DNA of 64,000 bases from NCBI RefSeq assembly GCF_023074835.1, contig NZ_JALLGW010000001.1:806001-870000 (forward strand), in the 5' to 3' direction. The notes under the pieces were generated by a model. It did no database searches, was not told where the DNA came from, and saw only the letters and a program-made list of their open reading frames with translations. A program made the position numbers and the translations under genes. The DNA is from Halomarina salina (lineage in GTDB: Archaea > Halobacteriota > Halobacteria > Halobacteriales > Haloarculaceae). Positions within the stretch are counted from its first letter, which is position 1, and each line of letters begins with the position of its first letter. Below, piece by piece: positions 1 to 64,000 of this stretch.

Positions 1-1096
1 CAGCGTCGTACGCCAGCGACAGCGTCCGCGACCGGCCGCGTCCCTCGACGCTGGTGTAGGTGGCGTCGATGAGACCCAGCTGGTCGAGCTTGTTGATGAG
101 TTCGGAGTAGCGGGTGTAGCCCAGTCCCGTCTCCTCCTCGAACGCCTCGTACACCTCGCCAGCCCGCTCGCCGTCGTGTTCGGCGATGACGCCGACGAGG
201 GCACGCTCGGAGTCAGACAGGCCCTGCAGGTGCCGCGAGAGGTGGACGTACTTCGACTTGTCGTAGGCCGAGTCGACGTCCTCCAGTTCGACGCTCCGCG
301 AGGCACGCATCTCGGCTTGCAGCCCAGCGCGACGGAGCAGGTCGATACCGACGCGCAGGTCGCCACCGGTGTCCGCCGTCAGGTCGGCGACCTGGTCGAT
401 AATCTCGGGTCCACAGGAGCCCTCGACGAAGCCGTACTCGACGCGCTCGCGGAGGATGTCCGCGATTTCTGGTTCGTCGTACCGTGGGAAGTACACCTCC
501 TCGGGGCGGAACACGGACTGGACGCGCGTGTCCAGTTCCTCGATGATGTCGAGGTCCAGGTCGGAGGAGACCAGCACGACGCCGATCTTCGCCCCCGAGT
601 GGGCTTCGTGCGCGCGAAGGAGGGAGTACAGCGTGTCGCTGGCCTCGTCGTCGTAGAACAGGTAGTTCACGTCGTCGAGCGCGACGACCAGCACCTCGTC
701 GTCCTCGACGAGGCGGTCGGTTATCTGGCCGAACAGCTTCTTGAACGAGATGCCGCTGGTCGGCGGTTCGTACTCGAACATCTCCTCGAACAGGCGCGAG
801 AAGACGGCGTAGCGCGTCGAGTCCACCTGGCAGTTCACCTGCGCGACGTTCACGTCCGAGACGGCCTGCAGTTCGTCGAACAGTTTCCCGACGGCCGTGG
901 TCTTGCCGGTCCCCGGCGGACCGCGAACCATCACGTTCAGCGGCCGGGAACCGCGCGCAGCGGGCCTGAGCGCGTACTTCAGGTTCTGCATCTGCTCGTC
1001 GCGGTGGTAGAACGTCTCCGGGACGTAGTCTATCTCGAAGACGTGCTCGTCGCGGAAGACGGACTCGTCCCACGACAGCATCTCGTCGTCGGCCAT
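1..1096 (-). CDS. orc1: Orc1/Cdc6 family replication initiator (3' end cut by window edge)
   Basis: AAA+ initiator that in archaea binds origin repeats and loads MCM helicase. Reading from the ATG at 1096, the protein begins MADDEMLSWDESVF and carries Walker A GPPGTGKTT (residues 59-67) and a Walker B-like LDDVNYL (140-146). A winged-helix-like C-terminal part (EVYEAFEEETGLGYTRYSELINK) follows and is still open at base 1. About 365 residues are visible; family members are usually 370-420, so little is missing. I see no convincing origin repeats in the upstream gap. Haloarchaea carry many paralogues, so whether this copy serves an active origin is unknown. Confidence 0.93.
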   Translation of the reverse strand, partial: MADDEMLSWDESVFRDEHVFEIDYVPETFYHRDEQMQNLKYALRPAARGSRPLNVMVRGPPGTGKTTAVGKLFDELQAVSDVNVAQVNCQVDSTRYAVFSRLFEEMFEYEPPTSGISFKKLFGQITDRLVEDDEVLVVALDDVNYLFYDDEASDTLYSLLRAHEAHSGAKIGVVLVSSDLDLDIIEELDTRVQSVFRPEEVYFPRYDEPEIADILRERVEYGFVEGSCGPEIIDQVADLTADTGGDLRVGIDLLRRAGLQAEMRASRSVELEDVDSAYDKSKYVHLSRHLQGLSDSERALVGVIAEHDGERAGEVYEAFEEETGLGYTRYSELINKLDQLGLIDATYTSVEGRGRSRTLSLAYDA

Positions 1097-1552
1097 TTCA
1101 CTTTCACCTCGCTACTGAGACGACTTAACTGTTGGGAGGACACCCGTCTGACACGTCCGTCGACGGGAGGCTCACGGTTCGTTTCACACCACGCTCGGCG
1201 TCGAAGATGCCCGTCTCGCGTGCTCTCACCGGCTCGCGGGTCACTCCGCTCGCGGGGCACTTCGACCCGTGCTCTCCTCGCGGCTCCCTTCGGTCACCGC
1301 TCGGCTGCCGGAGATTCTCGCTCGTGTCACTCGCTGGGCTCGTCACCGGCCGCTCCGCCGCCGGTTTCCAGCGGCACCGAACGTTCCGCGCGGCTCAGAA
1401 CCACGCTACTCTGCGGGTCGCTCGCGCTCCCCGCTTCGTTACGAGGCGCTCCCGATGGTCGCGCCTCGCTACTCCTCACGGCTCACGTCCGTCCGCCGCT
1501 CGTAGCTCCGCGGTTCTCACTCACTCGCTTCGCTCGTTCGCTCCGAACCGCG
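1097..1552. repeat. Gene-free structured island upstream of orc1
   Basis: 456 bases between orc1 and the mutS-like gene without a credible gene. The stretch is rich in CTCGCTTCGCTCG-type words and inverted repeats. Around 1271-1340 it has CTCCTCGCGGCTCCC and CGGTCACCGCTCGG, which recur in other islands of this window (30.8 kb; reverse strand at 48.2 kb). Its end next to the mutS-like stop codon forms a perfect stem, listed separately. I looked for origin recognition boxes and found no repeated or well-matched copy. Confidence 0.6.
1509..1552. repeat. Stem-loop abutting the mutS-like stop codon
   Basis: CGCGGTTC (1509-1516) pairs perfectly with GAACCGCG (1545-1552). The next three bases, 1553-1555, are the stop codon of the minus-strand gene. 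The 28-base loop contains CACTCGCTTCGCTCG. The hairpins at 30843-30886 and 48156-48187 have the same layout, with different but still complementary stems. It could act as a 3'-end or termination structure for the minus-strand transcript; that role is inferred. Confidence 0.7.
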
Positions 1553-3547
1553 CTATTCGAACTTCGCCAACAACCGCCGATAGAACCCGTCGCCGTCGCC
1601 CGCGTCGTCGGCCAGTTTCTCGACGATGAGTTCGGGCGTCGAGCGCGCCAGTCGGCCCTTCACCGGTGAGCGGTTCACCTGTAACTCGCCGTCGACGAGC
1701 CCAACCGCCTCGATGCCGTCGACCTGCACCTCGAACCCCGTCGCGTCGCGAATCTCGCCGGCGAGGTGCGAGACGAACACCGCCGTCGCCTGCTGTTCGT
1801 GGAGCGATTCGAGGATGCCCGCGATGATGCGGGCGCTCGCACCGGGTTCGGTGATGGACTCCAGTTCGTCGACGAGGACGAGGCGCGTGCCCGGTCCCTC
1901 CACCAGGTCGCCGAACTCCTGGAGGGTCGCCTCGAACGCCCCCGCGTCGAGCGTTCCCTGGCTCTTCGCCTGGTAGTGGAGCGCGTCGAACCGGCGGAGT
2001 TCGACGCGCTCGGCGGGCACGGGCAGGCCCATCTGTGCGAGCACGACGACGAGGCCCACCAGGTCGATGGTCGAGGTCTTGCCCCCCGAGTTCACCCCGG
2101 AGAGGAGCGCGACGCCCTCGACGCCGTAGTCGACGGGGTCGACGTCCTCGAACGCGACGTCCAGCAGGGGAGACCGTCCCCCCTCGACGACCAGCCCCGT
2201 TCCGGCGTCGCCGTCCCGCTCGGTGAACTCGGGGACGGTGCAGTCGAAGTCGGCGGCGTAGCGCGCGATTGCGAGTTCCACGTCGAGGTCCAGCGCCGCC
2301 TGGACGAGCCGCTCGGCCGGCTCCCGCAGGTCCGCGAGGTCGGCGGCGAGCGTCGCCTTCAGCTCCGCGGCCCGGCGGTCGCGGGCGGCCTTGAGCTCTC
2401 GACGCAGGCGGTTGACGGCGCCCTCCTCGTGTTCGACGGGAAACGTCGGGTCCTCGACGAACGCCTGTTCGACGAGATCCGCGTAGTCGGGGACGTCGAG
2501 CGCGTCCGCGAGGTGGTCGCGGGCGGCGTCGATGGCCGCGTCGAACTCGTCCGCGAGTTCGGTTTCGAGGAGCGAGTCGACCCGCGCGCCCTGCTCGACC
2601 AGCGAGAGCAGGTCAGCGCCCTCGATGGTGACGTCCTGTGACTGGATGGCGTCGCGGAGGCGGTCGTTGGCGACGCTCTCGGCCGTCGAGACGGCCACGT
2701 CGAGGTCGTCGACCGCGTCCCGCAGGCGGTGGAGTTCGTCGTCGCCCTCGACGGTGCCGTCCTCGGTCAGTCGCGCGAGGCCGCTCCGGAGCGCGTCGAG
2801 GTCACACGGCGGGTCCAGCCCGGCCGCCTCGTGGACGGCGGCGGCGGCGGCCAGTCGCGAGCGGTTGTCCGCGAAGAAGCGCAGCAGGCGCTCGGGAACG
2901 ACCTCGTCGACCCGGTCGAACGCGTCGGGGAGGACGCGCACGTCGCCGTCGATGTCGAGGCCCGCGAACCGCTCGTCGAGGACGACGACGGTCGAGTAGC
3001 CCCGCGCGAGTTCGGCGATGCCCCGTGAGTCCTCGACGAGTTCGACGCTCACCTCGGGGAACGCCTCCTCGGCGCGGGCATACGTCTCGGCGTCACCGGT
3101 CGCCACGCAGCGGTCCCGGACGCGCAGGCCGCGCGGTTCGGTCAGCGGTTCGACGTCGCCCAGCGCCTCCCGTACCTCGGGCGACGGGTCGTGGTCGCGC
3201 GCCTCGGCGACGAACGCCTGCACCTCCTCGATGCGCGACGCGCTGGCGCTCGGGTAGAACGTCTCCAGTCGCTTCCGGGCGTAGTCGGTCACCGCCCGCT
3301 CTTGCAGGAGCGAGAGCGCTTGACGGTACAGTTCGCGGGCGCGGTCGGTCCGCAGGAACGCCTCGGTGTCGCCGTGCCGTTCCCGGATGGCGTTCCGGGC
3401 GATGCGGGCGGCGGTGCCCTCGGTGATGCCGGGTGCCCGTGCGAGCGCGGCGACGTCGCCCGCTTCGAGCGCTCGCTCGGCGTCCTCTAGCTGTCGAAGC
3501 CGGTCGGCCGTCTTCGCGCCGACACCCTGGATGGCTTCGAGGTCCAT
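1553..3547 (-). CDS. MutS-like ATPase with N-terminal helix-hairpin-helix
   Basis: About 664 residues. The start at 3547 (MDLEAIQGVGAKTADRL) puts an HhH-type DNA-binding segment at the very N-terminus; a second HhH-like APGITEGTAARIARN follows. The middle is helical and coiled-coil rich. The C-terminal third is a MutS ATPase: Walker A GVNSGGKTST (about 484-493), Walker B with signature VLVDELESITEPG (about 558-570), and AVFVSH. It lacks the mismatch-recognition domain of MutS1 and shows no clear Smr nuclease domain, so it belongs with archaeal MutS2/MutS5-like proteins. A role in recombination or repair is inferred. An upstream in-frame start would add nine residues. The gene ends directly against a stem-loop. 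Confidence 0.85.
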   Translation of the reverse strand: MDLEAIQGVGAKTADRLRQLEDAERALEAGDVAALARAPGITEGTAARIARNAIRERHGDTEAFLRTDRARELYRQALSLLQERAVTDYARKRLETFYPSASASRIEEVQAFVAEARDHDPSPEVREALGDVEPLTEPRGLRVRDRCVATGDAETYARAEEAFPEVSVELVEDSRGIAELARGYSTVVVLDERFAGLDIDGDVRVLPDAFDRVDEVVPERLLRFFADNRSRLAAAAAVHEAAGLDPPCDLDALRSGLARLTEDGTVEGDDELHRLRDAVDDLDVAVSTAESVANDRLRDAIQSQDVTIEGADLLSLVEQGARVDSLLETELADEFDAAIDAARDHLADALDVPDYADLVEQAFVEDPTFPVEHEEGAVNRLRRELKAARDRRAAELKATLAADLADLREPAERLVQAALDLDVELAIARYAADFDCTVPEFTERDGDAGTGLVVEGGRSPLLDVAFEDVDPVDYGVEGVALLSGVNSGGKTSTIDLVGLVVVLAQMGLPVPAERVELRRFDALHYQAKSQGTLDAGAFEATLQEFGDLVEGPGTRLVLVDELESITEPGASARIIAGILESLHEQQATAVFVSHLAGEIRDATGFEVQVDGIEAVGLVDGELQVNRSPVKGRLARSTPELIVEKLADDAGDGDGFYRRLLAKFE

Positions 3548-3655
3548 ACCCCCGTCGTTGCAGTCGGCTGTCAAAGGTCCGTCGCTCCGCGTGTGGTGTG
3601 CTCTCGTTCGGGTCGGCGGGTCTGTCGACCGGACCGTCGGTCGCGGTGCCGCCGG

Positions 3656-3958
3656 TCAGTTCGACTGGCTCGGCTCCTCGCCGTCCTCGCCGCCCAGGAC
3701 GCGCTCCTTGGCGAACTCCGAGAGCCAGTCCCAGCCCTCCCGATCGTTGATGGCGTCGACGATGCCGCCGACGCCCCGGCTCCCGACCGGTTGCTCGTTG
3801 ACGCGCTGGTCGCCCCGTAACTCCTCCGGCGACGGCCCCTCGAACATCGTCCGACCGCCCTCGTCGTAGTAGATGTGACTCCCACCGGCCGCCTGCCCGA
3901 TGAGTTGTGGGGCGTCCTCGCGCAGTCGCGCGTCGTCGGTGTCGTCTCGCCCGGACAT
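3656..3958 (-). CDS. Small acidic haloarchaeal protein of unknown function
   Basis: A 100-residue protein starting MSGRDDTDDARLREDAPQLIGQ and ending GEEPSQSN. It is hydrophilic, with no signal peptide, membrane span or cysteine pair. The middle (GGSHIYYDEGGRTMFEGPSPEELRGD) and the Trp/Gly-containing end (DREGWDWLSEF) look like a folded small domain. It lies 108 bases upstream of the mutS-like gene on the same strand and could share a transcript with it. I do not recognise a characterised family. The start was chosen at the first ATG that does not run into the divergent larE promoter region. Confidence 0.6.
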   Translation of the reverse strand: MSGRDDTDDARLREDAPQLIGQAAGGSHIYYDEGGRTMFEGPSPEELRGDQRVNEQPVGSRGVGGIVDAINDREGWDWLSEFAKERVLGGEDGEEPSQSN

Positions 3959-4103
3959 GTGCGCTCTCGACTCGCGCCACCGTGGTGAGCGTTGTGCTCG
4001 CCCCTGCCTGTCGCTCGTTGGCGTGTCCCGTCTCGACCCCTCACCGCCGAGGCACCTCGCCGCCGGACGTGAGGGCTTTGGTCGTCGCTCCCGACTCCCC
4101 GCT

Positions 4104-5051
4104 ATGGACGACCACACAGCGACCAAGCGCGACGCCGCCCGCGACGCCATCGCCGAGCGAGACGGCGTCCTCGTCGCGTTCTCCGGCGGCGTCGATTCGA
4201 GCGTCGTCGCCGCACTGGCACGCGAGGCTCTCGGCGACGACGCCGTCGCCTGCACCGCCAAGAGCGAGACGCTCCCCGACGCGGAACTCGACGAGGCCCG
4301 CCGCGTCGCCGAGGAGGTCGGCATCCGCCACGAAGTCGTCGAGTTCTCGGAGCTGGACGACCCAGCGTTCGTCAAGAACGACGGCGAACGCTGCTACCAC
4401 TGCCGGACGATGCGCCTCGGCGCGATGTACGACCACGCCCGGTCGCTGGGCATCGACACCGTCTGCGACGGCACGAACGCCTCGGACCCCGGCGAGGGCC
4501 ACCGCCCCGGACTGCGCGCCGTCGCCGAACTCGACGTCCTCTCGCCGCTGCTCGCCCACGACATCTCGAAGGAGGAGGTCCGCGACATCGCTCGCGACTA
4601 CGGCCTCTCGGTCGCCGACAAACCCGCGATGGCGTGTCTCTCCTCGCGCATCCCGACCGGCATCGAAGTGACCGAGGAGCGCCTCTCTCGGGTCGAACGC
4701 GCCGAGTCGCTGCTCCGCGAGTGGGGGTTCGAGCAGTTCCGCGTCCGCGACCACGACGGCCTCGCTCGCATCGAGGTGGGTGACGACGAACTCGACCGCG
4801 CGCTCGACCCCGAGTTCGTCCGAGCGGCCCGCGAGCACTGCGACTCCGTCGGCTTCGACCACGTCACGCTGGACCTCCACGGCTACGCGACGGGTAGCGT
4901 GAGCCCAGAGAGCGACGAGTCGGTGACGGACGTGTCAGCGACGGAGGAGTCACCGACGGAGGAGACGGTGGCGACAGACAGAGCGACGACCGACGACGAT
5001 TCGACCAGCGAGGTCACGCAGGTCTTCGAGACGGAGTACCCGTCGCGGTAG
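4104..5051 (+). CDS. larE: LarE-type ATP-dependent sulfur transferase
   Basis: 315 residues of the LarE family of PP-loop enzymes. In lactate racemase cofactor synthesis LarE adenylates the pyridinium biscarboxylate precursor and inserts sulfur. The PP-loop SGGVDSS is at residues 27-33. Three cysteines are visible: CYHC (97 and 100) and the conserved ACLSSR (178). Some LarE proteins donate the sulfur of the single conserved Cys; three-Cys members such as the Thermotoga enzyme use them for an iron-sulfur cluster, and this protein has the three-Cys pattern. The tail after about residue 265 is acidic and Thr/Ser-rich, probably not catalytic. No larB or larC is adjacent, so the substrate is uncertain. 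Confidence 0.88.
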   Translation: MDDHTATKRDAARDAIAERDGVLVAFSGGVDSSVVAALAREALGDDAVACTAKSETLPDAELDEARRVAEEVGIRHEVVEFSELDDPAFVKNDGERCYHCRTMRLGAMYDHARSLGIDTVCDGTNASDPGEGHRPGLRAVAELDVLSPLLAHDISKEEVRDIARDYGLSVADKPAMACLSSRIPTGIEVTEERLSRVERAESLLREWGFEQFRVRDHDGLARIEVGDDELDRALDPEFVRAAREHCDSVGFDHVTLDLHGYATGSVSPESDESVTDVSATEESPTEETVATDRATTDDDSTSEVTQVFETEYPSR

Positions 5052-5060
5052 GTCGGGCCG

Positions 5061-5753
5061 TCAGTTCGACTCCTCGCTCTGCTCTAACCCCTCCCGCGAC
5101 CGCACCCCGATGCCGTCCTGCCACGGCGTCGCGTTCTCGCGTCGTACCTCGACCGACGGCGTTTCGTCCGTCGACTCGTCGGCGGCGACGTCGACGCCGA
5201 ACTCGTTGAGCGCGCAGTTCGCCTGCGTGTGCTCGATGACCGCCGACGTGGCGTCCATCCCCTTCGCGTGCCCGAGCACCTGGTGAATCGGGCCGCCGTG
5301 GGTGACGACGAGCGTCGTCCCCGACCGCTCGACGACCGCTCGCCAGCCCTCAAGCACCCGCTCGCGCATCTGGACGATGCTCTCGCCGCCCTCGGGGACC
5401 TCTGTGGCGGCTCTGGCGGCCGTCTCGCCCAGCGCGAACGTCGGGAAGCGGTCGCGCATGTCGCCGTAGGTCAGGCCCTGGTAGACGCCGATGTCGCGTT
5501 CGCGCCACGCGTCGGAGAACTCGACGGGCAGGCCGTCGCCGAGCGTCTCGCGGACGCGCTCGGTCGTCTCGCGCGTCCGAAGTAGGTCCGAGGAGACGAC
5601 GCAGTCCACGTCGTACGTTCCCGCGACGTGCTCGGCCGCGGCGCTGGCCTGTTCGTGACCGCGGTCTGCCAGCGGGACGGGTGCCCACCCCTGCATCCGC
5701 TGGTCGCGGTTCCACGGCGTCTCCCCGTGTCGCATCAGGAGAATCGTTGGCAT
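5061..5753 (-). CDS. Histidine phosphatase family protein (phosphoglycerate mutase-like)
   Basis: 230 residues. The catalytic RHG is at 8-10 (MPTILLMRHGET). The conserved VVSSDLLRTRET, an acid-bearing ERDIG segment and the second histidine in VVTHGGPIHQ all fit the family, so the phosphohistidine chemistry is intact. Substrate cannot be deduced: members include 2,3-dependent mutases and phosphatases of sugar phosphates or alpha-ribazole phosphate. The start was placed at the ATG whose first residues are the beta-strand before RHG; an upstream extension would add an unrelated segment. It converges with larE, with only nine bases between stops. Confidence 0.85.
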   Translation of the reverse strand: MPTILLMRHGETPWNRDQRMQGWAPVPLADRGHEQASAAAEHVAGTYDVDCVVSSDLLRTRETTERVRETLGDGLPVEFSDAWRERDIGVYQGLTYGDMRDRFPTFALGETAARAATEVPEGGESIVQMRERVLEGWRAVVERSGTTLVVTHGGPIHQVLGHAKGMDATSAVIEHTQANCALNEFGVDVAADESTDETPSVEVRRENATPWQDGIGVRSREGLEQSEESN

Positions 5754-5864
5754 GGTGTAGGTCTCCTGGGCTAGCGGCTTGATTCTTCGCGATGGAATGA
5801 TGGACCCGCCACCGGTGTTCCCAGACGTTCCAGACACAGACGTCAACCAGTCAGCACCGAGAAC

Positions 5865-7202
5865 TCACTCGACTGCGAGCGTCTCCACGTCAGAAATCCG
5901 CGGGAGGCGACGGAACTGGCGGATAGACGCCAGGTACACGGCCAGTCCCAACAGCCCGGCCGCGGTGACGTACAACACGACGGTCACGCCGAACGCGTCC
6001 GCAGCAGCGCCACCGAGGAGTGCGCCGACGGGAGTCGCCGCCGAGGACATGCTGCCCATCACCGCGCTGGCCCGGCCGAGCATCGCTTCGGGGACGAGCG
6101 ACTGAACGAGCGCCGAGAACAGTACGTTCGTCACGCCGACGGGGACCAGCGCGAGCGCGAGCAGTGCGACCGTTCCGGGGAACCACCCGACGGTGACGGC
6201 GGCGGCCCACAGCACCGCCCCGACGAGGAAGCTCACGACGTTGAGCCACCCGAAGGCGTAGTCCTCGAATCGACTGGCGGCGAGCGCGCCGACGAACAGC
6301 CCGCCACCGACGCCCGCCGTCAGCAGTCCGTAGGCGATCTCCCCACCGAGCATGTCGCCGTACGCCGGCAGGACGGCGAGTGCGGCACCGAACGTCCCGT
6401 TGACCACGACGGAGCCGAGCATCACCTTCCCCATCACCGTCCCACGGAGGAACGCGATACCCTCGCGGAGGTCCGCGACGTAGCTGGTCGGGTCGTCGCC
6501 GGCTCCCGTCGGTTCCTCACCACCGTCGGGTCGCTCGGCCGTCTCGTCGGCCCCACCGTCGGTGGCGGCGACCGGTTCTGCCGTATCGGGGGCGTCCTCG
6601 GGTCCGCCGACCGAGTCGCTCGTCTCCCCCGCCGCCCGCACCCGGAGGCCAGCGAACAGGGCGGCGGCGGCGACGAACGTCGCCGCGTCGAGGACGAACA
6701 GCGCCGTCGCGCCGACGACGGCGACGAGCACGCCGCCGAGGGCGTTGAACCCCGCGTCGATGCCCTGGTAGGCCAGCGCGAACAGCGAGTTCGCGCGGAC
6801 GAGTTCGTCACGCTCGACCAGCCGCGGGAGCGCCGCGGACTGTGCCGGGTAGACCGGCTGGTTGAGCAGGGAGAGTATCGGCATCACGGCGAGGACGACC
6901 CAGACGTTCAGATAGCCGAGCGTGAACGCCAGCGGGACCGTGAGGACGACCACCGCCTGCGTGAGTTGCGTGCCGACGAGCAGTCTGCGGAGCGAGACGC
7001 GGTCGACGAGCGGGCCGAACAGGAACTGGAAGGCGCTCGGTGCGAGCACGAGGAACCCCGCGAGCCCGGTGTAGAACGACGACCCGGTGAGGTCGTAGAC
7101 GAGCCACATCGAGGCGACGTAGTAGAGGCTGTCACCCGCGTTGGTGACGACCCGCCCGGCGAACAGGCGGGCGAAGTTCGCGTTCCGGAAGAGACTAGAC
7201 AT
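5865..7202 (-). CDS. Major facilitator superfamily transporter
   Basis: 445 residues with about 12 hydrophobic segments, starting MSSLFRNANFARLFAGRVVTN, a start typical of MFS_3/EntS-like exporters. The loop GPLVDRVSLRRLL after the second helix matches the MFS signature (G-x3-D-R-x-x-R-R). A long acidic Thr/Gly loop (about residues 195-240) splits the two six-helix halves. Export of a small molecule across the cytoplasmic membrane is likely; the substrate is unknown. A TATA-like box 25-31 bases upstream indicates a leaderless transcript. The gene lies 87 bases downstream of a zinc-ribbon HTH regulator on the same strand, a plausible regulator/exporter pair. Confidence 0.87.
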   Translation of the reverse strand: MSSLFRNANFARLFAGRVVTNAGDSLYYVASMWLVYDLTGSSFYTGLAGFLVLAPSAFQFLFGPLVDRVSLRRLLVGTQLTQAVVVLTVPLAFTLGYLNVWVVLAVMPILSLLNQPVYPAQSAALPRLVERDELVRANSLFALAYQGIDAGFNALGGVLVAVVGATALFVLDAATFVAAAALFAGLRVRAAGETSDSVGGPEDAPDTAEPVAATDGGADETAERPDGGEEPTGAGDDPTSYVADLREGIAFLRGTVMGKVMLGSVVVNGTFGAALAVLPAYGDMLGGEIAYGLLTAGVGGGLFVGALAASRFEDYAFGWLNVVSFLVGAVLWAAAVTVGWFPGTVALLALALVPVGVTNVLFSALVQSLVPEAMLGRASAVMGSMSSAATPVGALLGGAAADAFGVTVVLYVTAAGLLGLAVYLASIRQFRRLPRISDVETLAVE

Positions 7203-7226
7203 ACACCTCTCTGGGAGGGGGTGGGG

Positions 7227-7233
7227 AATATAG
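7227..7233 (-). promoter_or_regulatory. TATA-like box of the MFS gene
   Basis: On the minus strand CTATATT is centred 28 bases before the ATG at 7202. This is the spacing expected when transcription begins at or next to the start codon. Confidence 0.55.
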
Positions 7234-7289
7234 GTAATCAGAACGACATTTCTGTTCGGCGACTCACAGAAGTTCGTTTCTGTCGGCCG

Positions 7290-8147
7290 TCAGTAGTGTT
7301 CCACTCCCCGGACCGTGAGTTCGTCATCTACCGTGAGCGTGAGCGCACCGTCGCCCTCACGGAAGGTGGCCGACGCGCGGAACGGGTCCGCCGAGTCGAC
7401 GGCCGAGTCGTGTAACGAGACGAACGACCAGAGCGGTCGCTCACGAACGTCGACGCCGTGGTCGTGGTAGAACGCGATGACGGCGGATCGGTCGATCAAC
7501 GCCAGTCCGAGGTCGGTCGTCGCCCGGTCGCCACAGCGCTCGCAGTCGTAGACGACGAAGGGGAGGTCGTCGAGCGAACCGGCCTCCTCGGGCCAGATAT
7601 CGCCAACGCGACGGACGCTGATCCGGACGCGACCCTCGCAGGTGGTACAGAACCCCGATGAAAGGTGCTGGATACGTGTTCGGAGGTACCGCTGGGCGAC
7701 CTCTGGGTAGGTGGCCGTGTCGTAGCCCGCGAACGCACCGGGCGGAATGGTGTTCGTGGCGGTCAGTTCGCAGTCCTCACAGTCGAACCAGACGCGGTCG
7801 TCCTCGTAGCGGAACGTCACCTCGCCTCCGCAGCTCGGACAGGGCTGACCGAGCGGGCTCGATACCGCCGACTCGTCACCCGTGTACGCCCCCGACAGCA
7901 GCGCGCCGACGACGCGCCGACCGGCCACACTGAGTTGGTAGCCCTCGTCGCCGTCTACCACGAACCGGTCGCGGAGTTTTCCGAGGTGGTAGTTGAACTG
8001 CCCGGAGTCGCGCATCCCGACGGCTTCGCGGAGTTCCGAGAACCCCATCGGACCGTCGGCCTTCCAGAGCGTCCGGAGGATGGTGACGCGCTTCGGGTCC
8101 GAGAGAGCCGAGAACGCCTCGGCCGGGTCGTCGGAGTCGCGGCTCAT
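7290..8147 (-). CDS. ArsR-like HTH regulator with two zinc-ribbon-like segments
   Basis: 285 residues. The N-terminal 80 form a winged helix of the ArsR type (AFSALSDPKRVTILRTLW, then GQFNYHLGKLRD as recognition helix). Two cysteine quartets follow: CPSCGG with CEDC, and CTTC with CERC, which look like zinc ribbons. A C-terminal beta-rich part follows. This architecture (HTH plus treble-Cys domain) is common in haloarchaeal regulators with unknown ligands. The start at 8147 was preferred over one nine codons upstream because GCTATTTGT at 8171-8179 (minus strand) then sits 28 bases upstream. It probably controls the MFS gene just downstream, or itself. Confidence 0.83.
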   Translation of the reverse strand: MSRDSDDPAEAFSALSDPKRVTILRTLWKADGPMGFSELREAVGMRDSGQFNYHLGKLRDRFVVDGDEGYQLSVAGRRVVGALLSGAYTGDESAVSSPLGQPCPSCGGEVTFRYEDDRVWFDCEDCELTATNTIPPGAFAGYDTATYPEVAQRYLRTRIQHLSSGFCTTCEGRVRISVRRVGDIWPEEAGSLDDLPFVVYDCERCGDRATTDLGLALIDRSAVIAFYHDHGVDVRERPLWSFVSLHDSAVDSADPFRASATFREGDGALTLTVDDELTVRGVEHY

Positions 8148-8170
8148 ACGACGCTCGTGGACTGACGAAG

Positions 8171-8179
8171 ACAAATAGC
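8171..8179 (-). promoter_or_regulatory. TATA-like box deciding the start of the HTH regulator
   Basis: GCTATTTGT on the minus strand, centred 28 bases before ATG 8147. The longer alternative start at 8174 would overlap this box, so it is unlikely to be used. Confidence 0.5.
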
Positions 8180-8211
8180 TCTCGGGGAGCTCACCGTTGG
8201 CTATCGGGACG

Positions 8212-9075
8212 CTACGGTTCGGGGTCCGCCTCGCTCGTCACGTAGTCCAGCAACTGCTCGCCGGAGGTGTCGACGCCCTGCCGGGCGAAGAAGTTCGCCA
8301 CGTTCCGGCAGTCGCGTTCGAGGAAGTCCCGCGAGTTCGGGTGGTGGACGGTGACCGCCTGCCCGAGGTCGATGACGACGAGCTCGCCGTCGTGGACGAC
8401 GATGTTGTACTCGCTCAGGTCGCCGTGGACGAGGCCCGCGTCGTAGAGGCGGCGGGTGTACTCCCGGACCACCTCGTAGGCCGTCTCGGGGTTCTCGACC
8501 TCCACCTCGGCGAGGCGGCGGCCCCGGTCGCCCGCCTCGCTACCGACGAACTCCATCACCAGGACGTTCCGCTCGACGGCGATGGGGTCGGGCACCCGGA
8601 CGCCCGCCTCCTTCGCGCGCTTGAGGTTCGCGAACTCCTTGCGGACCCACGCCATCACCACCTTGCGCTTGTCGTTGCCGATGCCCTCGAACCGGGGGTC
8701 GCCGTCGAGGTAGTCGCGCATCTGCTTGAAGTCGCTCGCGGAGATGGCGTACACCTTCACGGCCACGGTGCCGTCGGGGCCGAGGGCGTTGTAGACGGCC
8801 GCCTCCTTGCCCGTCGAGATGGGGCCGCCGAAGGCGTCGATGTGGCCGTCCTGGACGAGTTTGTAGATGGCGGCGTACGTCGCCTCGTCGAACACCGAGT
8901 CGTCGACCTTCAGCCGCTCGGAGTTCTTGATGCGCTTGCGGAACTCCAGGAACTTCCGGTCGCGCTTGCGGGCGATGCGGTCGGCCTCCGTGTCCGAGAC
9001 GTCGACCTCCTCCCACTCGTCGCCGAACCCCTCGACGTTGTCGACGTCGAGCAGGCCGTACTCCTCCTCGCTCAT
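8212..9075 (-). CDS. rio1: RIO-type serine/threonine protein kinase Rio1
   Basis: 287 residues. The nucleotide loop GGPISTGKEAAVYNA (83-97) with Lys107, the catalytic HGDLSEYN (217-224) and metal-binding DLGQ (236-239) are all present, so the kinase core is complete. Rio1 acts in late maturation of the small ribosomal subunit in archaea and eukaryotes. The ATG overlaps the stop of the upstream nucleotidyltransferase-like gene by four bases (ATGA), giving translational coupling. Together with aIF-1A this is a conserved archaeal small-subunit operon. The KH-domain partner often found nearby is instead about 36 kb away in this window (45544). Confidence 0.95.
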   Translation of the reverse strand: MSEEEYGLLDVDNVEGFGDEWEEVDVSDTEADRIARKRDRKFLEFRKRIKNSERLKVDDSVFDEATYAAIYKLVQDGHIDAFGGPISTGKEAAVYNALGPDGTVAVKVYAISASDFKQMRDYLDGDPRFEGIGNDKRKVVMAWVRKEFANLKRAKEAGVRVPDPIAVERNVLVMEFVGSEAGDRGRRLAEVEVENPETAYEVVREYTRRLYDAGLVHGDLSEYNIVVHDGELVVIDLGQAVTVHHPNSRDFLERDCRNVANFFARQGVDTSGEQLLDYVTSEADPEP

Positions 9076-9611
9076 CGGCGAGCCTCCTCGGGGACGGCGG
9101 AATTGGTCGCGCGCTCGGCATCCTCGTCGCGTGCTGCCTCCAGACGAGCCTCGATGGCGGCGGCCCGGTCCGGTTCTCCTCTGGCGCGGTAGCCCGCGGC
9201 CTCGACGTCGAGGGGTATCACTGGTACCTCGCGTCCCTCGACGGTGCGGAACTCGCGCACCTCGGCGACGGGTGGGTCGGCGACCCACTCCCCGTCGATG
9301 TGGTGCTCGACGTCGCCCATCAACTCGACCTCGGTGCCGTGGAGCGACAGCGCACCGAAGTGCGAGCGAATCGTCTCGGTCTCGGCCTCTTCTGGGGGGA
9401 CCACGTCGCGTGTGACGTGGTCGGAGAACAGCTCCTCGATGCGGTAGACGCCGTCGGCGGTCGTCGCGAGGTCGACGTCGCCCGGCGAGACGTCGAACCC
9501 CCGGAGCGCGAGGTTCTCGCTCGCCGTCACCGCCCACGGCAGGTCGCTCGGCAGTCGGTCACACAGCGCGAGGAGGGCGTCGCGGTGCGGGGCCGACGAT
9601 GAGAAGGTCAT
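9072..9611 (-). CDS. Nucleotidyltransferase-like protein inside the aIF-1A/Rio1 operon
   Basis: 179 residues. The N-terminal half (LPWAVTASENLALRGF, then VSPGDVDLATTADGVYRIEELF) resembles the minimal nucleotidyltransferase fold, where a G-x-D-x-D-like motif binds metal; here PGDVDLAT supplies the two aspartates. A histidine-containing middle (EVELMGDVEHHIDG) and a helical C-terminus (AAIEARLEAARDEDAERA) follow. It may act on RNA or nucleotides in ribosome maturation, but that is inferred only from its place between aIF-1A (4 bases upstream) and rio1 (4-base overlap). Confidence 0.7.
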   Translation of the reverse strand: MTFSSSAPHRDALLALCDRLPSDLPWAVTASENLALRGFDVSPGDVDLATTADGVYRIEELFSDHVTRDVVPPEEAETETIRSHFGALSLHGTEVELMGDVEHHIDGEWVADPPVAEVREFRTVEGREVPVIPLDVEAAGYRARGEPDRAAAIEARLEAARDEDAERATNSAVPEEARR

Positions 9612-9615
9612 CGTG

Positions 9616-9900
9616 TCACTGGATGTGGCCCTCGCGTCGGAGCTGGTCCGCGTCCTGCTTCTCGTATCGCCAGGCGATGTCGGCCTTCTCGTCCTGCCAG
9701 TCCCACGGCTCGACGAGTACGACGTCGTCCTCGCGGATCCAGATGCGCTTCTGCATCCGCCCCGGTATCCGGGCGGTTCGGTCCTTCCCGTCCATGCATC
9801 GCACCTCCACCCGGTTGGCCCCGAGCATGTTGGTCACGACGGCGAACACCTCGTCGTCGTCGGGCATACGCAGGTCCTTCCTGCTGTCGCTGTCGCTCAT
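9616..9900 (-). CDS. eif1A: Translation initiation factor aIF-1A
   Basis: 94 residues of the S1-like OB fold: [36 protein letters not shown] and [12 protein letters not shown] are all family signatures. aIF-1A binds the A site of the small subunit and promotes scanning or start selection. It is the first gene of the aIF-1A / nucleotidyltransferase / rio1 operon; the next gene starts four bases after its stop. A TATA-like GCTTTAACC lies 24-32 bases upstream. Confidence 0.97.
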
Positions 9901-9923
9901 GAGGGGCGTTTCGCAGAGCGGAC

Positions 9924-9932
9924 GGTTAAAGC
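9924..9932 (-). promoter_or_regulatory. TATA-like box of the aIF-1A operon
   Basis: Minus-strand GCTTTAACC centred 28 bases before the aIF-1A ATG at 9900, suggesting a leaderless operon transcript. Confidence 0.55.
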
Positions 9933-10055
9933 TTGCAGCGGTTCGGCCGTCCGCCCGCGGTGTGACCCGGTGAGCGCCGCGTTCGGCTCACCACGGATAG
10001 GTGGCCTGTGTGTCGACGCACCACAGTTATCAGGGCGGCGCGTGCAGTCGATTCC

Positions 10056-11123
10056 ATGCGCGCCGTCGTGTTCCAGGGAGCGGAAGAGCCGATGACAGTC
10101 GAGAACGTCGACCCACCCGAGTGTGACGACGACGGCGTCGTCGTCGAGACGGAAGCCTGCGGGGTCTGTCGGTCGGACTGGCACGCCTGGACCGGCGACT
10201 GGGACTGGATCGGACTCATGATGACGCCCGGTCTCGTCTTCGGCCACGAACCGGTCGGCCGCGTCGTCGAGGTCGGCGACGAGGTGTCGCGGGTCAGCGT
10301 CGGCGACCGCGTGACGACGCCGTTCAACATGTCCGACGGCACCTGCCGCCACTGTCGGGCCGGGCGGGGGAACATCTGCGAGAAGTCAGTTCCGATGGGA
10401 TTCGTCCAGTTCCAGCCCGGAGCGTTCGCCGAGCGGTTCCCCATCCGCGTCGCCGACCAGAACGCCGTCAAGATTCCCGACGGCATCGACCCGGTCGACG
10501 TGGCCGGTCTCGGCTGCCGCTTCGCCACCGCGTTCCACGGCGTCGCCCACCGCGTCGACGTCGAACCGGGCGACACCGTCGCCGTCCACGGCTGTGGCGG
10601 CGTCGGCCTCTCGGCGGTCCACGTCGCCGACGCCCTCGGCGGCCGGGTCGTCGCCGTCGACATCGACGAGGCGAGCCTGGAGATGGCCCGCGAACTCGGC
10701 GCGGCCGAGACGGTGAACCCGAGCGAGGTACAGGACGTCCCCCAGGCGGTCAAGAAGTGCACGCCCAAGTCCCGCGGCGTCGACGTGAGCGTCGACGCCC
10801 TCGGCATCGCCGCGACCTGCCGCAACTCGGTGAACTCGCTGGCGAAGGGCGGCCAGCACCTCCAGATCGGTCTCACCACGGGCGAGGAGGAGGGCGAGGT
10901 GTCCCTGCCCGTCGACACGATGGTCACCGACGAACGCGAGTTCTACGGCTCGTACGGCATGCCGCCCCACGAGTACGAGGAGATCTTCGCGATGATGGAC
11001 GCCGGCAAACTCGACCCCGGCCGCATCGTCACCGAGACCATCTCGCTGGAGGAGGTGCCCGACGTGGTCTCCAGCATGGACGACTACGGCACCGTCGGCA
11101 TCCCCGTCTGTAACGAGTTCTAA
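10056..11123 (+). CDS. Zinc-dependent medium-chain alcohol dehydrogenase
   Basis: 355 residues. Catalytic zinc ligands are in CGVCRSD (Cys38), GHE (His64-Glu65) and GLGCR (Cys154). The structural-zinc lobe is D-x2-C-x2-C-x7-C (Asp94, Cys97, Cys100, Cys108), so an aspartate stands where most family members have the first cysteine. Rossmann motif VHGCGGVGLSAVHVA follows for NAD(P). It oxidises an alcohol or polyol, or reduces an aldehyde; substrate unknown. The ATG at 10056 was chosen because AGTTATCA (10025-10032) is centred 28 bases upstream, indicating a leaderless transcript. It stands alone, divergent from the aIF-1A operon. Confidence 0.9.
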   Translation: MRAVVFQGAEEPMTVENVDPPECDDDGVVVETEACGVCRSDWHAWTGDWDWIGLMMTPGLVFGHEPVGRVVEVGDEVSRVSVGDRVTTPFNMSDGTCRHCRAGRGNICEKSVPMGFVQFQPGAFAERFPIRVADQNAVKIPDGIDPVDVAGLGCRFATAFHGVAHRVDVEPGDTVAVHGCGGVGLSAVHVADALGGRVVAVDIDEASLEMARELGAAETVNPSEVQDVPQAVKKCTPKSRGVDVSVDALGIAATCRNSVNSLAKGGQHLQIGLTTGEEEGEVSLPVDTMVTDEREFYGSYGMPPHEYEEIFAMMDAGKLDPGRIVTETISLEEVPDVVSSMDDYGTVGIPVCNEF

Positions 11124-11217
11124 GCCACCGTCTCGCCGCGGCGAGGGCGTTTCGTTCGCCGACGCTCGCTCGCGGTACGACAGCACCCGCAGTCAGTTCA
11201 GCCCGGCAATCGCGGCC

Positions 11218-11225
11218 TTTTATCA
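11218..11225 (+). promoter_or_regulatory. TATA-like box of small membrane protein gene
   Basis: TTTTATCA centred 26 bases before the ATG at 11248. Confidence 0.5.
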
Positions 11226-11247
11226 GTTCACTCGTCGTTCAGCCGGT

Positions 11248-11436
11248 ATGTTCGGCAAACTCGGTACGACGGGGGTCGCGGGTATCCTCCTGCTCGTCGG
11301 TGGTATCGCGCTCGTCGCCGTGGAGAACGTCGTCGTCGCGGGCGGGATGGCGCTGATGCTCGTCGGTCTGCTACTGGTCGCCCGGGGGCTCATCGGGTCG
11401 ATGATGTCCGCGTTCGGGATGGACGGGATGTTCTGA
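11248..11436 (+). CDS. Small two-helix membrane protein
   Basis: 62 residues: a short N-terminus (MFGKLGTTG), a first hydrophobic helix (VAGILLLVGGIALVAV) and a second (MALMLVGLLLVARGLIG), ending with a Met/Phe-rich tail (MMSAFGMDGMF). This is a conserved haloarchaeal protein type with no function known to me. The TATA-like TTTTATCA upstream supports it being real. It converges with the DUF460 gene, eight bases between stops. Confidence 0.75.
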   Translation: MFGKLGTTGVAGILLLVGGIALVAVENVVVAGGMALMLVGLLLVARGLIGSMMSAFGMDGMF

Positions 11437-11444
11437 GCGGGTCG

Positions 11445-13424
11445 TCAACTGTCGCTGCGTGACTCGCCGGCGCGGTGTTCGCTGATGAGGCGGTCGACCA
11501 TCTCGCCCTGCTTCGCCTTCCGGCGCTCGGCGGCACGGTCCTCCCAGTCGTCGATGGCCGCCTCGACGGCCGCCTCCTCGGCGACGGCGAGTTCGTCTAT
11601 CTCCTGTACGTCGACCATCTCGGCGGGAGCGACCGGTATCTCTTGGTCGAACAGCACCTCGTCGGCGGCGTCCGAGAGGCCGCCCTGCCGCAGGACGACG
11701 CGGGGGTCGGTCTCGGCGAGGCGTTCGGCGGTGGACCGGCCCGCGCCGGAGGCGTCGCGGAGGAACACCACGTCGCCGGCGGCGAGGCCGAACTGCTCGT
11801 CGGCGGCGTCGATAGCGCCGGTCGTGAACTGGGCGACGATTTTGACGGGGACGAGCCCCTGGCGTGCCTCGGCCACGTCGGCGAAGTTCGAGTGGTCGAG
11901 CTTCCAGAGGTCCTTCAGGCGGTCGAGTTTCCGTTCGGCGTCCTCGGTCGCCTCGCGTTGCTCGTCGAGTTCGCGTTCGAGGCGCTCGGTCTCGCGTTCG
12001 AGGCGGGTCACCTCGCGGCGCTCGCGGGCCTCGCGCCGTTCCTCGCGGCGGGCCTCGCTGAGTTCGTCCTCGTACTCCGCGATGCGCTCGTCCTTCTGCT
12101 CGATGGTCCCGCGGAGGTCCTCGACCTGCGATTCGAGGCGGTTGGCGCGGGCTTCGAGGCGCTTGATACGCTTCTCCTCGGGAGTCAGTTCGCGCTCGAC
12201 GTGCTCGTGGCTCTCCTCCTCGTGCTCCTCGTCCTCGGTGAGGGCGTCGATGGCGGCCTCGACGCTCTCGTCGCGCCCGAGGACGCGGGCGGTCACCTCG
12301 CCGAGGTCCAGCGGCGCGGGAGTCTTCCGCGCGATGCGGTCGAGCTGGTCCTCGTGGGCGTCGTGGGCGAACAGCGCGGCGGCCATCGCGTCCCGCTGGT
12401 GGTCGTCGTCGTAGCCCTCCTCGCGGGTGCGGTGCTGTTTCGTGTCCACCGGCAGGTCCCGGTCGGGTTCCCAGCCGACGGCGTCGAAACTCCGCCGGAA
12501 CTTCTCGACGGTCTCGGGCATCGGCGTCACGTCCGCCGCGACGAGCAGCGGACGGCCGCGTTCGATGATCCACTCGGTCACCTCGGCGGTGTCGGCGGTG
12601 CGCGTCGAGAGGACGTCCAGCACCTCGCCGCCGAGGCCGACGATGGCCACCGCGGTGGTCGTGCCGGGGTCGATGCCGACGAACACGTGGTCGCGGCGCT
12701 TGGCGAGCGGTTCGAACTCGATGCCGTCGCGTCGCTCGCGCTCTATCTCGACGCGGACGTCGCCCGACCGGGTCCGGGAGACCGGGATGTCCTGCGGTCG
12801 GGCCTGCACCTCGAACACCGCCCGCGAGAGGCCGCCGTACTTCTCGACGCGCTCGACCTCGTAGTCGAGCCCGGCCTCGTCGAGCGTCCGCTCGACCTCG
12901 CGGGCCTTCCCCTGGACGTTGCCGTGGATGCGCCGGGTGTAGCGGTCCTCGCTCCACCCGCCCTTGCCGGTCGAGCGGCCGCGAGCGACCTTGACGCTCG
13001 TCGTGTCGGAGAACGCCCGGACCTCCTGACCGACGTTGGCCGCGGCGAGACGGGCCGACGCCTCGGCCTCCTTCATCGGCTTCTTCCCGTAGGGGACGCC
13101 GTGGCGGGAGGCGACTCTGGAGAGGGGTTCCGGGCGGTTCGCGCCGGTCACCTGGACGAGCTTCGTCTCGGCGGGTAACGAGTCGAGGAAGTGGACGAGC
13201 GCGTCCTTGTCGGCCGCGAGTTCGTACATGTTGTCCGTCGCGACCATCGCCGGCTTCTCCCGCTCGACGAGCCGTCGGAGCTTCCGGAGGGAGACGACGT
13301 CCCGGTCGAGCTGTTCGCCGTCGAACGCGACGACGGCGTACTGGGGGGCGTCGCCGCGGACGTCGCCGCTCTGCACGTCGACGCCGAACACGACCGCGTC
13401 GAGCGCACTCGTGCGGGTACTCAC
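11445..13424 (-). CDS. DUF460 protein with RuvC/YqgF-like domain and coiled coil
   Basis: 659 residues. The N-terminal part (VVFGVDVQSGDVRG) and a second RNase H-like core (VFVGIDPGTTTAVAIVG, about 247-263) fit archaeal COG2433/DUF460 proteins. A long charged coiled coil (about 420-520, REERREARERREVTRLER) and a C-terminal alpha/beta domain follow. The RuvC/YqgF resemblance suggests a nuclease or nucleic-acid-binding role, not demonstrated. The start is GTG at 13424: minus-strand AATTTAAGC at 13447-13456 is centred 28 bases upstream and no ATG fits better. It is followed upstream by rnz on the same strand. Confidence 0.88.
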   Translation of the reverse strand: MSTRTSALDAVVFGVDVQSGDVRGDAPQYAVVAFDGEQLDRDVVSLRKLRRLVEREKPAMVATDNMYELAADKDALVHFLDSLPAETKLVQVTGANRPEPLSRVASRHGVPYGKKPMKEAEASARLAAANVGQEVRAFSDTTSVKVARGRSTGKGGWSEDRYTRRIHGNVQGKAREVERTLDEAGLDYEVERVEKYGGLSRAVFEVQARPQDIPVSRTRSGDVRVEIERERRDGIEFEPLAKRRDHVFVGIDPGTTTAVAIVGLGGEVLDVLSTRTADTAEVTEWIIERGRPLLVAADVTPMPETVEKFRRSFDAVGWEPDRDLPVDTKQHRTREEGYDDDHQRDAMAAALFAHDAHEDQLDRIARKTPAPLDLGEVTARVLGRDESVEAAIDALTEDEEHEEESHEHVERELTPEEKRIKRLEARANRLESQVEDLRGTIEQKDERIAEYEDELSEARREERREARERREVTRLERETERLERELDEQREATEDAERKLDRLKDLWKLDHSNFADVAEARQGLVPVKIVAQFTTGAIDAADEQFGLAAGDVVFLRDASGAGRSTAERLAETDPRVVLRQGGLSDAADEVLFDQEIPVAPAEMVDVQEIDELAVAEEAAVEAAIDDWEDRAAERRKAKQGEMVDRLISEHRAGESRSDS

Positions 13425-13520
13425 GAGGTGTGGTAGGGCGACGCTCGGCTTAAATTCCGCGCCGGGCGCGACGCCTGCGTGCGCACTCGACGGACGCGAC
13501 GGTGGTCAGCCGTCCGCGGT

Positions 13521-14441
13521 TCACTCGGCGTCGGGGAACGGCACGTCGAGTTCCCGTCCGTCCTCGGCGACGAACGCCTCGGGGAACGCTTCGCGTGCCT
13601 GCTCGCCGAGGTGGCCGGCGTAGCCGCCGTACCGGGAGGAGACGTGTGTGAGCGCGAGTCGCTTCACGCCGGCGCGAGCGGCGAGTTCGGCGGCCCCGCG
13701 GGCCGTCGCGTGCCCCGTCTGGGGGGCGCGCTCGGCGTCCTCGTCGGCGAACGTCGCGTCGTGGATGAGCAGGTCAGCGTTCTCGGCGGCGCGTTCGACG
13801 GGCTTCGAGGGGCGCGTGTCGCCGGTGTAGACCACCCGGCGGCCTGGTCGTGGGTCGCCGACGACCTGTTCGGGGTCGACGACGGTGCCGTCCTCCAGTT
13901 CGACGGACTCGCCGTCGTGGAGCTTCGAGAACTTCGGGCCGACCGGGACGCCGAGCTCCTCGGCGCGGTCGCGGTCGAACCGGCCCTTCCGGTCGTCCTC
14001 GACGAGGGCGTAACCGACCGACGTGGTTCGGTGGTCCGTCTCGAACGCACGGACCTCGAACTCGTCGCCGCGCAGGGCGACCGCCCCCGGCGACACCTCG
14101 TCGACGCGGACGGGGTAGGAGGGCCGCGTCCCGGCGACCGAGAGCAGGTCCTCGACGTCGGGTTTCGTCCCCGAGGGCGTGTGGATGGCGAGGGCCTCGT
14201 CTCGCTCGTTGAAGTCCCAGGTCTGGAGCAGGCCGGGGAGGCCCAGGACGTGGTCGCCGTGGAGGTGGGTGAGGAAGACGTGCGAGATGTCGAAGCCGGT
14301 GTTGAAGCGCATCATCTGGCGCTGGGTCCCCTCGCCGACGTCGAACAGGAACCGCTCGCCCTCCCGCCGCAGACAGACCGCACTCGTGTTGCGCTCGGTC
14401 GTCGGGATGGCCCCGCTGGTCCCGAGGAACGTGACGTGCAT
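13521..14441 (-). CDS. rnz: Ribonuclease Z
   Basis: 306 residues of the short RNase Z type, which trims the 3' trailer from tRNA precursors. The metallo-beta-lactamase motif HLHGDH is at 59-64, preceded by the family start MHVTFLGTSGAIPTTERNTS. Further ligands lie in VVYTGDTRPS, LLIHDATFA and LALTHVSSRY, so the catalytic set looks complete. The flexible arm for tRNA binding lies in the middle. It is 96 bases upstream of the DUF460 gene on the same strand; GCTATCC near 14467-14473 (minus strand) is a TATA-like box at the leaderless distance. Confidence 0.96.
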   Translation of the reverse strand: MHVTFLGTSGAIPTTERNTSAVCLRREGERFLFDVGEGTQRQMMRFNTGFDISHVFLTHLHGDHVLGLPGLLQTWDFNERDEALAIHTPSGTKPDVEDLLSVAGTRPSYPVRVDEVSPGAVALRGDEFEVRAFETDHRTTSVGYALVEDDRKGRFDRDRAEELGVPVGPKFSKLHDGESVELEDGTVVDPEQVVGDPRPGRRVVYTGDTRPSKPVERAAENADLLIHDATFADEDAERAPQTGHATARGAAELAARAGVKRLALTHVSSRYGGYAGHLGEQAREAFPEAFVAEDGRELDVPFPDAE

Positions 14442-14529
14442 ACTCCCGATTCGCCGTGGGCGTCGGATAGCGGTGTCGAATCGCCCGACGTGCGGGAAGC
14501 TTTTTCACGGCAAATCGTCTCTCGGTAGT

Positions 14530-15078
14530 ATGACTGGCGAGTCGTGGCGCGAGAAGGTCATCGCGATACTGCCGATGCTCATCCTCGGTCTCGGCTTCCT
14601 GGACCTCTTCATGGACGTCCTCCCCGGCGTCCCGTTCTACCTCGTCTTCGTCGTTGGGTTCGCCGTCGTCCTCCCTATCGCGGCCATCCTGCTCAGCGTC
14701 GAGGACGACGACGGAGACGGCGACGGCGAGTTCGTGAGCGGGTTCGAACGCGAGATGGAGCGGTTCGGCCACCGGATGGAACGGTTCGGCGAGCGGATGG
14801 AGCGGACGTTCGAGGGCACCCCTCGACGAGACGGACGAGAGGGGCGAGACCGACGAGAGAACGACACCCACCGACAGACCGGCGCTGACGACGTTCCAGA
14901 CGCCGAGACGAACAACCGCGACGCCATCGAGACGCTCCGGCAGCGCTACGCGAACGGCGACCTCACCGACGCGCAGTTCGAGGCGAAACTCGACCGCCTG
15001 CTGGAGACCGACACCCCCGAGAACGCCCAGGAGTGGCGCGAACGAGAGCGCCACCGGGAGCGAGCGGGGGACCGTTAG
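14530..15078 (+). CDS. Membrane protein with C-terminal SHOCT domain
   Basis: 182 residues: two membrane helices near the N-terminus (AILPMLILGLGFLDLFMDVL and FYLVFVVGFAVVLPIAAILL), a charged middle with a repeated MERFGxRMER pattern, and a C-terminal SHOCT segment (AIETLRQRYANGDLTDAQFE), a short helical module often at the ends of membrane proteins. Function unknown; oligomerisation is commonly suggested for SHOCT. GCTTTTTCA (14499-14507) is centred 27 bases upstream and fixes the ATG at 14530, well downstream of the longest possible reading frame. Confidence 0.83.
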   Translation: MTGESWREKVIAILPMLILGLGFLDLFMDVLPGVPFYLVFVVGFAVVLPIAAILLSVEDDDGDGDGEFVSGFEREMERFGHRMERFGERMERTFEGTPRRDGREGRDRRENDTHRQTGADDVPDAETNNRDAIETLRQRYANGDLTDAQFEAKLDRLLETDTPENAQEWRERERHRERAGDR

Positions 15079-15388
15079 CGGTAGCACGGCACACGCCGCC
15101 GTCGAGCCGAATTCCACCGTCTGGCGACGGCGCGAGTCGTGTGCGTGAGGATTCCGCCATAACCGACGGCGGACTGTCCGTCCGATTCGACCGTCTGCAA
15201 CCTCGTGATGCGGCCAATACTGCCGTTTTCCACCCGCCGACTCGCACCGGGCGAACGAGTCGGATTCGGAGAACGACACGTCAGTAAACCGACCGAAATT
15301 CACGTGAAACCGCAGTACTACGGCGGTGTCGTCCGACTCGGTATAGCCACACAGCTTATGTACGAAGCCGTGACTATCTCGGGCCGTA
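15079..15388 (+). other. 310-base gap with a palindrome before the lipoprotein gene
   Basis: No credible gene. It contains the perfect 10-base palindrome TTCACGTGAA at 15299-15308 and a TATA-like GCTTATGT at 15354-15361, 28-35 bases before the lipoprotein ATG. The palindrome could be an operator about 50 bases upstream of the promoter. Nothing else was seen. Confidence 0.5.
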
Positions 15389-16306
15389 ATGAAACGAGCG
15401 GCAGCCGCGGTGCTGGTTGTCTCGATGCTGGTACTCGCGGGCTGTTCCGCGACGCTCCCCGGAACGAACGCCGAGGAGACCGGGACGGTACAGCTGTACG
15501 TCAGCGACGAGCGGAACGCCATCGACCAGTTCTCCCGTCTCGACGTCACCGTCACGGGCGTCGCCTTCCGGACGGCCGAGCAGTCGCCCGAGGCCGCGAC
15601 GACGGCGACGAACGTCACCGGGAGCGGGTTGCCGACCGACGCGACCGATGCGACCGACGACTGGGAGCGCCACGCCGTCGAGAACGTCACCGTCGACCTG
15701 ACCCGGTTGCAGGGCGAGAACGCGACTCGCCTCGGGAACCTCACCGTCGCGAGCGGCGACTACGGCGCCGTCCGGCTGGACGTCGCCGCGGCCGAGGGGA
15801 CCCTGCAGGACGGCGAGCGCGTCGACGTGACGCTGCCGAGCGACCGACTGCGACTGGACGACCGGTTCACGGTCGAGTCGGGGAGCGAGGTCGAGTTCGT
15901 CTTCGACGTCACCGTGGTCGACGCGGGCGACAGCGGGCGGTTCGTGCTGAAACCGGTCGCCAGCGAGTCCGGGACCGACCGGACCGTCCGACTCGTCGAC
16001 GCGACGGTCGACACCCCGCTCGCCGCCGGCGCGAACGTCGGCGATCAGTCGGGGACCGGAGCGAGGACGAGCGAGGACCTCGAACTGCACGTGGACGGGA
16101 TGCCCGCACCCGGACAGACGGTGACCGTCCGGGCGACGAGGGACGACGCCCCGGTGACGGGCGCACGGGTCCTCGTCGACGGCGAATCGGTGGGGACGAC
16201 GGACGCCGACGGGGCGCTCGACGTGACGCTCCCGTCGAGCGGTGAGACCACGCTGCGCGTCGAACACGGCTCGGCGTCGGTCGACGCGCACCTGGTGTTC
16301 GGCTGA
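15389..16306 (+). CDS. DUF4382 lipoprotein
   Basis: 305 residues. The signal peptide ends in a lipobox (MLVLAGCS, Cys19), so the mature protein is lipid-anchored outside the cell. The first domain, beginning GTVQLYVSDERNAIDQFSRL with the typical VTVTGVAF strand, is DUF4382. The second half (from about 230) resembles a carboxypeptidase-regulatory/Ig-like beta sandwich (PVTGARVLVDGESVGTTDADG). Acidic throughout, as usual for exported haloarchaeal proteins. Function unknown; ligand binding or surface attachment is possible. Confidence 0.87.
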   Translation: MKRAAAAVLVVSMLVLAGCSATLPGTNAEETGTVQLYVSDERNAIDQFSRLDVTVTGVAFRTAEQSPEAATTATNVTGSGLPTDATDATDDWERHAVENVTVDLTRLQGENATRLGNLTVASGDYGAVRLDVAAAEGTLQDGERVDVTLPSDRLRLDDRFTVESGSEVEFVFDVTVVDAGDSGRFVLKPVASESGTDRTVRLVDATVDTPLAAGANVGDQSGTGARTSEDLELHVDGMPAPGQTVTVRATRDDAPVTGARVLVDGESVGTTDADGALDVTLPSSGETTLRVEHGSASVDAHLVFG

Positions 16307-16408
16307 GCGGCCGGAACGCACGACGTAACAGCCGTCGCTCGCCTCCCGTCTCCCCGGTCGGACGCCGCAGACCGACCGATTGATAGCCGTCGGTCGGCAC
16401 CCTCCTCC

Positions 16409-17404
16409 ATGGACGCCCCGCTGTGGACCGAGACGCACGCGCCGTCGCTCGAGGACCTCCCACAGGCCGGGGTCCGCGACGCGCTCGGGCGGGCCGTCGA
16501 CGAACCGATGAACGTCGTCGTCTACGGACCCAAGGGGTCGGGCAAGACCGCCGGAGTCCGCGCGCTCGCCGACGCGGCCCACGAGAGCGAGAACGACTAC
16601 GTCGAACTGAACGTCGACGACTTCTTCTCCCGGCGGAAGACGGAGATAAAGAACGACCCCCGGTTCGAGCGGTTCCTCGTCGGCCGCTCGCGCATGTCGA
16701 AACGCGACATGATCAACCACGTCCTCAAGGAGTCCGCGAGCTACGCTCCCGTCTCTGGGTCCTACCGGACCATCCTGCTCGACAACGCCGAGGCCATCCG
16801 CGAGGACTTCCAGCAGGCGCTGCGCCGGGTGATGGAGCGCCACCACCGGACGACGCAGTTCGTCATCGCCACGCGCCAGCCATCGAAGCTCATCCCGCCC
16901 ATCCGCTCGCGCTGTTTCGACGTCCCCGTCCGCGCGCCGACCCACGACGAGGTGGTCGGCGTCCTCGAACCCATCGTCGAGGCGGAGGACGTCGAGTACG
17001 ACGACGACGGCATCGAGTACGTCGCGGGCTACGCCGAGGGGGACGTCCGACGGGCCATCCTCGGCGCACAGACGACCGTCGAGCAGGAGGGCGAACTGAC
17101 GATGCAGACCGCCTACGAGGCGCTCGGTCAACTGGGCCTGACCGCCCGCGTCGAGGAGATGCTGGACGCCGCACTCGACGGCGAGTTCTCGGACGCCCGG
17201 AAGACGCTCGACGACCTGCTGGTCGACGAGGGGTACGACGGGGGAGAGATACTCGACGACCTGTTGCGCGTCTCGCGGTCACGCCGGTCGGGTCGTGAAC
17301 TGGCCGAACTCCACCGCCTCGCTGGCGAGGTCGACCTCGACCTCGCGGAGGGGACGAGCGACCGCATCCACCTCGCCCACCTGCTCGCAGAACTGGGTCG
17401 CTAG
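16409..17404 (+). CDS. rfcC: Replication factor C small-subunit-like ATPase (RfcC type)
   Basis: 331 residues of an AAA+ clamp-loader subunit. Walker A GPKGSGKT is at 40-47 and the RFC box RSRC at 166-169. At the Walker B position the sequence is LLDNAEAI (123-130) rather than the usual LDEAD, so the second acidic residue is replaced by Asn with Glu two places later. Haloarchaea carry two small RFC subunits and this fits the divergent second one. A full clamp loader would also need RfcA and RfcB, not in this window; pcn is at 35.1 kb. A TTGATAG box around 16380-16386 precedes the ATG. Confidence 0.85.
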   Translation: MDAPLWTETHAPSLEDLPQAGVRDALGRAVDEPMNVVVYGPKGSGKTAGVRALADAAHESENDYVELNVDDFFSRRKTEIKNDPRFERFLVGRSRMSKRDMINHVLKESASYAPVSGSYRTILLDNAEAIREDFQQALRRVMERHHRTTQFVIATRQPSKLIPPIRSRCFDVPVRAPTHDEVVGVLEPIVEAEDVEYDDDGIEYVAGYAEGDVRRAILGAQTTVEQEGELTMQTAYEALGQLGLTARVEEMLDAALDGEFSDARKTLDDLLVDEGYDGGEILDDLLRVSRSRRSGRELAELHRLAGEVDLDLAEGTSDRIHLAHLLAELGR

Positions 17405-17748
17405 CGGGTCGAGGTGGAGGCGTCGTCGACCGGCCCCGACCCGCGTCGGGACGGGGTGACCTCGATTCGGCCGTCGGTAGTGATGGTCACCTCGAACTCC
17501 CCGACGGGGAACGTCACCCGGCCCTCGAACCGAGCGCTGCCGTCGTATATCTGCGTGTACACCCGTTCGAAGACGACCGAGTCTATCGCCTCGTCGAGGA
17601 CCGTCCCGGCCGCCTCGACGTCGGTCTCCATCGCCTCCGCGAGACAGGAGAGCAGCGCCGGGACGAGCCCCGGCGACAGGCCGTCACTGGCGACCCAGAC
17701 GACTCGCTCACCCGAGCGCTCGACGGCGTCACGCCCCCCGGAGTTCAT
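17401..17748 (-). CDS. HalOD1 output domain protein
   Basis: 115 residues; the C-terminal part (GRVTFPVGEFEVTITTDGRI) matches the HalOD1 output module found alone or attached to haloarchaeal sensor proteins. The N-terminus (SGERVVWVASDGLSPGLVPA) is less typical. No catalytic motif. It lies 31 bases downstream of an HTH gene on the same strand, so the two are probably cotranscribed as a DNA-binding/output pair. Its stop overlaps the end of rfcC by four bases, convergently. Confidence 0.72.
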   Translation of the reverse strand: MNSGGRDAVERSGERVVWVASDGLSPGLVPALLSCLAEAMETDVEAAGTVLDEAIDSVVFERVYTQIYDGSARFEGRVTFPVGEFEVTITTDGRIEVTPSRRGSGPVDDASTSTR

Positions 17749-17779
17749 CCCATCCCCCGATTCGTACTCCGACCATCGC

Positions 17780-18193
17780 TCAGTCGCTCTCCTCCTCGAC
17801 GATGGTGTCCGGGGTCGAAACGTCGGCGGACGGCCGTCCGGTCCGCAGTGGGGTCCCGACCAGTCCGTTCTGGAGTGCGCTGAACAGCGGCAACGCTCTC
17901 GCACGACCGGTGAGCGAGACGCGGCCCGACTCCGGGTTCCGGTCGACCAGCCCCGCCTCGTCGAGCATCGGGAGGTCCACGTGCGAGAGTTCGAGGCGTA
18001 ACTGGGTGCGGTCCGGGGGAGTATCGCCAGAGGCCGCCGTCTCGGCCAGGCGAGCCACCAGTTCGTCGACCGTCGTCCCCCCGGTGGTTCGCCGGAGTGC
18101 GTCGAGCACTCGTCGCCGTCGGTGGACGGCGAGAATCCGGTACAGTTCGTCCCACACTTCGGGTGAGTCCGTCGCGGTGATGGTATCCCCCAT
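17780..18193 (-). CDS. DUF7344-type winged-helix protein
   Basis: 137 residues. The N-terminal half has a winged-helix look typical of the haloarchaeal DUF7344 proteins: WDELYRILAVHRRRRVLDAL, then TTVDELVARLAE, then LRLELSHVDLPMLDEAGLV. The C-terminus is short and disordered. Usually found beside HalOD1 or signal-transduction genes, as here. A strong minus-strand TATA-like GTATATAAT at 18247-18255 lies about 57 bases before the ATG, implying a leader of roughly 30 bases. Confidence 0.8.
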   Translation of the reverse strand: MGDTITATDSPEVWDELYRILAVHRRRRVLDALRRTTGGTTVDELVARLAETAASGDTPPDRTQLRLELSHVDLPMLDEAGLVDRNPESGRVSLTGRARALPLFSALQNGLVGTPLRTGRPSADVSTPDTIVEEESD

Positions 18194-18246
18194 AGAAGCA
18201 ATTGTAGGAAAGGAACGTATCGGAATTCGCCCAGTCTGCTAAAGGG

Positions 18247-18255
18247 TATTATATA
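18247..18255 (-). promoter_or_regulatory. TATA-like box upstream of the DUF7344/HalOD1 pair
   Basis: Minus-strand GTATATAAT, about 57 bases before ATG 18193. It also sits just downstream of the stop of the HTH-10 gene at 18265, so the two units are separately transcribed. Confidence 0.5.
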
Positions 18256-18264
18256 CGGAACGAC

Positions 18265-18927
18265 TCACTGCAGGTCGGCCACGGACTGACTGAGCAGTGC
18301 GTTGGCGAGTACCTTGTTGTTGGCACGACGGACCCGTTCGGAGAGCGCCTGCTCGGAGATGTCCAGTTCGGTCGCCAGTTCGGCGAGCGTCACCTGCCGC
18401 GGTATCTCGAAGTACCCCTCTTCGAGGGCCAGTAGTATCGCCTCGCGCTGTGGGGGCGTGAGGTCGAACAGGTGGCCCTCCGCCTCGCCTTCGACGAGCG
18501 AGTACACCTTCTCGAGTCGGTACCGGATGTCGTGGTCGACGCAGTAGTTGTGGAACGCGGTCAGTCCGGTGTGGCTGTCGAACCGGATGCGGAAGTACCA
18601 CTCCTCGTTCCCGCGCGCTTCGAGAATCGAGGCGTCCGTCTGGGCCATCCCGTGGATGAGGCTCTCGACTTCCTCCTCCCACTCGACCCGGTACAGCGCA
18701 CTCTCGTCGACGTAGTCGAGCGCCGCGAGTTCCTTGACGTGCTCGCTCGCTCGAATCGTCTCCTCGAACTCCTCCAGGTCGCCCCCGTGGACCCAGATGT
18801 ACGGCATCACCCGCCGCGATGCGGGAACCACCCGTTCTATCTCGACGTGCGTGTTCGGGTCACGCGACAGCACCTGCCCGAGGATGAACTCGTCGGCCCC
18901 GAGCGTGAACTCCGCGATGATGGTCAT
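18265..18927 (-). CDS. HTH-10 (bacterio-opsin activator type) regulator
   Basis: 220 residues. The N-terminal 155 are the Bat-like ligand-sensing region (ILGQVLSRDPNTHVEIERVVP, EEWYFRIRFDSHTGL). The C-terminal HTH-10 helix-turn-helix begins LTPPQREAILLALEEGYFEIPR and contains LAELATELDISEQALSERVR. Target unknown. It is one of three HTH-10 proteins in the window (also 32084 and 51451). Minus-strand CTGTTATCC at 18951-18959 is centred 28 bases upstream of the ATG. Confidence 0.9.
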   Translation of the reverse strand: MTIIAEFTLGADEFILGQVLSRDPNTHVEIERVVPASRRVMPYIWVHGGDLEEFEETIRASEHVKELAALDYVDESALYRVEWEEEVESLIHGMAQTDASILEARGNEEWYFRIRFDSHTGLTAFHNYCVDHDIRYRLEKVYSLVEGEAEGHLFDLTPPQREAILLALEEGYFEIPRQVTLAELATELDISEQALSERVRRANNKVLANALLSQSVADLQ

Positions 18928-19010
18928 GGGGCCAGTTCCGTCCGGGCGGGGGATAACAGTTCAGCAGGCGACCCCCGTCGCGGTACTCGGGTGGCAGAGG
19001 CAGGTGGCGG

Positions 19011-19018
19011 GCTATTTG
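19011..19018 (+). promoter_or_regulatory. TATA-like box of the YihY gene
   Basis: GCTATTTG centred 28 bases before ATG 19042. Confidence 0.5.
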
Positions 19019-19041
19019 CCACGACCGGACGACACCCCCGT

Positions 19042-19821
19042 ATGGACCGACTCGCCGATGGCGTCGGACTCGCCGTGGCCGTCGCCCGGGTCACGCTGGC
19101 GGAGAGACTCCGGTACCCGGCGGCGGCACTCGCGTACTACGGGTTCGTCTCGTTCGTCCCGCTCCTGTTGCTGGTGTTCGTCGCTGTCGGTCCGCGACTC
19201 GCCACCGAACTGTCCCGGGCCACTCCCCAGTTTCTCACTCCGGCGGTGCGGCAACTGGTCAACCAGTCGATAGCGACGGGCTCCGAGCGAACCAGTTCCG
19301 GCGTGCTCGCCGTGCTCGTGCTGGCCTGGAGCGGGGCGAACTTCGTCGGGGACGTCCGGACGGTCGTCGAGCGCATCGAGGGAGGCATCGAGAGTACGGT
19401 CCGCCACTGGCTCCGCGACGCCGTCGTCGTCCTCGGGAGCCTCGGGGCGGCCATCCTCGCCGTGGGTGCGACGAGTATCTTCTTCGCACTCCCGCCGAAC
19501 AACGCCCTCAATCAGGTTTCGGCGTTCGTCGGCCTGTGGGTCGTCCTCTCGTTCGTCTTCCTCCCGCTGTACTACGTCCCGTCGACCGTGGTGACGTCGC
19601 CGCGGGCCGCGGTCCCCGGCGCGACCATCGCCTCGCTCGGCTGGACCATCATCCACACCGGCATCCACTTCTACGCGGTCAACGCCGGGAGCTACGCCGT
19701 CTTCGGCGTCCTCAGCGGCGTCGTCGTCATCTTCACGGCGCTCTACCTGTCGGCCTCGGTCCTGCTCGTCGGCATCGTCGTCAACGCCGAGGCCGCCGCC
19801 AGGTCCGTCGGCAGTAGCTAG
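19042..19821 (+). CDS. YihY/BrkB family membrane protein
   Basis: 259 residues with six or so membrane segments. The family start is clear: VTLAERLRYPAAALAYYGF corresponds to the region that in this family precedes the first full helix. LPLYYVPSTVVTSPRAAVPGA and the GVLSGVVVIFTALYLSASVLL helix are also typical. Function unresolved (once mislabelled RNase BN). A second, longer paralogue occupies the right edge of the window (63096 onward). Confidence 0.88.
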   Translation: MDRLADGVGLAVAVARVTLAERLRYPAAALAYYGFVSFVPLLLLVFVAVGPRLATELSRATPQFLTPAVRQLVNQSIATGSERTSSGVLAVLVLAWSGANFVGDVRTVVERIEGGIESTVRHWLRDAVVVLGSLGAAILAVGATSIFFALPPNNALNQVSAFVGLWVVLSFVFLPLYYVPSTVVTSPRAAVPGATIASLGWTIIHTGIHFYAVNAGSYAVFGVLSGVVVIFTALYLSASVLLVGIVVNAEAAARSVGSS

Positions 19822-19940
19822 CTCTGTCGGTCCCACATGCCGGCGGTCCCCCGAAGCCCACGGCGGCGAGACGGTACGAATTCGTGTCAACTGTGCGAAC
19901 GTTTGTGGCCGTCGACCGTGAACGGACACGATGGTCAGCG

Positions 19941-20411
19941 ATGTCCAGTAATCCATACGGTCAGTTCATGGGCGTCCCGATGAGCAGAGACGACGTCGAC
20001 GCGCTGTTGACGTCCCGAGGGTACGGCATCGTCTCGCTCTGCCGCGAGGGCGCGCCGTACAGTCTCCCGATGTCGTTCGGGTACGACGGCGACCACGTCT
20101 ACTTCGGGTTCATCGAAGACAGCCCGGACCCGACGAAACTGGAGTACGTCGAGGACGGTGCGACGGTCAGACTCCTCGTCACGGACGTCCGCGGCCGGTT
20201 CGACTGGCGGAGCGTCGCCGTCACCGGGCCGGTCGGGTCGCTCGACCGCGACGACGAGGCGGAGTGGGGCCACTTCGTCGACACGATGGACGACAACGCG
20301 TGGTTCCTGCGGGCGTTCGAGCGGTCCGACGCGGTCGAGGCGATCCACGGCTGGGAACTCGCCCCCGACGAGGTGCGGGGCATCGAGCGGACGGAGGAGG
20401 TCTACGAGTAA
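19941..20411 (+). CDS. Pyridoxamine 5'-phosphate oxidase-like FMN-binding protein
   Basis: 156 residues of the split-barrel flavin-binding fold: VDALLTSRGYGIVSLCREGAPYSLPMSFGY is split by the usual turn, and VYFGFIED with TVRLLVTDV forms the barrel. Resembles the NimA-like/PNPOx-like group that binds FMN or F420. No substrate can be assigned. Starts at 19941 or 19968 are both possible; the first gives a short polar N-terminus common in relatives. Confidence 0.82.
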   Translation: MSSNPYGQFMGVPMSRDDVDALLTSRGYGIVSLCREGAPYSLPMSFGYDGDHVYFGFIEDSPDPTKLEYVEDGATVRLLVTDVRGRFDWRSVAVTGPVGSLDRDDEAEWGHFVDTMDDNAWFLRAFERSDAVEAIHGWELAPDEVRGIERTEEVYE

Positions 20412-20436
20412 CGAACGGAACGGTCTTGACGGGTCG

Positions 20437-21567
20437 TCACGCCAGCACGAGCGCGTACCGGTCGAGCGAGCGGTGGACGCGGTGACGGAACCGGTCCTCG
20501 ACGGTCCAGCCGGCCGCCTCGGCCGCCTCGTCCCACTCGCGGTCGGCGACGAGGACACAGCGCGGCGCGACGCGGTGCGCTTCGCTCAGCGCCTCGGTCA
20601 CGAGGTCTTCGAGGTCACCGACGACCTTCGACTGTCTGCCGTACGGCGCGTCGAAGACGACGGCGTCGCAGGAGTCGTCGGCGAACGGAAGACGGGTCGC
20701 GTTCGCGCGGGCGACGTCGAAGTCGACCGGTGGGTCGCCGACGCCGTCGCCAGCGTCTCCGTCGGTGGACTCGCCCGCGCCGCCGAGCGCCGCCGAGAGG
20801 TTCTCGTGGGCACCGCGGACCATCTTCCACTGGGCGTCGCTGCCGACGACGTCCGCGCCGACGAGGCTCGCCTCGATGAGCACGCCGCCCGTCCCGCACA
20901 TCGGGTCCAGAACCCGGGCACCGGGACGCGCGCCAGCGATGTTGACGAGCGCTCGGGCGTACATCGGGTCCATGCTCCCCGGCTGGAAGAACGGCCGGTC
21001 GCTGGGGAGTCGCTCGCCGAAGCCGCGGTCGGTGCGCTCGGCCAGCCAGCCGATGGCACAGACCGTCTCGCCGGGTTCGGCGTCGTCACCGTCGTTCGAG
21101 CGTCGGCCGTCGTCGCCCGCCACCCGGGCGAACAGCGCCCGCAGTTCGTGGTCCGGGTCGTCGAGGTCCACCGCGAACCCGCGTTCGACGAGGACGCTCC
21201 CGAGTTCGCGTTCGACCTGCTGGGTGGAGACGTCCGTCAGGCCGCGCACGTCGTTCGCGCGAACCGCGACGGTGCCGTCGTCGAGCGGCCCCTCGCGGTC
21301 GGAGACGACCGGCAGGCTCTCGCGCTCGATGCTGGCGGCGTCGAGGAGCGTCCGCGCGTCGGCGACGGTCACCCCCTCGCGCCCCTCGCCGCGCGTCCTC
21401 CCGACCAGTCGGCTCGCGCGGTGGGTGAGCGCGAGCGTCCGCACGCGGTCGGTGACGCCGCGTGCGGTGGCGAGACCGGCGGCGAGCGGTCGGACGGCGC
21501 TGCAGGCGCTCGCCGCCTCGCGCCGGGCGAACCGGTCGTCCTCGCCACCGAGTTCCAGCACGTACAC
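20437..21567 (-). CDS. trmG10: tRNA (guanine(10)-N2)-dimethyltransferase
   Basis: 376 residues. The C-terminal Rossmann-like methyltransferase has motif I ARVLDPMCGTGGVLIEA and motif IV VFDAPYGRQ (the D/N-PPY-type signature as DAPYG). The N-terminal half is a THUMP-like RNA-binding region. It makes m2,2G at position 10 of tRNA, one of the commonest archaeal modifications. The GTG at 21567 is taken as start because VYVLELGGEDD matches the usual family beginning. It is divergent from tbp. Confidence 0.9.
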   Translation of the reverse strand: MYVLELGGEDDRFARREAASACSAVRPLAAGLATARGVTDRVRTLALTHRASRLVGRTRGEGREGVTVADARTLLDAASIERESLPVVSDREGPLDDGTVAVRANDVRGLTDVSTQQVERELGSVLVERGFAVDLDDPDHELRALFARVAGDDGRRSNDGDDAEPGETVCAIGWLAERTDRGFGERLPSDRPFFQPGSMDPMYARALVNIAGARPGARVLDPMCGTGGVLIEASLVGADVVGSDAQWKMVRGAHENLSAALGGAGESTDGDAGDGVGDPPVDFDVARANATRLPFADDSCDAVVFDAPYGRQSKVVGDLEDLVTEALSEAHRVAPRCVLVADREWDEAAEAAGWTVEDRFRHRVHRSLDRYALVLA

Positions 21568-21654
21568 ATCCGCGCTCGTCCGGGGGCGGGCAAGAGCGTG
21601 CCGGTATCCCCGGAAAAACCACGAAACGGGACCTGTCAGTGCGACCCCCACACA

Positions 21655-21663
21655 CTTATAAAG
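21655..21663 (+). promoter_or_regulatory. TATA box of the tbp gene
   Basis: CTTATAAAG, 28-36 bases before ATG 21691. It is one of the clearest TATA boxes in the window and precedes the gene for TBP itself, which leaves room for autoregulation; that is inference. Confidence 0.6.
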
Positions 21664-21690
21664 GTTAAATACGTGGTTTAAGTCGTGTCA

Positions 21691-22254
21691 ATGACCGACC
21701 CCAAGGAAACCATCAACATCGAGAACGTGGTGGCCTCGACGGGCATCGGCCAGGAGCTGGACCTCCAGAGCGTCGCGATGGACCTCGAAGGGGCCGACTA
21801 CGACCCCGAGCAGTTCCCCGGTCTCGTCTACCGCACCCAGAACCCGAAGAGCGCCGCGCTCATCTTCCGCTCCGGGAAGATCGTCTGTACGGGCGCGAAG
21901 TCGACCGACGACGTCCACGAGAGCCTGCGCATCGTCTTCGACAAGCTCCGTGACCTCCAGATTCAGGTCGACGAGGACCCCGAAATCGTCGTCCAGAACA
22001 TCGTCACCTCGGCCGACCTCGGGCGGACGCTCAACCTCAACGCCATCGCCATCGGCCTCGGCCTGGAGAACATCGAGTACGAACCCGAGCAGTTCCCGGG
22101 GCTGGTCTACCGCCTCGACGAACCGGACGTCGTCGCGCTGCTGTTCGGGTCGGGCAAGCTCGTCATCACCGGCGGCAAACAGCCGGTCGACGCCGAGCAC
22201 GCCGTCGACAAGATCGTCTCCCGGCTCGAAGACCTCGGTCTGCTCGACGGGTAA
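21691..22254 (+). CDS. tbp: TATA-box-binding protein
   Basis: 187 residues built from two direct repeats of about 90 residues: INIENVVASTGIGQELDLQ with EQFPGLVYRTQNPKSAALIF, then IVVQNIVTSADLGRTLNLN with EQFPGLVYRLDEPDVVALLF. This is the complete saddle-shaped fold with the stirrup regions and phenylalanine-bearing strands. TBP recruits TFB and RNA polymerase to promoters. Haloarchaea often have several TBPs; this looks like a full, canonical one. The ATG at 21691 is chosen over the in-frame GTG at 21685. Confidence 0.98.
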   Translation: MTDPKETINIENVVASTGIGQELDLQSVAMDLEGADYDPEQFPGLVYRTQNPKSAALIFRSGKIVCTGAKSTDDVHESLRIVFDKLRDLQIQVDEDPEIVVQNIVTSADLGRTLNLNAIAIGLGLENIEYEPEQFPGLVYRLDEPDVVALLFGSGKLVITGGKQPVDAEHAVDKIVSRLEDLGLLDG

Positions 22255-22290
22255 CGCAGGCTACAAACCGCTCGACCGCAACATCATCGT

Positions 22291-22665
22291 ATGATTCCGG
22301 CGCAGGTGGACGTGACGGGCGGCGGCGTGCTGGCCATCGTGGTCACGTTTCTGGCCGCGTGGCTGTTCTACTCGATCGCACTCCACCTCGCGGCGACGTT
22401 CTTCCTCGGCGAGGTACCGACCCAGCGCGCGGCGACGGCCGCGTTCGCCCCCGCGCTGTTCTCGATGCTGCTCCAGCTCGGGCAGATCGGCGGCCGGGAC
22501 ATCCCCATCGCCGTCTTCATCGTGCTCACGTTCCTCGCCGCGCTGTTCGCCATCCACCTGGTGTACCGCCTGCGGTGGTCCAGCGCGGCGATGCTGACGC
22601 TGCTGTACTTCGCGTTCTCGTTCGCGCTCGGCCTCGCCGTCTACAACATCATCTCGTTCCTGTGA
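22291..22665 (+). CDS. Four-helix membrane protein of unknown function
   Basis: 124 residues, almost entirely hydrophobic, with about four membrane helices (VLAIVVTFLAAWLFYSIALH, FAPALFSMLLQLGQIGG, IPIAVFIVLTFLAALFAIHL, LTLLYFAFSFALGLAVYNI). Only seven bases separate it from the CPBP protease gene, so the two form an operon. Function unknown. Confidence 0.8.
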   Translation: MIPAQVDVTGGGVLAIVVTFLAAWLFYSIALHLAATFFLGEVPTQRAATAAFAPALFSMLLQLGQIGGRDIPIAVFIVLTFLAALFAIHLVYRLRWSSAAMLTLLYFAFSFALGLAVYNIISFL

Positions 22666-22672
22666 GCCCCAG

Positions 22673-23638
22673 ATGAGCGCCGACAGCCCCCTCCGCGCCG
22701 CCGACGGTCGACTCCGGATGACCATCAGACTCGCCGTCGGCAGCGTCCTCATCGTCCTCGCCAGCGTCCTGGTCGCCCTCAGCGGCGTCTCGCTCCTGGG
22801 GAGCCTGGTCGGCGAGGTGGGGCGAGGCGGGCAGGTCGTCACCGTGGGCGTCGGCGCGACGCTCGGCATCCTCTTCGTCGCCCGCGAGGTCGACCACCGG
22901 ACGTGGAGCGACCTCGGCCTCGCCGCCGACCGTCGCTGGGGGGTCGACCTCGCCGCCGGTCTCGCCCTCGGCGCACTGCTGATGACCGGCGTGTTCGTCG
23001 TGCTCGTCGGCGGCGGCTGGGCGCGAATCACGCAGGTCGGCGTCCCGGACCTCACCGACTGGCTCGGAACGCTCGGGCTCTTCCTCGTCGTCGGGTTCTA
23101 CGAGGAACTCTTCGCTCGCGGGTGGCTCCTGACGAACGTCGCGGAGGGGTTCCGCACGCTCGGCGACCGCCTCGCCACGGCCATCGCCGTGTTCGTCTCG
23201 GCGGCCGTCTTCGGCGCGCTCCACGGCGCGAACCCCGGCGCGACGCTCGCCAGCACGCTCGGCATCACCGCCGCGGGCGTCTTCCTCGGCGTCGCGTACG
23301 TCCGCACGACGAGCCTCGCGCTCCCCGTCGGCGTCCACGTCACCTGGAACCTCTTCCAGGGCGCGGTCTGGGGGTTCCCCGTCAGCGGCATCGCCACGCC
23401 CGCGACGTTCGTGGCGACCGCTCGCTCCGGACCCGAACTCGTCACCGGCGGGTCGTTCGGCCCGGAGGCGAGCCTCGTCGGCCTCGGCGCGTCGGTGGCG
23501 GGCGTGTTCGCCGTCGTCGCCTACGCGCGCAGCCTGTCGATTCGACTGCCCGACGCGCTGGCGTGGGCGACGACGCCCACCCTGCTCGACGACTGGCTCG
23601 ACGGTCGAGCGCGGAGCGACGGCGACGACGAACGGTGA
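22673..23638 (+). CDS. CPBP family intramembrane metalloprotease
   Basis: 321 residues with eight or so membrane segments. The Abi/CPBP motifs are intact: EE at 144-145 with Arg149 (GFYEELFARGWL), His184 in FGALHG, and His/Asn in HVTWNLFQG. In eukaryotes the family removes prenylated C-terminal tripeptides; prokaryotic members are often linked to bacteriocin immunity or membrane protein processing. Substrate unknown here. The preceding small membrane protein may be a partner. Confidence 0.88.
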   Translation: MSADSPLRAADGRLRMTIRLAVGSVLIVLASVLVALSGVSLLGSLVGEVGRGGQVVTVGVGATLGILFVAREVDHRTWSDLGLAADRRWGVDLAAGLALGALLMTGVFVVLVGGGWARITQVGVPDLTDWLGTLGLFLVVGFYEELFARGWLLTNVAEGFRTLGDRLATAIAVFVSAAVFGALHGANPGATLASTLGITAAGVFLGVAYVRTTSLALPVGVHVTWNLFQGAVWGFPVSGIATPATFVATARSGPELVTGGSFGPEASLVGLGASVAGVFAVVAYARSLSIRLPDALAWATTPTLLDDWLDGRARSDGDDER

Positions 23639-23665
23639 GACGACGTCGAACTGCGAGCGCTGCGA

Positions 23666-24517
23666 CTACTCCACCAGCCGCTCGATCTCCGTGACGAGGA
23701 TGCCGCTCGCGCCCTCCTCGCGGAGGCTGGCGATGGTCTCGAACACGTCGCGTTCGTCGACGACGACGTGGACGGCGAGCATCTCGCTGTCCTCGCCTGC
23801 GACCTCCATCACCGTCGGACCGCCGAGACCCGGAATCACGTCCTCGACGGCGTCGAGCTTCTCCCGGGGCACGTTCATCATCAGGTAGCGCTTCCCGCTG
23901 GCGGCGATGACCGAGTCGAGTGCGGTCCGGACCTGCTCGACCTTCTCGCTCCCGACGGCGTCGGGCCGGGCGAACAGGCGCACCGAGGAACTCATCACCT
24001 CGGCGACGACCCCGAGGCGGTTCATCCGGAGCGTCGTGCCCGTCGAGGTGATGTCGACGATGGCGTCGGCGATGTCGACGTGCGGCGTCAGTTCCGTCGC
24101 GCCCGACACTTCGGCGATGTCCACGTCGACGCCCTCCTCCTCGAAGAACTCGCGGGTGATGCGCGGGAACTCGGTGGCGACCGTTCCTCCGGCGAGGTCC
24201 GCGACGGACTCGACGCCCGACTCCTCGGGCGCGGCGAGGACGATGCGACACTGGCCGAACTGCAGGTCGAGCAGGTCCGCCAGGTCGGTGCCCGACTCGC
24301 GTTGCTGGTCGAGGCCCGTGATACCCAACTCGGCCGCGCCGTCGGCGACGTACTCCGGGATGTCGGCGGCACGGGCGAACAGCACCGTGACGTCCGGGTC
24401 GACGGTGTCTGCGTACAGCTTCCGGTCCGCGCCGTCCACGAGGTGCAGGCCCGCGCGTTCGAGCAGTTCGATGGTCGGCTCGTGCAGGCGGCCCTTGTTG
24501 GGGACGGCGATTCGCAT
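23666..24517 (-). CDS. hisG: ATP phosphoribosyltransferase (long form)
   Basis: 283 residues; catalyses the first step of histidine biosynthesis. The family start [19 protein letters not shown], the phosphoribosyl/ATP site region [13 protein letters not shown] and a C-terminal ACT-like domain (about 205-283, [20 protein letters not shown] and [15 protein letters not shown]) are seen. The presence of the ACT-like domain makes this the long, histidine-inhibited form that needs no HisZ. It stands alone; other his genes are not adjacent, as is usual in haloarchaea. Confidence 0.97.
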
Positions 24518-24612
24518 TGGTGTCTGGTGCAGTGGAGAGAGGTTGTGTGTTTCGCCGCTAGGATCTGGTGGTGGTGTGACGAGCGAGGACGACTAGGGCG
24601 AGGATATCTCCG

Positions 24613-25030
24613 AAGCCCTCGGCCCAACGACTACCGGAAGCCTCGCTTCACTCGGCTTCCGTCGTCCCACTCGCTTCGCTCGCGGGACTCGCGCGACCAC
24701 GCCTGCGCTCCTCGCTCGCGTCGCTCGCTGCGGTGCTTGACGGGTCGTGCGTCGTCCTTGGGCCTCGCCCTTCGAGTCCGCCAGGAACTGGCAGCCCTGC
24801 CGTTCCCCGAGTCGCGCGGTCGCTGGCGCGACACGCGCTCCCGGCCACCGCAACCGAAACGGCTGGCCGCGCGCTCGTGCGCGGCCGACGGAGTCGGGTA
24901 GGCGCGGTGCGGCCTTGGCGGATGAAAGGGCGAGCGCTCTCGTTGGCTCCCGGGCGACGTAAGCACTGGAACGAGGCGAAGCTGAGTGAAGCGCGCAGCG
25001 AGCCCCGGAGTCACGAGAGTGCGAGGGCTT
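24613..25030. repeat. Multi-hairpin structured island between hisG and amidohydrolase
   Basis: About 420 bases without a gene, between divergent genes. The outer arms AAGCCCTCG (24613-24621) and CGAGGGCTT (25022-25030) are perfectly complementary. Inside are stems at 24635-24642/24654-24661 (8 bp, 11-base loop TCGCTTCACTC), 24664-24670/24682-24688 (one mismatch, loop TCGCTTCGCTC), 24811-24817/24826-24832 (7 bp), 24865-24872/24879-24886 (8 bp) and 24934-24943/25013-25022 (10 bp with one G-U). The core word GTGCTTACGTCG seen on the minus strand around 24952-24968 recurs in the 43 kb element. Clearly related to that element. Confidence 0.7.
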
Positions 25031-25124
25031 TCCGTTCTCGTTCACTCACGAGTCCCTGACGCAGAAGACACATCCAACACCTAGACCCGATACACTGACA
25101 CGGCCACCGCGAAAACCCGCCCAC

Positions 25125-26432
25125 ATGACCACGCTCGGAGTCGTCGACGGGCAGGTGCTACGACCAGACCTGCGCATCGAGGAAGCGGACGTACTGGTCG
25201 ACCGGGAGTCGGGCGAGATAGTCGATGTCGACCCCGAGGTCGGCGCGAGCGCCGACGAGACGCTGGACGCGAGCGACTCGCTCGTGATGCCGGGTCTCGT
25301 CAACGCCCACACCCACGCCGCGATGACGCTGCTTCGAGGCTACGCCGACGACAAGCCACTCGAATCGTGGCTCCGCGAGGACGTCTGGCCAGCCGAGGCA
25401 GAACTGACGCCCGAGGACGTCGCCGCCGGGACGAAACTGGGGATGCTGGAGATGATTCGCTCGGGCACCACCGGCTTCGTGGACATGTACTTCGAGGTGC
25501 CCGACGTCGTCGCCGCCATCGACGAGTCGGGGATGCGCGCCCGCGTCGGTCACGGCGTCGTCACCGTCGGGAAAGACGACGAGGCCGCCCACGAGGACGC
25601 CGCGGAGTCCATCGCCGTCGCGCGGGAGTTCGACGGGGCGGCAGACGGCCGCGTCCGGACCGCGTTCATGCCCCACTCGCTGACGACCGTCCGCGAGGAC
25701 ATCCTCCGCGAGTACGTCCCGAAGGCCCGCGAGGAGGGCGTCCCGGTCCACCTGCACGTCAACGAGACGGCCCACGAGGTCGACCCCATCGTCGAGGAAC
25801 GCGGGGTGCGACCGGTCGCGTACGCCCGCGAAGTCGGTCTGTTCGACCCGGAGTCGGAGGAACGGGACTTCCTCGCCCACGGCGTCCACAGCGACGCGAG
25901 CGAGGTGGAAGCGCTCGCCGAGGCCGGCGGTGGCGTCGTCCACTGCCCGGCCTCGAACATGAAACTCGCCAGCGGGATGGCTCCCGTGCAGGCGATGCTC
26001 GACGCGGGCGTCCCGGTCGGACTGGGCACCGACGGCGCGGCCTCGAACAACGACCTCGACCTGTTCGGCGAGATGCGCGACGCCGCGATGGTCGGGAAAC
26101 TCGCCAGCGAGGACGCCAGCGCCGTCGCCGCCCCGGACGTGGTCCGCATGGCGACACGGGGCAGTGCGACGGTCGCGGGCCTCCCCGGCGGTAGCGTCGA
26201 ACCGGGCGCGGCCGCCGACCTCGCGGTCGTCGGCCTCGACGCCCCGCACCTCACGCCCGCCCACGACCTCGTGAGTCACCTCGTCTACGCCGCGTCGGGA
26301 CGCGACGTGCGCCACACCGTCTGCGACGGGCGGGTGCTGATGCGCGACCGCGAGGTCCAGACGCTCGACGCCGAGGCGGTCCGGCAGGCGGCCGAGGAGC
26401 GTGCGTTCGACCTCGTCTCGCGGGCGGAGTAG
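25125..26432 (+). CDS. Amidohydrolase of the 5'-deoxyadenosine / S-adenosylhomocysteine deaminase type
   Basis: 435 residues of the metal-dependent amidohydrolase fold. Metal ligands are His62 and His64 in VNAHTHAAM, then VHLHVNET and AHGVHSD, and the aspartate in LGTDGAASNNDLD. TLLRGYADDKPLESWL is typical of the MtaD/DadD/TrzN-like group that deaminates SAH, 5'-methylthioadenosine or 5'-deoxyadenosine. In Methanocaldococcus, DadD deaminates SAH to S-inosylhomocysteine, which a hydrolase of the AhcY family then cleaves. The AhcY-family gene lies one gene downstream here (27538), so a shared SAH-recycling role is likely. Confidence 0.87.
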   Translation: MTTLGVVDGQVLRPDLRIEEADVLVDRESGEIVDVDPEVGASADETLDASDSLVMPGLVNAHTHAAMTLLRGYADDKPLESWLREDVWPAEAELTPEDVAAGTKLGMLEMIRSGTTGFVDMYFEVPDVVAAIDESGMRARVGHGVVTVGKDDEAAHEDAAESIAVAREFDGAADGRVRTAFMPHSLTTVREDILREYVPKAREEGVPVHLHVNETAHEVDPIVEERGVRPVAYAREVGLFDPESEERDFLAHGVHSDASEVEALAEAGGGVVHCPASNMKLASGMAPVQAMLDAGVPVGLGTDGAASNNDLDLFGEMRDAAMVGKLASEDASAVAAPDVVRMATRGSATVAGLPGGSVEPGAAADLAVVGLDAPHLTPAHDLVSHLVYAASGRDVRHTVCDGRVLMRDREVQTLDAEAVRQAAEERAFDLVSRAE

Positions 26433-26571
26433 CACTGCGAAGTGTCTTAGATAACGGATAGTCACGATTCCAAGATAAACGACGAGAGCGACGTTTGAAC
26501 GTTCTAACGCTCCCTCGGACCTCCGTTCGTTCGTCGTGAACCGTGGGGAACCCTTCGAACTACCAGACTGA

Positions 26572-26578
26572 CTTATCT
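26572..26578 (+). promoter_or_regulatory. TATA-like box deciding the start of the secreted protein
   Basis: CTTATCT centred 30 bases before ATG 26605 but only 15 before ATG 26590, which favours the downstream start. Confidence 0.45.
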
Positions 26579-26604
26579 CCATATCATTCATGGAATCGAA
26601 CGCA

Positions 26605-27270
26605 ATGGCAGGGAATCATAGACTGTTCGCGGCGTTCGCGACGGCGCTACTCGTGGTCGGTGCGCTCTCCACGGGCGCGGCCGCACTCCAGAGTGACACC
26701 AGTGAGGGGCTCGCGGTCGACGTGAGCCAGTCCGACTCGGTGACCGTGCTGGTCACGGACAACGGGAGCGCGGTCGAGAACGCCTCGGTCGCGGTCGAGG
26801 CACCGGTCGTGAACAACTCCACGTACGCGGGCGTCGGCGACTACACGACGGGGCCGAACGGCACCGTCGACCTCGCGACGCCCGAGGAGAACGTCACCAT
26901 CACCGTGGCTGCCGAGTACGGCAACCAGACGGTGACGACGACGGCGACGCTCGTCGCCGACGGCGAGCCGAAGAACTTCGGTGAGCGCGTCTCCTCGTTC
27001 GTCCAGCAGCTGAAGAACGCCGGAACGGACGGCAACACGTCGCTCGGCCAGATCGTCTCCGAGTTCGTCACCGAGAACAACCCCGGCGCGGACCACCGAC
27101 CGGACCACGCCGGTCCGACGGCCGCGGGTCCCAACGATGCGGGTAACGGGTCGGCGGACGACGACCGCGGCCGCCCCGCTCACGCCGGCAACGGTAACGG
27201 GAACGACAAGAACGACGACGACGAGACGGACCGCAACGAGAACGCGAAGAAGAACCGGGGGAAGAAGTAG
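26605..27270 (+). CDS. Secreted protein with beta-sandwich domain and Asn/Asp-rich tail
   Basis: 221 residues. The N-terminus (MAGNHRLFAAFATALLVVGA) is a Sec-type signal peptide with cleavage near AAALQSD. An Ig-like or carboxypeptidase-regulatory-like domain follows (VTVLVTDNGSAVENASVAVE, NGTVDLATPEENVTITV), with several N-x-S/T sites available for glycosylation. The C-terminal 60 residues are low complexity (GNGNGNDKNDDDETDRNENA) and finish basic (KKNRGKK). No membrane or sorting anchor is seen. Function unknown; it separates the deaminase-like gene from ahcY. Confidence 0.72.
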   Translation: MAGNHRLFAAFATALLVVGALSTGAAALQSDTSEGLAVDVSQSDSVTVLVTDNGSAVENASVAVEAPVVNNSTYAGVGDYTTGPNGTVDLATPEENVTITVAAEYGNQTVTTTATLVADGEPKNFGERVSSFVQQLKNAGTDGNTSLGQIVSEFVTENNPGADHRPDHAGPTAAGPNDAGNGSADDDRGRPAHAGNGNGNDKNDDDETDRNENAKKNRGKK

Positions 27271-27305
27271 CGAGACGAGCCCCCCGAAAGACGATCTTCG
27301 TCGCC

Positions 27306-27470
27306 GACGTCTCCACCCGTCGGCAGCCAGTCGGCGTCCCCACGACGCCGCTGGTCCACCTGCGACGTCCCCACGGCGTCGCGGTACTGTTCTGGCAGCG
27401 TCCCCACGGCGCTGCCACCTGGTCGGCGTCCCCACGACGCTGCCTGCCAGTTCGCGTCCCCACGACGCCA
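27306..27470. repeat. Array of six hairpins with constant loop TCCCCACGR
   Basis: Between the secreted-protein gene and ahcY. Five copies of the 9-base loop TCCCCACGA or TCCCCACGG start at 27337, 27368, 27401, 27429 and 27457; a degenerate first copy (TCTCCACCC) starts at 27310. Each is flanked by complementary arms that differ between copies: CGGCG/CGCCG, GCGACG/CGTCGC, GGCAGCG/CGCTGCC, CGGCG/CGCTG (one G-U), and a weak GCG/CGC. Spacing is 27-33 bases. Constant loop plus changing, still-paired arms points to selection for structure. It is not a CRISPR: the unit is too short and the intervening bases are part of the stems. Confidence 0.72.
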
Positions 27471-27537
27471 CTGGCTCACACTGTTCTCACGACCGCGTAG
27501 CGGTAGCGTTTTCCTGTCACCCTCGGACGTTCGGACC

Positions 27538-28935
27538 ATGACCGAGACCGTCAGCGAGTACCTCACGACGGCGACCGCCGACGAGGAGTCGGACGTCGCC
27601 TTCGAGAGCCTCGCGGCCGCACGGGAGTCGGGGCGCAAGAAGATCGACTGGGCACGCCAGCACATGCCCATCCTCGCCGCGCTGCGCGAGGAGTTCGAGG
27701 AGTCGACGCCGTTCGAGGGCCAGCGCATCGCCATGGCGATGCACGTCGAGGCGAAGACGGCGGCACTGACCGAGACGCTCGCCGCGGGGGGCGCGCAGGT
27801 CGCCATCACCGGCTGTAACCCGCTGTCGACCCACGACGACGTGAGCGCGGCGCTCGACGCCAACGAGAACATCGACTCCTACGCCAAGCGCGGCGTCGAC
27901 GACGAGGAGTACTACGAGGCCATCGAGGCGACCATCGCCCTCGAACCCACCGTCACCGTCGACGACGGCGGCGACCTCGTCCTGCGCATCCACGAGAAGC
28001 ACCCCGACCTCATCGACGGCATCATCGGCGGCTGCGAGGAGACCACGACGGGCGTCCACCGCCTGCGGGCGATGGACCGCGACGGCGCGCTCGACTACCC
28101 CGTGTTCGCGGTCAACGACACGCCGATGAAGCGGCTGTTCGACAACGTCCACGGCACCGGCGAGTCCTCGCTGGCGAACATCGCCATGACGACGAACCTC
28201 TCGTACGCCGGGAAGAACGTCGTCGTCGCGGGCTACGGCGACTGCGGCCGCGGCGTCGCGAAGAAGGCGAGCGGGCAGAACGCCCACGTCATCGTCACCG
28301 AGGTCGACCCCCGGCGCGCCCTCGAAGCGCACATGGAGGGCTACGAGGTCTGTTCCATGCAGGAGGCCGCCGAGAAGGCCGACGTGATTCTGACGACGAC
28401 GGGCAACCGCGACGTCGTCACCCGCGAGCACTTCGAGGCGATGCCCGACGGCGTCCTCCTCGCCAACGCGGGCCACTTCGATATCGAGGTCAACCTCGAC
28501 GACCTCTCCGACATGGCGACCGAGGAGCGCGAGGTCCGCGACGGCGTCCGCGAGTACGAACTGGAGGACGGCCGCCGCCTCAACGTGCTGGCGGAGGGCC
28601 GCCTCGTCAACCTCGCCGGACCGCTCTCGCTGGGCCACCCCGTCGAGGTGATGGACCAGAGCTTCGGCGTCCAGGCCGTCTGCGTCCGCGAACTCGTCGC
28701 CGCCGACAAGGGCGGCCTCGGCGACCGCATCGCCGAACGCGTCCGCGACCGACTCGGCCGCGGCACCGGCCTCTCGCCGGTCGGCGAGCGCGACTACGAC
28801 GCGGGCGTCCACGACGTCCCCGACGCGCTCGACCGCGAGGTCGCGCGCATCAAGCTGAACGCCGAGGGCATCGGCATCGACGACCTGACCGACGAACAGG
28901 TCGAGTACATGGACGACTGGCAGCACGGGACGTAA
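27538..28935 (+). CDS. ahcY: Adenosylhomocysteinase family enzyme, possibly S-inosyl-L-homocysteine hydrolase
   Basis: 465 residues. The NAD-binding motif GYGDCGRG follows the family segment FDNVHGTGESS. The N-terminal substrate helix reads MAMHVEAKTAALTETL: His69 aligns with the conserved His of AhcY, but the positions that are Thr and Glu in canonical adenosylhomocysteinases (H-x-T-x-E-T) are Glu71 and Lys73 here. Those residues lie near the adenine ring in classical enzymes, so a different purine, such as hypoxanthine from inosylhomocysteine, is plausible. The deaminase-type gene at 25125 fits this. Either way it recycles SAH to homocysteine. A hairpin array lies upstream. Confidence 0.9.
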   Translation: MTETVSEYLTTATADEESDVAFESLAAARESGRKKIDWARQHMPILAALREEFEESTPFEGQRIAMAMHVEAKTAALTETLAAGGAQVAITGCNPLSTHDDVSAALDANENIDSYAKRGVDDEEYYEAIEATIALEPTVTVDDGGDLVLRIHEKHPDLIDGIIGGCEETTTGVHRLRAMDRDGALDYPVFAVNDTPMKRLFDNVHGTGESSLANIAMTTNLSYAGKNVVVAGYGDCGRGVAKKASGQNAHVIVTEVDPRRALEAHMEGYEVCSMQEAAEKADVILTTTGNRDVVTREHFEAMPDGVLLANAGHFDIEVNLDDLSDMATEEREVRDGVREYELEDGRRLNVLAEGRLVNLAGPLSLGHPVEVMDQSFGVQAVCVRELVAADKGGLGDRIAERVRDRLGRGTGLSPVGERDYDAGVHDVPDALDREVARIKLNAEGIGIDDLTDEQVEYMDDWQHGT

Positions 28936-29085
28936 GCGCTCGAAACTCCTCGAATCGGCCGCTTCGGAGCCCCTCGTGGCTCGCTCCTCACCGCGCGCTC
29001 ACAACACTCCCGCTACCCCGTCGCCCTCTGCTACTTTCACCGCGCTCTCCACGCGCTTAAGCCGCTCCGGCCGAGAAGCAGGCAC

Positions 29086-29508
29086 ATGCCGGGCAACAGG
29101 AAGGGGGACCGCCGCGAGCGGGAACTCGTCAACGAACTCCACGACCGGGGGTTCGCGGTCATGCGTGCCCCCGCGAGCGGGTCGAGCACCGACCGCGAAC
29201 TCCCCGACGTCCTCGCCGGCAACGGCGACGTCTTCTACGCTATCGAGGCGAAGGCATCCAACGGACGACCCATCTATCTCACCGGTGAAGAGGTCGAGGC
29301 GCTGGTCTACTTCTCGCAGAACTTCGGTGCGAAACCGCGTATCGGCGTCCGCTTCGACCGCGAGGAGTGGTTCTTCTTCCACCCCGCGGACCTCTACGTC
29401 ACCGACGGTGGCAACTACCGCGTCAAGCAGGAGACGGCGCTCGCCGAGGGGACCGACATCGAGGAACTGACCGGCGGCAGCGCGCAGACGAAGCTCTCGG
29501 GCGACTGA
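29086..29508 (+). CDS. hjc: Holliday junction resolvase Hjc
   Basis: 140 residues of the archaeal Hjc nuclease, which cuts four-way junctions in recombination. The catalytic set is present: a glutamate in [10 protein letters not shown] (about Glu11), Asp41 in RELPDVLAG, and Glu54/Lys56 in [20 protein letters not shown] is the family's conserved basic/Ser region. CGCTTAAGC (29054-29062) is a TATA-like box centred 28 bases before the ATG. The C-terminus is slightly longer than in many homologues. Confidence 0.96.
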
Positions 29509-29547
29509 GGCGCAGAAAACGAACGTTTCGGCGGTGACCGCTGCCGC

Positions 29548-30255
29548 TCAGGCCGGTGCGAGGTACTCGCCCGCATCGGTCGGGTCGCGGTCCGGTCGGG
29601 GGGCGACGCGGTCCAGTCGCGACAGCGGGAACGAGTACTTCCGCAGGTCCGCGAACGGCGTGTCCGGGTCGCCCGAGAACGGGTACACCGCCCGGACGAC
29701 CGGGTCGTCACGCGGGTAGTACCGGTTGTTCGGGTAGTCCGCGACGGTCGTCTCCTCGCTGTCTCCGCCGTCGAAGTCGGCGAGCGTCCCCTGCCGCGGG
29801 ACGGTCACCTCGTCGGCGCGGTCGTCGGTCGTCTCGACGACGACCAGGAGCGCGTCCGTCTCGCGGTCACGGACCGTCGTCCCCGACGGGAGGCGACAGT
29901 CGTCGCAGACCGCCGGGTCGTCCTCGTGGACGAACGCGTCGCGACCGCAGGCGAGACACTCGATAGCACGGTGGCCCGGAGCGGGGACTCTTCCCCCCGT
30001 TATTTCGAGTGCAACTCGGCGGATGTGCTTGCAGCGTTCGCCGCGCATCTGGTGGTCCGGACAGCTACATTTCCCGTCGAGCAGGTCGACTGCGTACGTG
30101 TGCCCGCTGTCGCTCTCTATCTCGTATATGCCGCCGCCGATGGCTGTGACGGCCATCTTCTCGGTCCACGCGCGGGCGGCGCGCGGGTCGAGACGGCTCG
30201 TATCGGGGGCGAGCGCTCGTCGCTGTGACGCTGGTGTGTGTTCTGGTGGCGTCAT
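29548..30255 (-). CDS. SWIM zinc-finger domain protein
   Basis: 235 residues. The SWIM motif C-x-C-x(n)-C-x-H is visible as CSCPDHQMRGERCKH (about residues 63-77), a DNA- or protein-binding zinc module. A second cysteine quartet (CLACGRD with CDDC) follows and probably makes a zinc ribbon. The rest is acidic with YPNNRYYPRDDPVVRAVYPF, a segment seen in haloarchaeal relatives. Role unknown, perhaps nucleic-acid binding. The upstream start at 30255 is kept because LDPRAARAWTEKMAV before the core looks conserved in style. Confidence 0.82.
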   Translation of the reverse strand: MTPPEHTPASQRRALAPDTSRLDPRAARAWTEKMAVTAIGGGIYEIESDSGHTYAVDLLDGKCSCPDHQMRGERCKHIRRVALEITGGRVPAPGHRAIECLACGRDAFVHEDDPAVCDDCRLPSGTTVRDRETDALLVVVETTDDRADEVTVPRQGTLADFDGGDSEETTVADYPNNRYYPRDDPVVRAVYPFSGDPDTPFADLRKYSFPLSRLDRVAPRPDRDPTDAGEYLAPA

Positions 30256-30466
30256 GGTTCTGGTTCGGGAGACGGTCCGCTCCGCTCCACAGGAAACGTA
30301 GGTCCCCGAGACGTATCAACCGCTCGCTCGCACCTGCCTGGCCGCGGAGTTCGGGTAGAATGGAGGTGCTCGGCCGGTTCGGTCGAGCGTCACCCTGGAT
30401 GCACGGTCTCGGCGACCGAGAGCGCGCTTCGAAGGGCTTTTGCTGTGACCGTCGGAATCGGCGGGT

Positions 30467-30667
30467 ATGGCTCTGGACCGGGAGACAGTGACCGAAATCG
30501 CCGTCTCCGTCGTCTCCGTCGGACTCTTCATCGCCGCCGTCGTCTTCGTCGGCAGCACCTACAACTCGGACGGACTCTCCGGCGACGGCGCGTTCGCACT
30601 CATCGGCGCGATAGCGGGGTTCGTCGTGCTCTTGACCGTCGTCGCGTTCTTCCTCGCCCGACAGTAG
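30467..30667 (+). CDS. Small two-helix membrane protein
   Basis: 66 residues: a polar start (MALDRETVTE), two membrane helices (IAVSVVSVGLFIAAVVFVG and FALIGAIAGFVVLLTVVAFF) joined by a short polar loop (STYNSDGLSGDG), and a basic end (LARQ). A common haloarchaeal protein type of unknown function. It is convergent with priL, with a structured island in between. Confidence 0.72.
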   Translation: MALDRETVTEIAVSVVSVGLFIAAVVFVGSTYNSDGLSGDGAFALIGAIAGFVVLLTVVAFFLARQ

Positions 30668-30886
30668 CGCGCGACGACCCGGTCGGTGCTCCTCGGACTC
30701 TCGCGGTTCTCGCTCACTCGCTAGCGTTCGTTCGCTCCGGAAGACTCGCTCCCGCTCGTCTTCCGTGCTCCCGCTCGTTCCACTCGCGGGAACTCCGAAT
30801 CTCGCTACTCCTCACGGCTCCTTTCAGTCGCCGTTCGTATGCCGAGATTCTCGTTCGCTCGCTGCGCTCGCTCACTCCGAATCTCG
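30668..30886. repeat. Structured island between convergent genes (copy of dispersed repeat)
   Basis: 219 gene-free bases. Contains GGAAGAC/GTCTTCC (30739-30745/30758-30764, loop TCGCTCCCGCTC) and a hairpin against the priL stop, CGAGATTC (30843-30850)/GAATCTCG (30879-30886). The 14-mer GAATCTCGCTACTC occurs at 30797-30810 and again at 30879-30892; its reverse complement is found twice near 48.1-48.3 kb. Located where two transcripts meet, so bidirectional termination is a natural guess. Confidence 0.68.
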
Positions 30887-31876
30887 CTACTCCAACGCCG
30901 CAGCGTAATACTCCAGCGGGTGGTCGAATCCGGCACAGCCCTCCTCGTCGCAGTCGCCGTACGCCTGCATCGTCGCGCAGCTCGGGGGCGGGTAGAGACC
31001 GCCGTCGAGTCGCTCCGCGGCGTAGGCCAGCGAGTCGTCGGTCGCTCCGACGAGCGTCGTCACGGCGTCGGCGTCCATACCGAGTGCGGCGAGGAAGGAG
31101 ACGAGCGCGAACCGACCGGACGACGAGAGCGCGTCCTCGTCCTCGCTCCGTGCCTGCTCTAGCAGGTGCTGCATACACGGCGGGAACGAACCGGGGTCGA
31201 CGCGGTCGAACGAGCGGGGGTAGGTCGCGGTGGCGAGCGCGGACTCCACGTCCCGGACGACCGGTGCCAGCGGGTCGGCTATCTCGTCGGGGACGGTCAG
31301 CGGGAGACCCTCGGCGACCCGGCGCTCGATGGCGCGTTCGAGCAGGTCGTAGAGGTCACGCCGGGTGACCGTCACCCAGCCGTCGGCGAGTTCGCGGGTG
31401 ACGAGTCGCCACCGGTCGCCGCTCGGCGCGAGGTCGAGGTACGTCCCGACCGCGACGCGGTAGTCGTCGTCCCGACTGCGGACGACGCTCGCGAGGTCGA
31501 ACTCGCGCAGGACGGTCTCGACGGTGAGCGGGTCGCCGCCGAGCGTCGACTGCCGGCCGCGCTCGAACTCCTCGACGAACCGCTCGTGGGCCGTCGCGGC
31601 CTCGCTGGCGGCGTACTTCTCGACCGCACCGGGAGCGTCGACGAGCGAGACGAGCACGCGGGCGATGGGGTAGGACAGCACCTCCGTCCGGGCGTCGACG
31701 CGCTGGTCGCTCTCCTGTTCGACGTCGCCCGCGACGAGCGCTCGCTGGACGCGTTCGCGCCCACGCTCGACCGCCGGGTGGCCCTCGCGGACCAGCGTGA
31801 CGAGGTCGACGTCCGCCTCGCCCACCGCCTGGCGTGCGCTCTCGAAGAACGGGTAGCGCGCGTGGTGGGCGTCCAT
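30887..31876 (-). CDS. priL: DNA primase large subunit PriL
   Basis: 329 residues. Four cysteines, Cys234, Cys300, Cys309 and Cys314 (FPPCMQHLL, PPPSCATMQAYGDC, EEGCAGFDHPLEYY), are the iron-sulfur ligands of the C-terminal domain. The N-terminal domain is helical with the stalk for PriS. PriL and PriS together make primers for replication; priS is not in this window. The start at 31876 is set by minus-strand ACTTATCGG (31899-31907), centred 28 bases upstream. The stop codon abuts a perfect stem-loop. Confidence 0.95.
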   Translation of the reverse strand: MDAHHARYPFFESARQAVGEADVDLVTLVREGHPAVERGRERVQRALVAGDVEQESDQRVDARTEVLSYPIARVLVSLVDAPGAVEKYAASEAATAHERFVEEFERGRQSTLGGDPLTVETVLREFDLASVVRSRDDDYRVAVGTYLDLAPSGDRWRLVTRELADGWVTVTRRDLYDLLERAIERRVAEGLPLTVPDEIADPLAPVVRDVESALATATYPRSFDRVDPGSFPPCMQHLLEQARSEDEDALSSSGRFALVSFLAALGMDADAVTTLVGATDDSLAYAAERLDGGLYPPPSCATMQAYGDCDEEGCAGFDHPLEYYAAALE

Positions 31877-31898
31877 ACTCGCTCCATCGGGCGCGCGC

Positions 31899-31907
31899 CG
31901 ATAAGTA
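31899..31907 (-). promoter_or_regulatory. TATA-like box of priL
   Basis: Minus-strand ACTTATCGG, centred 28 bases before the ATG at 31876. Confidence 0.52.
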
Positions 31908-32021
31908 CGGCGGTCAGTGGGTTCGGTCGCCGTGAGCCTCCCCCAGCGATGGGTGTCTCGGTCAGGCATGCAAGTTAATGTCTGGCTCTCCGTAGAGGGA
32001 GAGAAGATGGGCAACGAGATG

Positions 32022-32035
32022 CTTGGTATACCAAG
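32022..32035. promoter_or_regulatory. 14-base perfect palindrome upstream of HTH-10 gene
   Basis: CTTGGTATACCAAG is its own reverse complement, centred 55 bases before the ATG of the HTH-10 gene at 32084. The central GGTATACC could itself be the TATA box, in which case a dimeric repressor binding the palindrome would block TBP. Confidence 0.5.
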
Positions 32036-32083
32036 TCGGCCGGACTTGCGTACAGCAGTACTCCACCCAGTAGTCTCTCATAA

Positions 32084-32740
32084 ATGAGTGTCGTCGCAGA
32101 ACTCAGCATCCAGTCGAAACAGTTCGAGTTGGGCCGGGTACTGGAACTGTCCGAGGGGATGCTACTCGAACTCGACCGCGTCGTCCCCGTCGGGGAGTCG
32201 ACAGTGCCGCTGGTCTGGGTCTACGCCTCGGACACCCAGGGGTTCGAAGAGAGAGTCGCCAACCATCCGAGTGTGCGGGGGTTCGAAGCGCTCGACCGGT
32301 TCAGCGGCCGGGCCCTCTACCGACTCGACTGGGACACGACGGGCGACCACCTGTTCGACGCCATCCACCGCGAGCGAGCACACGTTCTGAGGGCGACGGC
32401 CACTCCCGAATCCTGGACGTTCGAGCTCCGATTCCCCTCCCACGAGGCGCTGTCGGGGTTCCAGACCCACTGCGAGAACGCCCGTATCCACTTCTCAGTC
32501 GCGCGAATCGGACGGTCGAACGAGCCAGACGACGACCCGCGGTACGGGCTGACCGAGAGCCAGTACGATGCGCTCGTGCTCGCCGTCGAGTCGGGGTACT
32601 ACGACATCCCGCGGCGACGTACGACGGTCGAACTCGCCGAGGAACTCGGAATCTCCGACCAGGCGGTCACCGAACGCCTCCGCCGAGCCATCATCGCTCT
32701 CACGGAGAACACGCTCGACGGGACCGGACACACCAAGTGA
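32084..32740 (+). CDS. HTH-10 (bacterio-opsin activator type) regulator
   Basis: 218 residues, paralogous to the protein at 18265: both start with M-x-x-x-AE and share VEIERVV/LELDRVV, a sensing region with WTFELRFPSHEAL, and an HTH-10 end (LTESQYDALVLAVESGYYDI, then TVELAEELGISDQAVTERLR). DNA target unknown. The palindrome 49-62 bases upstream could be an autoregulatory site. Confidence 0.9.
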   Translation: MSVVAELSIQSKQFELGRVLELSEGMLLELDRVVPVGESTVPLVWVYASDTQGFEERVANHPSVRGFEALDRFSGRALYRLDWDTTGDHLFDAIHRERAHVLRATATPESWTFELRFPSHEALSGFQTHCENARIHFSVARIGRSNEPDDDPRYGLTESQYDALVLAVESGYYDIPRRRTTVELAEELGISDQAVTERLRRAIIALTENTLDGTGHTK

Positions 32741-33092
32741 GTGCGCCGACGGGGTCGATGGGTCTCGGTTCTGCCACACCGCTCCTGCTGGGTGGGCCAT
32801 GCGACACGATTTCGCCCCTCCTGCGCCTAGGAGTACTGGCCCGAACGACGGCCCGGTCACGGTACTCCGGAACCGAGACGAGTCTCCGACGCTCGTCGCA
32901 CGCCGTCTGGGGAGCGGACACACGGTTTTCCCCCTCGTGTCGCGTTCCCCTGGGCCACCGACCGCCTGTCGCCTGCCGTGCCGACGGTGGTCGATGCGCG
33001 TCCCGGCCTCGCCGTCTCGATCGATAGGCGAGGCCCGGACCTCGTGTGGTCCCGTCGAACGTCGTGGCCTCTCGTCTCGCGACCCGAACGAC
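32741..33092 (+). other. Gap of about 350 bases without a gene
   Basis: I see no credible reading frame, RNA gene or repeat array here. Base use is like coding DNA, but the frames on both strands are basic and Arg/Ser-rich, unlike the acidic proteins of this organism. The stretch ends at the TATA box of the next gene. Confidence 0.5.
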
Positions 33093-33100
33093 ATTTATCA
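33093..33100 (+). promoter_or_regulatory. TATA-like box fixing a GTG start
   Basis: ATTTATCA, centred about 25 bases before GTG 33121. An upstream ATG in the same frame at 33046 would lie before this box, so the GTG is the likely start. Confidence 0.55.
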
Positions 33101-33120
33101 CACCACGACAATCACGACGC

Positions 33121-33708
33121 GTGCGGTTCCGTTACCCCTGTCCGGACTGTCGCTCGACCAACAGCCTGCACGACCCCGACTGCCGGTTCGACGGGACGCC
33201 CTGGCCGGAGGTCGAACGGGCGTACACCGACGTCCTCGTGGCGCTCAGCGACGGTGCCAAGCGAGAGGGACGCATCCGCGAGGCGACCGACGGACCGTGG
33301 GACCCGCTGCACTCCGCCGTGCTGAGCCGACTCCGGCACGAACAGCGCCTCAAGGAGACGAAGGGCGGCGCGCTCGAACTCCGCTCGGCGGCGGAGTTCA
33401 AGGAGCAGGTGTCCGAACCGACCCAGGAGCCGATTCGGACGGTGTACGAGAAGGGGTCGGTGCCGGGCACCCACGACAACGCCGTCTTCGCTATCATCGC
33501 CTACTACGAGATGGTCGGCCTCTCCTGGGAGGAGACCCGCGAGCAGGTCGTCGCGTGGCTCCACGAGTCGGGCACGTGGAAACGCGGCGGGTTCGAGGAG
33601 GCCTCTCCGGAACAGCTCGTCGACTCGAAGCGCCACGTCTACGACCAGGGCTACGGCTGGAAGGAGAAGGCGCGGGCGGCGAAGGCGGTCATCGACCGGT
33701 CGCTGTGA
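33121..33708 (+). CDS. Conserved haloarchaeal protein with N-terminal zinc-binding knot
   Basis: 195 residues from GTG 33121. The beginning VRFRYPCPDCRSTNSLHDPDC offers four metal ligands (Cys7, Cys10, His17, Cys21). A winged-helix-like middle (LHSAVLSRLRHEQRLKETKG) and a C-terminal helical domain (NAVFAIIAYYEMVGLSWEET, VVAWLHESGTWKRGGFEE) follow. The latter recalls the small C-terminal helical modules of archaeo-eukaryotic primase-type replication proteins, but I would not assign a function. Confidence 0.72.
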   Translation: MRFRYPCPDCRSTNSLHDPDCRFDGTPWPEVERAYTDVLVALSDGAKREGRIREATDGPWDPLHSAVLSRLRHEQRLKETKGGALELRSAAEFKEQVSEPTQEPIRTVYEKGSVPGTHDNAVFAIIAYYEMVGLSWEETREQVVAWLHESGTWKRGGFEEASPEQLVDSKRHVYDQGYGWKEKARAAKAVIDRSL

Positions 33709-33765
33709 GTCGGGAACCAGTCAGCCCCGAAACGACTACCTGCGTTCCTCCACGACTGGTGACAG

Positions 33766-35046
33766 ATGACCCGACGGTCCCTGCTCGCCCTGACCCTCCT
33801 CCTCGCCGTAGCGCTCGCTGGGTGTGGCGGAACGACCGCACCGACGCAGACGGTGACTCCCGCCACACCACCAGCGACGGTCGAAGCGACGACAGAAACA
33901 CCGACCGAGACGTCACCTACCTCTCCCGACCCGGTGATGTCGACCACGAACTCGTCGGCGAACGCGTCGACGAACGCCGTCACCGTCTCCGGTGGTGACC
34001 TCCCGTTCGACCCGAACGTGACGTACCAGCGCGTCGAGCGACTGCTCGCCGTCGAGGAGGACCGAGCAGCCACGGTCTCGGTATCGATTCGTGACCCCAG
34101 CGCGTTCCCACTCGACGGTGAAGAGGACGTCTGGGGTCCGTTCGCGACGTCGCTCGGCATCACCGGATCCATCGAGGGCGACGGTGTCGGCGGCTTTGCC
34201 TCCGGGACGAATGTCGTGCTCTACGTCGGCGCGAATCACACGGCCGCGGAGATCGAGCCGGTGCTCGCACACGAGTTCACGCACGTCCTGCTCGGAGAAC
34301 CGGGGTCGAACATCGACCCGAACTACCCGTCGACGTTCGACACCAGAGAGGCGAAAGCGAGTCTCATCGAGGGCGCGGCGACGTACACCGAGGACGTCTA
34401 CATCGACCGGTACCTGCCGGGACAGGCGAACTACACGACGACGCTCCGGGAACGCTACGGTGAGGCGTCGCCAGCCCTCAAACTGCTGATGGGTCGGTAT
34501 CGCTACGGCGCACGCTACGTCGACCAGCGCGTCGACTCGCCGCAGAACCTCTCGGCGGTGTACGACACGCCGCCGTGGTCGACCGAACAGGTGCTCCACG
34601 GCTACTCACGCGAGACGGAAACGCGCCCGCCCGTTCCCAACGCGGTAGTGAACACGTCCTGGTCCGAGGAGGACCGGGTCGGGGACACTCGCGGCGAGTT
34701 GTTCACGCGGGTCGCGCTCGGGACGGAACTGAACCACTCGGTCGCGACGAGCGCCGCCGCTGGCTGGGAGGGAGACACGCAACTCGCGTTGCGAGACGGC
34801 GGGAACAGGAGCTACGTCTGGACGCTCTACTGGGAGAACGAGACCGAGGCCGACGAGTTCCTCGCGGCGGCCGAGCGCTACGTCGAGGGGCGGGCGGAGG
34901 ACCCGGACGCGCCGACGGTCCGCCTCGAACGGACCTCGGAGCGCTCGACCACGCTCCTCGTCGGTCAGCAAGAATTCGTGGAGACTGTCTCTGTGAGCGT
35001 CGGGAACGGGACCGTCCGCGTCGACGCTCCCGAGGGGTACAACTAG
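33766..35046 (+). CDS. Hvo_1808-like surface lipoprotein with HExxH peptidase motif
   Basis: 426 residues. The signal peptide carries a lipobox (VALAGCGG, Cys20), followed by a Thr/Pro/Ser-rich stalk to about residue 70. The globular part has HEFTH at 169-173 and a downstream glutamate in LIEGAATYTED (about Glu202), the ligand arrangement of gluzincin metallopeptidases. Many N-x-S/T sites suggest glycosylation. The family is described as a haloarchaeal surface protein; proteolytic activity is inferred only from the motif. Confidence 0.8.
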   Translation: MTRRSLLALTLLLAVALAGCGGTTAPTQTVTPATPPATVEATTETPTETSPTSPDPVMSTTNSSANASTNAVTVSGGDLPFDPNVTYQRVERLLAVEEDRAATVSVSIRDPSAFPLDGEEDVWGPFATSLGITGSIEGDGVGGFASGTNVVLYVGANHTAAEIEPVLAHEFTHVLLGEPGSNIDPNYPSTFDTREAKASLIEGAATYTEDVYIDRYLPGQANYTTTLRERYGEASPALKLLMGRYRYGARYVDQRVDSPQNLSAVYDTPPWSTEQVLHGYSRETETRPPVPNAVVNTSWSEEDRVGDTRGELFTRVALGTELNHSVATSAAAGWEGDTQLALRDGGNRSYVWTLYWENETEADEFLAAAERYVEGRAEDPDAPTVRLERTSERSTTLLVGQQEFVETVSVSVGNGTVRVDAPEGYN

Positions 35047-35086
35047 GAGGCAGGGGCTGTGAGAGACGGAATAGAAGAACTGCCGT

Positions 35087-35830
35087 TCAGTCGCTCTGGA
35101 TGCGCGGCGCGAGCATGTACGTCACGTTGCCCTGGCCCTCCGCGATGTCGAAGTGCATCTTGACGGGGAAGTCCTCGCCGAGTTCGACGGTGACCTCCGC
35201 GTCTTTCGGGATGGCCTTGTTCATCTCCTTCAGATAGTCGAGGCTGAACAGCGAGTGGGCGTCGCCCGCGGTGAGGTCGATGAGGTCCTCGCGGTCGAGG
35301 ACGAAGTGCACGTCGTCGGTGTCGCCCTGTGCCTCGACGTAGAAGTGGTCCTCCTCGTCGTCGACGCCGAGGACGATGTGCTCGGAGACCATGTCGGCGG
35401 CCTTGACCGCACGGTCGATGTGGCTGCCTTCGAGGACGATTTCGGCGGCGAGGTCGAGGTCCGGGAGGTCCGGCTCCTGGCGGATGGAGTCGGGGTCGAT
35501 GAGCGCGAGCGTGTACTCCAGGCCCTCCATGCTGATGTGGAGTTTGCGCGTCTCCTCGTCGAGTTCGAGGTGGACCAGCTGGTCGGCGCTCGCCATCTTC
35601 ACCATCTCTTCGAGTCGGGAGAGGTCGACGCCGATGACGCCGCCGTCGGTCTCGTAGGACTCGAAGGCGTCGGGCGAGAGCGAGAGGTCGACCATCCCCA
35701 CGTTCGCGGGGTCGACCGCCCGAATCGTGAGCTCGTCTTCGTCGAGACGGATCTTGCACTCGTCGACCAGTACGCCGACGGAGTCGAGCGCCGCCCGGAG
35801 CGTCCCCGAGCTCACGATAGCCTTGAACAT
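35087..35830 (-). CDS. pcn: DNA polymerase sliding clamp (PCNA)
   Basis: 247 residues. The start [18 protein letters not shown], the first-domain [11 protein letters not shown], the interdomain connecting loop ([18 protein letters not shown]) and the end MLAPRIQSD are diagnostic. PCNA is a homotrimeric ring in haloarchaea that tethers polymerases and other replication proteins. Minus-strand GTTTTTAA at 35853-35860 is a strong TATA box for a leaderless transcript. Confidence 0.98.
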
Positions 35831-35852
35831 ACGAACGGTTACCCGTGATGGG

Positions 35853-35860
35853 TTAAAAAC
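35853..35860 (-). promoter_or_regulatory. TATA box of pcn
   Basis: Minus-strand GTTTTTAA centred about 27 bases before ATG 35830. Confidence 0.58.
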
Positions 35861-36019
35861 ATAAACGATTCGCGCCAGCGCGCAGGCGTGCGCGACCCGC
35901 CCGAGCGCACGACGAGCGGGGACCGTTCGCCCTCCTGGGCGGTCCCACGTCGGTACTCCGGCGCGCGGCGCTCAGGTGCTGGCCCAACAGTGAAACGGGA
36001 GCCGCGAGTCGTGTCGACC

Positions 36020-36664
36020 ATGAGTCAGAGCGACCGTCAGGTCACTCGTCGTCGACTGCTCGGCGCGGTCGGTACCTCGGTCGTCGGCCTCACCGCCGGG
36101 TCGGGTATCGCCGCGGCGCAGGACGACGGCGGTGGTGGGGACGGGGGAAGCGACAAGGTCGCGGTTCCGGCAATCATGCCCGAGACGGGCGAGATAAGCG
36201 CCGACGAGGACTACACCGGCTTCATGCTCAAACTCGACAGTCAGCTCGAACAGTCCAGCGTGGGCGACATCGGGGGCTGTACGGTCGAGGGGTGGTCGCC
36301 GTCGACCCCGCTGGTGTTCGAGACGCAGGTCGTCGATACGGTGAACACGAGCGAGAGCGACTCCTACGAGGTCATCCCGTCCTCGGCGTACCTCCCGCAG
36401 GACACCAGCTTCGGGGCCGGAGACCTGTTCATCATCAACAACCAGTCCCAGTGTGCCGACGGCTTCCTCGGCATCCAGCTGGAGAACATCCGCTCCAGCG
36501 AGAACCCCGTGAGCTACGACTTCAGCCGTGAGAGCGACGGCGGCGGCGGTGGTGGCGGCGGCGGCTCCGACGCCATCGGCCCCGGATTCGGTCCGCTGGC
36601 GGCCGTGGGCGGCGTGCTGGGCGGCGCGTACGGGCTCGCCCGGCGCGGAAGCGACGAGGAGTGA
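36020..36664 (+). CDS. Tat-exported surface protein with PGF-CTERM-like anchor
   Basis: 214 residues. The N-terminus has a Tat signal (VTRRRLLGAVGTSVVGLTAG) cleaved near AAAQDD. The mature part is acidic with two cysteines (GGCTV, SQCAD) that could bond. A Gly tract precedes a C-terminal PGFGPLAAVGGVLGGAYGL helix and a short charged tail, the tripartite layout recognised by archaeosortase A. The tail (ARRGSDEE) has one Arg pair rather than a longer basic run, so the signal is slightly atypical. Ligand unknown. Confidence 0.82.
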   Translation: MSQSDRQVTRRRLLGAVGTSVVGLTAGSGIAAAQDDGGGGDGGSDKVAVPAIMPETGEISADEDYTGFMLKLDSQLEQSSVGDIGGCTVEGWSPSTPLVFETQVVDTVNTSESDSYEVIPSSAYLPQDTSFGAGDLFIINNQSQCADGFLGIQLENIRSSENPVSYDFSRESDGGGGGGGGGSDAIGPGFGPLAAVGGVLGGAYGLARRGSDEE

Positions 36665-36731
36665 CCCGACCGCTGGGCGAGTCGACCACCGAACGAAGGG
36701 CGTATCCGGTCGAACCGCCTACGCGGGCCAA

Positions 36732-37487
36732 ATGACGCGCAAGGACGACTACTACAACCGCGCGAAGCAGCAGGGGTACCGTTCTCGCGCGGCGTACAAG
36801 CTCAAGCAGTTGAACGAGGAGTCGAACCTCGTCGAGAACGGCGACACCGTCGTGGACCTCGGAGCGGCCCCCGGCGGGTGGCTCCAGGTCGCCAGCGAAC
36901 TCGCCGACACGGGGACCGTCGTCGGCGTCGACCTCCAGCGAATCGAGGACATCGACGGCGTAGAGACGGTCCGCGGCGACATGACCGACGAGGAGGTTCG
37001 GGCGGACCTCGTCGAGCGGGTCGGGGAGGCGGACGTCGTCCTCTCGGACATGGCCCCGAACATGACCGGGGAGTACAACCTCGACCACGCCCGCTCGGTC
37101 CACCTCGCGCGGCAGGCGTTCGAGACGGCGATGGAGGTGCTCGCGCCGGGCGGCGACTTCGTCGCGAAGGTGTTCGACGGGCCGGACCTGCAGGACCTGA
37201 AGTCGGACGCCGAACGCGAGTTCCGGTACGTCCGTGAAGTGCGTCCCGAGGCCTCCAGGAAGGAGTCGTCGGAGCTCTATCTCGTCGCCAAGCGCCGCCT
37301 CACCGCACCGGTCCGCGAGGGCGACGAGGTCGAGGTCGAGATTCAGGACGTCGGCAGCGAGGGCGACGGCATCGCGAAGATAGAGGGGTTCACGCTGTTC
37401 GTGCCGGACACCGAGGCGGGTGACACCGTCACCGTCCGCGTCACCGACATCAAGGCGCGGTTCGGGTTCGCCGAGAAGGTAGAGTAG
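36732..37487 (+). CDS. rlmE: 23S rRNA 2'-O-methyltransferase RlmE with C-terminal TRAM domain
   Basis: 251 residues. SAM motif VDLGAAPGGW (about 41-50) and the catalytic K-D-K-E set are visible: Lys in RSRAAYKL, Asp in LSDMAPN, Lys in FVAKVFDG, Glu in SSELYLV. From about residue 195 a TRAM RNA-binding domain follows (VREGDEVEVEIQDVGSEGDG), the archaeal fusion. It methylates a conserved uridine of the peptidyl transferase centre region. GCGTATCC about 28 bases upstream may be its TATA box. Confidence 0.95.
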   Translation: MTRKDDYYNRAKQQGYRSRAAYKLKQLNEESNLVENGDTVVDLGAAPGGWLQVASELADTGTVVGVDLQRIEDIDGVETVRGDMTDEEVRADLVERVGEADVVLSDMAPNMTGEYNLDHARSVHLARQAFETAMEVLAPGGDFVAKVFDGPDLQDLKSDAEREFRYVREVRPEASRKESSELYLVAKRRLTAPVREGDEVEVEIQDVGSEGDGIAKIEGFTLFVPDTEAGDTVTVRVTDIKARFGFAEKVE

Positions 37488-37514
37488 AACCGCCGGGACG
37501 TGGAGCGGCCGTTC

Positions 37515-38237
37515 TCAATCGCCGGGCGTCGCTCGCGGCGCGACCCCGCGACTGCGGGCCGCCCGGACGACGAGGTAGACGAACGGCGTGTCGACGATGG
37601 CGATGAGCAGTTTCAGCAGGTACTGGCCGACGACGAGCGACGCGAGCGCCGAGGCGGGCAACTGTGGCCCGACGCCGAGGACGGCGGGCGCGACGGCGAA
37701 CGCCACGCCGACGAAGATGACGGTGTCGATGGCCTGACTGGTCGCTGTCGACCCGACGTTGCGGAGCCACAGCATCTCTCCGTCGGTCGCCTCGCGGATG
37801 CGGTGGAAGACGACGACGTCCCAGTTCTGGCTGACGAGGTAGGCGAGGAGGCTCCCGGCGACGACGTTCGTCGAGGCCGCCAGCACCCGTTCGAACTGTG
37901 CCGCGTCGACGGGACTGGTCGGGGACGCGGGCGCGGCGATGGTGCTCCACACGAGCGCCAGCAGGACGAGGTTCATCACGAACCCGACGTTGACCATCGC
38001 CTGCGCCGCGCGGCGGCCGTACAGTTCCGAGTAGCAGTCCGACGCGAAGAACGTGAGCGCGTACGCCAGCGCCGCGCCGGGCAGCACGAGCGCCGACCCG
38101 GTGACCGGCAGCGAGACGGGAATCGAGAACTGGAGTATCTTCGACGCGGTCAACTGCGCGGTGACGAGCGCCGTGACGAACAGCGCGACCAGTGCGACGG
38201 CGGCGACCGGGAGCGGCGCCCCTCGGCCCTCACTCAT
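37515..38237 (-). CDS. yhhQ: Queuosine precursor transporter (VUT/YhhQ family)
   Basis: 240 residues with about six membrane helices. ASDCYSELYGRRAAQAMV is the family signature, and LVSQNWDVVVFHRIREATDG with LWLRNVGSTATSQAIDTVIF are typical. Bacterial YhhQ imports preQ0/preQ1; archaea use preQ0 for archaeosine in tRNA, which gives the likely role here. Its start overlaps the end of a ribbon-helix-helix gene by eight bases, so the two are coupled. Confidence 0.9.
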   Translation of the reverse strand: MSEGRGAPLPVAAVALVALFVTALVTAQLTASKILQFSIPVSLPVTGSALVLPGAALAYALTFFASDCYSELYGRRAAQAMVNVGFVMNLVLLALVWSTIAAPASPTSPVDAAQFERVLAASTNVVAGSLLAYLVSQNWDVVVFHRIREATDGEMLWLRNVGSTATSQAIDTVIFVGVAFAVAPAVLGVGPQLPASALASLVVGQYLLKLLIAIVDTPFVYLVVRAARSRGVAPRATPGD

Positions 38238-38403
38238 CGTCCAACCGGCCGTGGCGGGCGTCGATATCGTCCAGGATGTCGAGCGTCTTGCGAATCGACG
38301 CCCGGATGGCGTCGCTCCGGTTGACGAACTTGCCGTCCTCGCCGACGTGGTCGTCCAGGTCGTCGAGGAGTTCCTGTGGGATCTCGACGCTTATCTTCGG
38401 CAT
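38230..38403 (-). CDS. Small ribbon-helix-helix DNA-binding protein
   Basis: 57 residues: MPKISVEIPQELLDDLDDHV supplies the DNA-contacting strand and first helix, and FVNRSDAIRASIRKTLDILD the second helix, as in CopG/NikR N-terminal domains. It lies directly upstream of, and overlaps, the transporter gene by eight bases. It may repress this two-gene operon. No toxin gene accompanies it, so antitoxin function is unlikely. Confidence 0.85.
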   Translation of the reverse strand: MPKISVEIPQELLDDLDDHVGEDGKFVNRSDAIRASIRKTLDILDDIDARHGRLDDE

Positions 38404-38515
38404 GTCCGGTGGTGGGCGAGAGACCGCCAAAACCTGTCGGTTCGTGGATGTCGGTGGCGGCGGTGGTGGTGTCGGTGACGGACGGAGTCGGGGACGGTCG
38501 CGGCTCGCTGTCCGG

Positions 38516-38914
38516 TCAGTGCGTGCGGAAGAGGTGGACGAGTTCGCGGCAGGCGAACCCGGCGAGGAAGCCGAGGAGTGCGCCGCCGAGACAGAGAGCG
38601 GCGACGGTTCCGGCGGTCCCGAGTGCGAGCGACTCGGGCCGGCCGAACAGGACGAACGCCACCGGTGGCACCATGCCGATGGCGATACCTTCGAGCAGTC
38701 CGCCGCCGCGGACCGCGGAGATGGCGGCGACGAGCGGCGGTGTCACGAGCAACACGACCGGGAGCACCTGCCGATACAGCGTGTCGCTGACGGCGCCCAG
38801 CGGGAGCACGACGACCAGCGCCAGCACGAGGACGGCGGCCGCGTACACTCCGGAGACGTACCACTCCCGCGTGTCGCGCTCTCCCCGAAGTAGCGTCTTC
38901 GTCGCTCCACTCAT
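38516..38914 (-). CDS. Membrane protein with four hydrophobic segments, unknown function
   Basis: 132 residues from MSGATKTLLRGERDTREWYV. Four hydrophobic stretches follow (YAAAVLVLALVVVLPLGAVS, VLPVVLLVTPPLVAAISAV, LEGIAIGMVPPVAFVLFG, LCLGGALLGFLAGFACREL). A longer start 35 codons upstream is possible but gives a basic, cysteine-containing N-terminus unlike relatives. Minus-strand GTTATGTT near 38951-38958 is a TATA-like candidate with a short leader. No family recognised. Confidence 0.65.
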   Translation of the reverse strand: MSGATKTLLRGERDTREWYVSGVYAAAVLVLALVVVLPLGAVSDTLYRQVLPVVLLVTPPLVAAISAVRGGGLLEGIAIGMVPPVAFVLFGRPESLALGTAGTVAALCLGGALLGFLAGFACRELVHLFRTH

Positions 38915-39106
38915 CGGCGTCTCCGAGGTGAGTGGCGTGACTGCCGAACGAACATAACGATTCTCACCTCCCCCGCACTGATAGCTTTTCCGCAGTGTGC
39001 GAACGTGTGACAGTATCACGTGTGAAGGTTTCGGGGGCGCTACGGTCCGATCGCGCCGTCCCGTCCGCTCAGTGACTCGTCTTCGCGAGCGTGCGGCGGC
39101 GCCGGT

Positions 39107-41413
39107 TCAGTCCGCGCGTGGGCCGGTCGAGCGCGGGGTGCGCCGCCCGCCGAGGGTGAACACCCACAGCACCCCGAGGCCGACGCCGTACATCAGGGCG
39201 ACGGGGACGGCGATGAGGAACATCGTGAACAGGCCGCGGGGGGTCAGGAACGCGGCGAGCGCGAACACCGCGGTGACGGCCTCGCGCCAGCGGTCGCGCT
39301 GGAGGTGGAACGGTGCGATGCCGCCCCGGTGGAAGAGGAGCATCGTCGTCGGGATGGCCGCGAGCAACCCGACCCCGACGGTCGTGAAGAACACGAGCCA
39401 GCCGAACGAGTTGATGCGGTACTTGATGAGCATCCCGTTGTTGACGATGTCGGCGGCGAGCCACGAGATGACGTTCGGCGCGACGACGAGGAAGCCGAGG
39501 ACGCTCCCGACGGCGATGGCGATGGCCGTCGTCACCGCCCACGTGAACAGGACGCCGCGGTTGCCCGAGACGAACCCGCGCTCGGAGAGCGCCGGCCACA
39601 TGTAGTAGAGCAGGAGCGGGAGCACCGCCACCGCGCCGATGATCATCGAGAGCTTCACCTCGAAGATGAGCGCCTCGACGGGGTGGAGCGTGACGAGTTC
39701 GAACGCCTCGGGCGAGACGGACTCGGTGAGTCTGACGACGTACCCCGGCGAGAGCGACCCGGCGCCGCCCGTGATGGGGTCGGCACCGACCAGCGGGAAC
39801 TCGACGTAGCCCGCCGTCGGCAGGTTGCGGAGGAACACGCGCTGGAGGTCGCCGATACCGCCGGAGTAGAGCCAGGCGAACGACCCGCCCATCGCCAGCA
39901 TGAAGATGGCGATGAGGCGGAACGACTTCGAGGCGAGGCTGCCGAGGATGAACTGCACGTCGTAGATGTAGCCGCCGACGTCGTCCTCGGTCGTCTCCTC
40001 TTCGGTGAACGAGTCGACCATCCCGGTCGTCGTCCGGGTGAACAGACCCGACTCGTCCTCCTCGGCCGCCTCGCCGGACTGGCCGTCCGCGGTCTCGGCT
40101 TCGTCGGCCCCTTCTCCCGCCGCCTCGGCGGCCTCGGCGCGGGCCTCCTCGGCCTCGTCGTACCGGTCGAGGACGGCCTGGGCCTTCTCGTGGTCGCCGT
40201 CGTCCATCGCCTCGCCAGCGACCGAGAGCGCCTCCTCCTCGTCCATCTCGGCGAACGCTTCGGGCGGCGCGGCCCGGACGCCGGCGGCGTCGAGCGTCCG
40301 CACGTCGATGGCGGCCGGGTCGCCGAACGCACCGGGGTCGTCGACGGCGAGCTGGTCGACGACGCGGAACAGGTGGACGACGTACACCGCGACGGCGACG
40401 ACGAGGGCGACGATGGCCGCCGCGACGAGGACGCCCGTCTCCGGGGCGACGCCGAACAGTTCACCGGGCGTCGCCAGCTGGACCCGGTACTCCGCCGGGA
40501 GGTTCGTCAGCGCGCGGTTTGCGCGCTCGATGCCGTTCGCTGCGAGCGCGCCGTAGGTGACGAGGCCGCCGAGCAGTGCCCCGCCGAGGAGGGTGTTCCA
40601 GTTCGACCGGGCGATAGCGCGGAGCCCGACCGCGTCGCCCGAGCGCTTGACGGAGACGACGATCTTCGTCATCCCGAGGCTGAACGCGTAGAGGAACAGC
40701 AGCGGAATCGCCCACATGATCTGCGTGAACGGGTCGGGCGGGGAGAACACCGCACCGAACGCGAAGATGGCGACGACCGCGTAGCGCCACTTGTCGCGGA
40801 ACGTCTCGTAGCGGACGAGTTCGCCGTAGGCGAGCGACGCCATCGCCAGGGGCAACTGCGCGGCGAGCCCGAACGAGAGCGTCAGGAACAGGACGAACTC
40901 GGCCCACTTCACGATGGAGTAGTCCGGCGAGAACCCGGCCTGTGCGGCGTTCGAGGAGAGGAACTCGAACATGACCGGGAAGAAGACGTAGTAGCCGTAG
41001 GCGATGCCCAGCAGGAACAGGACTACCGAGACGACGGCCATCCCCGCCACCTGCCAGACGGGAATCGGGTGGTCGGGCCACAGGCCGCGACGGCGGAGCG
41101 CGTCGCGGCCGTAGTAGACGAACAGCGGCAACGAGAGGATTGCTCCGATTATGAGTCCGATCTTCGCCTGCAGGAGGATGACGTCGAACGGGGTGACGGC
41201 GATGATGTTCGCGTCCGGGGCACGGGCCAGGAGGTCCGCCTTGAGCATGTCCCAGCCGTAGTAGTAGAGGTAGAGGATGGTCCCCAGCAGACCGAACAGG
41301 AACACGAGCGCCACCTTCTGGAGGTGTTTCTGCGTCGCGCGAAGCATCTCGCCGACGGCCGCCCGGCCGTCGAGAAATGCCCGTTTCGTATCGTCGTCGA
41401 TGGCGCTCGACAC
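39107..41413 (-). CDS. tatCt: Double TatC translocase subunit (TatC-TatC fusion)
   Basis: 768 residues consisting of two TatC domains joined by an acidic linker (about residues 355-480, rich in Glu/Ala/Asp) and extra helices, 14 membrane spans by eye. The first domain begins GEMLRATQKHLQKVALVFLF and contains GFSPDYSIVKWAEFVLFLTL; the second has SMIIGAVAVLPLLLYYMW and INSFGWLVFFTTVG. Such fusions are known only from haloarchaea (TatCt), which export most secreted proteins folded via Tat. The GTG start at 41413 is set by minus-strand TTGATAGC 26 bases upstream. It is divergent from the single tatC. Confidence 0.95.
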   Translation of the reverse strand: MSSAIDDDTKRAFLDGRAAVGEMLRATQKHLQKVALVFLFGLLGTILYLYYYGWDMLKADLLARAPDANIIAVTPFDVILLQAKIGLIIGAILSLPLFVYYGRDALRRRGLWPDHPIPVWQVAGMAVVSVVLFLLGIAYGYYVFFPVMFEFLSSNAAQAGFSPDYSIVKWAEFVLFLTLSFGLAAQLPLAMASLAYGELVRYETFRDKWRYAVVAIFAFGAVFSPPDPFTQIMWAIPLLFLYAFSLGMTKIVVSVKRSGDAVGLRAIARSNWNTLLGGALLGGLVTYGALAANGIERANRALTNLPAEYRVQLATPGELFGVAPETGVLVAAAIVALVVAVAVYVVHLFRVVDQLAVDDPGAFGDPAAIDVRTLDAAGVRAAPPEAFAEMDEEEALSVAGEAMDDGDHEKAQAVLDRYDEAEEARAEAAEAAGEGADEAETADGQSGEAAEEDESGLFTRTTTGMVDSFTEEETTEDDVGGYIYDVQFILGSLASKSFRLIAIFMLAMGGSFAWLYSGGIGDLQRVFLRNLPTAGYVEFPLVGADPITGGAGSLSPGYVVRLTESVSPEAFELVTLHPVEALIFEVKLSMIIGAVAVLPLLLYYMWPALSERGFVSGNRGVLFTWAVTTAIAIAVGSVLGFLVVAPNVISWLAADIVNNGMLIKYRINSFGWLVFFTTVGVGLLAAIPTTMLLFHRGGIAPFHLQRDRWREAVTAVFALAAFLTPRGLFTMFLIAVPVALMYGVGLGVLWVFTLGGRRTPRSTGPRAD

Positions 41414-41434
41414 ACCGGACCTAGCCAACTCCGT

Positions 41435-41442
41435 GCTATCAA
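41435..41442 (-). promoter_or_regulatory. TATA-like box of the double tatC gene
   Basis: Minus-strand TTGATAGC centred 26 bases before GTG 41413. The divergent tatC gene has its own AGGCTTACA (41466-41474), so both promoters share an 88-base gap. Confidence 0.52.
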
Positions 41443-41501
41443 TCTTTTCCGTCGCGGTGGGTGAGAAGGCTTACAACAGCGCGGTGACCTACGAAACTGT
41501 A

Positions 41502-42998
41502 ATGACTGGCGACGAGCGGCGGAACCCCGACGACGAGGTGTCGGGTAGCCAGGGGAGCCCCGAGGGCTCGCCAGAAACCGGCGACGACGCTGGTGACGCC
41601 GACGCCGCCGACGCGCCCGAGGACCGGACCGACCTCGATGCACTCACCTACAAGGAACTCCAGTCGCTCGCGGCCGACCACGGCATCGCCCCCGTGGGTC
41701 ACGGGAAAGACGACCTCCGGGAACTCATCGCCGACGCACGAGGGTCCGACGGAGCGGTCTCCGACGACGGCGTCGACGCCGATTCGGAGAGTGTCGACAC
41801 CGACGTCGACGAGGGTGCCGACTCCGACGCGGACGAGGGCGACGACGGTCGACTGAACGAGATTCCGACGGTCGACCCCGACGACCCGGCGGCGGGGAGC
41901 GGCTGGGCGAACGACGAGTCGACGGACAGTGACGCCACTGCCGACGCCGCGGATACCGCGGCGGGCGAGACCGACGATTCCGACGTGGACGGCGACGACT
42001 CGACCGAAGACGACGGCTCGATTCCCGACTGGGCACGGAGCGACGAACCCGCCACCGAGGACATCGTCGGGCCGACACAGGACGACGACGACCTCCCGGA
42101 AGCACCGGACCGCCCCGACCCGAACGAGGAACTGGCCCACGACGCACCGTTCGAAGCGGTCGAGGGCGACAGCGAGGACGACCTGGCCCAGTCCGACGGC
42201 GGCGCGACGGTCGTCGACGGCGACAAACCGGAGGTAGACTACGACTACTACGACGACGGGGGCTTCGCCGACGGGCCGGAAGCGGACCAGGAGATGCCGC
42301 TGGCCGACCACATCGAGGAGATGGTCAAACGGCTCGGCATCGTCATCCTCTCGATGGCGCTGGTGAGCGTCCTCGTCCTCCCGTTCGCCGTCGACCTCAT
42401 CAACTTCATCTGGTACTCCATCCTCGGGTCGGTCCAGAACAGCGTCACCAGCCCGCGGGCGTACCAGCCGCTGTCGCTCGTCCTCGCACGACTGAAGGTG
42501 GCGACGCTGGCCGGGTTCGTCATCGCGTTACCGGTGTTCGTCTACGAGACGTACCTGTTCATGCGCCCCGGCCTGTACAAACACGAGCGACGCTACTACC
42601 TCGCGGCCGTCCCGACCAGCCTCGTCCTCGCGTTCATCGGCGTCGCGTTCGCGTTCTACCTCGTCCTCCCGTTCATCTTCAGCTACTTCGTCAGCTACTC
42701 CGAGCAGGCCGCCGACATCGCGTTCGGCCTGACCGAGACGTTCGGGCTGATGCTCCTCCTGATGGGTTTCTTCGCCGCCGTCTTCCAGATACCGCTGCTC
42801 ATCATGCTGGCGGTGATGATGGGGCTGACCACGCGGGAGTGGCTGGCACAGCGCCGCCTCTACTTCTGGGGTGGGTTCCTCGGCGTCGCCCTGCTGTTCA
42901 GCCCCGACCCGACCGGGATGGCCCCGTTCATCGTCGCCATCACGATGGTCATCCTGTTCGAGGGGACGCTGCTGCTCCTGCGCTGGACCCAGCGCTAG
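41502..42998 (+). CDS. tatCo: TatC translocase subunit with long acidic N-terminal extension
   Basis: 498 residues. The C-terminal 235 residues are a complete TatC: MPLADHIEEMVKRLG (the conserved N-terminal helix), FVYETYLFMRPGLYKHERR with the conserved FxxPxL-like segment, and LLFSPDPTGM. The first 265 residues are extremely acidic, with a SAP-like segment at about 44-80 (LDALTYKELQSLAADHGIAP). This domain is presumably cytoplasmic. The extension is longer than in typical TatC. Divergent from the double tatC, with 88 bases between starts. Confidence 0.93.
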   Translation: MTGDERRNPDDEVSGSQGSPEGSPETGDDAGDADAADAPEDRTDLDALTYKELQSLAADHGIAPVGHGKDDLRELIADARGSDGAVSDDGVDADSESVDTDVDEGADSDADEGDDGRLNEIPTVDPDDPAAGSGWANDESTDSDATADAADTAAGETDDSDVDGDDSTEDDGSIPDWARSDEPATEDIVGPTQDDDDLPEAPDRPDPNEELAHDAPFEAVEGDSEDDLAQSDGGATVVDGDKPEVDYDYYDDGGFADGPEADQEMPLADHIEEMVKRLGIVILSMALVSVLVLPFAVDLINFIWYSILGSVQNSVTSPRAYQPLSLVLARLKVATLAGFVIALPVFVYETYLFMRPGLYKHERRYYLAAVPTSLVLAFIGVAFAFYLVLPFIFSYFVSYSEQAADIAFGLTETFGLMLLLMGFFAAVFQIPLLIMLAVMMGLTTREWLAQRRLYFWGGFLGVALLFSPDPTGMAPFIVAITMVILFEGTLLLLRWTQR

Positions 42999-43568
42999 GA
43001 GTTTTTCGGGGCGCTTTGGGAATAGAAGATTTCACGCGAGGTGTATCTGGTGCCGTTGGTACCACCTCGAAAGCCCCCGCTCTCTCGTGGCCTGCGACTC
43101 GTTGCGCGCCTCGCTCGCTTCGCTCGCTGTGGTGCTTACGTCGTCTCGGCTCACGAGAGAGCGGCCCCTTTCAGTCCACCCGCGTCGACTGTTCGGCCAG
43201 CCATCGCGGGTGGACTGAAAGGGGCGACTCGCTGGGCGAAGGCAGGCGACGCAAGCACGCGAACGCAGTGAGCGCGCGCAGCGAGCCTCCCGAGTCCAGC
43301 GAGTCGGGGCTTTCGAGGTGTACACGATTCAGTTCCAATCGACGACGAACCAGAATACGAATCCTAGGAGCGATACGCTTTTTCGGGTTCACGGTCTCCT
43401 CACGAACATGCACGCTGTCTGCTGGCGCTGGCACGCCCTCTCGCCAGCGGACAGTCCCGTCGTCGCGCCCGCCGCGGCCTAACCCGGTCGGACGCACGAC
43501 TGGTGCTCACTCGCTGTTCTCCCGACGCTCGTTCGACTCTGACCACGGCAATCCATAGCACACGCAGT
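42999..43568. other. 570-base gap holding the 43-kb cloverleaf element
   Basis: Between tatC and trpS. The middle (43063-43320) is the inverted-repeat element described separately. The remainder (43321-43568) shows no structure that I could identify, and the start of trpS has no strong TATA box. Confidence 0.55.
43063..43320. repeat. 258-bp palindromic element folding as a four-way junction
   Basis: Four perfectly complementary arm pairs are contiguous: outer 15 bp (43063-43077/43306-43320), arm II 13 bp (43077-43089/43152-43164), arm III 20 bp (43165-43184/43205-43224, CCCCTTTCAGTCCACCCGCG and its complement) and arm IV 11 bp (43225-43235/43296-43306). No unpaired base separates the arms. 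The loops of arms II and IV are diverged inverted copies that share GTGCTTACGTCG or GTGCTTGCGTCG. A partner element lies at 24.6-25.0 kb. No reading frame fits. Confidence 0.85.
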
Positions 43569-44783
43569 ATGCACGACACCGACGACCCCGACCACGACGA
43601 CACCGACACGACCGACGAATCGCACGCCGAGACAGCACAGACAGCAGACACGCCCGACGAGTACGAGCGCCTCGTCAGCGAGTTCGGGGCCGACCCGCTG
43701 ACCGACGAGCAGCGCGCTCGCTTCCCCGACGCCCCGCCGCTGGTCCGACGCGGCCTCGCCTACGCGGGGCGTGACCTCGACCGCTTCCTCGCCAGCGCGG
43801 AGGCCGGTGAACGCGTCTCCGTCGTCACGGGCGTGGGCCCCTCCGGGCCGATGCACCTCGGGCACGTCGTCGCGTTCTCGCTGGCGAAGTACCTGCAGGA
43901 GGCGTTCGGCGCGTTCGTCTCCATCCCGCTCTCGGACGACGAGAAGTACTGCACCCGCGAGCAGACGCTGGCCGAGACCCGCGCCTACACCCGCGACAAC
44001 CTCCGTGACGTGCTGGCGTTCGGCTTCGACCCGGACCGGACGCGCATCGTGGTCGACACCGCCGACGCGGACGTGCTCTACCCCCTCGCGACGGCGCTGG
44101 CGAAGGACGTGACACCGGCGACGTACGAGGCGGTGTACGGCGAGGCGAGCAACGTCGGCGAGTCGTTCTACCCGGCGATGCAGGCCGCCCACCTCCTGCT
44201 CCCGCAGTTGGTCGACGGCCCACACCCGACCACCGTCCCCATCGCCGTCGACCAGGACCCGCACGTTCGACTGGCGCGTGACCTCGCCGCCAAGGAGCGC
44301 TTTCCGGTCTCCAAGCCCGGCGCGTTGCTGGCGAAGTTCCTCCCGGCACTGTCCGGGCCGGGGAAGATGAGTTCCTCCGACGACGCGCCGCGCATCGACC
44401 TGACCGCCGACCGCGAGACGGTCCGCGACGTGGTGCTGGAGCACGCCTACTCCGGCGGGCAGGACAGCCTCGACGCGCACCGCGAGCACGGCGGCGACCC
44501 GGAGGTGGACGTGGCGTTCCAGTACCTCCGGGCGGTGTTCGAACCCGACGACGAGACCCTGGAGCGACTCGACCGCGAGTACCGGTCGGGCGACCTGCTG
44601 ACGGGCGAACTGAAGGCCCACGCCGCCGACCGAATCAGCGAGTTCCTGGAGGCCCACCAGTCCAGGCGGCCGAGCGACGACGAACTGGACGAGGTCCTGG
44701 AACCGTACCTGCTGACCGACGACGAGCGCGAGCGAGCGCTGTCGCGGGTCGGTCTCGGTCCGGGAGTCTCACGCGTCGACTGA
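43569..44783 (+). CDS. trpS: Tryptophan--tRNA ligase
   Basis: 404 residues of a class I synthetase. The HIGH-type motif is GPMHLGHVV and the KMSKS-type motif GKMSSSDD. YCTREQTLAETRAYTRDNLR and VPIAVDQDPHVRLARDL are typical of archaeal/eukaryotic TrpRS. The N-terminal 45 residues are acidic (HDTDDPDHDDTD). Haloarchaea often carry two TrpRS paralogues; which one this is cannot be told. The start at 43569 is the first ATG giving an acidic N-terminus. Confidence 0.93.
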   Translation: MHDTDDPDHDDTDTTDESHAETAQTADTPDEYERLVSEFGADPLTDEQRARFPDAPPLVRRGLAYAGRDLDRFLASAEAGERVSVVTGVGPSGPMHLGHVVAFSLAKYLQEAFGAFVSIPLSDDEKYCTREQTLAETRAYTRDNLRDVLAFGFDPDRTRIVVDTADADVLYPLATALAKDVTPATYEAVYGEASNVGESFYPAMQAAHLLLPQLVDGPHPTTVPIAVDQDPHVRLARDLAAKERFPVSKPGALLAKFLPALSGPGKMSSSDDAPRIDLTADRETVRDVVLEHAYSGGQDSLDAHREHGGDPEVDVAFQYLRAVFEPDDETLERLDREYRSGDLLTGELKAHAADRISEFLEAHQSRRPSDDELDEVLEPYLLTDDERERALSRVGLGPGVSRVD

Positions 44784-44867
44784 CGGAGCGCAGCGACGCA
44801 GTCCCCGGCACGCGACCCGCTCCCGAGGACGGGCAACGCTGAAGCGGGCCGTTCGAGTAGGCGGCAC

Positions 44868-45416
44868 ATGGCAGACGCGACCGACGGCGACACGCCGTCT
44901 CACGTCGTGGTCCGCGAGGCGTCGACCGAAGACGTGCCGGGCATCCGCCGGGTCGCCCGCGAGGGGTGGCACGCCGCCTACGGGGACTTCCTCGCCGCGG
45001 AGACCGTCGAGCGCGCCCTCTACCAGTGGTACGCCCCGGCGGTCGTCGAGCGGACGGTCACCGACCCGGACGTGGCGTACCTCGTCGCGGAACCCGCCGA
45101 CCTGGCAGCAGAGGACGTGGACCACACCGTCCTGGGCTACGTCTCGGGACACGCCGCGTCGGGCCGCTACGGGAGCGTCTCGTCGTTCTACGTCGACCCC
45201 GACCGGTGGGGCGAGGGTATCGGGAACGCGCTGTTCGGGCGGGAACTCGCCGTGCTGGCGTCGAACGGCGTCGAACGCGTCGAACTCGAAGTGCTCGCCG
45301 AGAACGAGGTGGGACGGGGGTTCTACGAGTCGCGCGGGTTCGACGCGGTGGGTGAGTCCGCGGACGACCTGTTCGGGACCGTCCACCCCGTCGTCGTCTA
45401 CGCGCGAGACGTGTAA
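44868..45416 (+). CDS. GNAT family N-acetyltransferase
   Basis: 182 residues. The acetyl-CoA motif is the segment VDPDRWGEGIGNALFGRE, followed by LEVLAENEVGRGFYESRGF, the conserved motif B. Substrate unknown: it could acetylate a metabolite, a protein N-terminus or an antibiotic. The adjacent trpS and KH genes give no hint. Downstream, the bases around its stop are duplicated (16-bp direct repeat). Confidence 0.86.
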   Translation: MADATDGDTPSHVVVREASTEDVPGIRRVAREGWHAAYGDFLAAETVERALYQWYAPAVVERTVTDPDVAYLVAEPADLAAEDVDHTVLGYVSGHAASGRYGSVSSFYVDPDRWGEGIGNALFGRELAVLASNGVERVELEVLAENEVGRGFYESRGFDAVGESADDLFGTVHPVVVYARDV

Positions 45417-45446
45417 TGGACTGCTCGTGATGTAATGGACTGCTCG
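45412..45446. repeat. 16-base direct repeat at the GNAT stop codon
   Basis: TGTAATGGACTGCTCG occurs at 45412-45427 and 45431-45446 (19-base period). The first copy contains the gene's TAA (45414-45416). It looks like a recent short tandem duplication. Confidence 0.65.
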
Positions 45447-45512
45447 GGCGACGTCTCGGGAAGCGCTGGCAACCACCGTCTCCGCGTGTGACGCGTCCAC
45501 GTGGCGAGGAAC

Positions 45513-45520
45513 GCTTAAAC
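45513..45520 (+). promoter_or_regulatory. TATA-like box of the KH-domain gene
   Basis: GCTTAAAC centred 28 bases before ATG 45544. Confidence 0.5.
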
Positions 45521-45543
45521 AGCCAGAACCGTTACCACGCGCT

Positions 45544-46092
45544 ATGAAACACGTGACGATTCCGCAGGACCGCATCGGCGCCCTCATCGGCGAGGGCGGG
45601 GAGACGATGCGCGAGATAGAGTCGCGTGCGGAGGTCCGTCTCGACATCGACTCCGAGACGGGGTCGGTCGCCGTCGAGAAGACCGGCGACCCGCTGACCG
45701 GTCTCAAGGCCCCCGACATCGTCCGGGCCATCGGTCGCGGCTTCCGTCCCGACGACGCCCTCTCGCTGCTCGACGACGACATGCGGATGCTCGAACTGGT
45801 CGACCTCGACGCCGCGACGCGCAACAAGAACGACCTCCGGCGACAGAAGGGCCGCCTCATCGGCGAGGACGGCCGGACCCGCGAACTGATGGAGGAGCTC
45901 TCCGGCGCGAGAGTCGTCATCTACGGGTCGACGGCGGGCCTCATCGGCGGCCCCGAACAGGTCCGGACCGCCCGCTCGGCCATCGAGATGATTCTCGACG
46001 GCGCACCTCACGGCGCGGTGTACTCGTTCCTCGAACGCAAGCGCTCGGAGATGAGCGAAGGCGACCTGAACTACCACGAGTTCCCCGGTTGA
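45544..46092 (+). CDS. KH-domain RNA-binding protein (Dim2/Pno1/Krr1-like)
   Basis: 182 residues with two KH-type GxxG modules: IGALIGEGGETMREIE and KGRLIGEDGRTRELMEEL. The end (ERKRSEMSEGDLNYHEFP) is typical of the archaeal family. Relatives act in small-subunit rRNA maturation and are often encoded beside aIF-1A and Rio1; here they are about 36 kb apart. Leaderless promoter present. Confidence 0.92.
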   Translation: MKHVTIPQDRIGALIGEGGETMREIESRAEVRLDIDSETGSVAVEKTGDPLTGLKAPDIVRAIGRGFRPDDALSLLDDDMRMLELVDLDAATRNKNDLRRQKGRLIGEDGRTRELMEELSGARVVIYGSTAGLIGGPEQVRTARSAIEMILDGAPHGAVYSFLERKRSEMSEGDLNYHEFPG

Positions 46093-46140
46093 GCGGGCCG
46101 GGCGACTCGCCGGGTGACCGACGAGTGGCAGGTTCCCGCA

Positions 46141-46150
46141 CACTTTTCGC
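46141..46150 (+). promoter_or_regulatory. Weak TATA-like box of paaK
   Basis: CACTTTTCGC centred 27 bases before ATG 46172. Confidence 0.4.
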
Positions 46151-46171
46151 ACGGCGCGCCGACGGGCCGCC

Positions 46172-47458
46172 ATGGTCTGGAACGACATCGAGGCGACCTC
46201 CCGCGACGCGCTGACGGACCTCCAGGACCAGCGCGTCCGGAAGATCGTCACCTACGTCTACGAGAACGTCCCGTTCTACCGCGACCGGTTCGACGAGGCG
46301 GGCGTCGGTCCCGCCGACGTCGACGGCATCGAGGACCTCCCTCGACTCCCGTTCACGACGAAGGAGGACCTGCGGGACCACTACCCGGACGGGCTGTTCG
46401 CGGTCGAGCACGAGGAGATGCGCTGTCTGCACGCCTCGTCGGGCACGACGGGGAAGCCGAAGATCATCGGCTACACCGAGAAGGACATGGGCATCTGGCG
46501 CGAGGTGATGGCCCGGTCGCTCGACGCGGCGGGCGTCGAGCAGGGCGAGACCGTCCAGAACGCCTACGGCTACGGCCTGTTCACCGGCGGCCTCGGCGTC
46601 CACCACGGCTGTGACGAACTCGGCGCGACCGTCATCCCCATCGGCGGCGGCCAGACGAAGCGCCAACTGGAGTTCCTCCACGACCTCGGCAGCGAGACGC
46701 TCACCTGCACGCCCTCCTACGCGCTCTACCTCGCCGAGCAGGCCGACGAGATGGGTATCGACCTGCAGTCCCTCCCGCTCTCGACGGTCATCTTCGGGGC
46801 CGAACCGTGTACCGACCCGATGCGCGAGGCCATTGAGGACCGTCTCGGCGTCACCGGCGTCGACATCTACGGCCTCTCGGAGGTCATCGGCCCCGGCGTC
46901 TCCATCGAGTGCGCCGAGGCGCAGGACGGCCTGCACATCTGGGAGGACCAGTTCTATCCGGAGGTCATCGACCCCGAGACGGGCGACGTGTTGCCCGCGG
47001 GCGAGGAGGGCGAACTCGTCTTCACGACGCTGACGAAGGAGGGGATGCCCGTCATCCGCTACCGGACCGGCGACATGACGACGCTCACCCGCGAGCCGTG
47101 TGACTGCGGCCGGACGACCGTCCGGATGGACAACGTCACCGGCCGCTCGGACGACCTGCTCATCGTGCGGGGCGTCAATCTGTACCCCAGCGAAATCGAG
47201 GCGACGGTACTCGACATCGAGGGCCTCGCGCCACAGTACCGCATCGACCTCTACCGCGAGGGCGAGATGGACGAGATCCACATCACGCTCGAACGGTCGC
47301 CGACGTTCGACGGCGACCCCGACGACCTCCGACAGGAGGCCCGCTCGCGGCTCGACGCGCAGCTCTCGTTCCAGCCGGACGAGGTGGCGGTGCGCGAAGT
47401 GGGCGGTATCGAGCGCCAGGAGACGGGGAAGGTCAAGCGCGTCTACGACCACCGGTAG
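46172..47458 (+). CDS. paaK: Phenylacetate--CoA ligase
   Basis: 428 residues of the adenylate-forming PaaK family: AMP-binding loop ASSGTTGKPKI, YGLSEVIGPG, and RGVNLYPSEIEATVLDI with the C-terminal lysine in ETGKVKRVYDH. It activates phenylacetate (or a related aryl acid) to its CoA thioester. The paaABCD epoxidase genes lie 4.7 kb downstream, so it probably supplies their substrate. The C-terminal domain looks complete. The stop codon is inside a perfect hairpin (47454-47478). Confidence 0.93.
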   Translation: MVWNDIEATSRDALTDLQDQRVRKIVTYVYENVPFYRDRFDEAGVGPADVDGIEDLPRLPFTTKEDLRDHYPDGLFAVEHEEMRCLHASSGTTGKPKIIGYTEKDMGIWREVMARSLDAAGVEQGETVQNAYGYGLFTGGLGVHHGCDELGATVIPIGGGQTKRQLEFLHDLGSETLTCTPSYALYLAEQADEMGIDLQSLPLSTVIFGAEPCTDPMREAIEDRLGVTGVDIYGLSEVIGPGVSIECAEAQDGLHIWEDQFYPEVIDPETGDVLPAGEEGELVFTTLTKEGMPVIRYRTGDMTTLTREPCDCGRTTVRMDNVTGRSDDLLIVRGVNLYPSEIEATVLDIEGLAPQYRIDLYREGEMDEIHITLERSPTFDGDPDDLRQEARSRLDAQLSFQPDEVAVREVGGIERQETGKVKRVYDHR

Positions 47459-47478
47459 ACTCGCTTCGCTCGTCTACC
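47454..47478. repeat. Hairpin containing the paaK stop codon
   Basis: GGTAGAC (47454-47460) and GTCTACC (47472-47478) are perfectly complementary around the 11-base loop TCGCTTCGCTC. The TAG at 47456-47458 lies within the left arm. The same loop, in either orientation, recurs at 24671-24681 and, reverse complemented with one base changed, at 48101-48111. Confidence 0.7.
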
Positions 47479-47572
47479 TGGGTCCCCCTCGCTCACGCTG
47501 TTCGCTCGCGAAACCACCGATGACGCTCGACGGCGGTGCCAGCGGCGCACCTCGGCGCCTCCAGGGGTTGGC

Positions 47573-47579
47573 AATAATT
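47573..47579 (+). promoter_or_regulatory. TATA-like box of maoC
   Basis: AATAATT, about 44 bases before ATG 47620, leaving room for a leader of roughly 15-20 bases. An in-frame GTG at 47611 is also possible. Confidence 0.4.
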
Positions 47580-47619
47580 GACACGGTAGATTCTTGCCGT
47601 CGCTGTCGGTGTGAGACGT

Positions 47620-48102
47620 ATGCCGTACAGCTACGAGCCACAGTACTTCGAGGACATGGAGGAGGGAGCGACGTTCACCAGCGCCGGGCGGACCATCACC
47701 GAGTCCGACTTCGTGATGCACTCGATGTTCACGGGTGACTGGACGGAACTCCACACGAACAAGGAGTACTCCGACGACGGCCCCTACGGCGCGCGCATCG
47801 CGCAGGGACCGATGACGTTCATCGTCGCGACGGGCCTCCTCCAGCGGACGGGTATCGTCGAGCGCACCGTGTTCGCGTTCCTCGGGATGAACTACATGGA
47901 CCTGAAACAGCCCGTCTTCATCGGCGACACGTTGCAGGCGACCTACGAGTGTACCGAGGTGAAGGAGCTCTCCTCGCGCGACGACGCGGGCGTCGTGGTG
48001 CTGGACACGCACGTCCACAACCAGGACGACGAGGAGGTGTTCGCGGGCGACATGAAGTTCATGTGGCGCAAGCGGAGTCATTATGGGGAGGGCGAGGAGT
48101 AA
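47620..48102 (+). CDS. MaoC family (R)-specific enoyl-CoA hydratase
   Basis: 160 residues of a single hot-dog domain. The catalytic Asp40 and His45 are in TGDWTELHTN, the D-x(4)-H arrangement of the hydratase 2 motif; YGARIAQGPMTF follows with the conserved GP. It hydrates an enoyl-CoA. Beside paaK it may serve aryl-acid or fatty-acid breakdown; MaoC proteins also supply monomers to polyhydroxyalkanoate synthase, but no phaC or phaE is near. The stop codon is at the base of an 8-bp hairpin (48093-48119). Confidence 0.9.
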   Translation: MPYSYEPQYFEDMEEGATFTSAGRTITESDFVMHSMFTGDWTELHTNKEYSDDGPYGARIAQGPMTFIVATGLLQRTGIVERTVFAFLGMNYMDLKQPVFIGDTLQATYECTEVKELSSRDDAGVVVLDTHVHNQDDEEVFAGDMKFMWRKRSHYGEGEE

Positions 48103-48119
48103 GCGAAGCGAACTCCTCG
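48093..48119. repeat. Hairpin at the maoC stop codon
   Basis: CGAGGAGT (48093-48100) pairs with ACTCCTCG (48112-48119); the loop is AAGCGAAGCGA (11 bases). The stop TAA is 48100-48102. Same loop length and core as the paaK hairpin, reversed in orientation, with an entirely different stem. Confidence 0.7.
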
Positions 48120-48592
48120 AAAACGAACGCTGAACGAAGTGAGGCGTGAGTAGCGAGATTCGGAGTGAGCGAAGCGAACGAGAATCTAGTATGACCGAGC
48201 GGCGAAGCCGCGAGGAGAGCGAGGCCGAGTGAAACGAGGCCTCGAACGGAGCGGTGACCGGAGGGAACCGCGGAGTAGCGAGATTCGGAGTGAGCGTTTC
48301 GGAAATCCGAGCGTCGAAGCCGCGAGGGAATCGAGGAGCGGGGGTCTGTGAACTCCTCGCCGTGGGGCCGCGACCCGGGGAACCGTGGAGTAGCGGGGTC
48401 CGGGGTGGCCGGGACGTGCGAGAACCCCGTCTACCGAACGCTGAACGAAGTGAGAAGAGAGAGAACTCTCTAACTTTCGACACGCAATGTGGGTGGCGTA
48501 AGACTGTCTCGCTGCTCGATAATGTGACGAATCTCTCCGAGAACGTTGGGAAATCGACACGACAGCCGCCCTGGTTGCAGGGGAAAGCCGCG
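48103..48592. repeat. Structured island between maoC and the acidic operon
   Basis: About 490 gene-free bases. The 14-mer GAGTAGCGAGATTC occurs at 48148-48161 and 48273-48286; each is followed by GGAGTGAGCG, so 21 bases are identical, and their reverse complement ends priL at 30869-30889. A hairpin AGATTC/GAATCT (48156-48161/48182-48187) has loop GGAGTGAGCGAAGCGAACGA. A further CGAGGAG/CTCCTCG pair is at 48332-48338/48353-48359. The last 100 bases before the operon are unstructured and AT-richer, ending with the promoter. Confidence 0.68.
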
Positions 48593-48593
48593 T

Positions 48594-48602
48594 GCATATG
48601 AA
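48594..48602 (+). promoter_or_regulatory. TATA-like box of the acidic four-gene operon
   Basis: GCATATGAA, about 33 bases before ATG 48631. No other promoter is seen between the four genes, which are separated by two bases or overlap, so they should be one transcript. Confidence 0.48.
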
Positions 48603-48630
48603 CAGTCCGTGAGACTCGGGCACTGTTACA

Positions 48631-49389
48631 ATGGATGAGACGCCTGTGCTGCTGACCGACGGTGGGTCGAGCGAGGAAGTCGAAGAGGAAGAGGAAGAAG
48701 AAGAGGAGGAGACGGAGGAGTCCGAACAGAGCGAAGAGGAGTCGGAGCAGCCAGAGCAGTCCGAAGAGGAGTCTGAAGAGTCCGAGCAGTCCGAAGAGGA
48801 GTCTGAAGAGTCCGAGCAGTCCGAGGAGTCCGAGCAGAGCGAAGAGGGCGGCGACGAGTCCGAACAGTCCAGCGAGGAGGAGATAGAGCGCAAAGAGGAC
48901 CTGTCGGCGGACGGAGTCGCGAGCAACGAGGAGGGCACCAGCGTCCTCTTCCTCGACCTCCGCGGACTGAACCTCGACCTGCTCGGCCTGGACGTCTCGC
49001 TGAGCGAACTCGTACTGGACATCTCGGCGGTCGAGGGGGACGGCAATCTCCTCGGTAACCTGCTGTCGTCGGTCGCGGGGCTGCTCGACGGCGGTCTGGG
49101 GAGCCTCCTCGATGGACTCGGGATGGACTTCGACATCCAGGAGAAACTCTCGTCGGCCTACGAGAGCGTCAAGGAGTCGCTCGGCGACGCCATTGACGAG
49201 ATGCCGGTTGGGGAAGTACTCACGCAGGTGCTCACGGGCGTCGTCTCGCAGCTCCTCGGCCTCGACGACCTGATGGGTGACTCCTCCGACGAGTCGGAGT
49301 CGTCGGACGACTCCGAGGACTCCGAAGAGTCCGAAGAGTCCGAAGAGGAGGACTCGGAGGACGAGGGAAACGAGGAGAGCGAGGAGTAG
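48631..49389 (+). CDS. Acidic operon protein A: Ser/Glu-repeat tails around an LNLDLLGL/LLGNLL domain
   Basis: About 252 residues, not assigned to a characterised family. Residues 14-85 are nearly pure Ser/Glu with a repeating EESEQSEEESE pattern, and the last 30 residues are again Ser/Glu/Asp-rich. Between them, around 103-165, is a hydrophobic module FLDLRGLNLDLLGLDVSLSE, VLDISAVEGDGNLLGNLLSS, VAGLLDGGLGSLLDGLG. This pattern (a xLDIxAxxGxGNLLGNLLxxxxxLL core) recurs in otherwise unrelated bacterial and archaeal proteins of unknown function. No signal peptide. First gene of a four-gene operon. The acidic tails could be solubility or binding tethers. Confidence 0.72.
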   Translation: MDETPVLLTDGGSSEEVEEEEEEEEEETEESEQSEEESEQPEQSEEESEESEQSEEESEESEQSEESEQSEEGGDESEQSSEEEIERKEDLSADGVASNEEGTSVLFLDLRGLNLDLLGLDVSLSELVLDISAVEGDGNLLGNLLSSVAGLLDGGLGSLLDGLGMDFDIQEKLSSAYESVKESLGDAIDEMPVGEVLTQVLTGVVSQLLGLDDLMGDSSDESESSDDSEDSEESEESEEEDSEDEGNEESEE

Positions 49390-49391
49390 GG

Positions 49392-49664
49392 ATGAGTGAC
49401 CAGTCGCTCTCGAATCGCATCGACCTCGTCGAACTGCTTCAGGGCCTCGACTACGAGAAGCTGTTCGAGGGAAGTTCGTTCGAATCGTTCTTCGAGGACG
49501 GCGAGGGCGAGGGAGACGAGGACCTCGACGGGGTCGGAGAGACCGTCGGCGCGCGCCTCGGCGAGTTCCTCGGCGGTCTCCTCGGGGCGGCGCTCGGCCG
49601 AACGATCGGGACGACGGTGCTGAAACAGCTGCTCGACGTCGGGGGTGACGATGGCGGACAGTAG
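49392..49664 (+). CDS. Acidic operon protein B: glycine-ladder protein
   Basis: 90 residues, unrecognised. Residues 49-73 carry glycine at every fourth position (49, 53, 57, 61, 65, 69, 73) in VGETVGARLGEFLGGLLGAA and LGRTIG, an uninterrupted GxxxG ladder typical of tightly packed helices or glycine-zipper oligomers. The N-terminus is acidic (DLVELLQGLDYEKLFEG). It starts two bases after gene A and overlaps gene C by 14 bases, so the three are translated together. It could insert in or coat a membrane or a particle; unproven. Confidence 0.68.
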   Translation: MSDQSLSNRIDLVELLQGLDYEKLFEGSSFESFFEDGEGEGDEDLDGVGETVGARLGEFLGGLLGAALGRTIGTTVLKQLLDVGGDDGGQ

Positions 49665-50454
49665 TTCGCTCGGGGACGCCATCGCCGGTAAGGTCGAGGA
49701 GCGCTTGACCGACGCCGAGGTGGCGGCGCAGGTGGGCCGTACTATCGGTTCTCGTGCCGGCCGCCGTATCGGGAAGCAGGTCGGTGCCGCCGCCGAGGAG
49801 GCCGTCCGCGACGGCGTCGACGAGGGGCTGTCGCTGGGCGACATCGTGCGATCGGTCGTCGCGGCCGTCCGCTCGGCCATCCGAGACCTGCTGACCGACC
49901 GCGAGGCGCTGGCCTCGCTGGCCTCCGAGTTGAAGGAGATCGGCACCGAGGAGGCCGTCCAGCAGGTCCTCGGCGGGGGAGGCGACTCCGACGACGAGGG
50001 CGACGAGAGCGACGCGGCGGGTGCCGTCACCGACGCCGCCTCGGAGGCGAGCGAGAAGGCGTCGGAAGCGGTCGACTCCGCGACGGACGCCGCGCCCGAC
50101 GTGATGGAGGACGCCGACGAGGGGGACTCCGAAGAGGACGCGGAGGACGAACCCGCAGACGAGGACGCCGAAGCCGAGTCCGACGGCGAGGACGACTCGG
50201 ACGACGACGAGGAGATCGAGGACGCGGACGAGTCCGACATCGACGAGGACGCGGAGGGTGTCGACGCACTGCCCGAGGGAGCTGCCGACCTGCGCGAGGA
50301 GACGCTCCGCGAACTGCTCGACGTGATGTCCTATCGCGAACTCCAGCGCGTCGCGAAGGACGTCGGCGTGAAGGCGAACCTCTCCCAGGACGAGATGACC
50401 GAGCAGATCGTCGAGACGTTCGACGATCGCTCCGCCGAGAGCGACGAGGAGTGA
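49651..50454 (+). CDS. Acidic operon protein C: glycine ladder, acidic linker, SAP-like end
   Basis: 267 residues from ATG 49651 (an in-frame GTG at 49645 is possible). Residues 29-45 form a second glycine ladder (Gly29, 33, 37, 41, 45) that shares GRTIG with gene B. A hydrophobic helix (IVRSVVAAVRSAIRDLL) follows, then about 110 residues of Asp/Glu/Ser linker. The end, about 210-258, resembles a small SAP/HeH-like helical module (LRELLDVMSYRELQRVAKDV). A similar segment occurs in the acidic N-terminus of TatC at 41502. Function unknown. Confidence 0.68.
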   Translation: MADSSSLGDAIAGKVEERLTDAEVAAQVGRTIGSRAGRRIGKQVGAAAEEAVRDGVDEGLSLGDIVRSVVAAVRSAIRDLLTDREALASLASELKEIGTEEAVQQVLGGGGDSDDEGDESDAAGAVTDAASEASEKASEAVDSATDAAPDVMEDADEGDSEEDAEDEPADEDAEAESDGEDDSDDDEEIEDADESDIDEDAEGVDALPEGAADLREETLRELLDVMSYRELQRVAKDVGVKANLSQDEMTEQIVETFDDRSAESDEE

Positions 50455-50455
50455 G

Positions 50456-51412
50456 ATGAGCGACGACGAGCGCGAACCCGACGACGTGACCGACCGCGTC
50501 GAGGCGGTGCTGGCCGACGCCCGCGACGCGCTCGACGAACCGTCGAACGACGGCGACGTCGCAGCCACCCCGAAACTCCGCGCCGTCGCCAGCGCGGCGG
50601 GCAGTCTGGTCGAGGAGGCCGATTCGGACACTCTGCTGAGCGCCGTCGGTCTCGGTGGCGAGGACGGGTACGACACCATTCCCGACGCCCTCGCGGACGG
50701 GGACGCCGACCGTGTCCGTGACCTCGAACGGCTGCTGAAGCTCTCGAAACTGGCGGACGCGTGGGACGACGACGACGCGGCCGACCACCGGAACGAACTG
50801 GCCGACCTCTTCGACGTCGGCTCCGCAGACGACGAGGCTGATGCAGACGACGGCGAGACCGACGACGAGGAGTCGTCCGCGGACCAGGAAACGGTCGACG
50901 ACGCCGACGAAGCGGCTTCCGACGAGGAGGAACCCGAAGAGAGCGAGGAGGAGAGCGACGACGACAGCCTCGCCGACGACATCGTCGACGCGGTCACGGG
51001 CGACGACGACGCCGAGGAGGAGGCCGACGAGACAGCTGCCGACGACGCCGACGGGAGTGACGGTGGCCCGGCGACGGCCGACGCCGACAGCGATGGAGCG
51101 GCGGCCGAGTCGTCGCTCCGGTCGCAGGTCGAGGCGGCGGCCGAGCGGTTCCGCGAGGGCGTCGACGAGGCGCGTGCCGAGAGCGCGCTGGGGGAGGACG
51201 AGAAAGCAGCCGAGGGCGAGACCGAGGAGGAGGCGGACTCCGACGAGGAGGAAGACGACGAGGACGACGAAGGCGACCACGAGGAGTCGAGCGACAACCG
51301 GACGCGTGGGCGTCTGTCGACGATGCCGAGCAGTGGTCGGTCGCCGACCCATCACTCGACGATGCCCAAGAGCGGCCGATCGCGGTTCTCGACGATGCCG
51401 AAGCGTCGCTGA
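50456..51412 (+). CDS. Acidic operon protein D: acidic protein with basic triple-STMP tail
   Basis: 318 residues, unrecognised. The N-terminal 125 are helical (VEAVLADARDALDEP, DADRVRDLERLLKLSKLADA). A long Asp/Glu linker follows. The C-terminus switches abruptly to basic and contains three short repeats: RLSTMPSSGRS, HSTMPKSGRS and FSTMPKRR. A positively charged repeat tail on a polyanionic protein suggests a binding or assembly signal, with the STMP serine/threonines as possible modification sites. Its ATG is one base after the stop of gene C. Last gene of the operon, convergent with the HTH-10 gene. Confidence 0.7.
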   Translation: MSDDEREPDDVTDRVEAVLADARDALDEPSNDGDVAATPKLRAVASAAGSLVEEADSDTLLSAVGLGGEDGYDTIPDALADGDADRVRDLERLLKLSKLADAWDDDDAADHRNELADLFDVGSADDEADADDGETDDEESSADQETVDDADEAASDEEEPEESEEESDDDSLADDIVDAVTGDDDAEEEADETAADDADGSDGGPATADADSDGAAAESSLRSQVEAAAERFREGVDEARAESALGEDEKAAEGETEEEADSDEEEDDEDDEGDHEESSDNRTRGRLSTMPSSGRSPTHHSTMPKSGRSRFSTMPKRR

Positions 51413-51450
51413 ACCGGTCCGCCCGACTCCGACGCTCCTGCGACGCACGT

Positions 51451-52086
51451 TCAGCCGAACAGCTGTGCGAACAGCGCTCGCTGCCCTCTGCGAAGCCGTT
51501 CGAGGAACGCCGACTTCCCGATGCCGAGTTCCGAGGCGACGTCGCTCGCGTCGGCGTCCCGTGGCACCTCGAAGTAGCCCATCCGCTGGGCGGTGCGGAT
51601 GGCCTCCTCCTGTCGGGGCGTGAGGTTCCAGCGCTGAGCGACCGGCCGGTCCTCCTCCGCGCCGAGCGGGTACACCCGTTCGAGGCGGACGCCGACCGTC
51701 TCCCCGGCGCGGTTCATCACGCCGTCGAGGACGTCGTACCCCACGACGGCCCCGGTGAACCGGGCGTCGCCGTCGCGGTACGACAGCGACTCGGCGACGA
51801 ACCCCTCGCTGACGAGTTCGTGGACGACGCAGGGGTGCTTCGAGAGACAGCGGTAGGTCGCGCGGTCGCCCGTGCGCGCGCGATGCAGGTAGCGGATGCG
51901 CCCGTCCTCGTCCAGCGTTCGGGCCAGTCGTTCGTCGTCGGGCGCGCCGAACTGCAGGAGAGCGTTGCCGTCGGAACGGAGCTGCGGCGGGTTCGCGTCG
52001 ACGGTGACGCCGACGCGCGACGCCTCGGCGAGCGGGCAGTCGTCACCCGAGACGGCGAACTCGACGACGAGGCACTCGGCTATCAT
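51451..52086 (-). CDS. HTH-10 regulator divergent from the paa operon
   Basis: 211 residues with a Bat-type sensing region (GAVVGYDVLDGVMNRAGETV, VGVRLERVYPLG) and a C-terminal HTH-10 (NLTPRQEEAIRTAQRMGYFE, then ASDVASELGIGKSAFLERLR). Its N-terminus contains Cys residues (AECLVVEF, GDDCPLAEA) that the two other HTH-10 proteins in the window lack. Sitting head-to-head with paaA, with 125 bases between, it is the obvious candidate to control phenylacetate degradation. Confidence 0.88.
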   Translation of the reverse strand: MIAECLVVEFAVSGDDCPLAEASRVGVTVDANPPQLRSDGNALLQFGAPDDERLARTLDEDGRIRYLHRARTGDRATYRCLSKHPCVVHELVSEGFVAESLSYRDGDARFTGAVVGYDVLDGVMNRAGETVGVRLERVYPLGAEEDRPVAQRWNLTPRQEEAIRTAQRMGYFEVPRDADASDVASELGIGKSAFLERLRRGQRALFAQLFG

Positions 52087-52126
52087 CCGGTCACCACCTC
52101 GCAGTCACCTCGGGGCCGTCTCGGAA

Positions 52127-52148
52127 TCACGTGACTCGATAGCACGTG
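52127..52148. promoter_or_regulatory. Two CACGTG boxes between the HTH-10 gene and paaA
   Basis: TCACGTGA (52127-52134, palindromic) and CACGTG (52143-52148) are 16 bases apart centre to centre, just upstream of the paaA TATA box. They would suit a regulator dimer that acts next to the preinitiation complex. Confidence 0.5.
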
Positions 52149-52152
52149 GAAC

Positions 52153-52160
52153 GTATAAAG
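52153..52160 (+). promoter_or_regulatory. TATA box of the paaABCD operon
   Basis: GTATAAAG, about 55 bases before ATG 52212, implying a leader of roughly 25-30 bases, longer than for most genes here. Confidence 0.55.
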
Positions 52161-52211
52161 CCCGTCCATGTGCGGGCAACGGTCTATGCAGGACCGTGAT
52201 AGACGTGAGGT

Positions 52212-53141
52212 ATGGACATCGAGGAGGTCAAACAGCGTGCCGGCCCGCGGGAGTTCGGGCCGACCGACGACATGCCGGAGGAGTACCGGAAGGCGGCCAC
52301 CCGGATGATTCAGTTCCACGCGAACTCCGAGATAATGGGCGCGTACATCGAGCGCCCGTTCATCCGGCAGGCCCCCTCGCTCGACCGGAAACTCGCCGTC
52401 TCGGCGCAGGTGCAGGACGAAATCGGCCACGGACAGTTGCTCTACCGCGCCGCCGAGAACCTCGGCATCAAGACCCGCGAGCAGATGCTCGACGAACTCG
52501 CCAACGGGGAGGGGAAGTTCCTCAACTGCTTCCACTACCCGCTGGACGACTGGTACGAACTGCCGATGATCATGTTCTTCGTCGACGGCGCGGCGATGCG
52601 TCGGCAGGCGACCCTCAAGCGCACGTCGTGGGAGCCGTACGCCCACGCCATCGACAAGATCTGCTTCGAGGAGGGGTTCCACATCAAGCACGGCGAGAGC
52701 ATCCTCGCCGAGCTAGCGACCGGGACGAAGCGGGACCAGGAGCGCCTGCAGGAGGCGTTCGACAAGTGGTGGCCGCGCATCCTCCAGTTCTTCGGGCCGA
52801 CCGACGACCAGTCGACGCACAACGACTTCTCCTCCGCGGTGGGGCTGAAGACGATGAGCAACGACGCGCTCCGCACCGCGTTCCTCAACGTCTACCTCCC
52901 GAAGGCCGAGAAGTACGGCCTGGAGATACCCGAGACGCCCCGCGTCGAGTTCGACGAGGAGTCGGGTCGCTACGAGGTCGACGAGGACGACCTGGACTGG
53001 GACGAGTTCATGCAGATCGCCCGGAACCAGTACCCGCAGGGGAAGGGCCAGATAAACAAGCGCCACCGGACCCAGGAGGCCGTCGAGTGGGTTCGTGACG
53101 CCATCGAGAACCCCGGCGCGGGTAGCGCCGCCGCAGACTGA
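52212..53141 (+). CDS. paaA: 1,2-phenylacetyl-CoA epoxidase catalytic subunit PaaA
   Basis: 309 residues of the ferritin-like diiron oxygenase. Metal-ligand segments are QDEIGHGQLLYR (E-x-x-H) and FEEGFHIKHGES. FGPTDDQSTHNDFSSAVGLK is characteristic of PaaA. It activates O2 to epoxidise the ring of phenylacetyl-CoA. First gene of paaABCD; paaB follows after two bases. Typical of aerobic phenylacetate catabolism in haloarchaea. Confidence 0.97.
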   Translation: MDIEEVKQRAGPREFGPTDDMPEEYRKAATRMIQFHANSEIMGAYIERPFIRQAPSLDRKLAVSAQVQDEIGHGQLLYRAAENLGIKTREQMLDELANGEGKFLNCFHYPLDDWYELPMIMFFVDGAAMRRQATLKRTSWEPYAHAIDKICFEEGFHIKHGESILAELATGTKRDQERLQEAFDKWWPRILQFFGPTDDQSTHNDFSSAVGLKTMSNDALRTAFLNVYLPKAEKYGLEIPETPRVEFDEESGRYEVDEDDLDWDEFMQIARNQYPQGKGQINKRHRTQEAVEWVRDAIENPGAGSAAAD

Positions 53142-53143
53142 CC

Positions 53144-53479
53144 ATGATATTCGAAGTGTTCCGCCAGGAGCAGCGCAAGGACTACCACGTCCACGTCGGC
53201 AACGTCCACGCCCCGAACCGCGAGATGGCCCGGATGTACGCGCAGGTGATGCACGCCCGCCGGAAACCCGCTCACTCGCTGTGGGTCGTCCCGAAGGAGG
53301 AGATAGCGGAGGTCGATTCGGACGACGAGGGGGTCGCGATGGGCGGCCGCACGCAGAAGGAGTACCGGTGGGCGACGAACTACAACACCGACGAGACGTT
53401 CGCCGAGGAGATCGAGGCGTCCCAGCGCGAACAGGAAGAGGCCGAGCAAGGACGCGAGGAAGCGGAGGCCGATAGCTGA
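53144..53479 (+). CDS. paaB: 1,2-phenylacetyl-CoA epoxidase subunit PaaB
   Basis: 111 residues; MIFEVFRQEQRKDYHVHVGN and RMYAQVMHARRKPAHSLWVV are the family signature. PaaB bridges dimers of PaaAC in the bacterial complex. The C-terminus is an acidic extension (REQEEAEQGREEAEADS) not essential for the fold. Its stop overlaps the paaC start (TGATG), so the two are coupled. Confidence 0.95.
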   Translation: MIFEVFRQEQRKDYHVHVGNVHAPNREMARMYAQVMHARRKPAHSLWVVPKEEIAEVDSDDEGVAMGGRTQKEYRWATNYNTDETFAEEIEASQREQEEAEQGREEAEADS

Positions 53480-54318
53480 TGCCTGCTGAAGCACTCGGCG
53501 CGCCGGGCGACCTCTCCGAGCGAGAACGCGAGGCCGTCGAGGCGTTGCTGTACCAGCTAGCGGACGACGAGTTCGTCGTCGCCGACCGGTACACCGACTG
53601 GCAGTGCCAGGGACCGACGCTCGAAGCCGACATCGCCATCGCGAACATCGCGCAGGACGAACTCGGCCACGCGCGCCTCTGGTACGACCTGCTGGAGGAC
53701 TTCGGCTACGAGGAGTCCGAACTCATCTGGGAGCGCCCGGCCGACGACTTTCGGCACGCGACGCTCTGCGAACAGCAGTTCGACTCGGGCGACTGGGCGG
53801 ACGCCGTCGTCCGCTCCTATCTCTACGACGTGGCCGAGTTCCTCCAGCTGGAGGCGCTCGCCGACACCACCTACCCCCGCATCGCCGACCGCATCGAGAA
53901 GGTGCAGGGCGAGGAGCACTACCACCGCGAGCACGCCCAGAACTGGCTCGAACGGCTCTGCGAGGATTCGGACGGCACACAGCGGGTCCAGCAGGCCGTC
54001 GACGACCTGTACCCGTACGCGCTGACGCTGTTCGAAGGGACCGGGAAGGAAGCCGACATCGTCGACCTCGGTCTGCGTCCGACGCCGCTGTCGCAGTTGC
54101 GCGCGGAGTGGTACGACATCACGGGCGCGTTCCTCGACGGGCTCGGCGTCTCCGTGCCCGAGGAGTCCGAACTGGACGACCTCGTGGTCGAGCAGACCGG
54201 CCGCGACGGGAGCCACACCGAGGACTGGCAGCGCCAGTACAACGAACTGACCTACACGTACCGCATGCTCGACCGCACCGAGGCCCGCCGCCTGATGGTG
54301 GACCCGGACGAGGCGTAA
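53479..54318 (+). CDS. paaC: 1,2-phenylacetyl-CoA epoxidase structural subunit PaaC
   Basis: 279 residues, ferritin-like and homologous to PaaA but non-catalytic in the bacterial complex. It has IAQDELGHARLWYDLL and GEEHYHREHAQNWLERL. It forms the heterodimer with PaaA and helps position the substrate. LGLRPTPLSQLRAEWY is typical. PaaD follows after three bases. Confidence 0.95.
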   Translation: MPAEALGAPGDLSEREREAVEALLYQLADDEFVVADRYTDWQCQGPTLEADIAIANIAQDELGHARLWYDLLEDFGYEESELIWERPADDFRHATLCEQQFDSGDWADAVVRSYLYDVAEFLQLEALADTTYPRIADRIEKVQGEEHYHREHAQNWLERLCEDSDGTQRVQQAVDDLYPYALTLFEGTGKEADIVDLGLRPTPLSQLRAEWYDITGAFLDGLGVSVPEESELDDLVVEQTGRDGSHTEDWQRQYNELTYTYRMLDRTEARRLMVDPDEA

Positions 54319-54321
54319 TCC

Positions 54322-54786
54322 ATGTCGGACACGCCAGAGCCACCGACCGACTCGCAAGCAGTACCGGACCCGACCGACGGCCCGCAGTACTGCGCGTACA
54401 CCGACTACCGCTCGGGTGAGGTGCCCGAGGACACAGTGGTCCCGAAGAACGGCGCAGGGAGCGAGGGTCTGGAGCGGGAAATCTGGGACGCGCTGTTCGA
54501 GGTCGAGGACCCCGAGATGCCCGTCTCGGTGGTGGACCTGGGGCTCGTCTACGACGTGGCCGTGCGCGAGGACGAGACCGGGACCCACGCCGAGGTGACG
54601 ATGACGCTCACGTACACCGGCTGTCCGGCCCGCGACATGCTCCTCGACGACGTCCGCGAGGCGGCCGCCTCGCCGGAGGGAGTCGACGACGCCTCCGTGG
54701 AACTCGTCTGGTCGCCGGTGTGGTCCGTCGAGTTCGTCTCCGAGGCGGGCCGCGAGGACCTGCGGGAGTTCGGGGTGTCGATATGA
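54322..54786 (+). CDS. paaD: PaaD, DUF59/MIP18 domain part only
   Basis: 154 residues. The DUF59 (MIP18) core begins LEREIWDALFEVEDPEMPVS, with VVDLGLVYDVAV and the conserved cysteine in YTGCPARDML. Bacterial PaaD continues into a cysteine-rich zinc ribbon; here the reading frame stops after VSI and the ribbon is the next gene, overlapping by four bases. PaaD is thought to help install the iron cofactor. The N-terminal 45 residues are acidic and atypical. Confidence 0.9.
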   Translation: MSDTPEPPTDSQAVPDPTDGPQYCAYTDYRSGEVPEDTVVPKNGAGSEGLEREIWDALFEVEDPEMPVSVVDLGLVYDVAVREDETGTHAEVTMTLTYTGCPARDMLLDDVREAAASPEGVDDASVELVWSPVWSVEFVSEAGREDLREFGVSI

Positions 54787-54959
54787 GACGCCGCGACCCC
54801 TCCGTGGCGGCCGGTGACGGCGACGGGGACGAGGAGCCTGCTGTCTGCCCCTACTGCGAGGGGACGAACACCGAGCGCGAGCACCCGAAGGGGCCGTCGC
54901 TCTGTCGGTCCATCCACTTCTGCGAGGACTGCCAGGAACCGTTCGAGGCCGTCGGCTGA
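54783..54959 (+). CDS. Zinc ribbon corresponding to the PaaD C-terminus, encoded separately
   Basis: 58 residues. VCPYCEGTNTEREHPKG, SLCRSIHFCEDCQEPF contain five cysteines (22, 25, 41, 47, 50) in the same spacing style as the C-terminal ribbon of bacterial PaaD. The ATG overlaps the paaD stop (ATGA), so coupled translation would give both parts in equal amount. The first 20 residues are acidic and probably a linker remnant. No PaaE-like reductase follows; the thermosome gene does. Confidence 0.85.
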   Translation: MRRRDPSVAAGDGDGDEEPAVCPYCEGTNTEREHPKGPSLCRSIHFCEDCQEPFEAVG

Positions 54960-55085
54960 CCGGTCGCGGCGAGTATCGGAGTGTTCAGCTCACTGCCGAT
55001 TCAGTACTTAAACAGGTGCGTGGCAACGATTGACAGTGGCGTCACGGGGTTCCTGTGGCACGGTTTGTCTCGCCCACTACGACAC

Positions 55086-55094
55086 TTTTTTATA
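55086..55094 (+). promoter_or_regulatory. TATA box of the thermosome gene
   Basis: TTTTTTATA, ending 27 bases before ATG 55121. The strongest T-rich TATA box of the window, consistent with a highly expressed gene. Confidence 0.62.
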
Positions 55095-55120
55095 GAATCG
55101 CAAACAACGCCTGGGTGACT

Positions 55121-56803
55121 ATGGCTCAACAGATGGGCAACCAGCCCCTCATCGTACTCAGCGAGGACAGTCAGCGCACGTCCGGGCGCGACGCCCAGTC
55201 GATGAACATCACGGCCGGGAAGGCCGTCGCCGAGGCCGTACGGACCACACTCGGCCCGAAAGGGATGGACAAGATGCTCGTCGACAACTCGGGCAACGTC
55301 GTCGTCACGAACGACGGCGTCACCATCCTCAAAGAGATGGACATCGAGCACCCCGCCGCGAACATGATCGTCGAGGTCGCCGAGACCCAGGAGGACGAGG
55401 TCGGCGACGGCACGACGACCTCGGTCGTCATCGCCGGCGAACTCCTCGCGAAGGCCGAGGACCTGCTCGACCAGGACATCCACGCGACCATCCTCGCGCA
55501 GGGGTACCGCCAGGCCTCCGCGAAGGCCAAGGAGGTCCTCGAGGACATGGCCATCGACGTCTCCGCCGAGGACACCGAGCAGCTCGAACAGATCGCCTCG
55601 ACGGCGATGACGGGCAAGGGCGCTGAGAACGCGAAGGACACGCTCTCCTCGCTCGTCGTGCGGGCCGTCCAGACCGTCGCCGACGACGACGACATCGACA
55701 CTGACAACGTGAAGGTCGAGACCGCCGTCGGTGGCTCGGTCACCGAGTCCGAACTCGTCGAGGGCGTCATCGTCGACAAGGAGCGCGTCCACGACAACAT
55801 GCCGTACTTCAAGGAGGACGCCAACGTCGCGCTCCTCGACTCGGCCATCGAGGTCAAGGAGACCGAGATCGACGCCGAGGTCAACGTCACCGACCCCGAC
55901 CAGCTCCAGCAGTTCCTCGACCAGGAGGAGAAGCAGCTCAAGGAGATGGTCGACCAGCTGAAGAACGTCGGCGCCGACGTCGTCTTCTGTCAGAAGGGCA
56001 TCGACGACATGGCCCAGCACTACCTCGCGCAGGAGGGCATCCTCGCCGTCCGCCGCGCGAAGAAGTCCGACATGAAGCGCCTCGCCCGCGCGACGGGCGG
56101 TCGCGTCGTCTCGAACCTCGACGACATCACCGAGGACGACCTCGGCTTCGCCGGTAACGTCTCCGAGAAGGACATCGCGGGCGACAACCGCATCTTCGTC
56201 GAGGACGTCGACGAAGCGAAGTCCGTCACGCTCATCCTCCGCGGCGGCACCGAACACGTCGTCGACGAGGTCGAGCGCGCCATCGAGGACGCCCTCGGCG
56301 TCGTCCGCGTCACGCTCGAAGACGGGCAGGTGCTGCCCGGCGGCGGCGCCCCCGAGACGGAACTCGCGCTCGAACTGCGCGACTACGCCGACTCCGTCGG
56401 CGGCCGCGAGCAGCTCGCCATCGAGTCGTTCGCCGACGCCATCGACGTCATCCCCCGCACGCTCGCCGAGAACGCGGGCCTCGACCCGATAGACTCGCTC
56501 GTCGAGCTCCGCAGCGAGCACTCCAACGGCAACCAGACGTACGGCCTCGACGCCTACACGGGCGACGTGGTTGACATGGAGAACGACGGCGTCGTCGAAC
56601 CGCTCCGCGTCAAGACGCAGGCCGTCGAGAGCGCCACCGAGGCCGCCGTGATGATCCTCCGCATCGACGACGTCATCGCGGCCGGCGACCTCAAGGGCGG
56701 CGGCACGGACGACGACGGCGACGACGAGATGCCACCCGGCGGCGGCGGTATGGGCGGCATGGGCGGCATGGGCGGTATGGGCGGCATGGGCGGTGCGATG
56801 TAA
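55121..56803 (+). CDS. ths: Thermosome (group II chaperonin) subunit
   Basis: 560 residues. [37 protein letters not shown] and the C-terminal GGM repeats (GGGMGGMGG-type) are diagnostic. Group II chaperonins form eight- or nine-membered double rings that fold proteins with ATP. Haloarchaea have up to three subunits; this resembles the ThsA/ThsB type and I do not assign which. Codon use is strongly biased, in keeping with high expression. The ATG at 55121 rather than one further upstream follows from the TATA box. Confidence 0.97.
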
Positions 56804-56919
56804 GTTCGGTTCAGGCACTTCCCACCCGTCCCAACCGACCGCGACAGCCGCACCGTCTCACGAACACTTCCCTTGTTTTCACCTCGGTAGCGACCGCTAT
56901 CGTCGCCCCGTTCGGCGCT

Positions 56920-57576
56920 CTATCGCTCGCCCGCCAGCTCCGCCTCGAACTCCTCGACGAATCGCTCGACGACGGCGTGGCGTCCGGCGGCGAGCTCCCG
57001 GCCGGGGTCGGTGTACATCCGGTCGCGTAGCGAGCTGATCTTCCCGCGGAGGTGGGCCAACTGCCCGCCCGAGCGCGGGTCGTCGCCGTCGCCGTGCATC
57101 GGCTCGCCGAGCGTCCCGCCGTGCGCGAAGGTGCGGCCGACGCCGACCGCGCCCATCGCGTCGAGGTTGTCGGCGTCACAGAGCAGTTCGGCCTCGACGG
57201 TCTCCGGTTCGACGCTACCCGAGTAGCGGTGGGCACGGACGCAGTGGCGGACGCGGTCGACGGTCTCCCCGTCGGTGAGGTCGCCGAGGAGGGCGGGTAC
57301 CTGCCCTGCGGCCCACACCGCGTGGTCCTCGACCTCGCCGTGTGCCTCGCGCTCCCGGCCGATATCGTGGAGATAGACGCTCGCGTGGAGGATTTCCCGG
57401 TCGACCGTCGTACCGCGGTCTGCGCTGCCGTCGCTGGCACTGCGTTCGTCGCTCTCCTCGTACTCGTCGGCGAGGCGTCCCGCCAGGCGGTCGACGCGTT
57501 CGACGTGGTGCCAGTCGTGGGCGGGCGCGGCGTCCTCGAAGAACGGACGGGTACGGTCGCGGAGGGTGTCGAGCAT
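56920..57576 (-). CDS. HD-domain phosphohydrolase
   Basis: 218 residues. The metal-binding histidines and aspartates are in HDWHHVERVDRLAGRLA, HASVYLHDIGRE and LLCDADNLDAMGAVG, the YpgQ-like HD pattern. Family members hydrolyse nucleotides or phosphate esters; substrate unknown. It is convergent with the thermosome gene and divergent from the antiporter. Confidence 0.86.
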   Translation of the reverse strand: MLDTLRDRTRPFFEDAAPAHDWHHVERVDRLAGRLADEYEESDERSASDGSADRGTTVDREILHASVYLHDIGREREAHGEVEDHAVWAAGQVPALLGDLTDGETVDRVRHCVRAHRYSGSVEPETVEAELLCDADNLDAMGAVGVGRTFAHGGTLGEPMHGDGDDPRSGGQLAHLRGKISSLRDRMYTDPGRELAAGRHAVVERFVEEFEAELAGER

Positions 57577-57641
57577 ACCGGACGCGGCCCCGAGAGGAGC
57601 AAAGTCGTTCCGTTCTTGATGCGGGCGGTCGGTGTCCCGCC

Positions 57642-58562
57642 ATGGTGAGTGCCGTCGCGCTCGACGTCGTGCTGGTCGCGGCCGGTATCGTGGGGCTGTG
57701 GGTAGGAGCGACGCTGTTCGTCGGTCACGCCGCCCGCCTCGCCCGTCGGGTCGGCGTCTCGGACCTCGTCGTGGTGTCGCTGGGCACCTCCGCGCCGGAA
57801 CTGGCCGTCTCGGTCGACGCGGCGCTCGTCGGCAGTTCGGACATCGCGGCGGCGAACGTCGTCGGATCGAACCTGTTCAACCTCGCTATCCTCGGTGGGG
57901 TGGTCGTCGTCGCGGGGGCGGGGGTCTTCGTCCCGCGAGCGCTCGTCCACCGGGACGCACCGGTGATGGTGGGGACGACGGCGCTGGTCGGCGCGTTCCT
58001 GCTCGACCTTCGGGTCTCTCGCCTCGAAGCAGCCGTCCTCCTCGTCGCCTTCCTCGCCTACCTCATCGTCGTCCTCCGGTCGGGGACGAGCGCCGACGTC
58101 GCGGACGTGCCGACGGAGCCCCCCCGGTGGTACTCGCCGCTCGCGGCGCTGGTCGGTCTGGGAGTCGTCGTCGGGGGAGCGACCCTCCTGGTAGGGGCGG
58201 CGAGCGACCTCGCCCGTCTCCTCGGCGCGTCGGAGTGGCTCGTCGGGTTGACCGTCGTCGCCGTCGGCACTTCCGCACCCGAGATCGCGGCGTCGGCCGT
58301 GGCGGCACGCCGTGGACTGGCGACCGTCGCGGTCGGTAACGTCCTCGGGTCGAACGTGTTCAACCTGCTGGCCATTCTCGGGGCGGCGGCGGCGATTCGC
58401 CCCCTCGCAGTCGACGCTGTGGCCCTCGGCGACGTGGGGTGGCTCGCCGCGCTGTCGGCGCTCGCGGCCGTCGCGCTCTGGTCGGGTCGCCGACTGACGC
58501 GCACCGAGGGGGTGGTCGTGGTGCTCGCCGTCGCCGCCCGGTGGGTGCTCGACGCGCTCTGA
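57642..58562 (+). CDS. Sodium/calcium exchanger family antiporter
   Basis: 306 residues with ten or so membrane helices arranged as two inverted halves. Each half has the alpha-repeat signature: VVSLGTSAPELAVSVDAAL with VVGSNLFNLAIL, and VVAVGTSAPEIAASAVAAR with VLGSNVFNLLAIL. The paired G-S/T-SAPE and GSNxFN motifs line the ion path. It exchanges Na+ for Ca2+ across the cytoplasmic membrane. The gene begins at the ATG 57642, after a GC-rich gap. Confidence 0.93.
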   Translation: MVSAVALDVVLVAAGIVGLWVGATLFVGHAARLARRVGVSDLVVVSLGTSAPELAVSVDAALVGSSDIAAANVVGSNLFNLAILGGVVVVAGAGVFVPRALVHRDAPVMVGTTALVGAFLLDLRVSRLEAAVLLVAFLAYLIVVLRSGTSADVADVPTEPPRWYSPLAALVGLGVVVGGATLLVGAASDLARLLGASEWLVGLTVVAVGTSAPEIAASAVAARRGLATVAVGNVLGSNVFNLLAILGAAAAIRPLAVDAVALGDVGWLAALSALAAVALWSGRRLTRTEGVVVVLAVAARWVLDAL

Positions 58563-58657
58563 TGCCCTCGCGGATACGATTCTCGCGTGGCCGGGTCGCC
58601 GTCGGTCGGCGCGTCTGCTCGCTCCGGACCGCGATGATTTCGCGGCACCTATCGCCA

Positions 58658-58665
58658 TTTTTATC
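58658..58665 (+). promoter_or_regulatory. TATA box of the glycosyltransferase gene
   Basis: TTTTTATC centred about 28 bases before ATG 58689. Confidence 0.58.
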
Positions 58666-58688
58666 TCTCGTATCCGTGCGGACTCTCC

Positions 58689-59795
58689 ATGAACCGCGAT
58701 ACGGCCGTGCTGGTCGTCGCCGGACTCGGCATCTGGGTCGACGGCGAACCGAAGGTCGGGAAGGTCGAGACGCACGTCCTCCCGCTGGCCGAGGCCGCCG
58801 ACGAGGTGGTGTACGTCTGTACGGGGCCGGTCCCCGAGGACGGCAACGGCGTCGAGTTCCACCAGCTCAGCCCCTCGCGCTGGAAGCCGCTCACCCTCCT
58901 CCGGCAGTTCGTCGTCGCCCTCCTGCTGGCGGTGCGCCGCGACTTCGACCTCGTCGTCTCGTTCTCGCTCGTCCCCTACGGCCTGTTCTCCCTCGCTATC
59001 GGTGCGCTCTCACGGACGCCCGCCCACCTCGGCATCATCGGCAGCGACCTCGACGTCCACGCCGAGGCCCGCTACGGAGTGGCGGTACGGTGGCTGTTCC
59101 GGCAGTTCGACGTGGTGACGGTCAGCGGGTCGGACTTCCGGGACCGACTCGCCGCGATGGGCGTCCCCCTCTACCGGACGTTCAGCGTGCTCCACCCGGT
59201 GAGTTCGGACTTCGCGGACGCGAGCGTCGAGGCCGACCCCGAGTACGACGTGCTGTGGCTGACGCGGATGAGCGCCGAGAAGGACCCGCTGCTGTTCGTC
59301 GACGCCCTCGCGGAACTCCGCGAGCGGTCGGTGCCGTTCACCGCCGCCGTCGTCGGGGGTGGCCCGCTCGAAGACGAGGTTCGCCAGGCAGTGACCGACC
59401 GAGGACTGGACGACGCCGTCGACGTGCCCGGGTGGGCGAGCAGTCCCGTCGACTACTACCGGACGTCCAGGGCGTACGTCCTCACCTCCGAGCGGGAGAT
59501 GCTCCCCCTGAGCCTCGTCGAGGCGATGCTCGTCGGCGTCCCGTCGATAGCGCCCGCGGTCGGCGCGATTCCGGACGTCGTCGACGACGGCGAGAACGGG
59601 CTGCTCGTCGCCGAGCACACCGCCGAGGCGTACGCCGACGCCATCGAGCGACTGCTGACCGACGAGGCGGCCCGCGAGGCGATGGCCGACGCGGCCACCG
59701 AGGTGGAGTCGCGCCTCTCGTTCGAGGCCGTCGGCGAGGAGTGGGCGGCGGTGTTCGAGTTCGTCGCGACCGGCCAGCGCCCGGCCGACGCCTGA
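58689..59795 (+). CDS. Glycosyltransferase family 4 protein
   Basis: 368 residues with the GT-B fold. The C-terminal half has the donor-binding segment VLTSEREMLPLSLVEAMLVG (the E-x(7)-E motif), then IPDVVDDGENGLLV. The N-terminal half is a Rossmann-like acceptor domain (DTAVLVVAGLGIWVDGEPKV). It may build a surface glycan or a glycolipid; the acceptor is not deducible. No sugar-biosynthesis genes are adjacent, though an AAC(3)-like enzyme is convergent with it. Confidence 0.9.
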   Translation: MNRDTAVLVVAGLGIWVDGEPKVGKVETHVLPLAEAADEVVYVCTGPVPEDGNGVEFHQLSPSRWKPLTLLRQFVVALLLAVRRDFDLVVSFSLVPYGLFSLAIGALSRTPAHLGIIGSDLDVHAEARYGVAVRWLFRQFDVVTVSGSDFRDRLAAMGVPLYRTFSVLHPVSSDFADASVEADPEYDVLWLTRMSAEKDPLLFVDALAELRERSVPFTAAVVGGGPLEDEVRQAVTDRGLDDAVDVPGWASSPVDYYRTSRAYVLTSEREMLPLSLVEAMLVGVPSIAPAVGAIPDVVDDGENGLLVAEHTAEAYADAIERLLTDEAAREAMADAATEVESRLSFEAVGEEWAAVFEFVATGQRPADA

Positions 59796-59829
59796 CCGGG
59801 CGCGAGCGGTCTCCCCGGTTCGAGCCGAC

Positions 59830-60648
59830 CTACAGCGTCACGAGCCAGTACGGGTTCTCACGGAGCTTCGGACTGAGCGCCTCGTCGACGTCGCCGAGCG
59901 TGAACGCCAGCACGTTCAGGCCGTTCAGGTCGTGTCGGTCGAGGACGCCCTCGTCGTCCAGCAGTTCCATGAGCTTCGGCTTGTTCCACGAGTACAGTTC
60001 GGAGACCTGCTTGTCGACCGTCTGCTCGATGCGCTCGAACGTCGTCCGGTCGCTGTAGCGGACGCCGTCGAAGGTGTACTCGGCCACGTAGTCGACGTCG
60101 TAGCGCGACTCGAAGAAGTGGAGGTGCGAACAGACCAGCCACGGCGTGCCGACGTCCAGCACGAGGACGTCGTCCTCGACGAGTTTGGCGAAGCAGCCGT
60201 CCTCGTGGTAGCTCTCCTCGTGGACGCAGTCCTCGAACCGGTAGTCGCCGCGGACGAGGAACGACTTGATGGCGTCGTCGGTGCGGTAGTCGGCGTCGTC
60301 GAGGAACTGCCTGACGAAACTCCCGTGTTTCGGCCGCGAGAACTCCTTGTGGTAGACGCCGGAGGTCGCGAAGTAGTCGGTGAACCCCGGTGCGATGACG
60401 CTCTCGAAGTGGTCGTCGAGTCGCTCCAGCAGGAACCGGTAGGGGTCCCCGCCGAACGCGGCCTTCACGTCGGCCAGTCCGGCGTGGACGAACACCGTCG
60501 AGTGGTCGGCACCGTACCGCGCGAGCAGGTCGTCGAACCGGGACTCGGGGACCCGACCCGCTCCTCGGCGTCGGTTCACCTGCTTGAGCGTCTGGTGTTT
60601 GAGGAGGTTTCCGGCACGACTGACGTTCGTGAGCAGGTTCGGTGACAT
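59830..60648 (-). CDS. AAC(3)-like N-acetyltransferase family protein
   Basis: 272 residues. STVFVHAGLADVKAAFGGDP and APGFTDYFATSGVYHKEFSR match the aminoglycoside 3-N-acetyltransferase-like superfamily, with LVLDVGTPWLVCSHLHFFES in the middle. True substrate unknown; in archaea this fold is often found near sugar genes and may acetylate amino sugars. The N-terminal 40 residues are basic. No resistance role should be assumed from the fold alone. Confidence 0.78.
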   Translation of the reverse strand: MSPNLLTNVSRAGNLLKHQTLKQVNRRRGAGRVPESRFDDLLARYGADHSTVFVHAGLADVKAAFGGDPYRFLLERLDDHFESVIAPGFTDYFATSGVYHKEFSRPKHGSFVRQFLDDADYRTDDAIKSFLVRGDYRFEDCVHEESYHEDGCFAKLVEDDVLVLDVGTPWLVCSHLHFFESRYDVDYVAEYTFDGVRYSDRTTFERIEQTVDKQVSELYSWNKPKLMELLDDEGVLDRHDLNGLNVLAFTLGDVDEALSPKLRENPYWLVTL

Positions 60649-60752
60649 GGCGACGAGAGCCGGGTTCCGGCGCGGCGGTCGCGCGTGCGTCGGCGGCCCG
60701 GTGAGATATCTCTGCCGTCGTCGCCCCGGTTGATAAGTGGTGTCCTCGCCGG

Positions 60753-61208
60753 TTACTCGACGTCGAGCGGGAACTGCTCGTGTTCGGAGACGGTGTTGAG
60801 CACGACGCTCGTGTTCGACTCCTTGACGTTGACGTCGTGGAGCAGTTCCTTTATCTGCCGGTTCATGTCGTCGGTGTCGCGGAACTTGCCGATGGCGACG
60901 ATGTCGTGGTCGCCGGTCACCTCGTACACCGACACCATCTGCTTGGCGTCCCGGAGCGACTCGGTCACCTCGCCGATGGCGTTGCCCTCCACCTTCAACT
61001 GGACGACGGCGGTGACGTCGTAGCCGACGGCGTCGTAGTTGACGACCGGCGTGTACCCCTCGATGACGCCGCTCGATTCGAGGTCCTTCAGGTGGTTCGA
61101 CACCGTCGTCACGGAGACGCCGAGTTCCTCTGCCAGGCTGCGGAGGCTCGCGCGTCCGTCCGCCAGCAGTGCGTTGACAAGCTTCTCGTCTAAATTTTCG
61201 TACGTCAT
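60753..61208 (-). CDS. lrp: Lrp/AsnC family transcriptional regulator
   Basis: 151 residues: N-terminal HTH ([20 protein letters not shown], then [17 protein letters not shown]) and a C-terminal RAM ligand-binding domain ([10 protein letters not shown]-like segment, [16 protein letters not shown]). Divergent from glnA, 127 bases between starts. In Halobacterium an Lrp beside glnA controls it in response to amino acids or nitrogen state. An inverted repeat TCCCT/AGGGA between its start and its TATA box suggests autoregulation. Confidence 0.95.
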
Positions 61209-61213
61209 TACAA

Positions 61214-61240
61214 TCCCTCTGTGTGTGAAGGGACTATAAT
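61214..61240. promoter_or_regulatory. lrp promoter with TCCCT/AGGGA inverted repeat
   Basis: TCCCT (61214-61218) and AGGGA (61229-61233) flank a 10-base spacer containing GTGTGTG. The minus-strand TATA ATTATAG (61234-61240) lies immediately beyond, 29 bases from ATG 61208. The repeat would cover the transcription start, where an Lrp dimer could repress itself. Confidence 0.55.
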
Positions 61241-61295
61241 TTTACGAATATCCATTTGTGGCCGTGAAGCGGGAGAGTTGCACTGACCAGTACGA

Positions 61296-61303
61296 CTTTA
61301 TAG
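61296..61303 (+). promoter_or_regulatory. TATA box of glnA, deciding its start
   Basis: CTTTATAG. It is too close to ATG 61318 (18 bases) but 36 bases from ATG 61336, so translation from 61336 with a leader of about 10 bases is favoured. Confidence 0.55.
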
Positions 61304-61335
61304 GACAATAGTGTTGTATGGGACGACTGACGAAA

Positions 61336-62712
61336 ATGACGAATCCAAATGTTTCAGCGGACGGAGGACTCTCCGCGGCGGCACAGGAAGTGGTCGACGA
61401 GATCGACGCGAACAACGTCGACTTCCTCCGCTTGCAGTTCACGGATATCCTCGGTACGGTGAAGAACGTGTCCGTTCCGGCCACGCAGGCCGAGAAGGCG
61501 TTCACGGAAGGCATCTACTTCGACGGCTCGTCCATCGAGGGGTTCGTACGCATCCAGGAGTCGGACATGCGGCTGAAACCCGACCCCGACACGTTCGCCA
61601 TCCTGCCGTGGCGGAACCGCGACGACGGCACCGCCAGCGCTCGGCTCATCTGCGACGTCATCGACACCTCCACCGGCGAACCGTTCGCGGGCGACCCCCG
61701 TGGCGTCCTGAAGAGCGCGCTGGACCGCGCCGCCGAACACGGCTTCACGGTCAACGCCGCTCCCGAACCCGAGTTCTTCCTCTTCGAGGAGGACGAGGAC
61801 GGCCGCGCGACGACGAAGACGAACGACGCTGGCGGCTACTTCGACCTCGCGCCGAAGGACCTCGCGAGCGACGTTCGCCGCGACATCATCTACGGCCTCC
61901 AGGAGATGGGGTTCGAGGTCGAAGCGTCCCACCACGAGGTCGCCGAGGGCCAACACGAGATCAACTTCACGTACGACGACGCGCTGTCGACGGCCGACAA
62001 CGTCGCCACGTTCCGGTCGGTCGTCCGCGCCATCGCGGCCCAGCACGAACTCCACGCGACGTTCATGCCCAAGCCCATCGCCAAGATCAACGGCTCGGGG
62101 ATGCACACGCACATCTCGCTGTTCACCGAGGACGGCGAGAACGCGTTCCACGACGAGACCGACGAGTTCAACCTGAGCGAGACGGCCAAGCAGTTCACCG
62201 CCGGGATGCTCGAACACGCCCCCGCGCTCGCGGCCGTCGCCAACCCGACGGTCAACAGCTACAAACGGCTCGTTCCGGGCTACGAGGCACCGGTCTACAT
62301 CGCGTGGTCCGACCGCAACCGCTCGGCGCTCATCCGCAAACCGGCCGCCCGCGTCCCGGCCGCCTCGCGCGTCGAGGCACGCTTCCCGGACCCGTCGTGT
62401 AACCCGTACCTCGCGTTCGCGGCGCTCATCCACGCCGGTCTCGACGGCATCGAGCGCGGTCTGCAGTGTCCCGACCCGGTCCGTGAGAACATCTACGACT
62501 TCGACGAGGAGAAACGCGAGGAGTACGGCATCGACACGCTCCCGACGAACCTCGGCGAGGCGGTCGACGCGCTGGAGGCCGACGAGGTCGTCATGGACGC
62601 GCTCGGTGAGCACGTCACCGAGAAGTTCATCGAGGCGAAACGCCAGGAGTACGACGAGTTCCGCATCGACGTCTCCCAGTGGGAACTCGACCGGTACCTG
62701 GAGACCTACTAA
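61336..62712 (+). CDS. glnA: Glutamine synthetase type I
   Basis: 458 residues from ATG 61336. The diagnostic segments are present: [48 protein letters not shown] and SALIRKPAA. It condenses glutamate with ammonia using ATP. The C-terminal region lacks the tyrosine of the adenylylation loop seen in enterobacterial enzymes ([20 protein letters not shown] has no NLY-type tag), so it is of the non-adenylylated type I-alpha, regulated by feedback and at the Lrp level. The leftmost in-frame ATG (61318) is rejected on promoter spacing. Confidence 0.98.
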
Positions 62713-63095
62713 ACCACGTTTTTACGCCTCGGGTGCGCCTTCGGCGCACCGCTCGGCGCAAAAACCTGGACTAAAAAGGCGCTCGCTCGTTCGCTATCGC
62801 TCACGGCTACGCCGTTCGCGCACCCCGAGGCGGCGAAGCCGCCTCGCTACGCTCTCTCGCTCGCGGTGCTGCTTCTCGTGTCTCGTGGTTCGATTCGCCG
62901 AGCGACGCCTCCGTTTCGGGTCCAATCGGCGTTCCCTCCTCGTCGCTCCCCGTCTGTCGTATTCGACTCGGGTTCCGAAACGACGATTCGGCCGCGTCGG
63001 ACGTCGCCACTGGTCGCGTGCGCGCTCGTGGCCGTCGCTGGCGGTGATGGTCCTCTGGAAGCGTCACGACGCGCTCTCGACCTGACCCGTCCCGG
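62713..63095. repeat. Structured island between glnA and YihY, with terminator-like hairpins
   Basis: No gene. Five bases after the glnA stop, GTTTTT-A-CGCC (62718-62728) pairs with GGCG-C-AAAAAC (62755-62765), one A-C mismatch. Inside it is GGTGCGCC/GGCGCACC (62732-62739/62743-62750, 3-base loop). A second perfect 9-bp hairpin is CGAGGCGGC/GCCGCCTCG (62826-62834/62838-62846, loop GAA). The A- and T-rich arms make a bidirectional terminator plausible for the convergent genes. CTCGCTCGC and GGTGCTGCTT around 62865-62880 resemble the cores of the other islands. Confidence 0.65.
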
Positions 63096-64000
63096 TTAGC
63101 TCCGGAACGAACGGACCCGGTCGAGCAGTTTCCCCGGTAGTCCGAGCGCCCCGAACGTGAGGCCGAGGACGACGAACACGACGTACAGACCGAGCGTCGA
63201 GAGCCAGACGACGACCATCGCGAGGATGGCCCACCCACCACTCAGCCACCAGAACGCGCCGAGGGTCATCGCCGTCCCGTAGAGGAGCACAAGGTACGGC
63301 CCCCAGCCACGGGCCTTCCCGCGGCGGGCCCGCTGGCGGACGTACCGCTTGAGGTCGGACTCCAGTTCGTCGCGGTGGACCGTCCGCTCCTCGATGCGGT
63401 CCTCGAACGAGCGCACCTCGTGGCGCAGTCGCCGGACCTCGGCTTCGAGGTCGTCCTCGGCCATCGCGCTCGGTTCTCGGTCGTCGTCCGGTGCGGTCGG
63501 GTCGTATCGGGTGGAATCTGATGTATCGTCTGCCATGAGAGAGCGGTGGGTGTCGGTCGGTCGCGATGCGTCGGTGTCGGCGTCGGTGTCGAAGTCCTCG
63601 TCGGTGCTCACCCGTCCGGCGAGGACGGAGTTCAAGACCACGCCTGTAAGCACGACGAGGCCGCCGAAGTAGAGGAACGTGAGCAACAGCAGTGCGCCCG
63701 CGAGGACGCCGTACGCTTCGTAGCCGCTGGCGTACTGGGTGTACAGTCGGAAGCCGGTCTGGAGGGCGGTCCAGCCGACGGCCGCGAACGCCGCGCCGGG
63801 GAGCGCCTCGCGGACGGTTATCTCCGTGTTCGGGAGGAAGTAGTAGAGCGGGAGGAACGTCACCGTCAGGCCGCAGAGGAGCGCGAGCGTGCCGAGCAGT
63901 CCGAGCAGGCTGTATCCACCGATTACGAGGTCGGCCGGCGAGAGCGCGATGACCGTCCCGACGGCGACGGTGAACACGATACCACCGCCGACGGCGAGGA
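63096..64000 (-). CDS. YihY/BrkB family membrane protein (5' end cut by window edge)
   Basis: The visible 301 codons run from the right edge (still open at 64000) to a stop at 63096. FLPLYYFLPNTEITVREALP and TFLYFGGLVVLTGVVLNSVL are the family's membrane core. After it comes an acidic, Asp/Thr-rich linker, a charged coiled-coil-like helix (LEAEVRRLRHEVRSFEDRIE) and two further membrane helices (YLVLLYGTAMTLGAFWWL and AILAMVVVWLSTLGLYVVFV). That C-terminal addition is absent from the shorter paralogue at 19042. Function unknown. Confidence 0.88.
   Translation of the reverse strand, partial: LAVGGGIVFTVAVGTVIALSPADLVIGGYSLLGLLGTLALLCGLTVTFLPLYYFLPNTEITVREALPGAAFAAVGWTALQTGFRLYTQYASGYEAYGVLAGALLLLTFLYFGGLVVLTGVVLNSVLAGRVSTDEDFDTDADTDASRPTDTHRSLMADDTSDSTRYDPTAPDDDREPSAMAEDDLEAEVRRLRHEVRSFEDRIEERTVHRDELESDLKRYVRQRARRGKARGWGPYLVLLYGTAMTLGAFWWLSGGWAILAMVVVWLSTLGLYVVFVVLGLTFGALGLPGKLLDRVRSFRS

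What the first reader, a model, noticed from the sequence alone, without database searches (positions are those of the whole stretch)
43063..43320. 258-bp element whose perfect arms tile into a gap-free four-way junction
Four arm pairs of 15, 13, 20 and 11 bp are exact complements, and the end of each is the beginning of the next: outer 43063-43077/43306-43320, II 43077-43089/43152-43164, III 43165-43184/43205-43224, IV 43225-43235/43296-43306. Arms II and IV are diverged inverted copies (their loops share the core GTGCTTACGTCG or GTGCTTGCGTCG), yet each pairs with itself rather than with the other half. That pattern suggests selection for a cruciform or a multibranched RNA rather than a simple palindrome from duplication. 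I know of no named haloarchaeal element with this shape. It could be a structured RNA, a MITE-like mobile element, or a DNA cruciform bound by a junction protein such as Hjc (encoded at 29086).
Basis: seen in the sequence. Interest (0 to 1): 0.9.

Follow-up and report, generated by a model that had tools for sequence, protein, structure and literature searches.

The report
Widespread haloarchaeal hairpin-bearing mobile DNA element
The sequence is one copy of a previously unnamed, non-coding, apparently mobile DNA element found in tens of copies in most salt-loving archaea examined, whose hairpin arms keep changing sequence while staying perfectly self-complementary, which suggests that the folded shape of the DNA, not its letters, is what matters.

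Summary
The four perfect arm pairs are real. They are not unique: the 258 bp is a 'double' copy of a dispersed repeat family. The basic unit is about 105-120 bp (GAAAGCCC, arm, conserved loop, arm, CCCCTTTCAGTCCCACCCG). The double is two units head to head with a fixed 33-37-nt centre, and the gap-free junction follows from that geometry. The own genome (genus Halomarina) holds at least 45 units, and 33 of 37 genomes of its family have it. It is 97% intergenic, not found in viral collections, and orthologous sites differ in presence between close relatives.

In several lineages the unit sits inside 205-220-bp elements with IS6-family terminal repeats (GGTAGTGTTCAGATAAG) and 8-bp target duplications, so there it is an IS6-type MITE. 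The window copy lacks those ends; it is bounded by CTAGGA...TCCTAG.

Pairing is strongly conserved: 94.8% of cells pair, 342 double-sided changes against 104 in shuffles. G-U wobbles are rare and equal on both strands, so no sign of RNA selection. Best reading: a non-autonomous mobile element whose fold is kept at the DNA level. Why the fold is kept, and a codon-phased tail at each end, are unexplained. Closest known: SMR-A elements of Haloquadratum.

The parts
42995..43367 (.). probable full element (373 bp): CTAGGA-tail, unit A, centre, unit B, tail-TCCTAG
   Evidence: CTAG at 42995 and 43364 only; CTAG enriched at element ends and 3-phased to GAAAG; triplet composition stops at CTAG; the insert is absent at this site in five congeners
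43063..43077 (+). outer arm, 5' side (CACCTCGAAAGCCCC)
   Evidence: exact complement of 43306-43320
43306..43320 (+). outer arm, 3' side
43069..43184 (+). unit A, orientation A: GAAAGCCC - arm - conserved loop - arm - CCCCTTTCAGTCCACCCGCG
   Evidence: member of the 60-unit alignment; model R1 hit G000:C1:849069-849184
43077..43089 (+). arm II 5' side; sequence hypervariable between copies, always complementary
43152..43164 (+). arm II 3' side
43165..43184 (+). arm III 5' side / conserved inner tag CCCCTTTCAGTCCACCC(G)
   Evidence: near-invariant in alignment; used as pattern, found only in Halobacteria bar one probably mis-binned MAG
43185..43204 (.). centre of the double element (apical loop of stem III)
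   Evidence: inner-tag spacing 33-37 nt in 23 of 24 doubles
43205..43224 (-). arm III 3' side / inner tag of unit B
43203..43314 (-). unit B, orientation A on the minus strand
   Evidence: second row of the 60-unit alignment
43225..43235 (+). arm IV 5' side (CGACTCGCTGG)
43296..43306 (+). arm IV 3' side (CCAGCGAGTCG)
42995..43068 (-). left tail, CTAG to GAAAG (74 bp); the CTAG contains the tatC stop codon
43315..43367 (+). right tail; outward frame FRGVHDSVPIDDEPEYES* ends at TAG of CTAG
24923..25032 (-). another unit of the same family (long-interior class; CTAG at 24558/24593 and 25081)
41277..42998 (+). left neighbour, TatC-family gene
   Evidence: PF00902, E 5.5e-43
43503..44783 (+). right neighbour, class I W/Y tRNA synthetase (probably trpS; the true start may be further in)
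   Evidence: PF00579, E 4.6e-26

Best explanation
It is a non-autonomous, MITE-like transposable element of Halobacteria. Its body is one or two copies of a hairpin-forming DNA unit, and its ends are transposon ends moved in trans. In several lineages the ends are those of IS6-family insertion sequences, with 8-bp target duplications (shown). In Halomarina, including the window copy, the ends are CTAGGA...TCCTAG and the mobilising enzyme is unknown (inferred). The hairpin pairing is kept at the DNA level while the arm sequence drifts. I infer that the folded hairpin (extruded, or formed on single-stranded DNA during replication or transposition) with its conserved loop is what a host or transposition factor recognises, helped by self-templated correction between the arms. 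The four-way junction of the window copy is the geometry of two units fused head to head with a fixed centre, not a separate invention.
For: Copies: at least 45 units in the own genome, 33 of 37 family genomes positive, up to 81 units in one (lower bounds because only 99 candidates per genome were scored). Dispersed and intergenic: only 3% of 120 elements overlap predicted coding sequence. Site polymorphism: at tatC the element is in G000, G007 and G002 but not in G001, G003-G006; relatives also lack it at other own sites. IS6 link: GGTAGTGTTCAGATAAG brackets about 700-bp elements with a PF13610 transposase. Unit-bearing elements of about 205-220 bp carry the same ends, with target duplications of 8/8, 7/8, 7/8 and 6/8 in four copies against 0.32 expected. 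Structure: 94.8% of cells pair, 342 double changes against 104 shuffled and 37-58 slid. One locus in three species has three different arms, all perfectly complementary; between G000 and G007, 3 of 13 arm pairs changed against 4 of 62 loop bases. Wobbles: 25 on one strand, 29 on the other, of 1434 cells. Doubles keep a fixed centre.
Against: The window copy itself has no recognised transposon family end and no target duplication was shown for it. No autonomous element with CTAG ends and no transposase between paired units was found. IS6 transposition needs only the terminal repeats, so it does not explain why the inner fold is conserved. Intergenic regions diverge too fast among congeners to read the exact insertion junction. 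Some absences are tails-only derivatives, so part of the polymorphism is loss. The triplet phasing of the tails has no place in this model.
Confidence: 0.65

Rival explanations
1. A structured non-coding RNA (or cis-regulatory RNA) spread by duplication; the covariation reflects selection on the transcript.
For: Covariation as strong as in known RNA families, conserved loop sequences, one prevailing loop orientation in 143 of 150 scored units.
Against: No Rfam match. G-U pairs are 0.5% of arm cells, and wobbles are equal on the two strands (3 and 8 in arms; 25 and 29 overall), whereas RNA selection favours one strand. Doubles carry the unit in both orientations. Sporadic presence between close species. 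No consistent orientation to neighbouring genes. The wobble test is weak: tRNA acceptor stems in this genome have only 2.4% G-U.
Confidence: 0.15
2. A REP/BIME-like host-domesticated element acting in chromosome organisation, transcription termination or mRNA end protection.
For: Intergenic, palindromic, tens of copies, tandem and inverted arrangement like BIMEs.
Against: Elements are under-represented between convergent genes (12 of 100, against 21% of all gene pairs) and frequent between divergent ones (31 of 100, against 22%), opposite to terminators. Copies are not conserved in position. The unit is much longer than a REP.
Confidence: 0.12
3. A DNA four-way junction (cruciform) selected as the binding site of a junction protein such as Hjc.
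For: The arms of doubles tile without gaps, and doubles have a fixed centre length.
Against: Most elements are single units that make one hairpin, not a junction (24 strict doubles of about 140 elements). Nothing ties Hjc to it.
Confidence: 0.05
4. Neutral palindrome: the arms stay complementary only through self-templated correction or gene conversion, with no function.
For: Loops and whole interiors do flip between arms, so arm-arm interaction happens. Arms change faster than loop.
Against: Loop and end tags are conserved across the order, and short inner helices of 2-4 pairs also covary, which plain correction does not require.
Confidence: 0.12

Closest known systems
SMR-A small mobile repeats of Haloquadratum walsbyi (PMC3119063)
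   Same: About 110 bp, non-coding, prominent inverted ends, tens of copies per genome, haloarchaeal, mobilisation described there as enigmatic; said to insert in palindromes of other elements.
   Different: SMR-A are reported without target duplications and as lodging in PATE/IS605 elements; here IS6-type ends with 8-bp duplications occur. Covarying arms were not reported in the text read.
IS6-family (IS240 clade) MITEs of archaea (PMC7986276 mentions two IS6-family MITEs)
   Same: Terminal repeat GGTAGTGTTCAGATAAG, 8-bp target duplication and about 205-220 bp in several lineages.
   Different: The inner structured unit is shared with elements that lack IS6 ends, including the window copy; it is not an internal deletion of an IS6 element as far as seen.
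PATE elements (PMC3119063)
   Same: Haloarchaeal, non-coding, palindrome-bearing, numerous.
   Different: PATEs lack inverted terminal repeats and derive from IS605; here ends are inverted and no IS605 link was seen.
REP/REPIN/BIME repeats of bacteria
   Same: Intergenic palindromes, alone or in inverted pairs with fixed spacing.
   Different: Unit of 105-120 bp with hypervariable arms; REPs are 20-40 bp with conserved sequence (PMC3733652).
Integron attC sites (from general knowledge)
   Same: Structure rather than arm sequence is kept; recognised as folded single strand.
   Different: No arrays, no cassettes, no integron integrase context; different core sequences.

Membership tests
IS6-family MITE | IS6 terminal inverted repeats | tested here: not met
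   Not met for the window copy. Met for copies in other lineages: TGTTCAGATA at 34-52 bp outside GAAAG.
IS6-family MITE | 8-bp target duplication | tested here: inconclusive
   Met in L130 (GCGGAACA, 8/8), L177 and L115 (7/8), L113 (6/8), against 0.32 expected. Not seen at the window copy, one side of which is an inversion breakpoint.
IS6-family MITE | no transposase inside, partner transposase in the same genome | tested here: met
   No transposase-like ORF between units; two PF13610 matches in the own genome, one with the repeat 43 bp downstream.
SMR-A (Haloquadratum) | about 110 bp with inverted terminal repeats, no target duplication | tested here: inconclusive
   Unit size fits; duplications were found in the IS6-ended copies.
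SMR-A (Haloquadratum) | sequence homology to HqIRS42/43/55 and insertion in PATE/IS605 palindromes | not testable with these tools
   Their sequences are in supplements for which no look-ups were allowed.
Known structured RNA family (Rfam 15) | match above gathering score | tested here: not met
   0 matches in the whole window.
Structured RNA in general | one-sided tolerance of G-U pairs on the transcribed strand | tested here: not met
   25 and 29 wobble cells on the two strands; weak power.
REP/REPIN | 20-40-bp palindrome with conserved tag and RAYT transposase | tested here: not met
   Unit of 105-120 bp, arms not conserved. RAYT was not searched.
PATE | no terminal inverted repeats, IS605-like near-terminal palindromes | tested here: not met
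   Ends are inverted repeats; no IS605 search was made.
Four-way-junction element | all copies can form the junction | tested here: not met
   24 strict doubles among 164 units.
Integron attC | array next to an integron integrase | not tested
   Copies are dispersed singly in intergenic DNA; no integrase search was made.

The most novel reading that the evidence does not exclude
A fold-recognised DNA module: an order-wide hairpin whose base pairing, not sequence, is selected, read as folded single-stranded or cruciform DNA by a dedicated host or transposition factor, and able to ride in different transposon backbones (IS6 ends in some lineages, CTAG ends in others), with a codon-phased tail as part of the recognised end.
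Probability: 0.25. Interest if true: 0.85.

Novelty: new variant of a known kind. Interest (0 to 1): 0.55.

Why it matters
It puts a common but apparently unnamed repeat on the map of most haloarchaeal genomes examined, links part of it to IS6 transposition by terminal repeats and target duplications, and offers a lead on how the enigmatic small mobile repeats of haloarchaea move. If the fold itself is what is recognised, it would be a rare archaeal case of selection on DNA shape with free sequence, testable with hundreds of natural variants. The copies also sit at rearrangement points: a 37-kb inversion in the window breaks at this element.

Tried and rejected
Rfam scan: nothing. Viral contigs and phage records: no match, so not virus-borne as far as these collections show. 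Reading the tails as a gene: the outward frame ends in TAG but has no start codon, and unit length is not a multiple of three. Reading the tails as a long hairpin with each other: only the inner 11 bp pair (66%), the rest is at chance. Tail-tail palindromes as stand-alone targets: the pattern search returned many matches that look like ordinary coding sequence. Looking for an autonomous element with a transposase between inverted units: none. G-U asymmetry: first looked one-sided in arms, but over all helices it is balanced. Target-duplication test was first run one base out of register and gave nothing; corrected, where registers 4 and 6 serve as controls.

Full report
OBSERVATION. The four arm pairs exist exactly as described. 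The region folds far better than shuffles (z = -10.7). Two bases, 43077 and 43306, are claimed by two arms each. The neighbours are a TatC-family gene ending at 42998 and a class I tRNA synthetase gene starting after 43503.

IT IS A REPEAT. A search of the own genome with the 258 bp gave 45 matches at some 27 places, many covering only one half. In 40 relatives, 27 genomes matched, again as full doubles or as halves. Genus g1 is Halomarina, because G001 contains the plasmid NZ_CP100450 of Halomarina sp. BCD28. All were Halobacteria except one MAG labelled Bacteroidetes, probably mis-binned. There were none in 2.9 million viral contigs and none in phage records.

ANATOMY. The unit reads GAAAGCCC, arm of 11-13 nt, a second short helix, a conserved loop (CTCGCTGCGCTCCTCG ... 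GTGCTT(A/G)CGTCG) with a variable apical hairpin, then the arm complement and CCCCTTTCAGTCCCACCCG. A double is two units head to head; the spacing between inner tags is 33-37 nt in 23 of 24 strict doubles. The gap-free junction follows from this layout: GAAAGCCCC of one unit pairs with GGGGCTTTC of the other, and the two inner tags pair to make stem III. Single units, the majority, make one hairpin.

STRUCTURE IS CONSERVED, SEQUENCE OF THE ARMS IS NOT. In 60 units of many genera, 94.8% of 1794 cells are standard pairs. There are 342 cells changed on both sides (shuffled 104 +/- 7.6; slid versions 37-58), and 21 of 30 pairs show such changes. At the tatC site, three congeners have arms CCGCTCTCTCGTG, CCGCGGTCTGGTG and CCGCGTTCTCGGT, each perfectly complementary to its partner. 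Between G000 and G007 the arm changed at 3 of 13 pairs, the loop at 4 of 62 bases. Wobbles: 3 (one strand) and 8 (other strand) of 600 arm cells, and 25 and 29 of 1434 over all variable helices. tRNA acceptor stems of this genome, taken as a control, have 5 of 210. So nothing favours one strand, and RNA selection is not supported, though the test has low power in so G+C-rich a genome.

MOBILITY. Element-free orthologues exist: at tatC the element is in G000, G007 and G002 and absent in G001 and G003-G006, where the gap is short and tail-free. Joined flanks of five other own copies match relatives without the element. Two of those empty sites look like derivatives that kept the tails and lost the unit, so loss also occurs. 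Elements overlap predicted coding sequence in only 3% of cases and are scarce between convergent genes.

IS6 LINK. In Halonotius, Halapricum and several Halobacteriales MAGs, the unit lies 34-52 bp inside TGTTCAGATA...TATCTGAACA. The longer form GGTAGTGTTCAGATAAG brackets about 700-bp elements encoding a PF13610 (DDE_Tnp_IS240) protein, with 8-bp duplications such as CTACCTAG. One such repeat lies 43 bp beyond the own genome's IS240-type transposase gene; the reversed pattern gave no hit in 146 genomes. Four unit-bearing elements show 8-bp duplications of 8/8, 7/8, 7/8 and 6/8; permuted flanks give 0.32 on average and at most 3 in 3000 trials. A review of the IS6 family states 8-bp duplications, GG tips with cTGTt motifs, and two known MITEs (PMC7986276). 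For these lineages the element is an IS6-type MITE.

THE WINDOW COPY HAS OTHER ENDS. Halomarina, Halorarius, Haloarcula and others show CTAG outside the GAAAG end: 51 cases in 162 flanks where about 6 are expected. In 42 of 51 the distance is 2 modulo 3. Between CTAG and GAAAG the composition has period three (G 49%, C 13% at one phase); beyond CTAG it does not. I therefore take CTAG as the element boundary (42995-43367 here). Read outward, the frame closes with TAG, but no start codon is in frame and the unit length does not keep frame. This is unexplained.

REARRANGEMENTS. In G007 and G002, tatC, element and a phosphoglycerate-mutase-like gene (named from its sequence by eye, not by a family search) lie in a row. 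In the window that gene is 37 kb away, so the window carries an inversion whose breakpoint is the outer end of this element; the other breakpoint near 5.8 kb keeps a CTAG and a tail-like remnant. The interior of the element is flipped as a block between G000 and G007, and 7 of 150 scored units have the loop flipped between the arms.

MECHANISM. Shown: dispersal, polymorphism, IS6 ends and duplications in some lineages, conserved pairing, fixed double geometry. Inferred: movement in trans by a transposase acting on the ends; maintenance of pairing at the DNA level, by recognition of the folded hairpin, by correction between arms, or both. Not shown: which enzyme moves the CTAG-ended copies, and whether the fold is needed for movement.

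NOVELTY. No paper with this sequence or description was found in the open-access library; subscription papers and ISfinder were not searchable. The nearest description is the SMR-A class of Haloquadratum (PMC3119063), similar in size and kind but not comparable by sequence here. I rate it a new variant of a known kind (non-autonomous mobile element).

Noticed in passing
   Followed up: partly
window about 5771-43320: A 37-kb inversion relative to Halomarina oriensis (G002) and G007, with one breakpoint exactly at the outer end of this element and a tail-like remnant at the other.
   Followed up: partly
L029:1506-1765, L027:2979-3081: Loop inverted between its own arms (7 of 150 scored units), and the whole interior of the tatC element flipped between two species.
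   Followed up: partly
24558-25084: Second family copy in the window, of a long-interior class with a G+C-rich interior seen also in L009, L011 and L019; not characterised.
   Followed up: partly
L224, L228, L230: IS6-type MITEs of about 206-207 bp with 8-bp duplications in which the end-tag search (one mismatch allowed) did not find this unit; possibly a sister MITE family.
   Followed up: no
L102:1682 (Haloarcula rara), L156, L026: Tandem duplications of the GAAAG end, 45 or 57 bp apart and so in the same triplet phase.
   Followed up: no
L190:1695-1800 and L189: Orthologous sites that seem to keep both tails but have lost the structured unit.
   Followed up: partly
L009, L015, L020, L025: Further hairpin inserts (ACCAGAACGC..GCGTTCTGGCTGGCTCG) at one fixed place in the loop (after ACGTCGTC), perhaps another small mobile repeat.
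   Followed up: no
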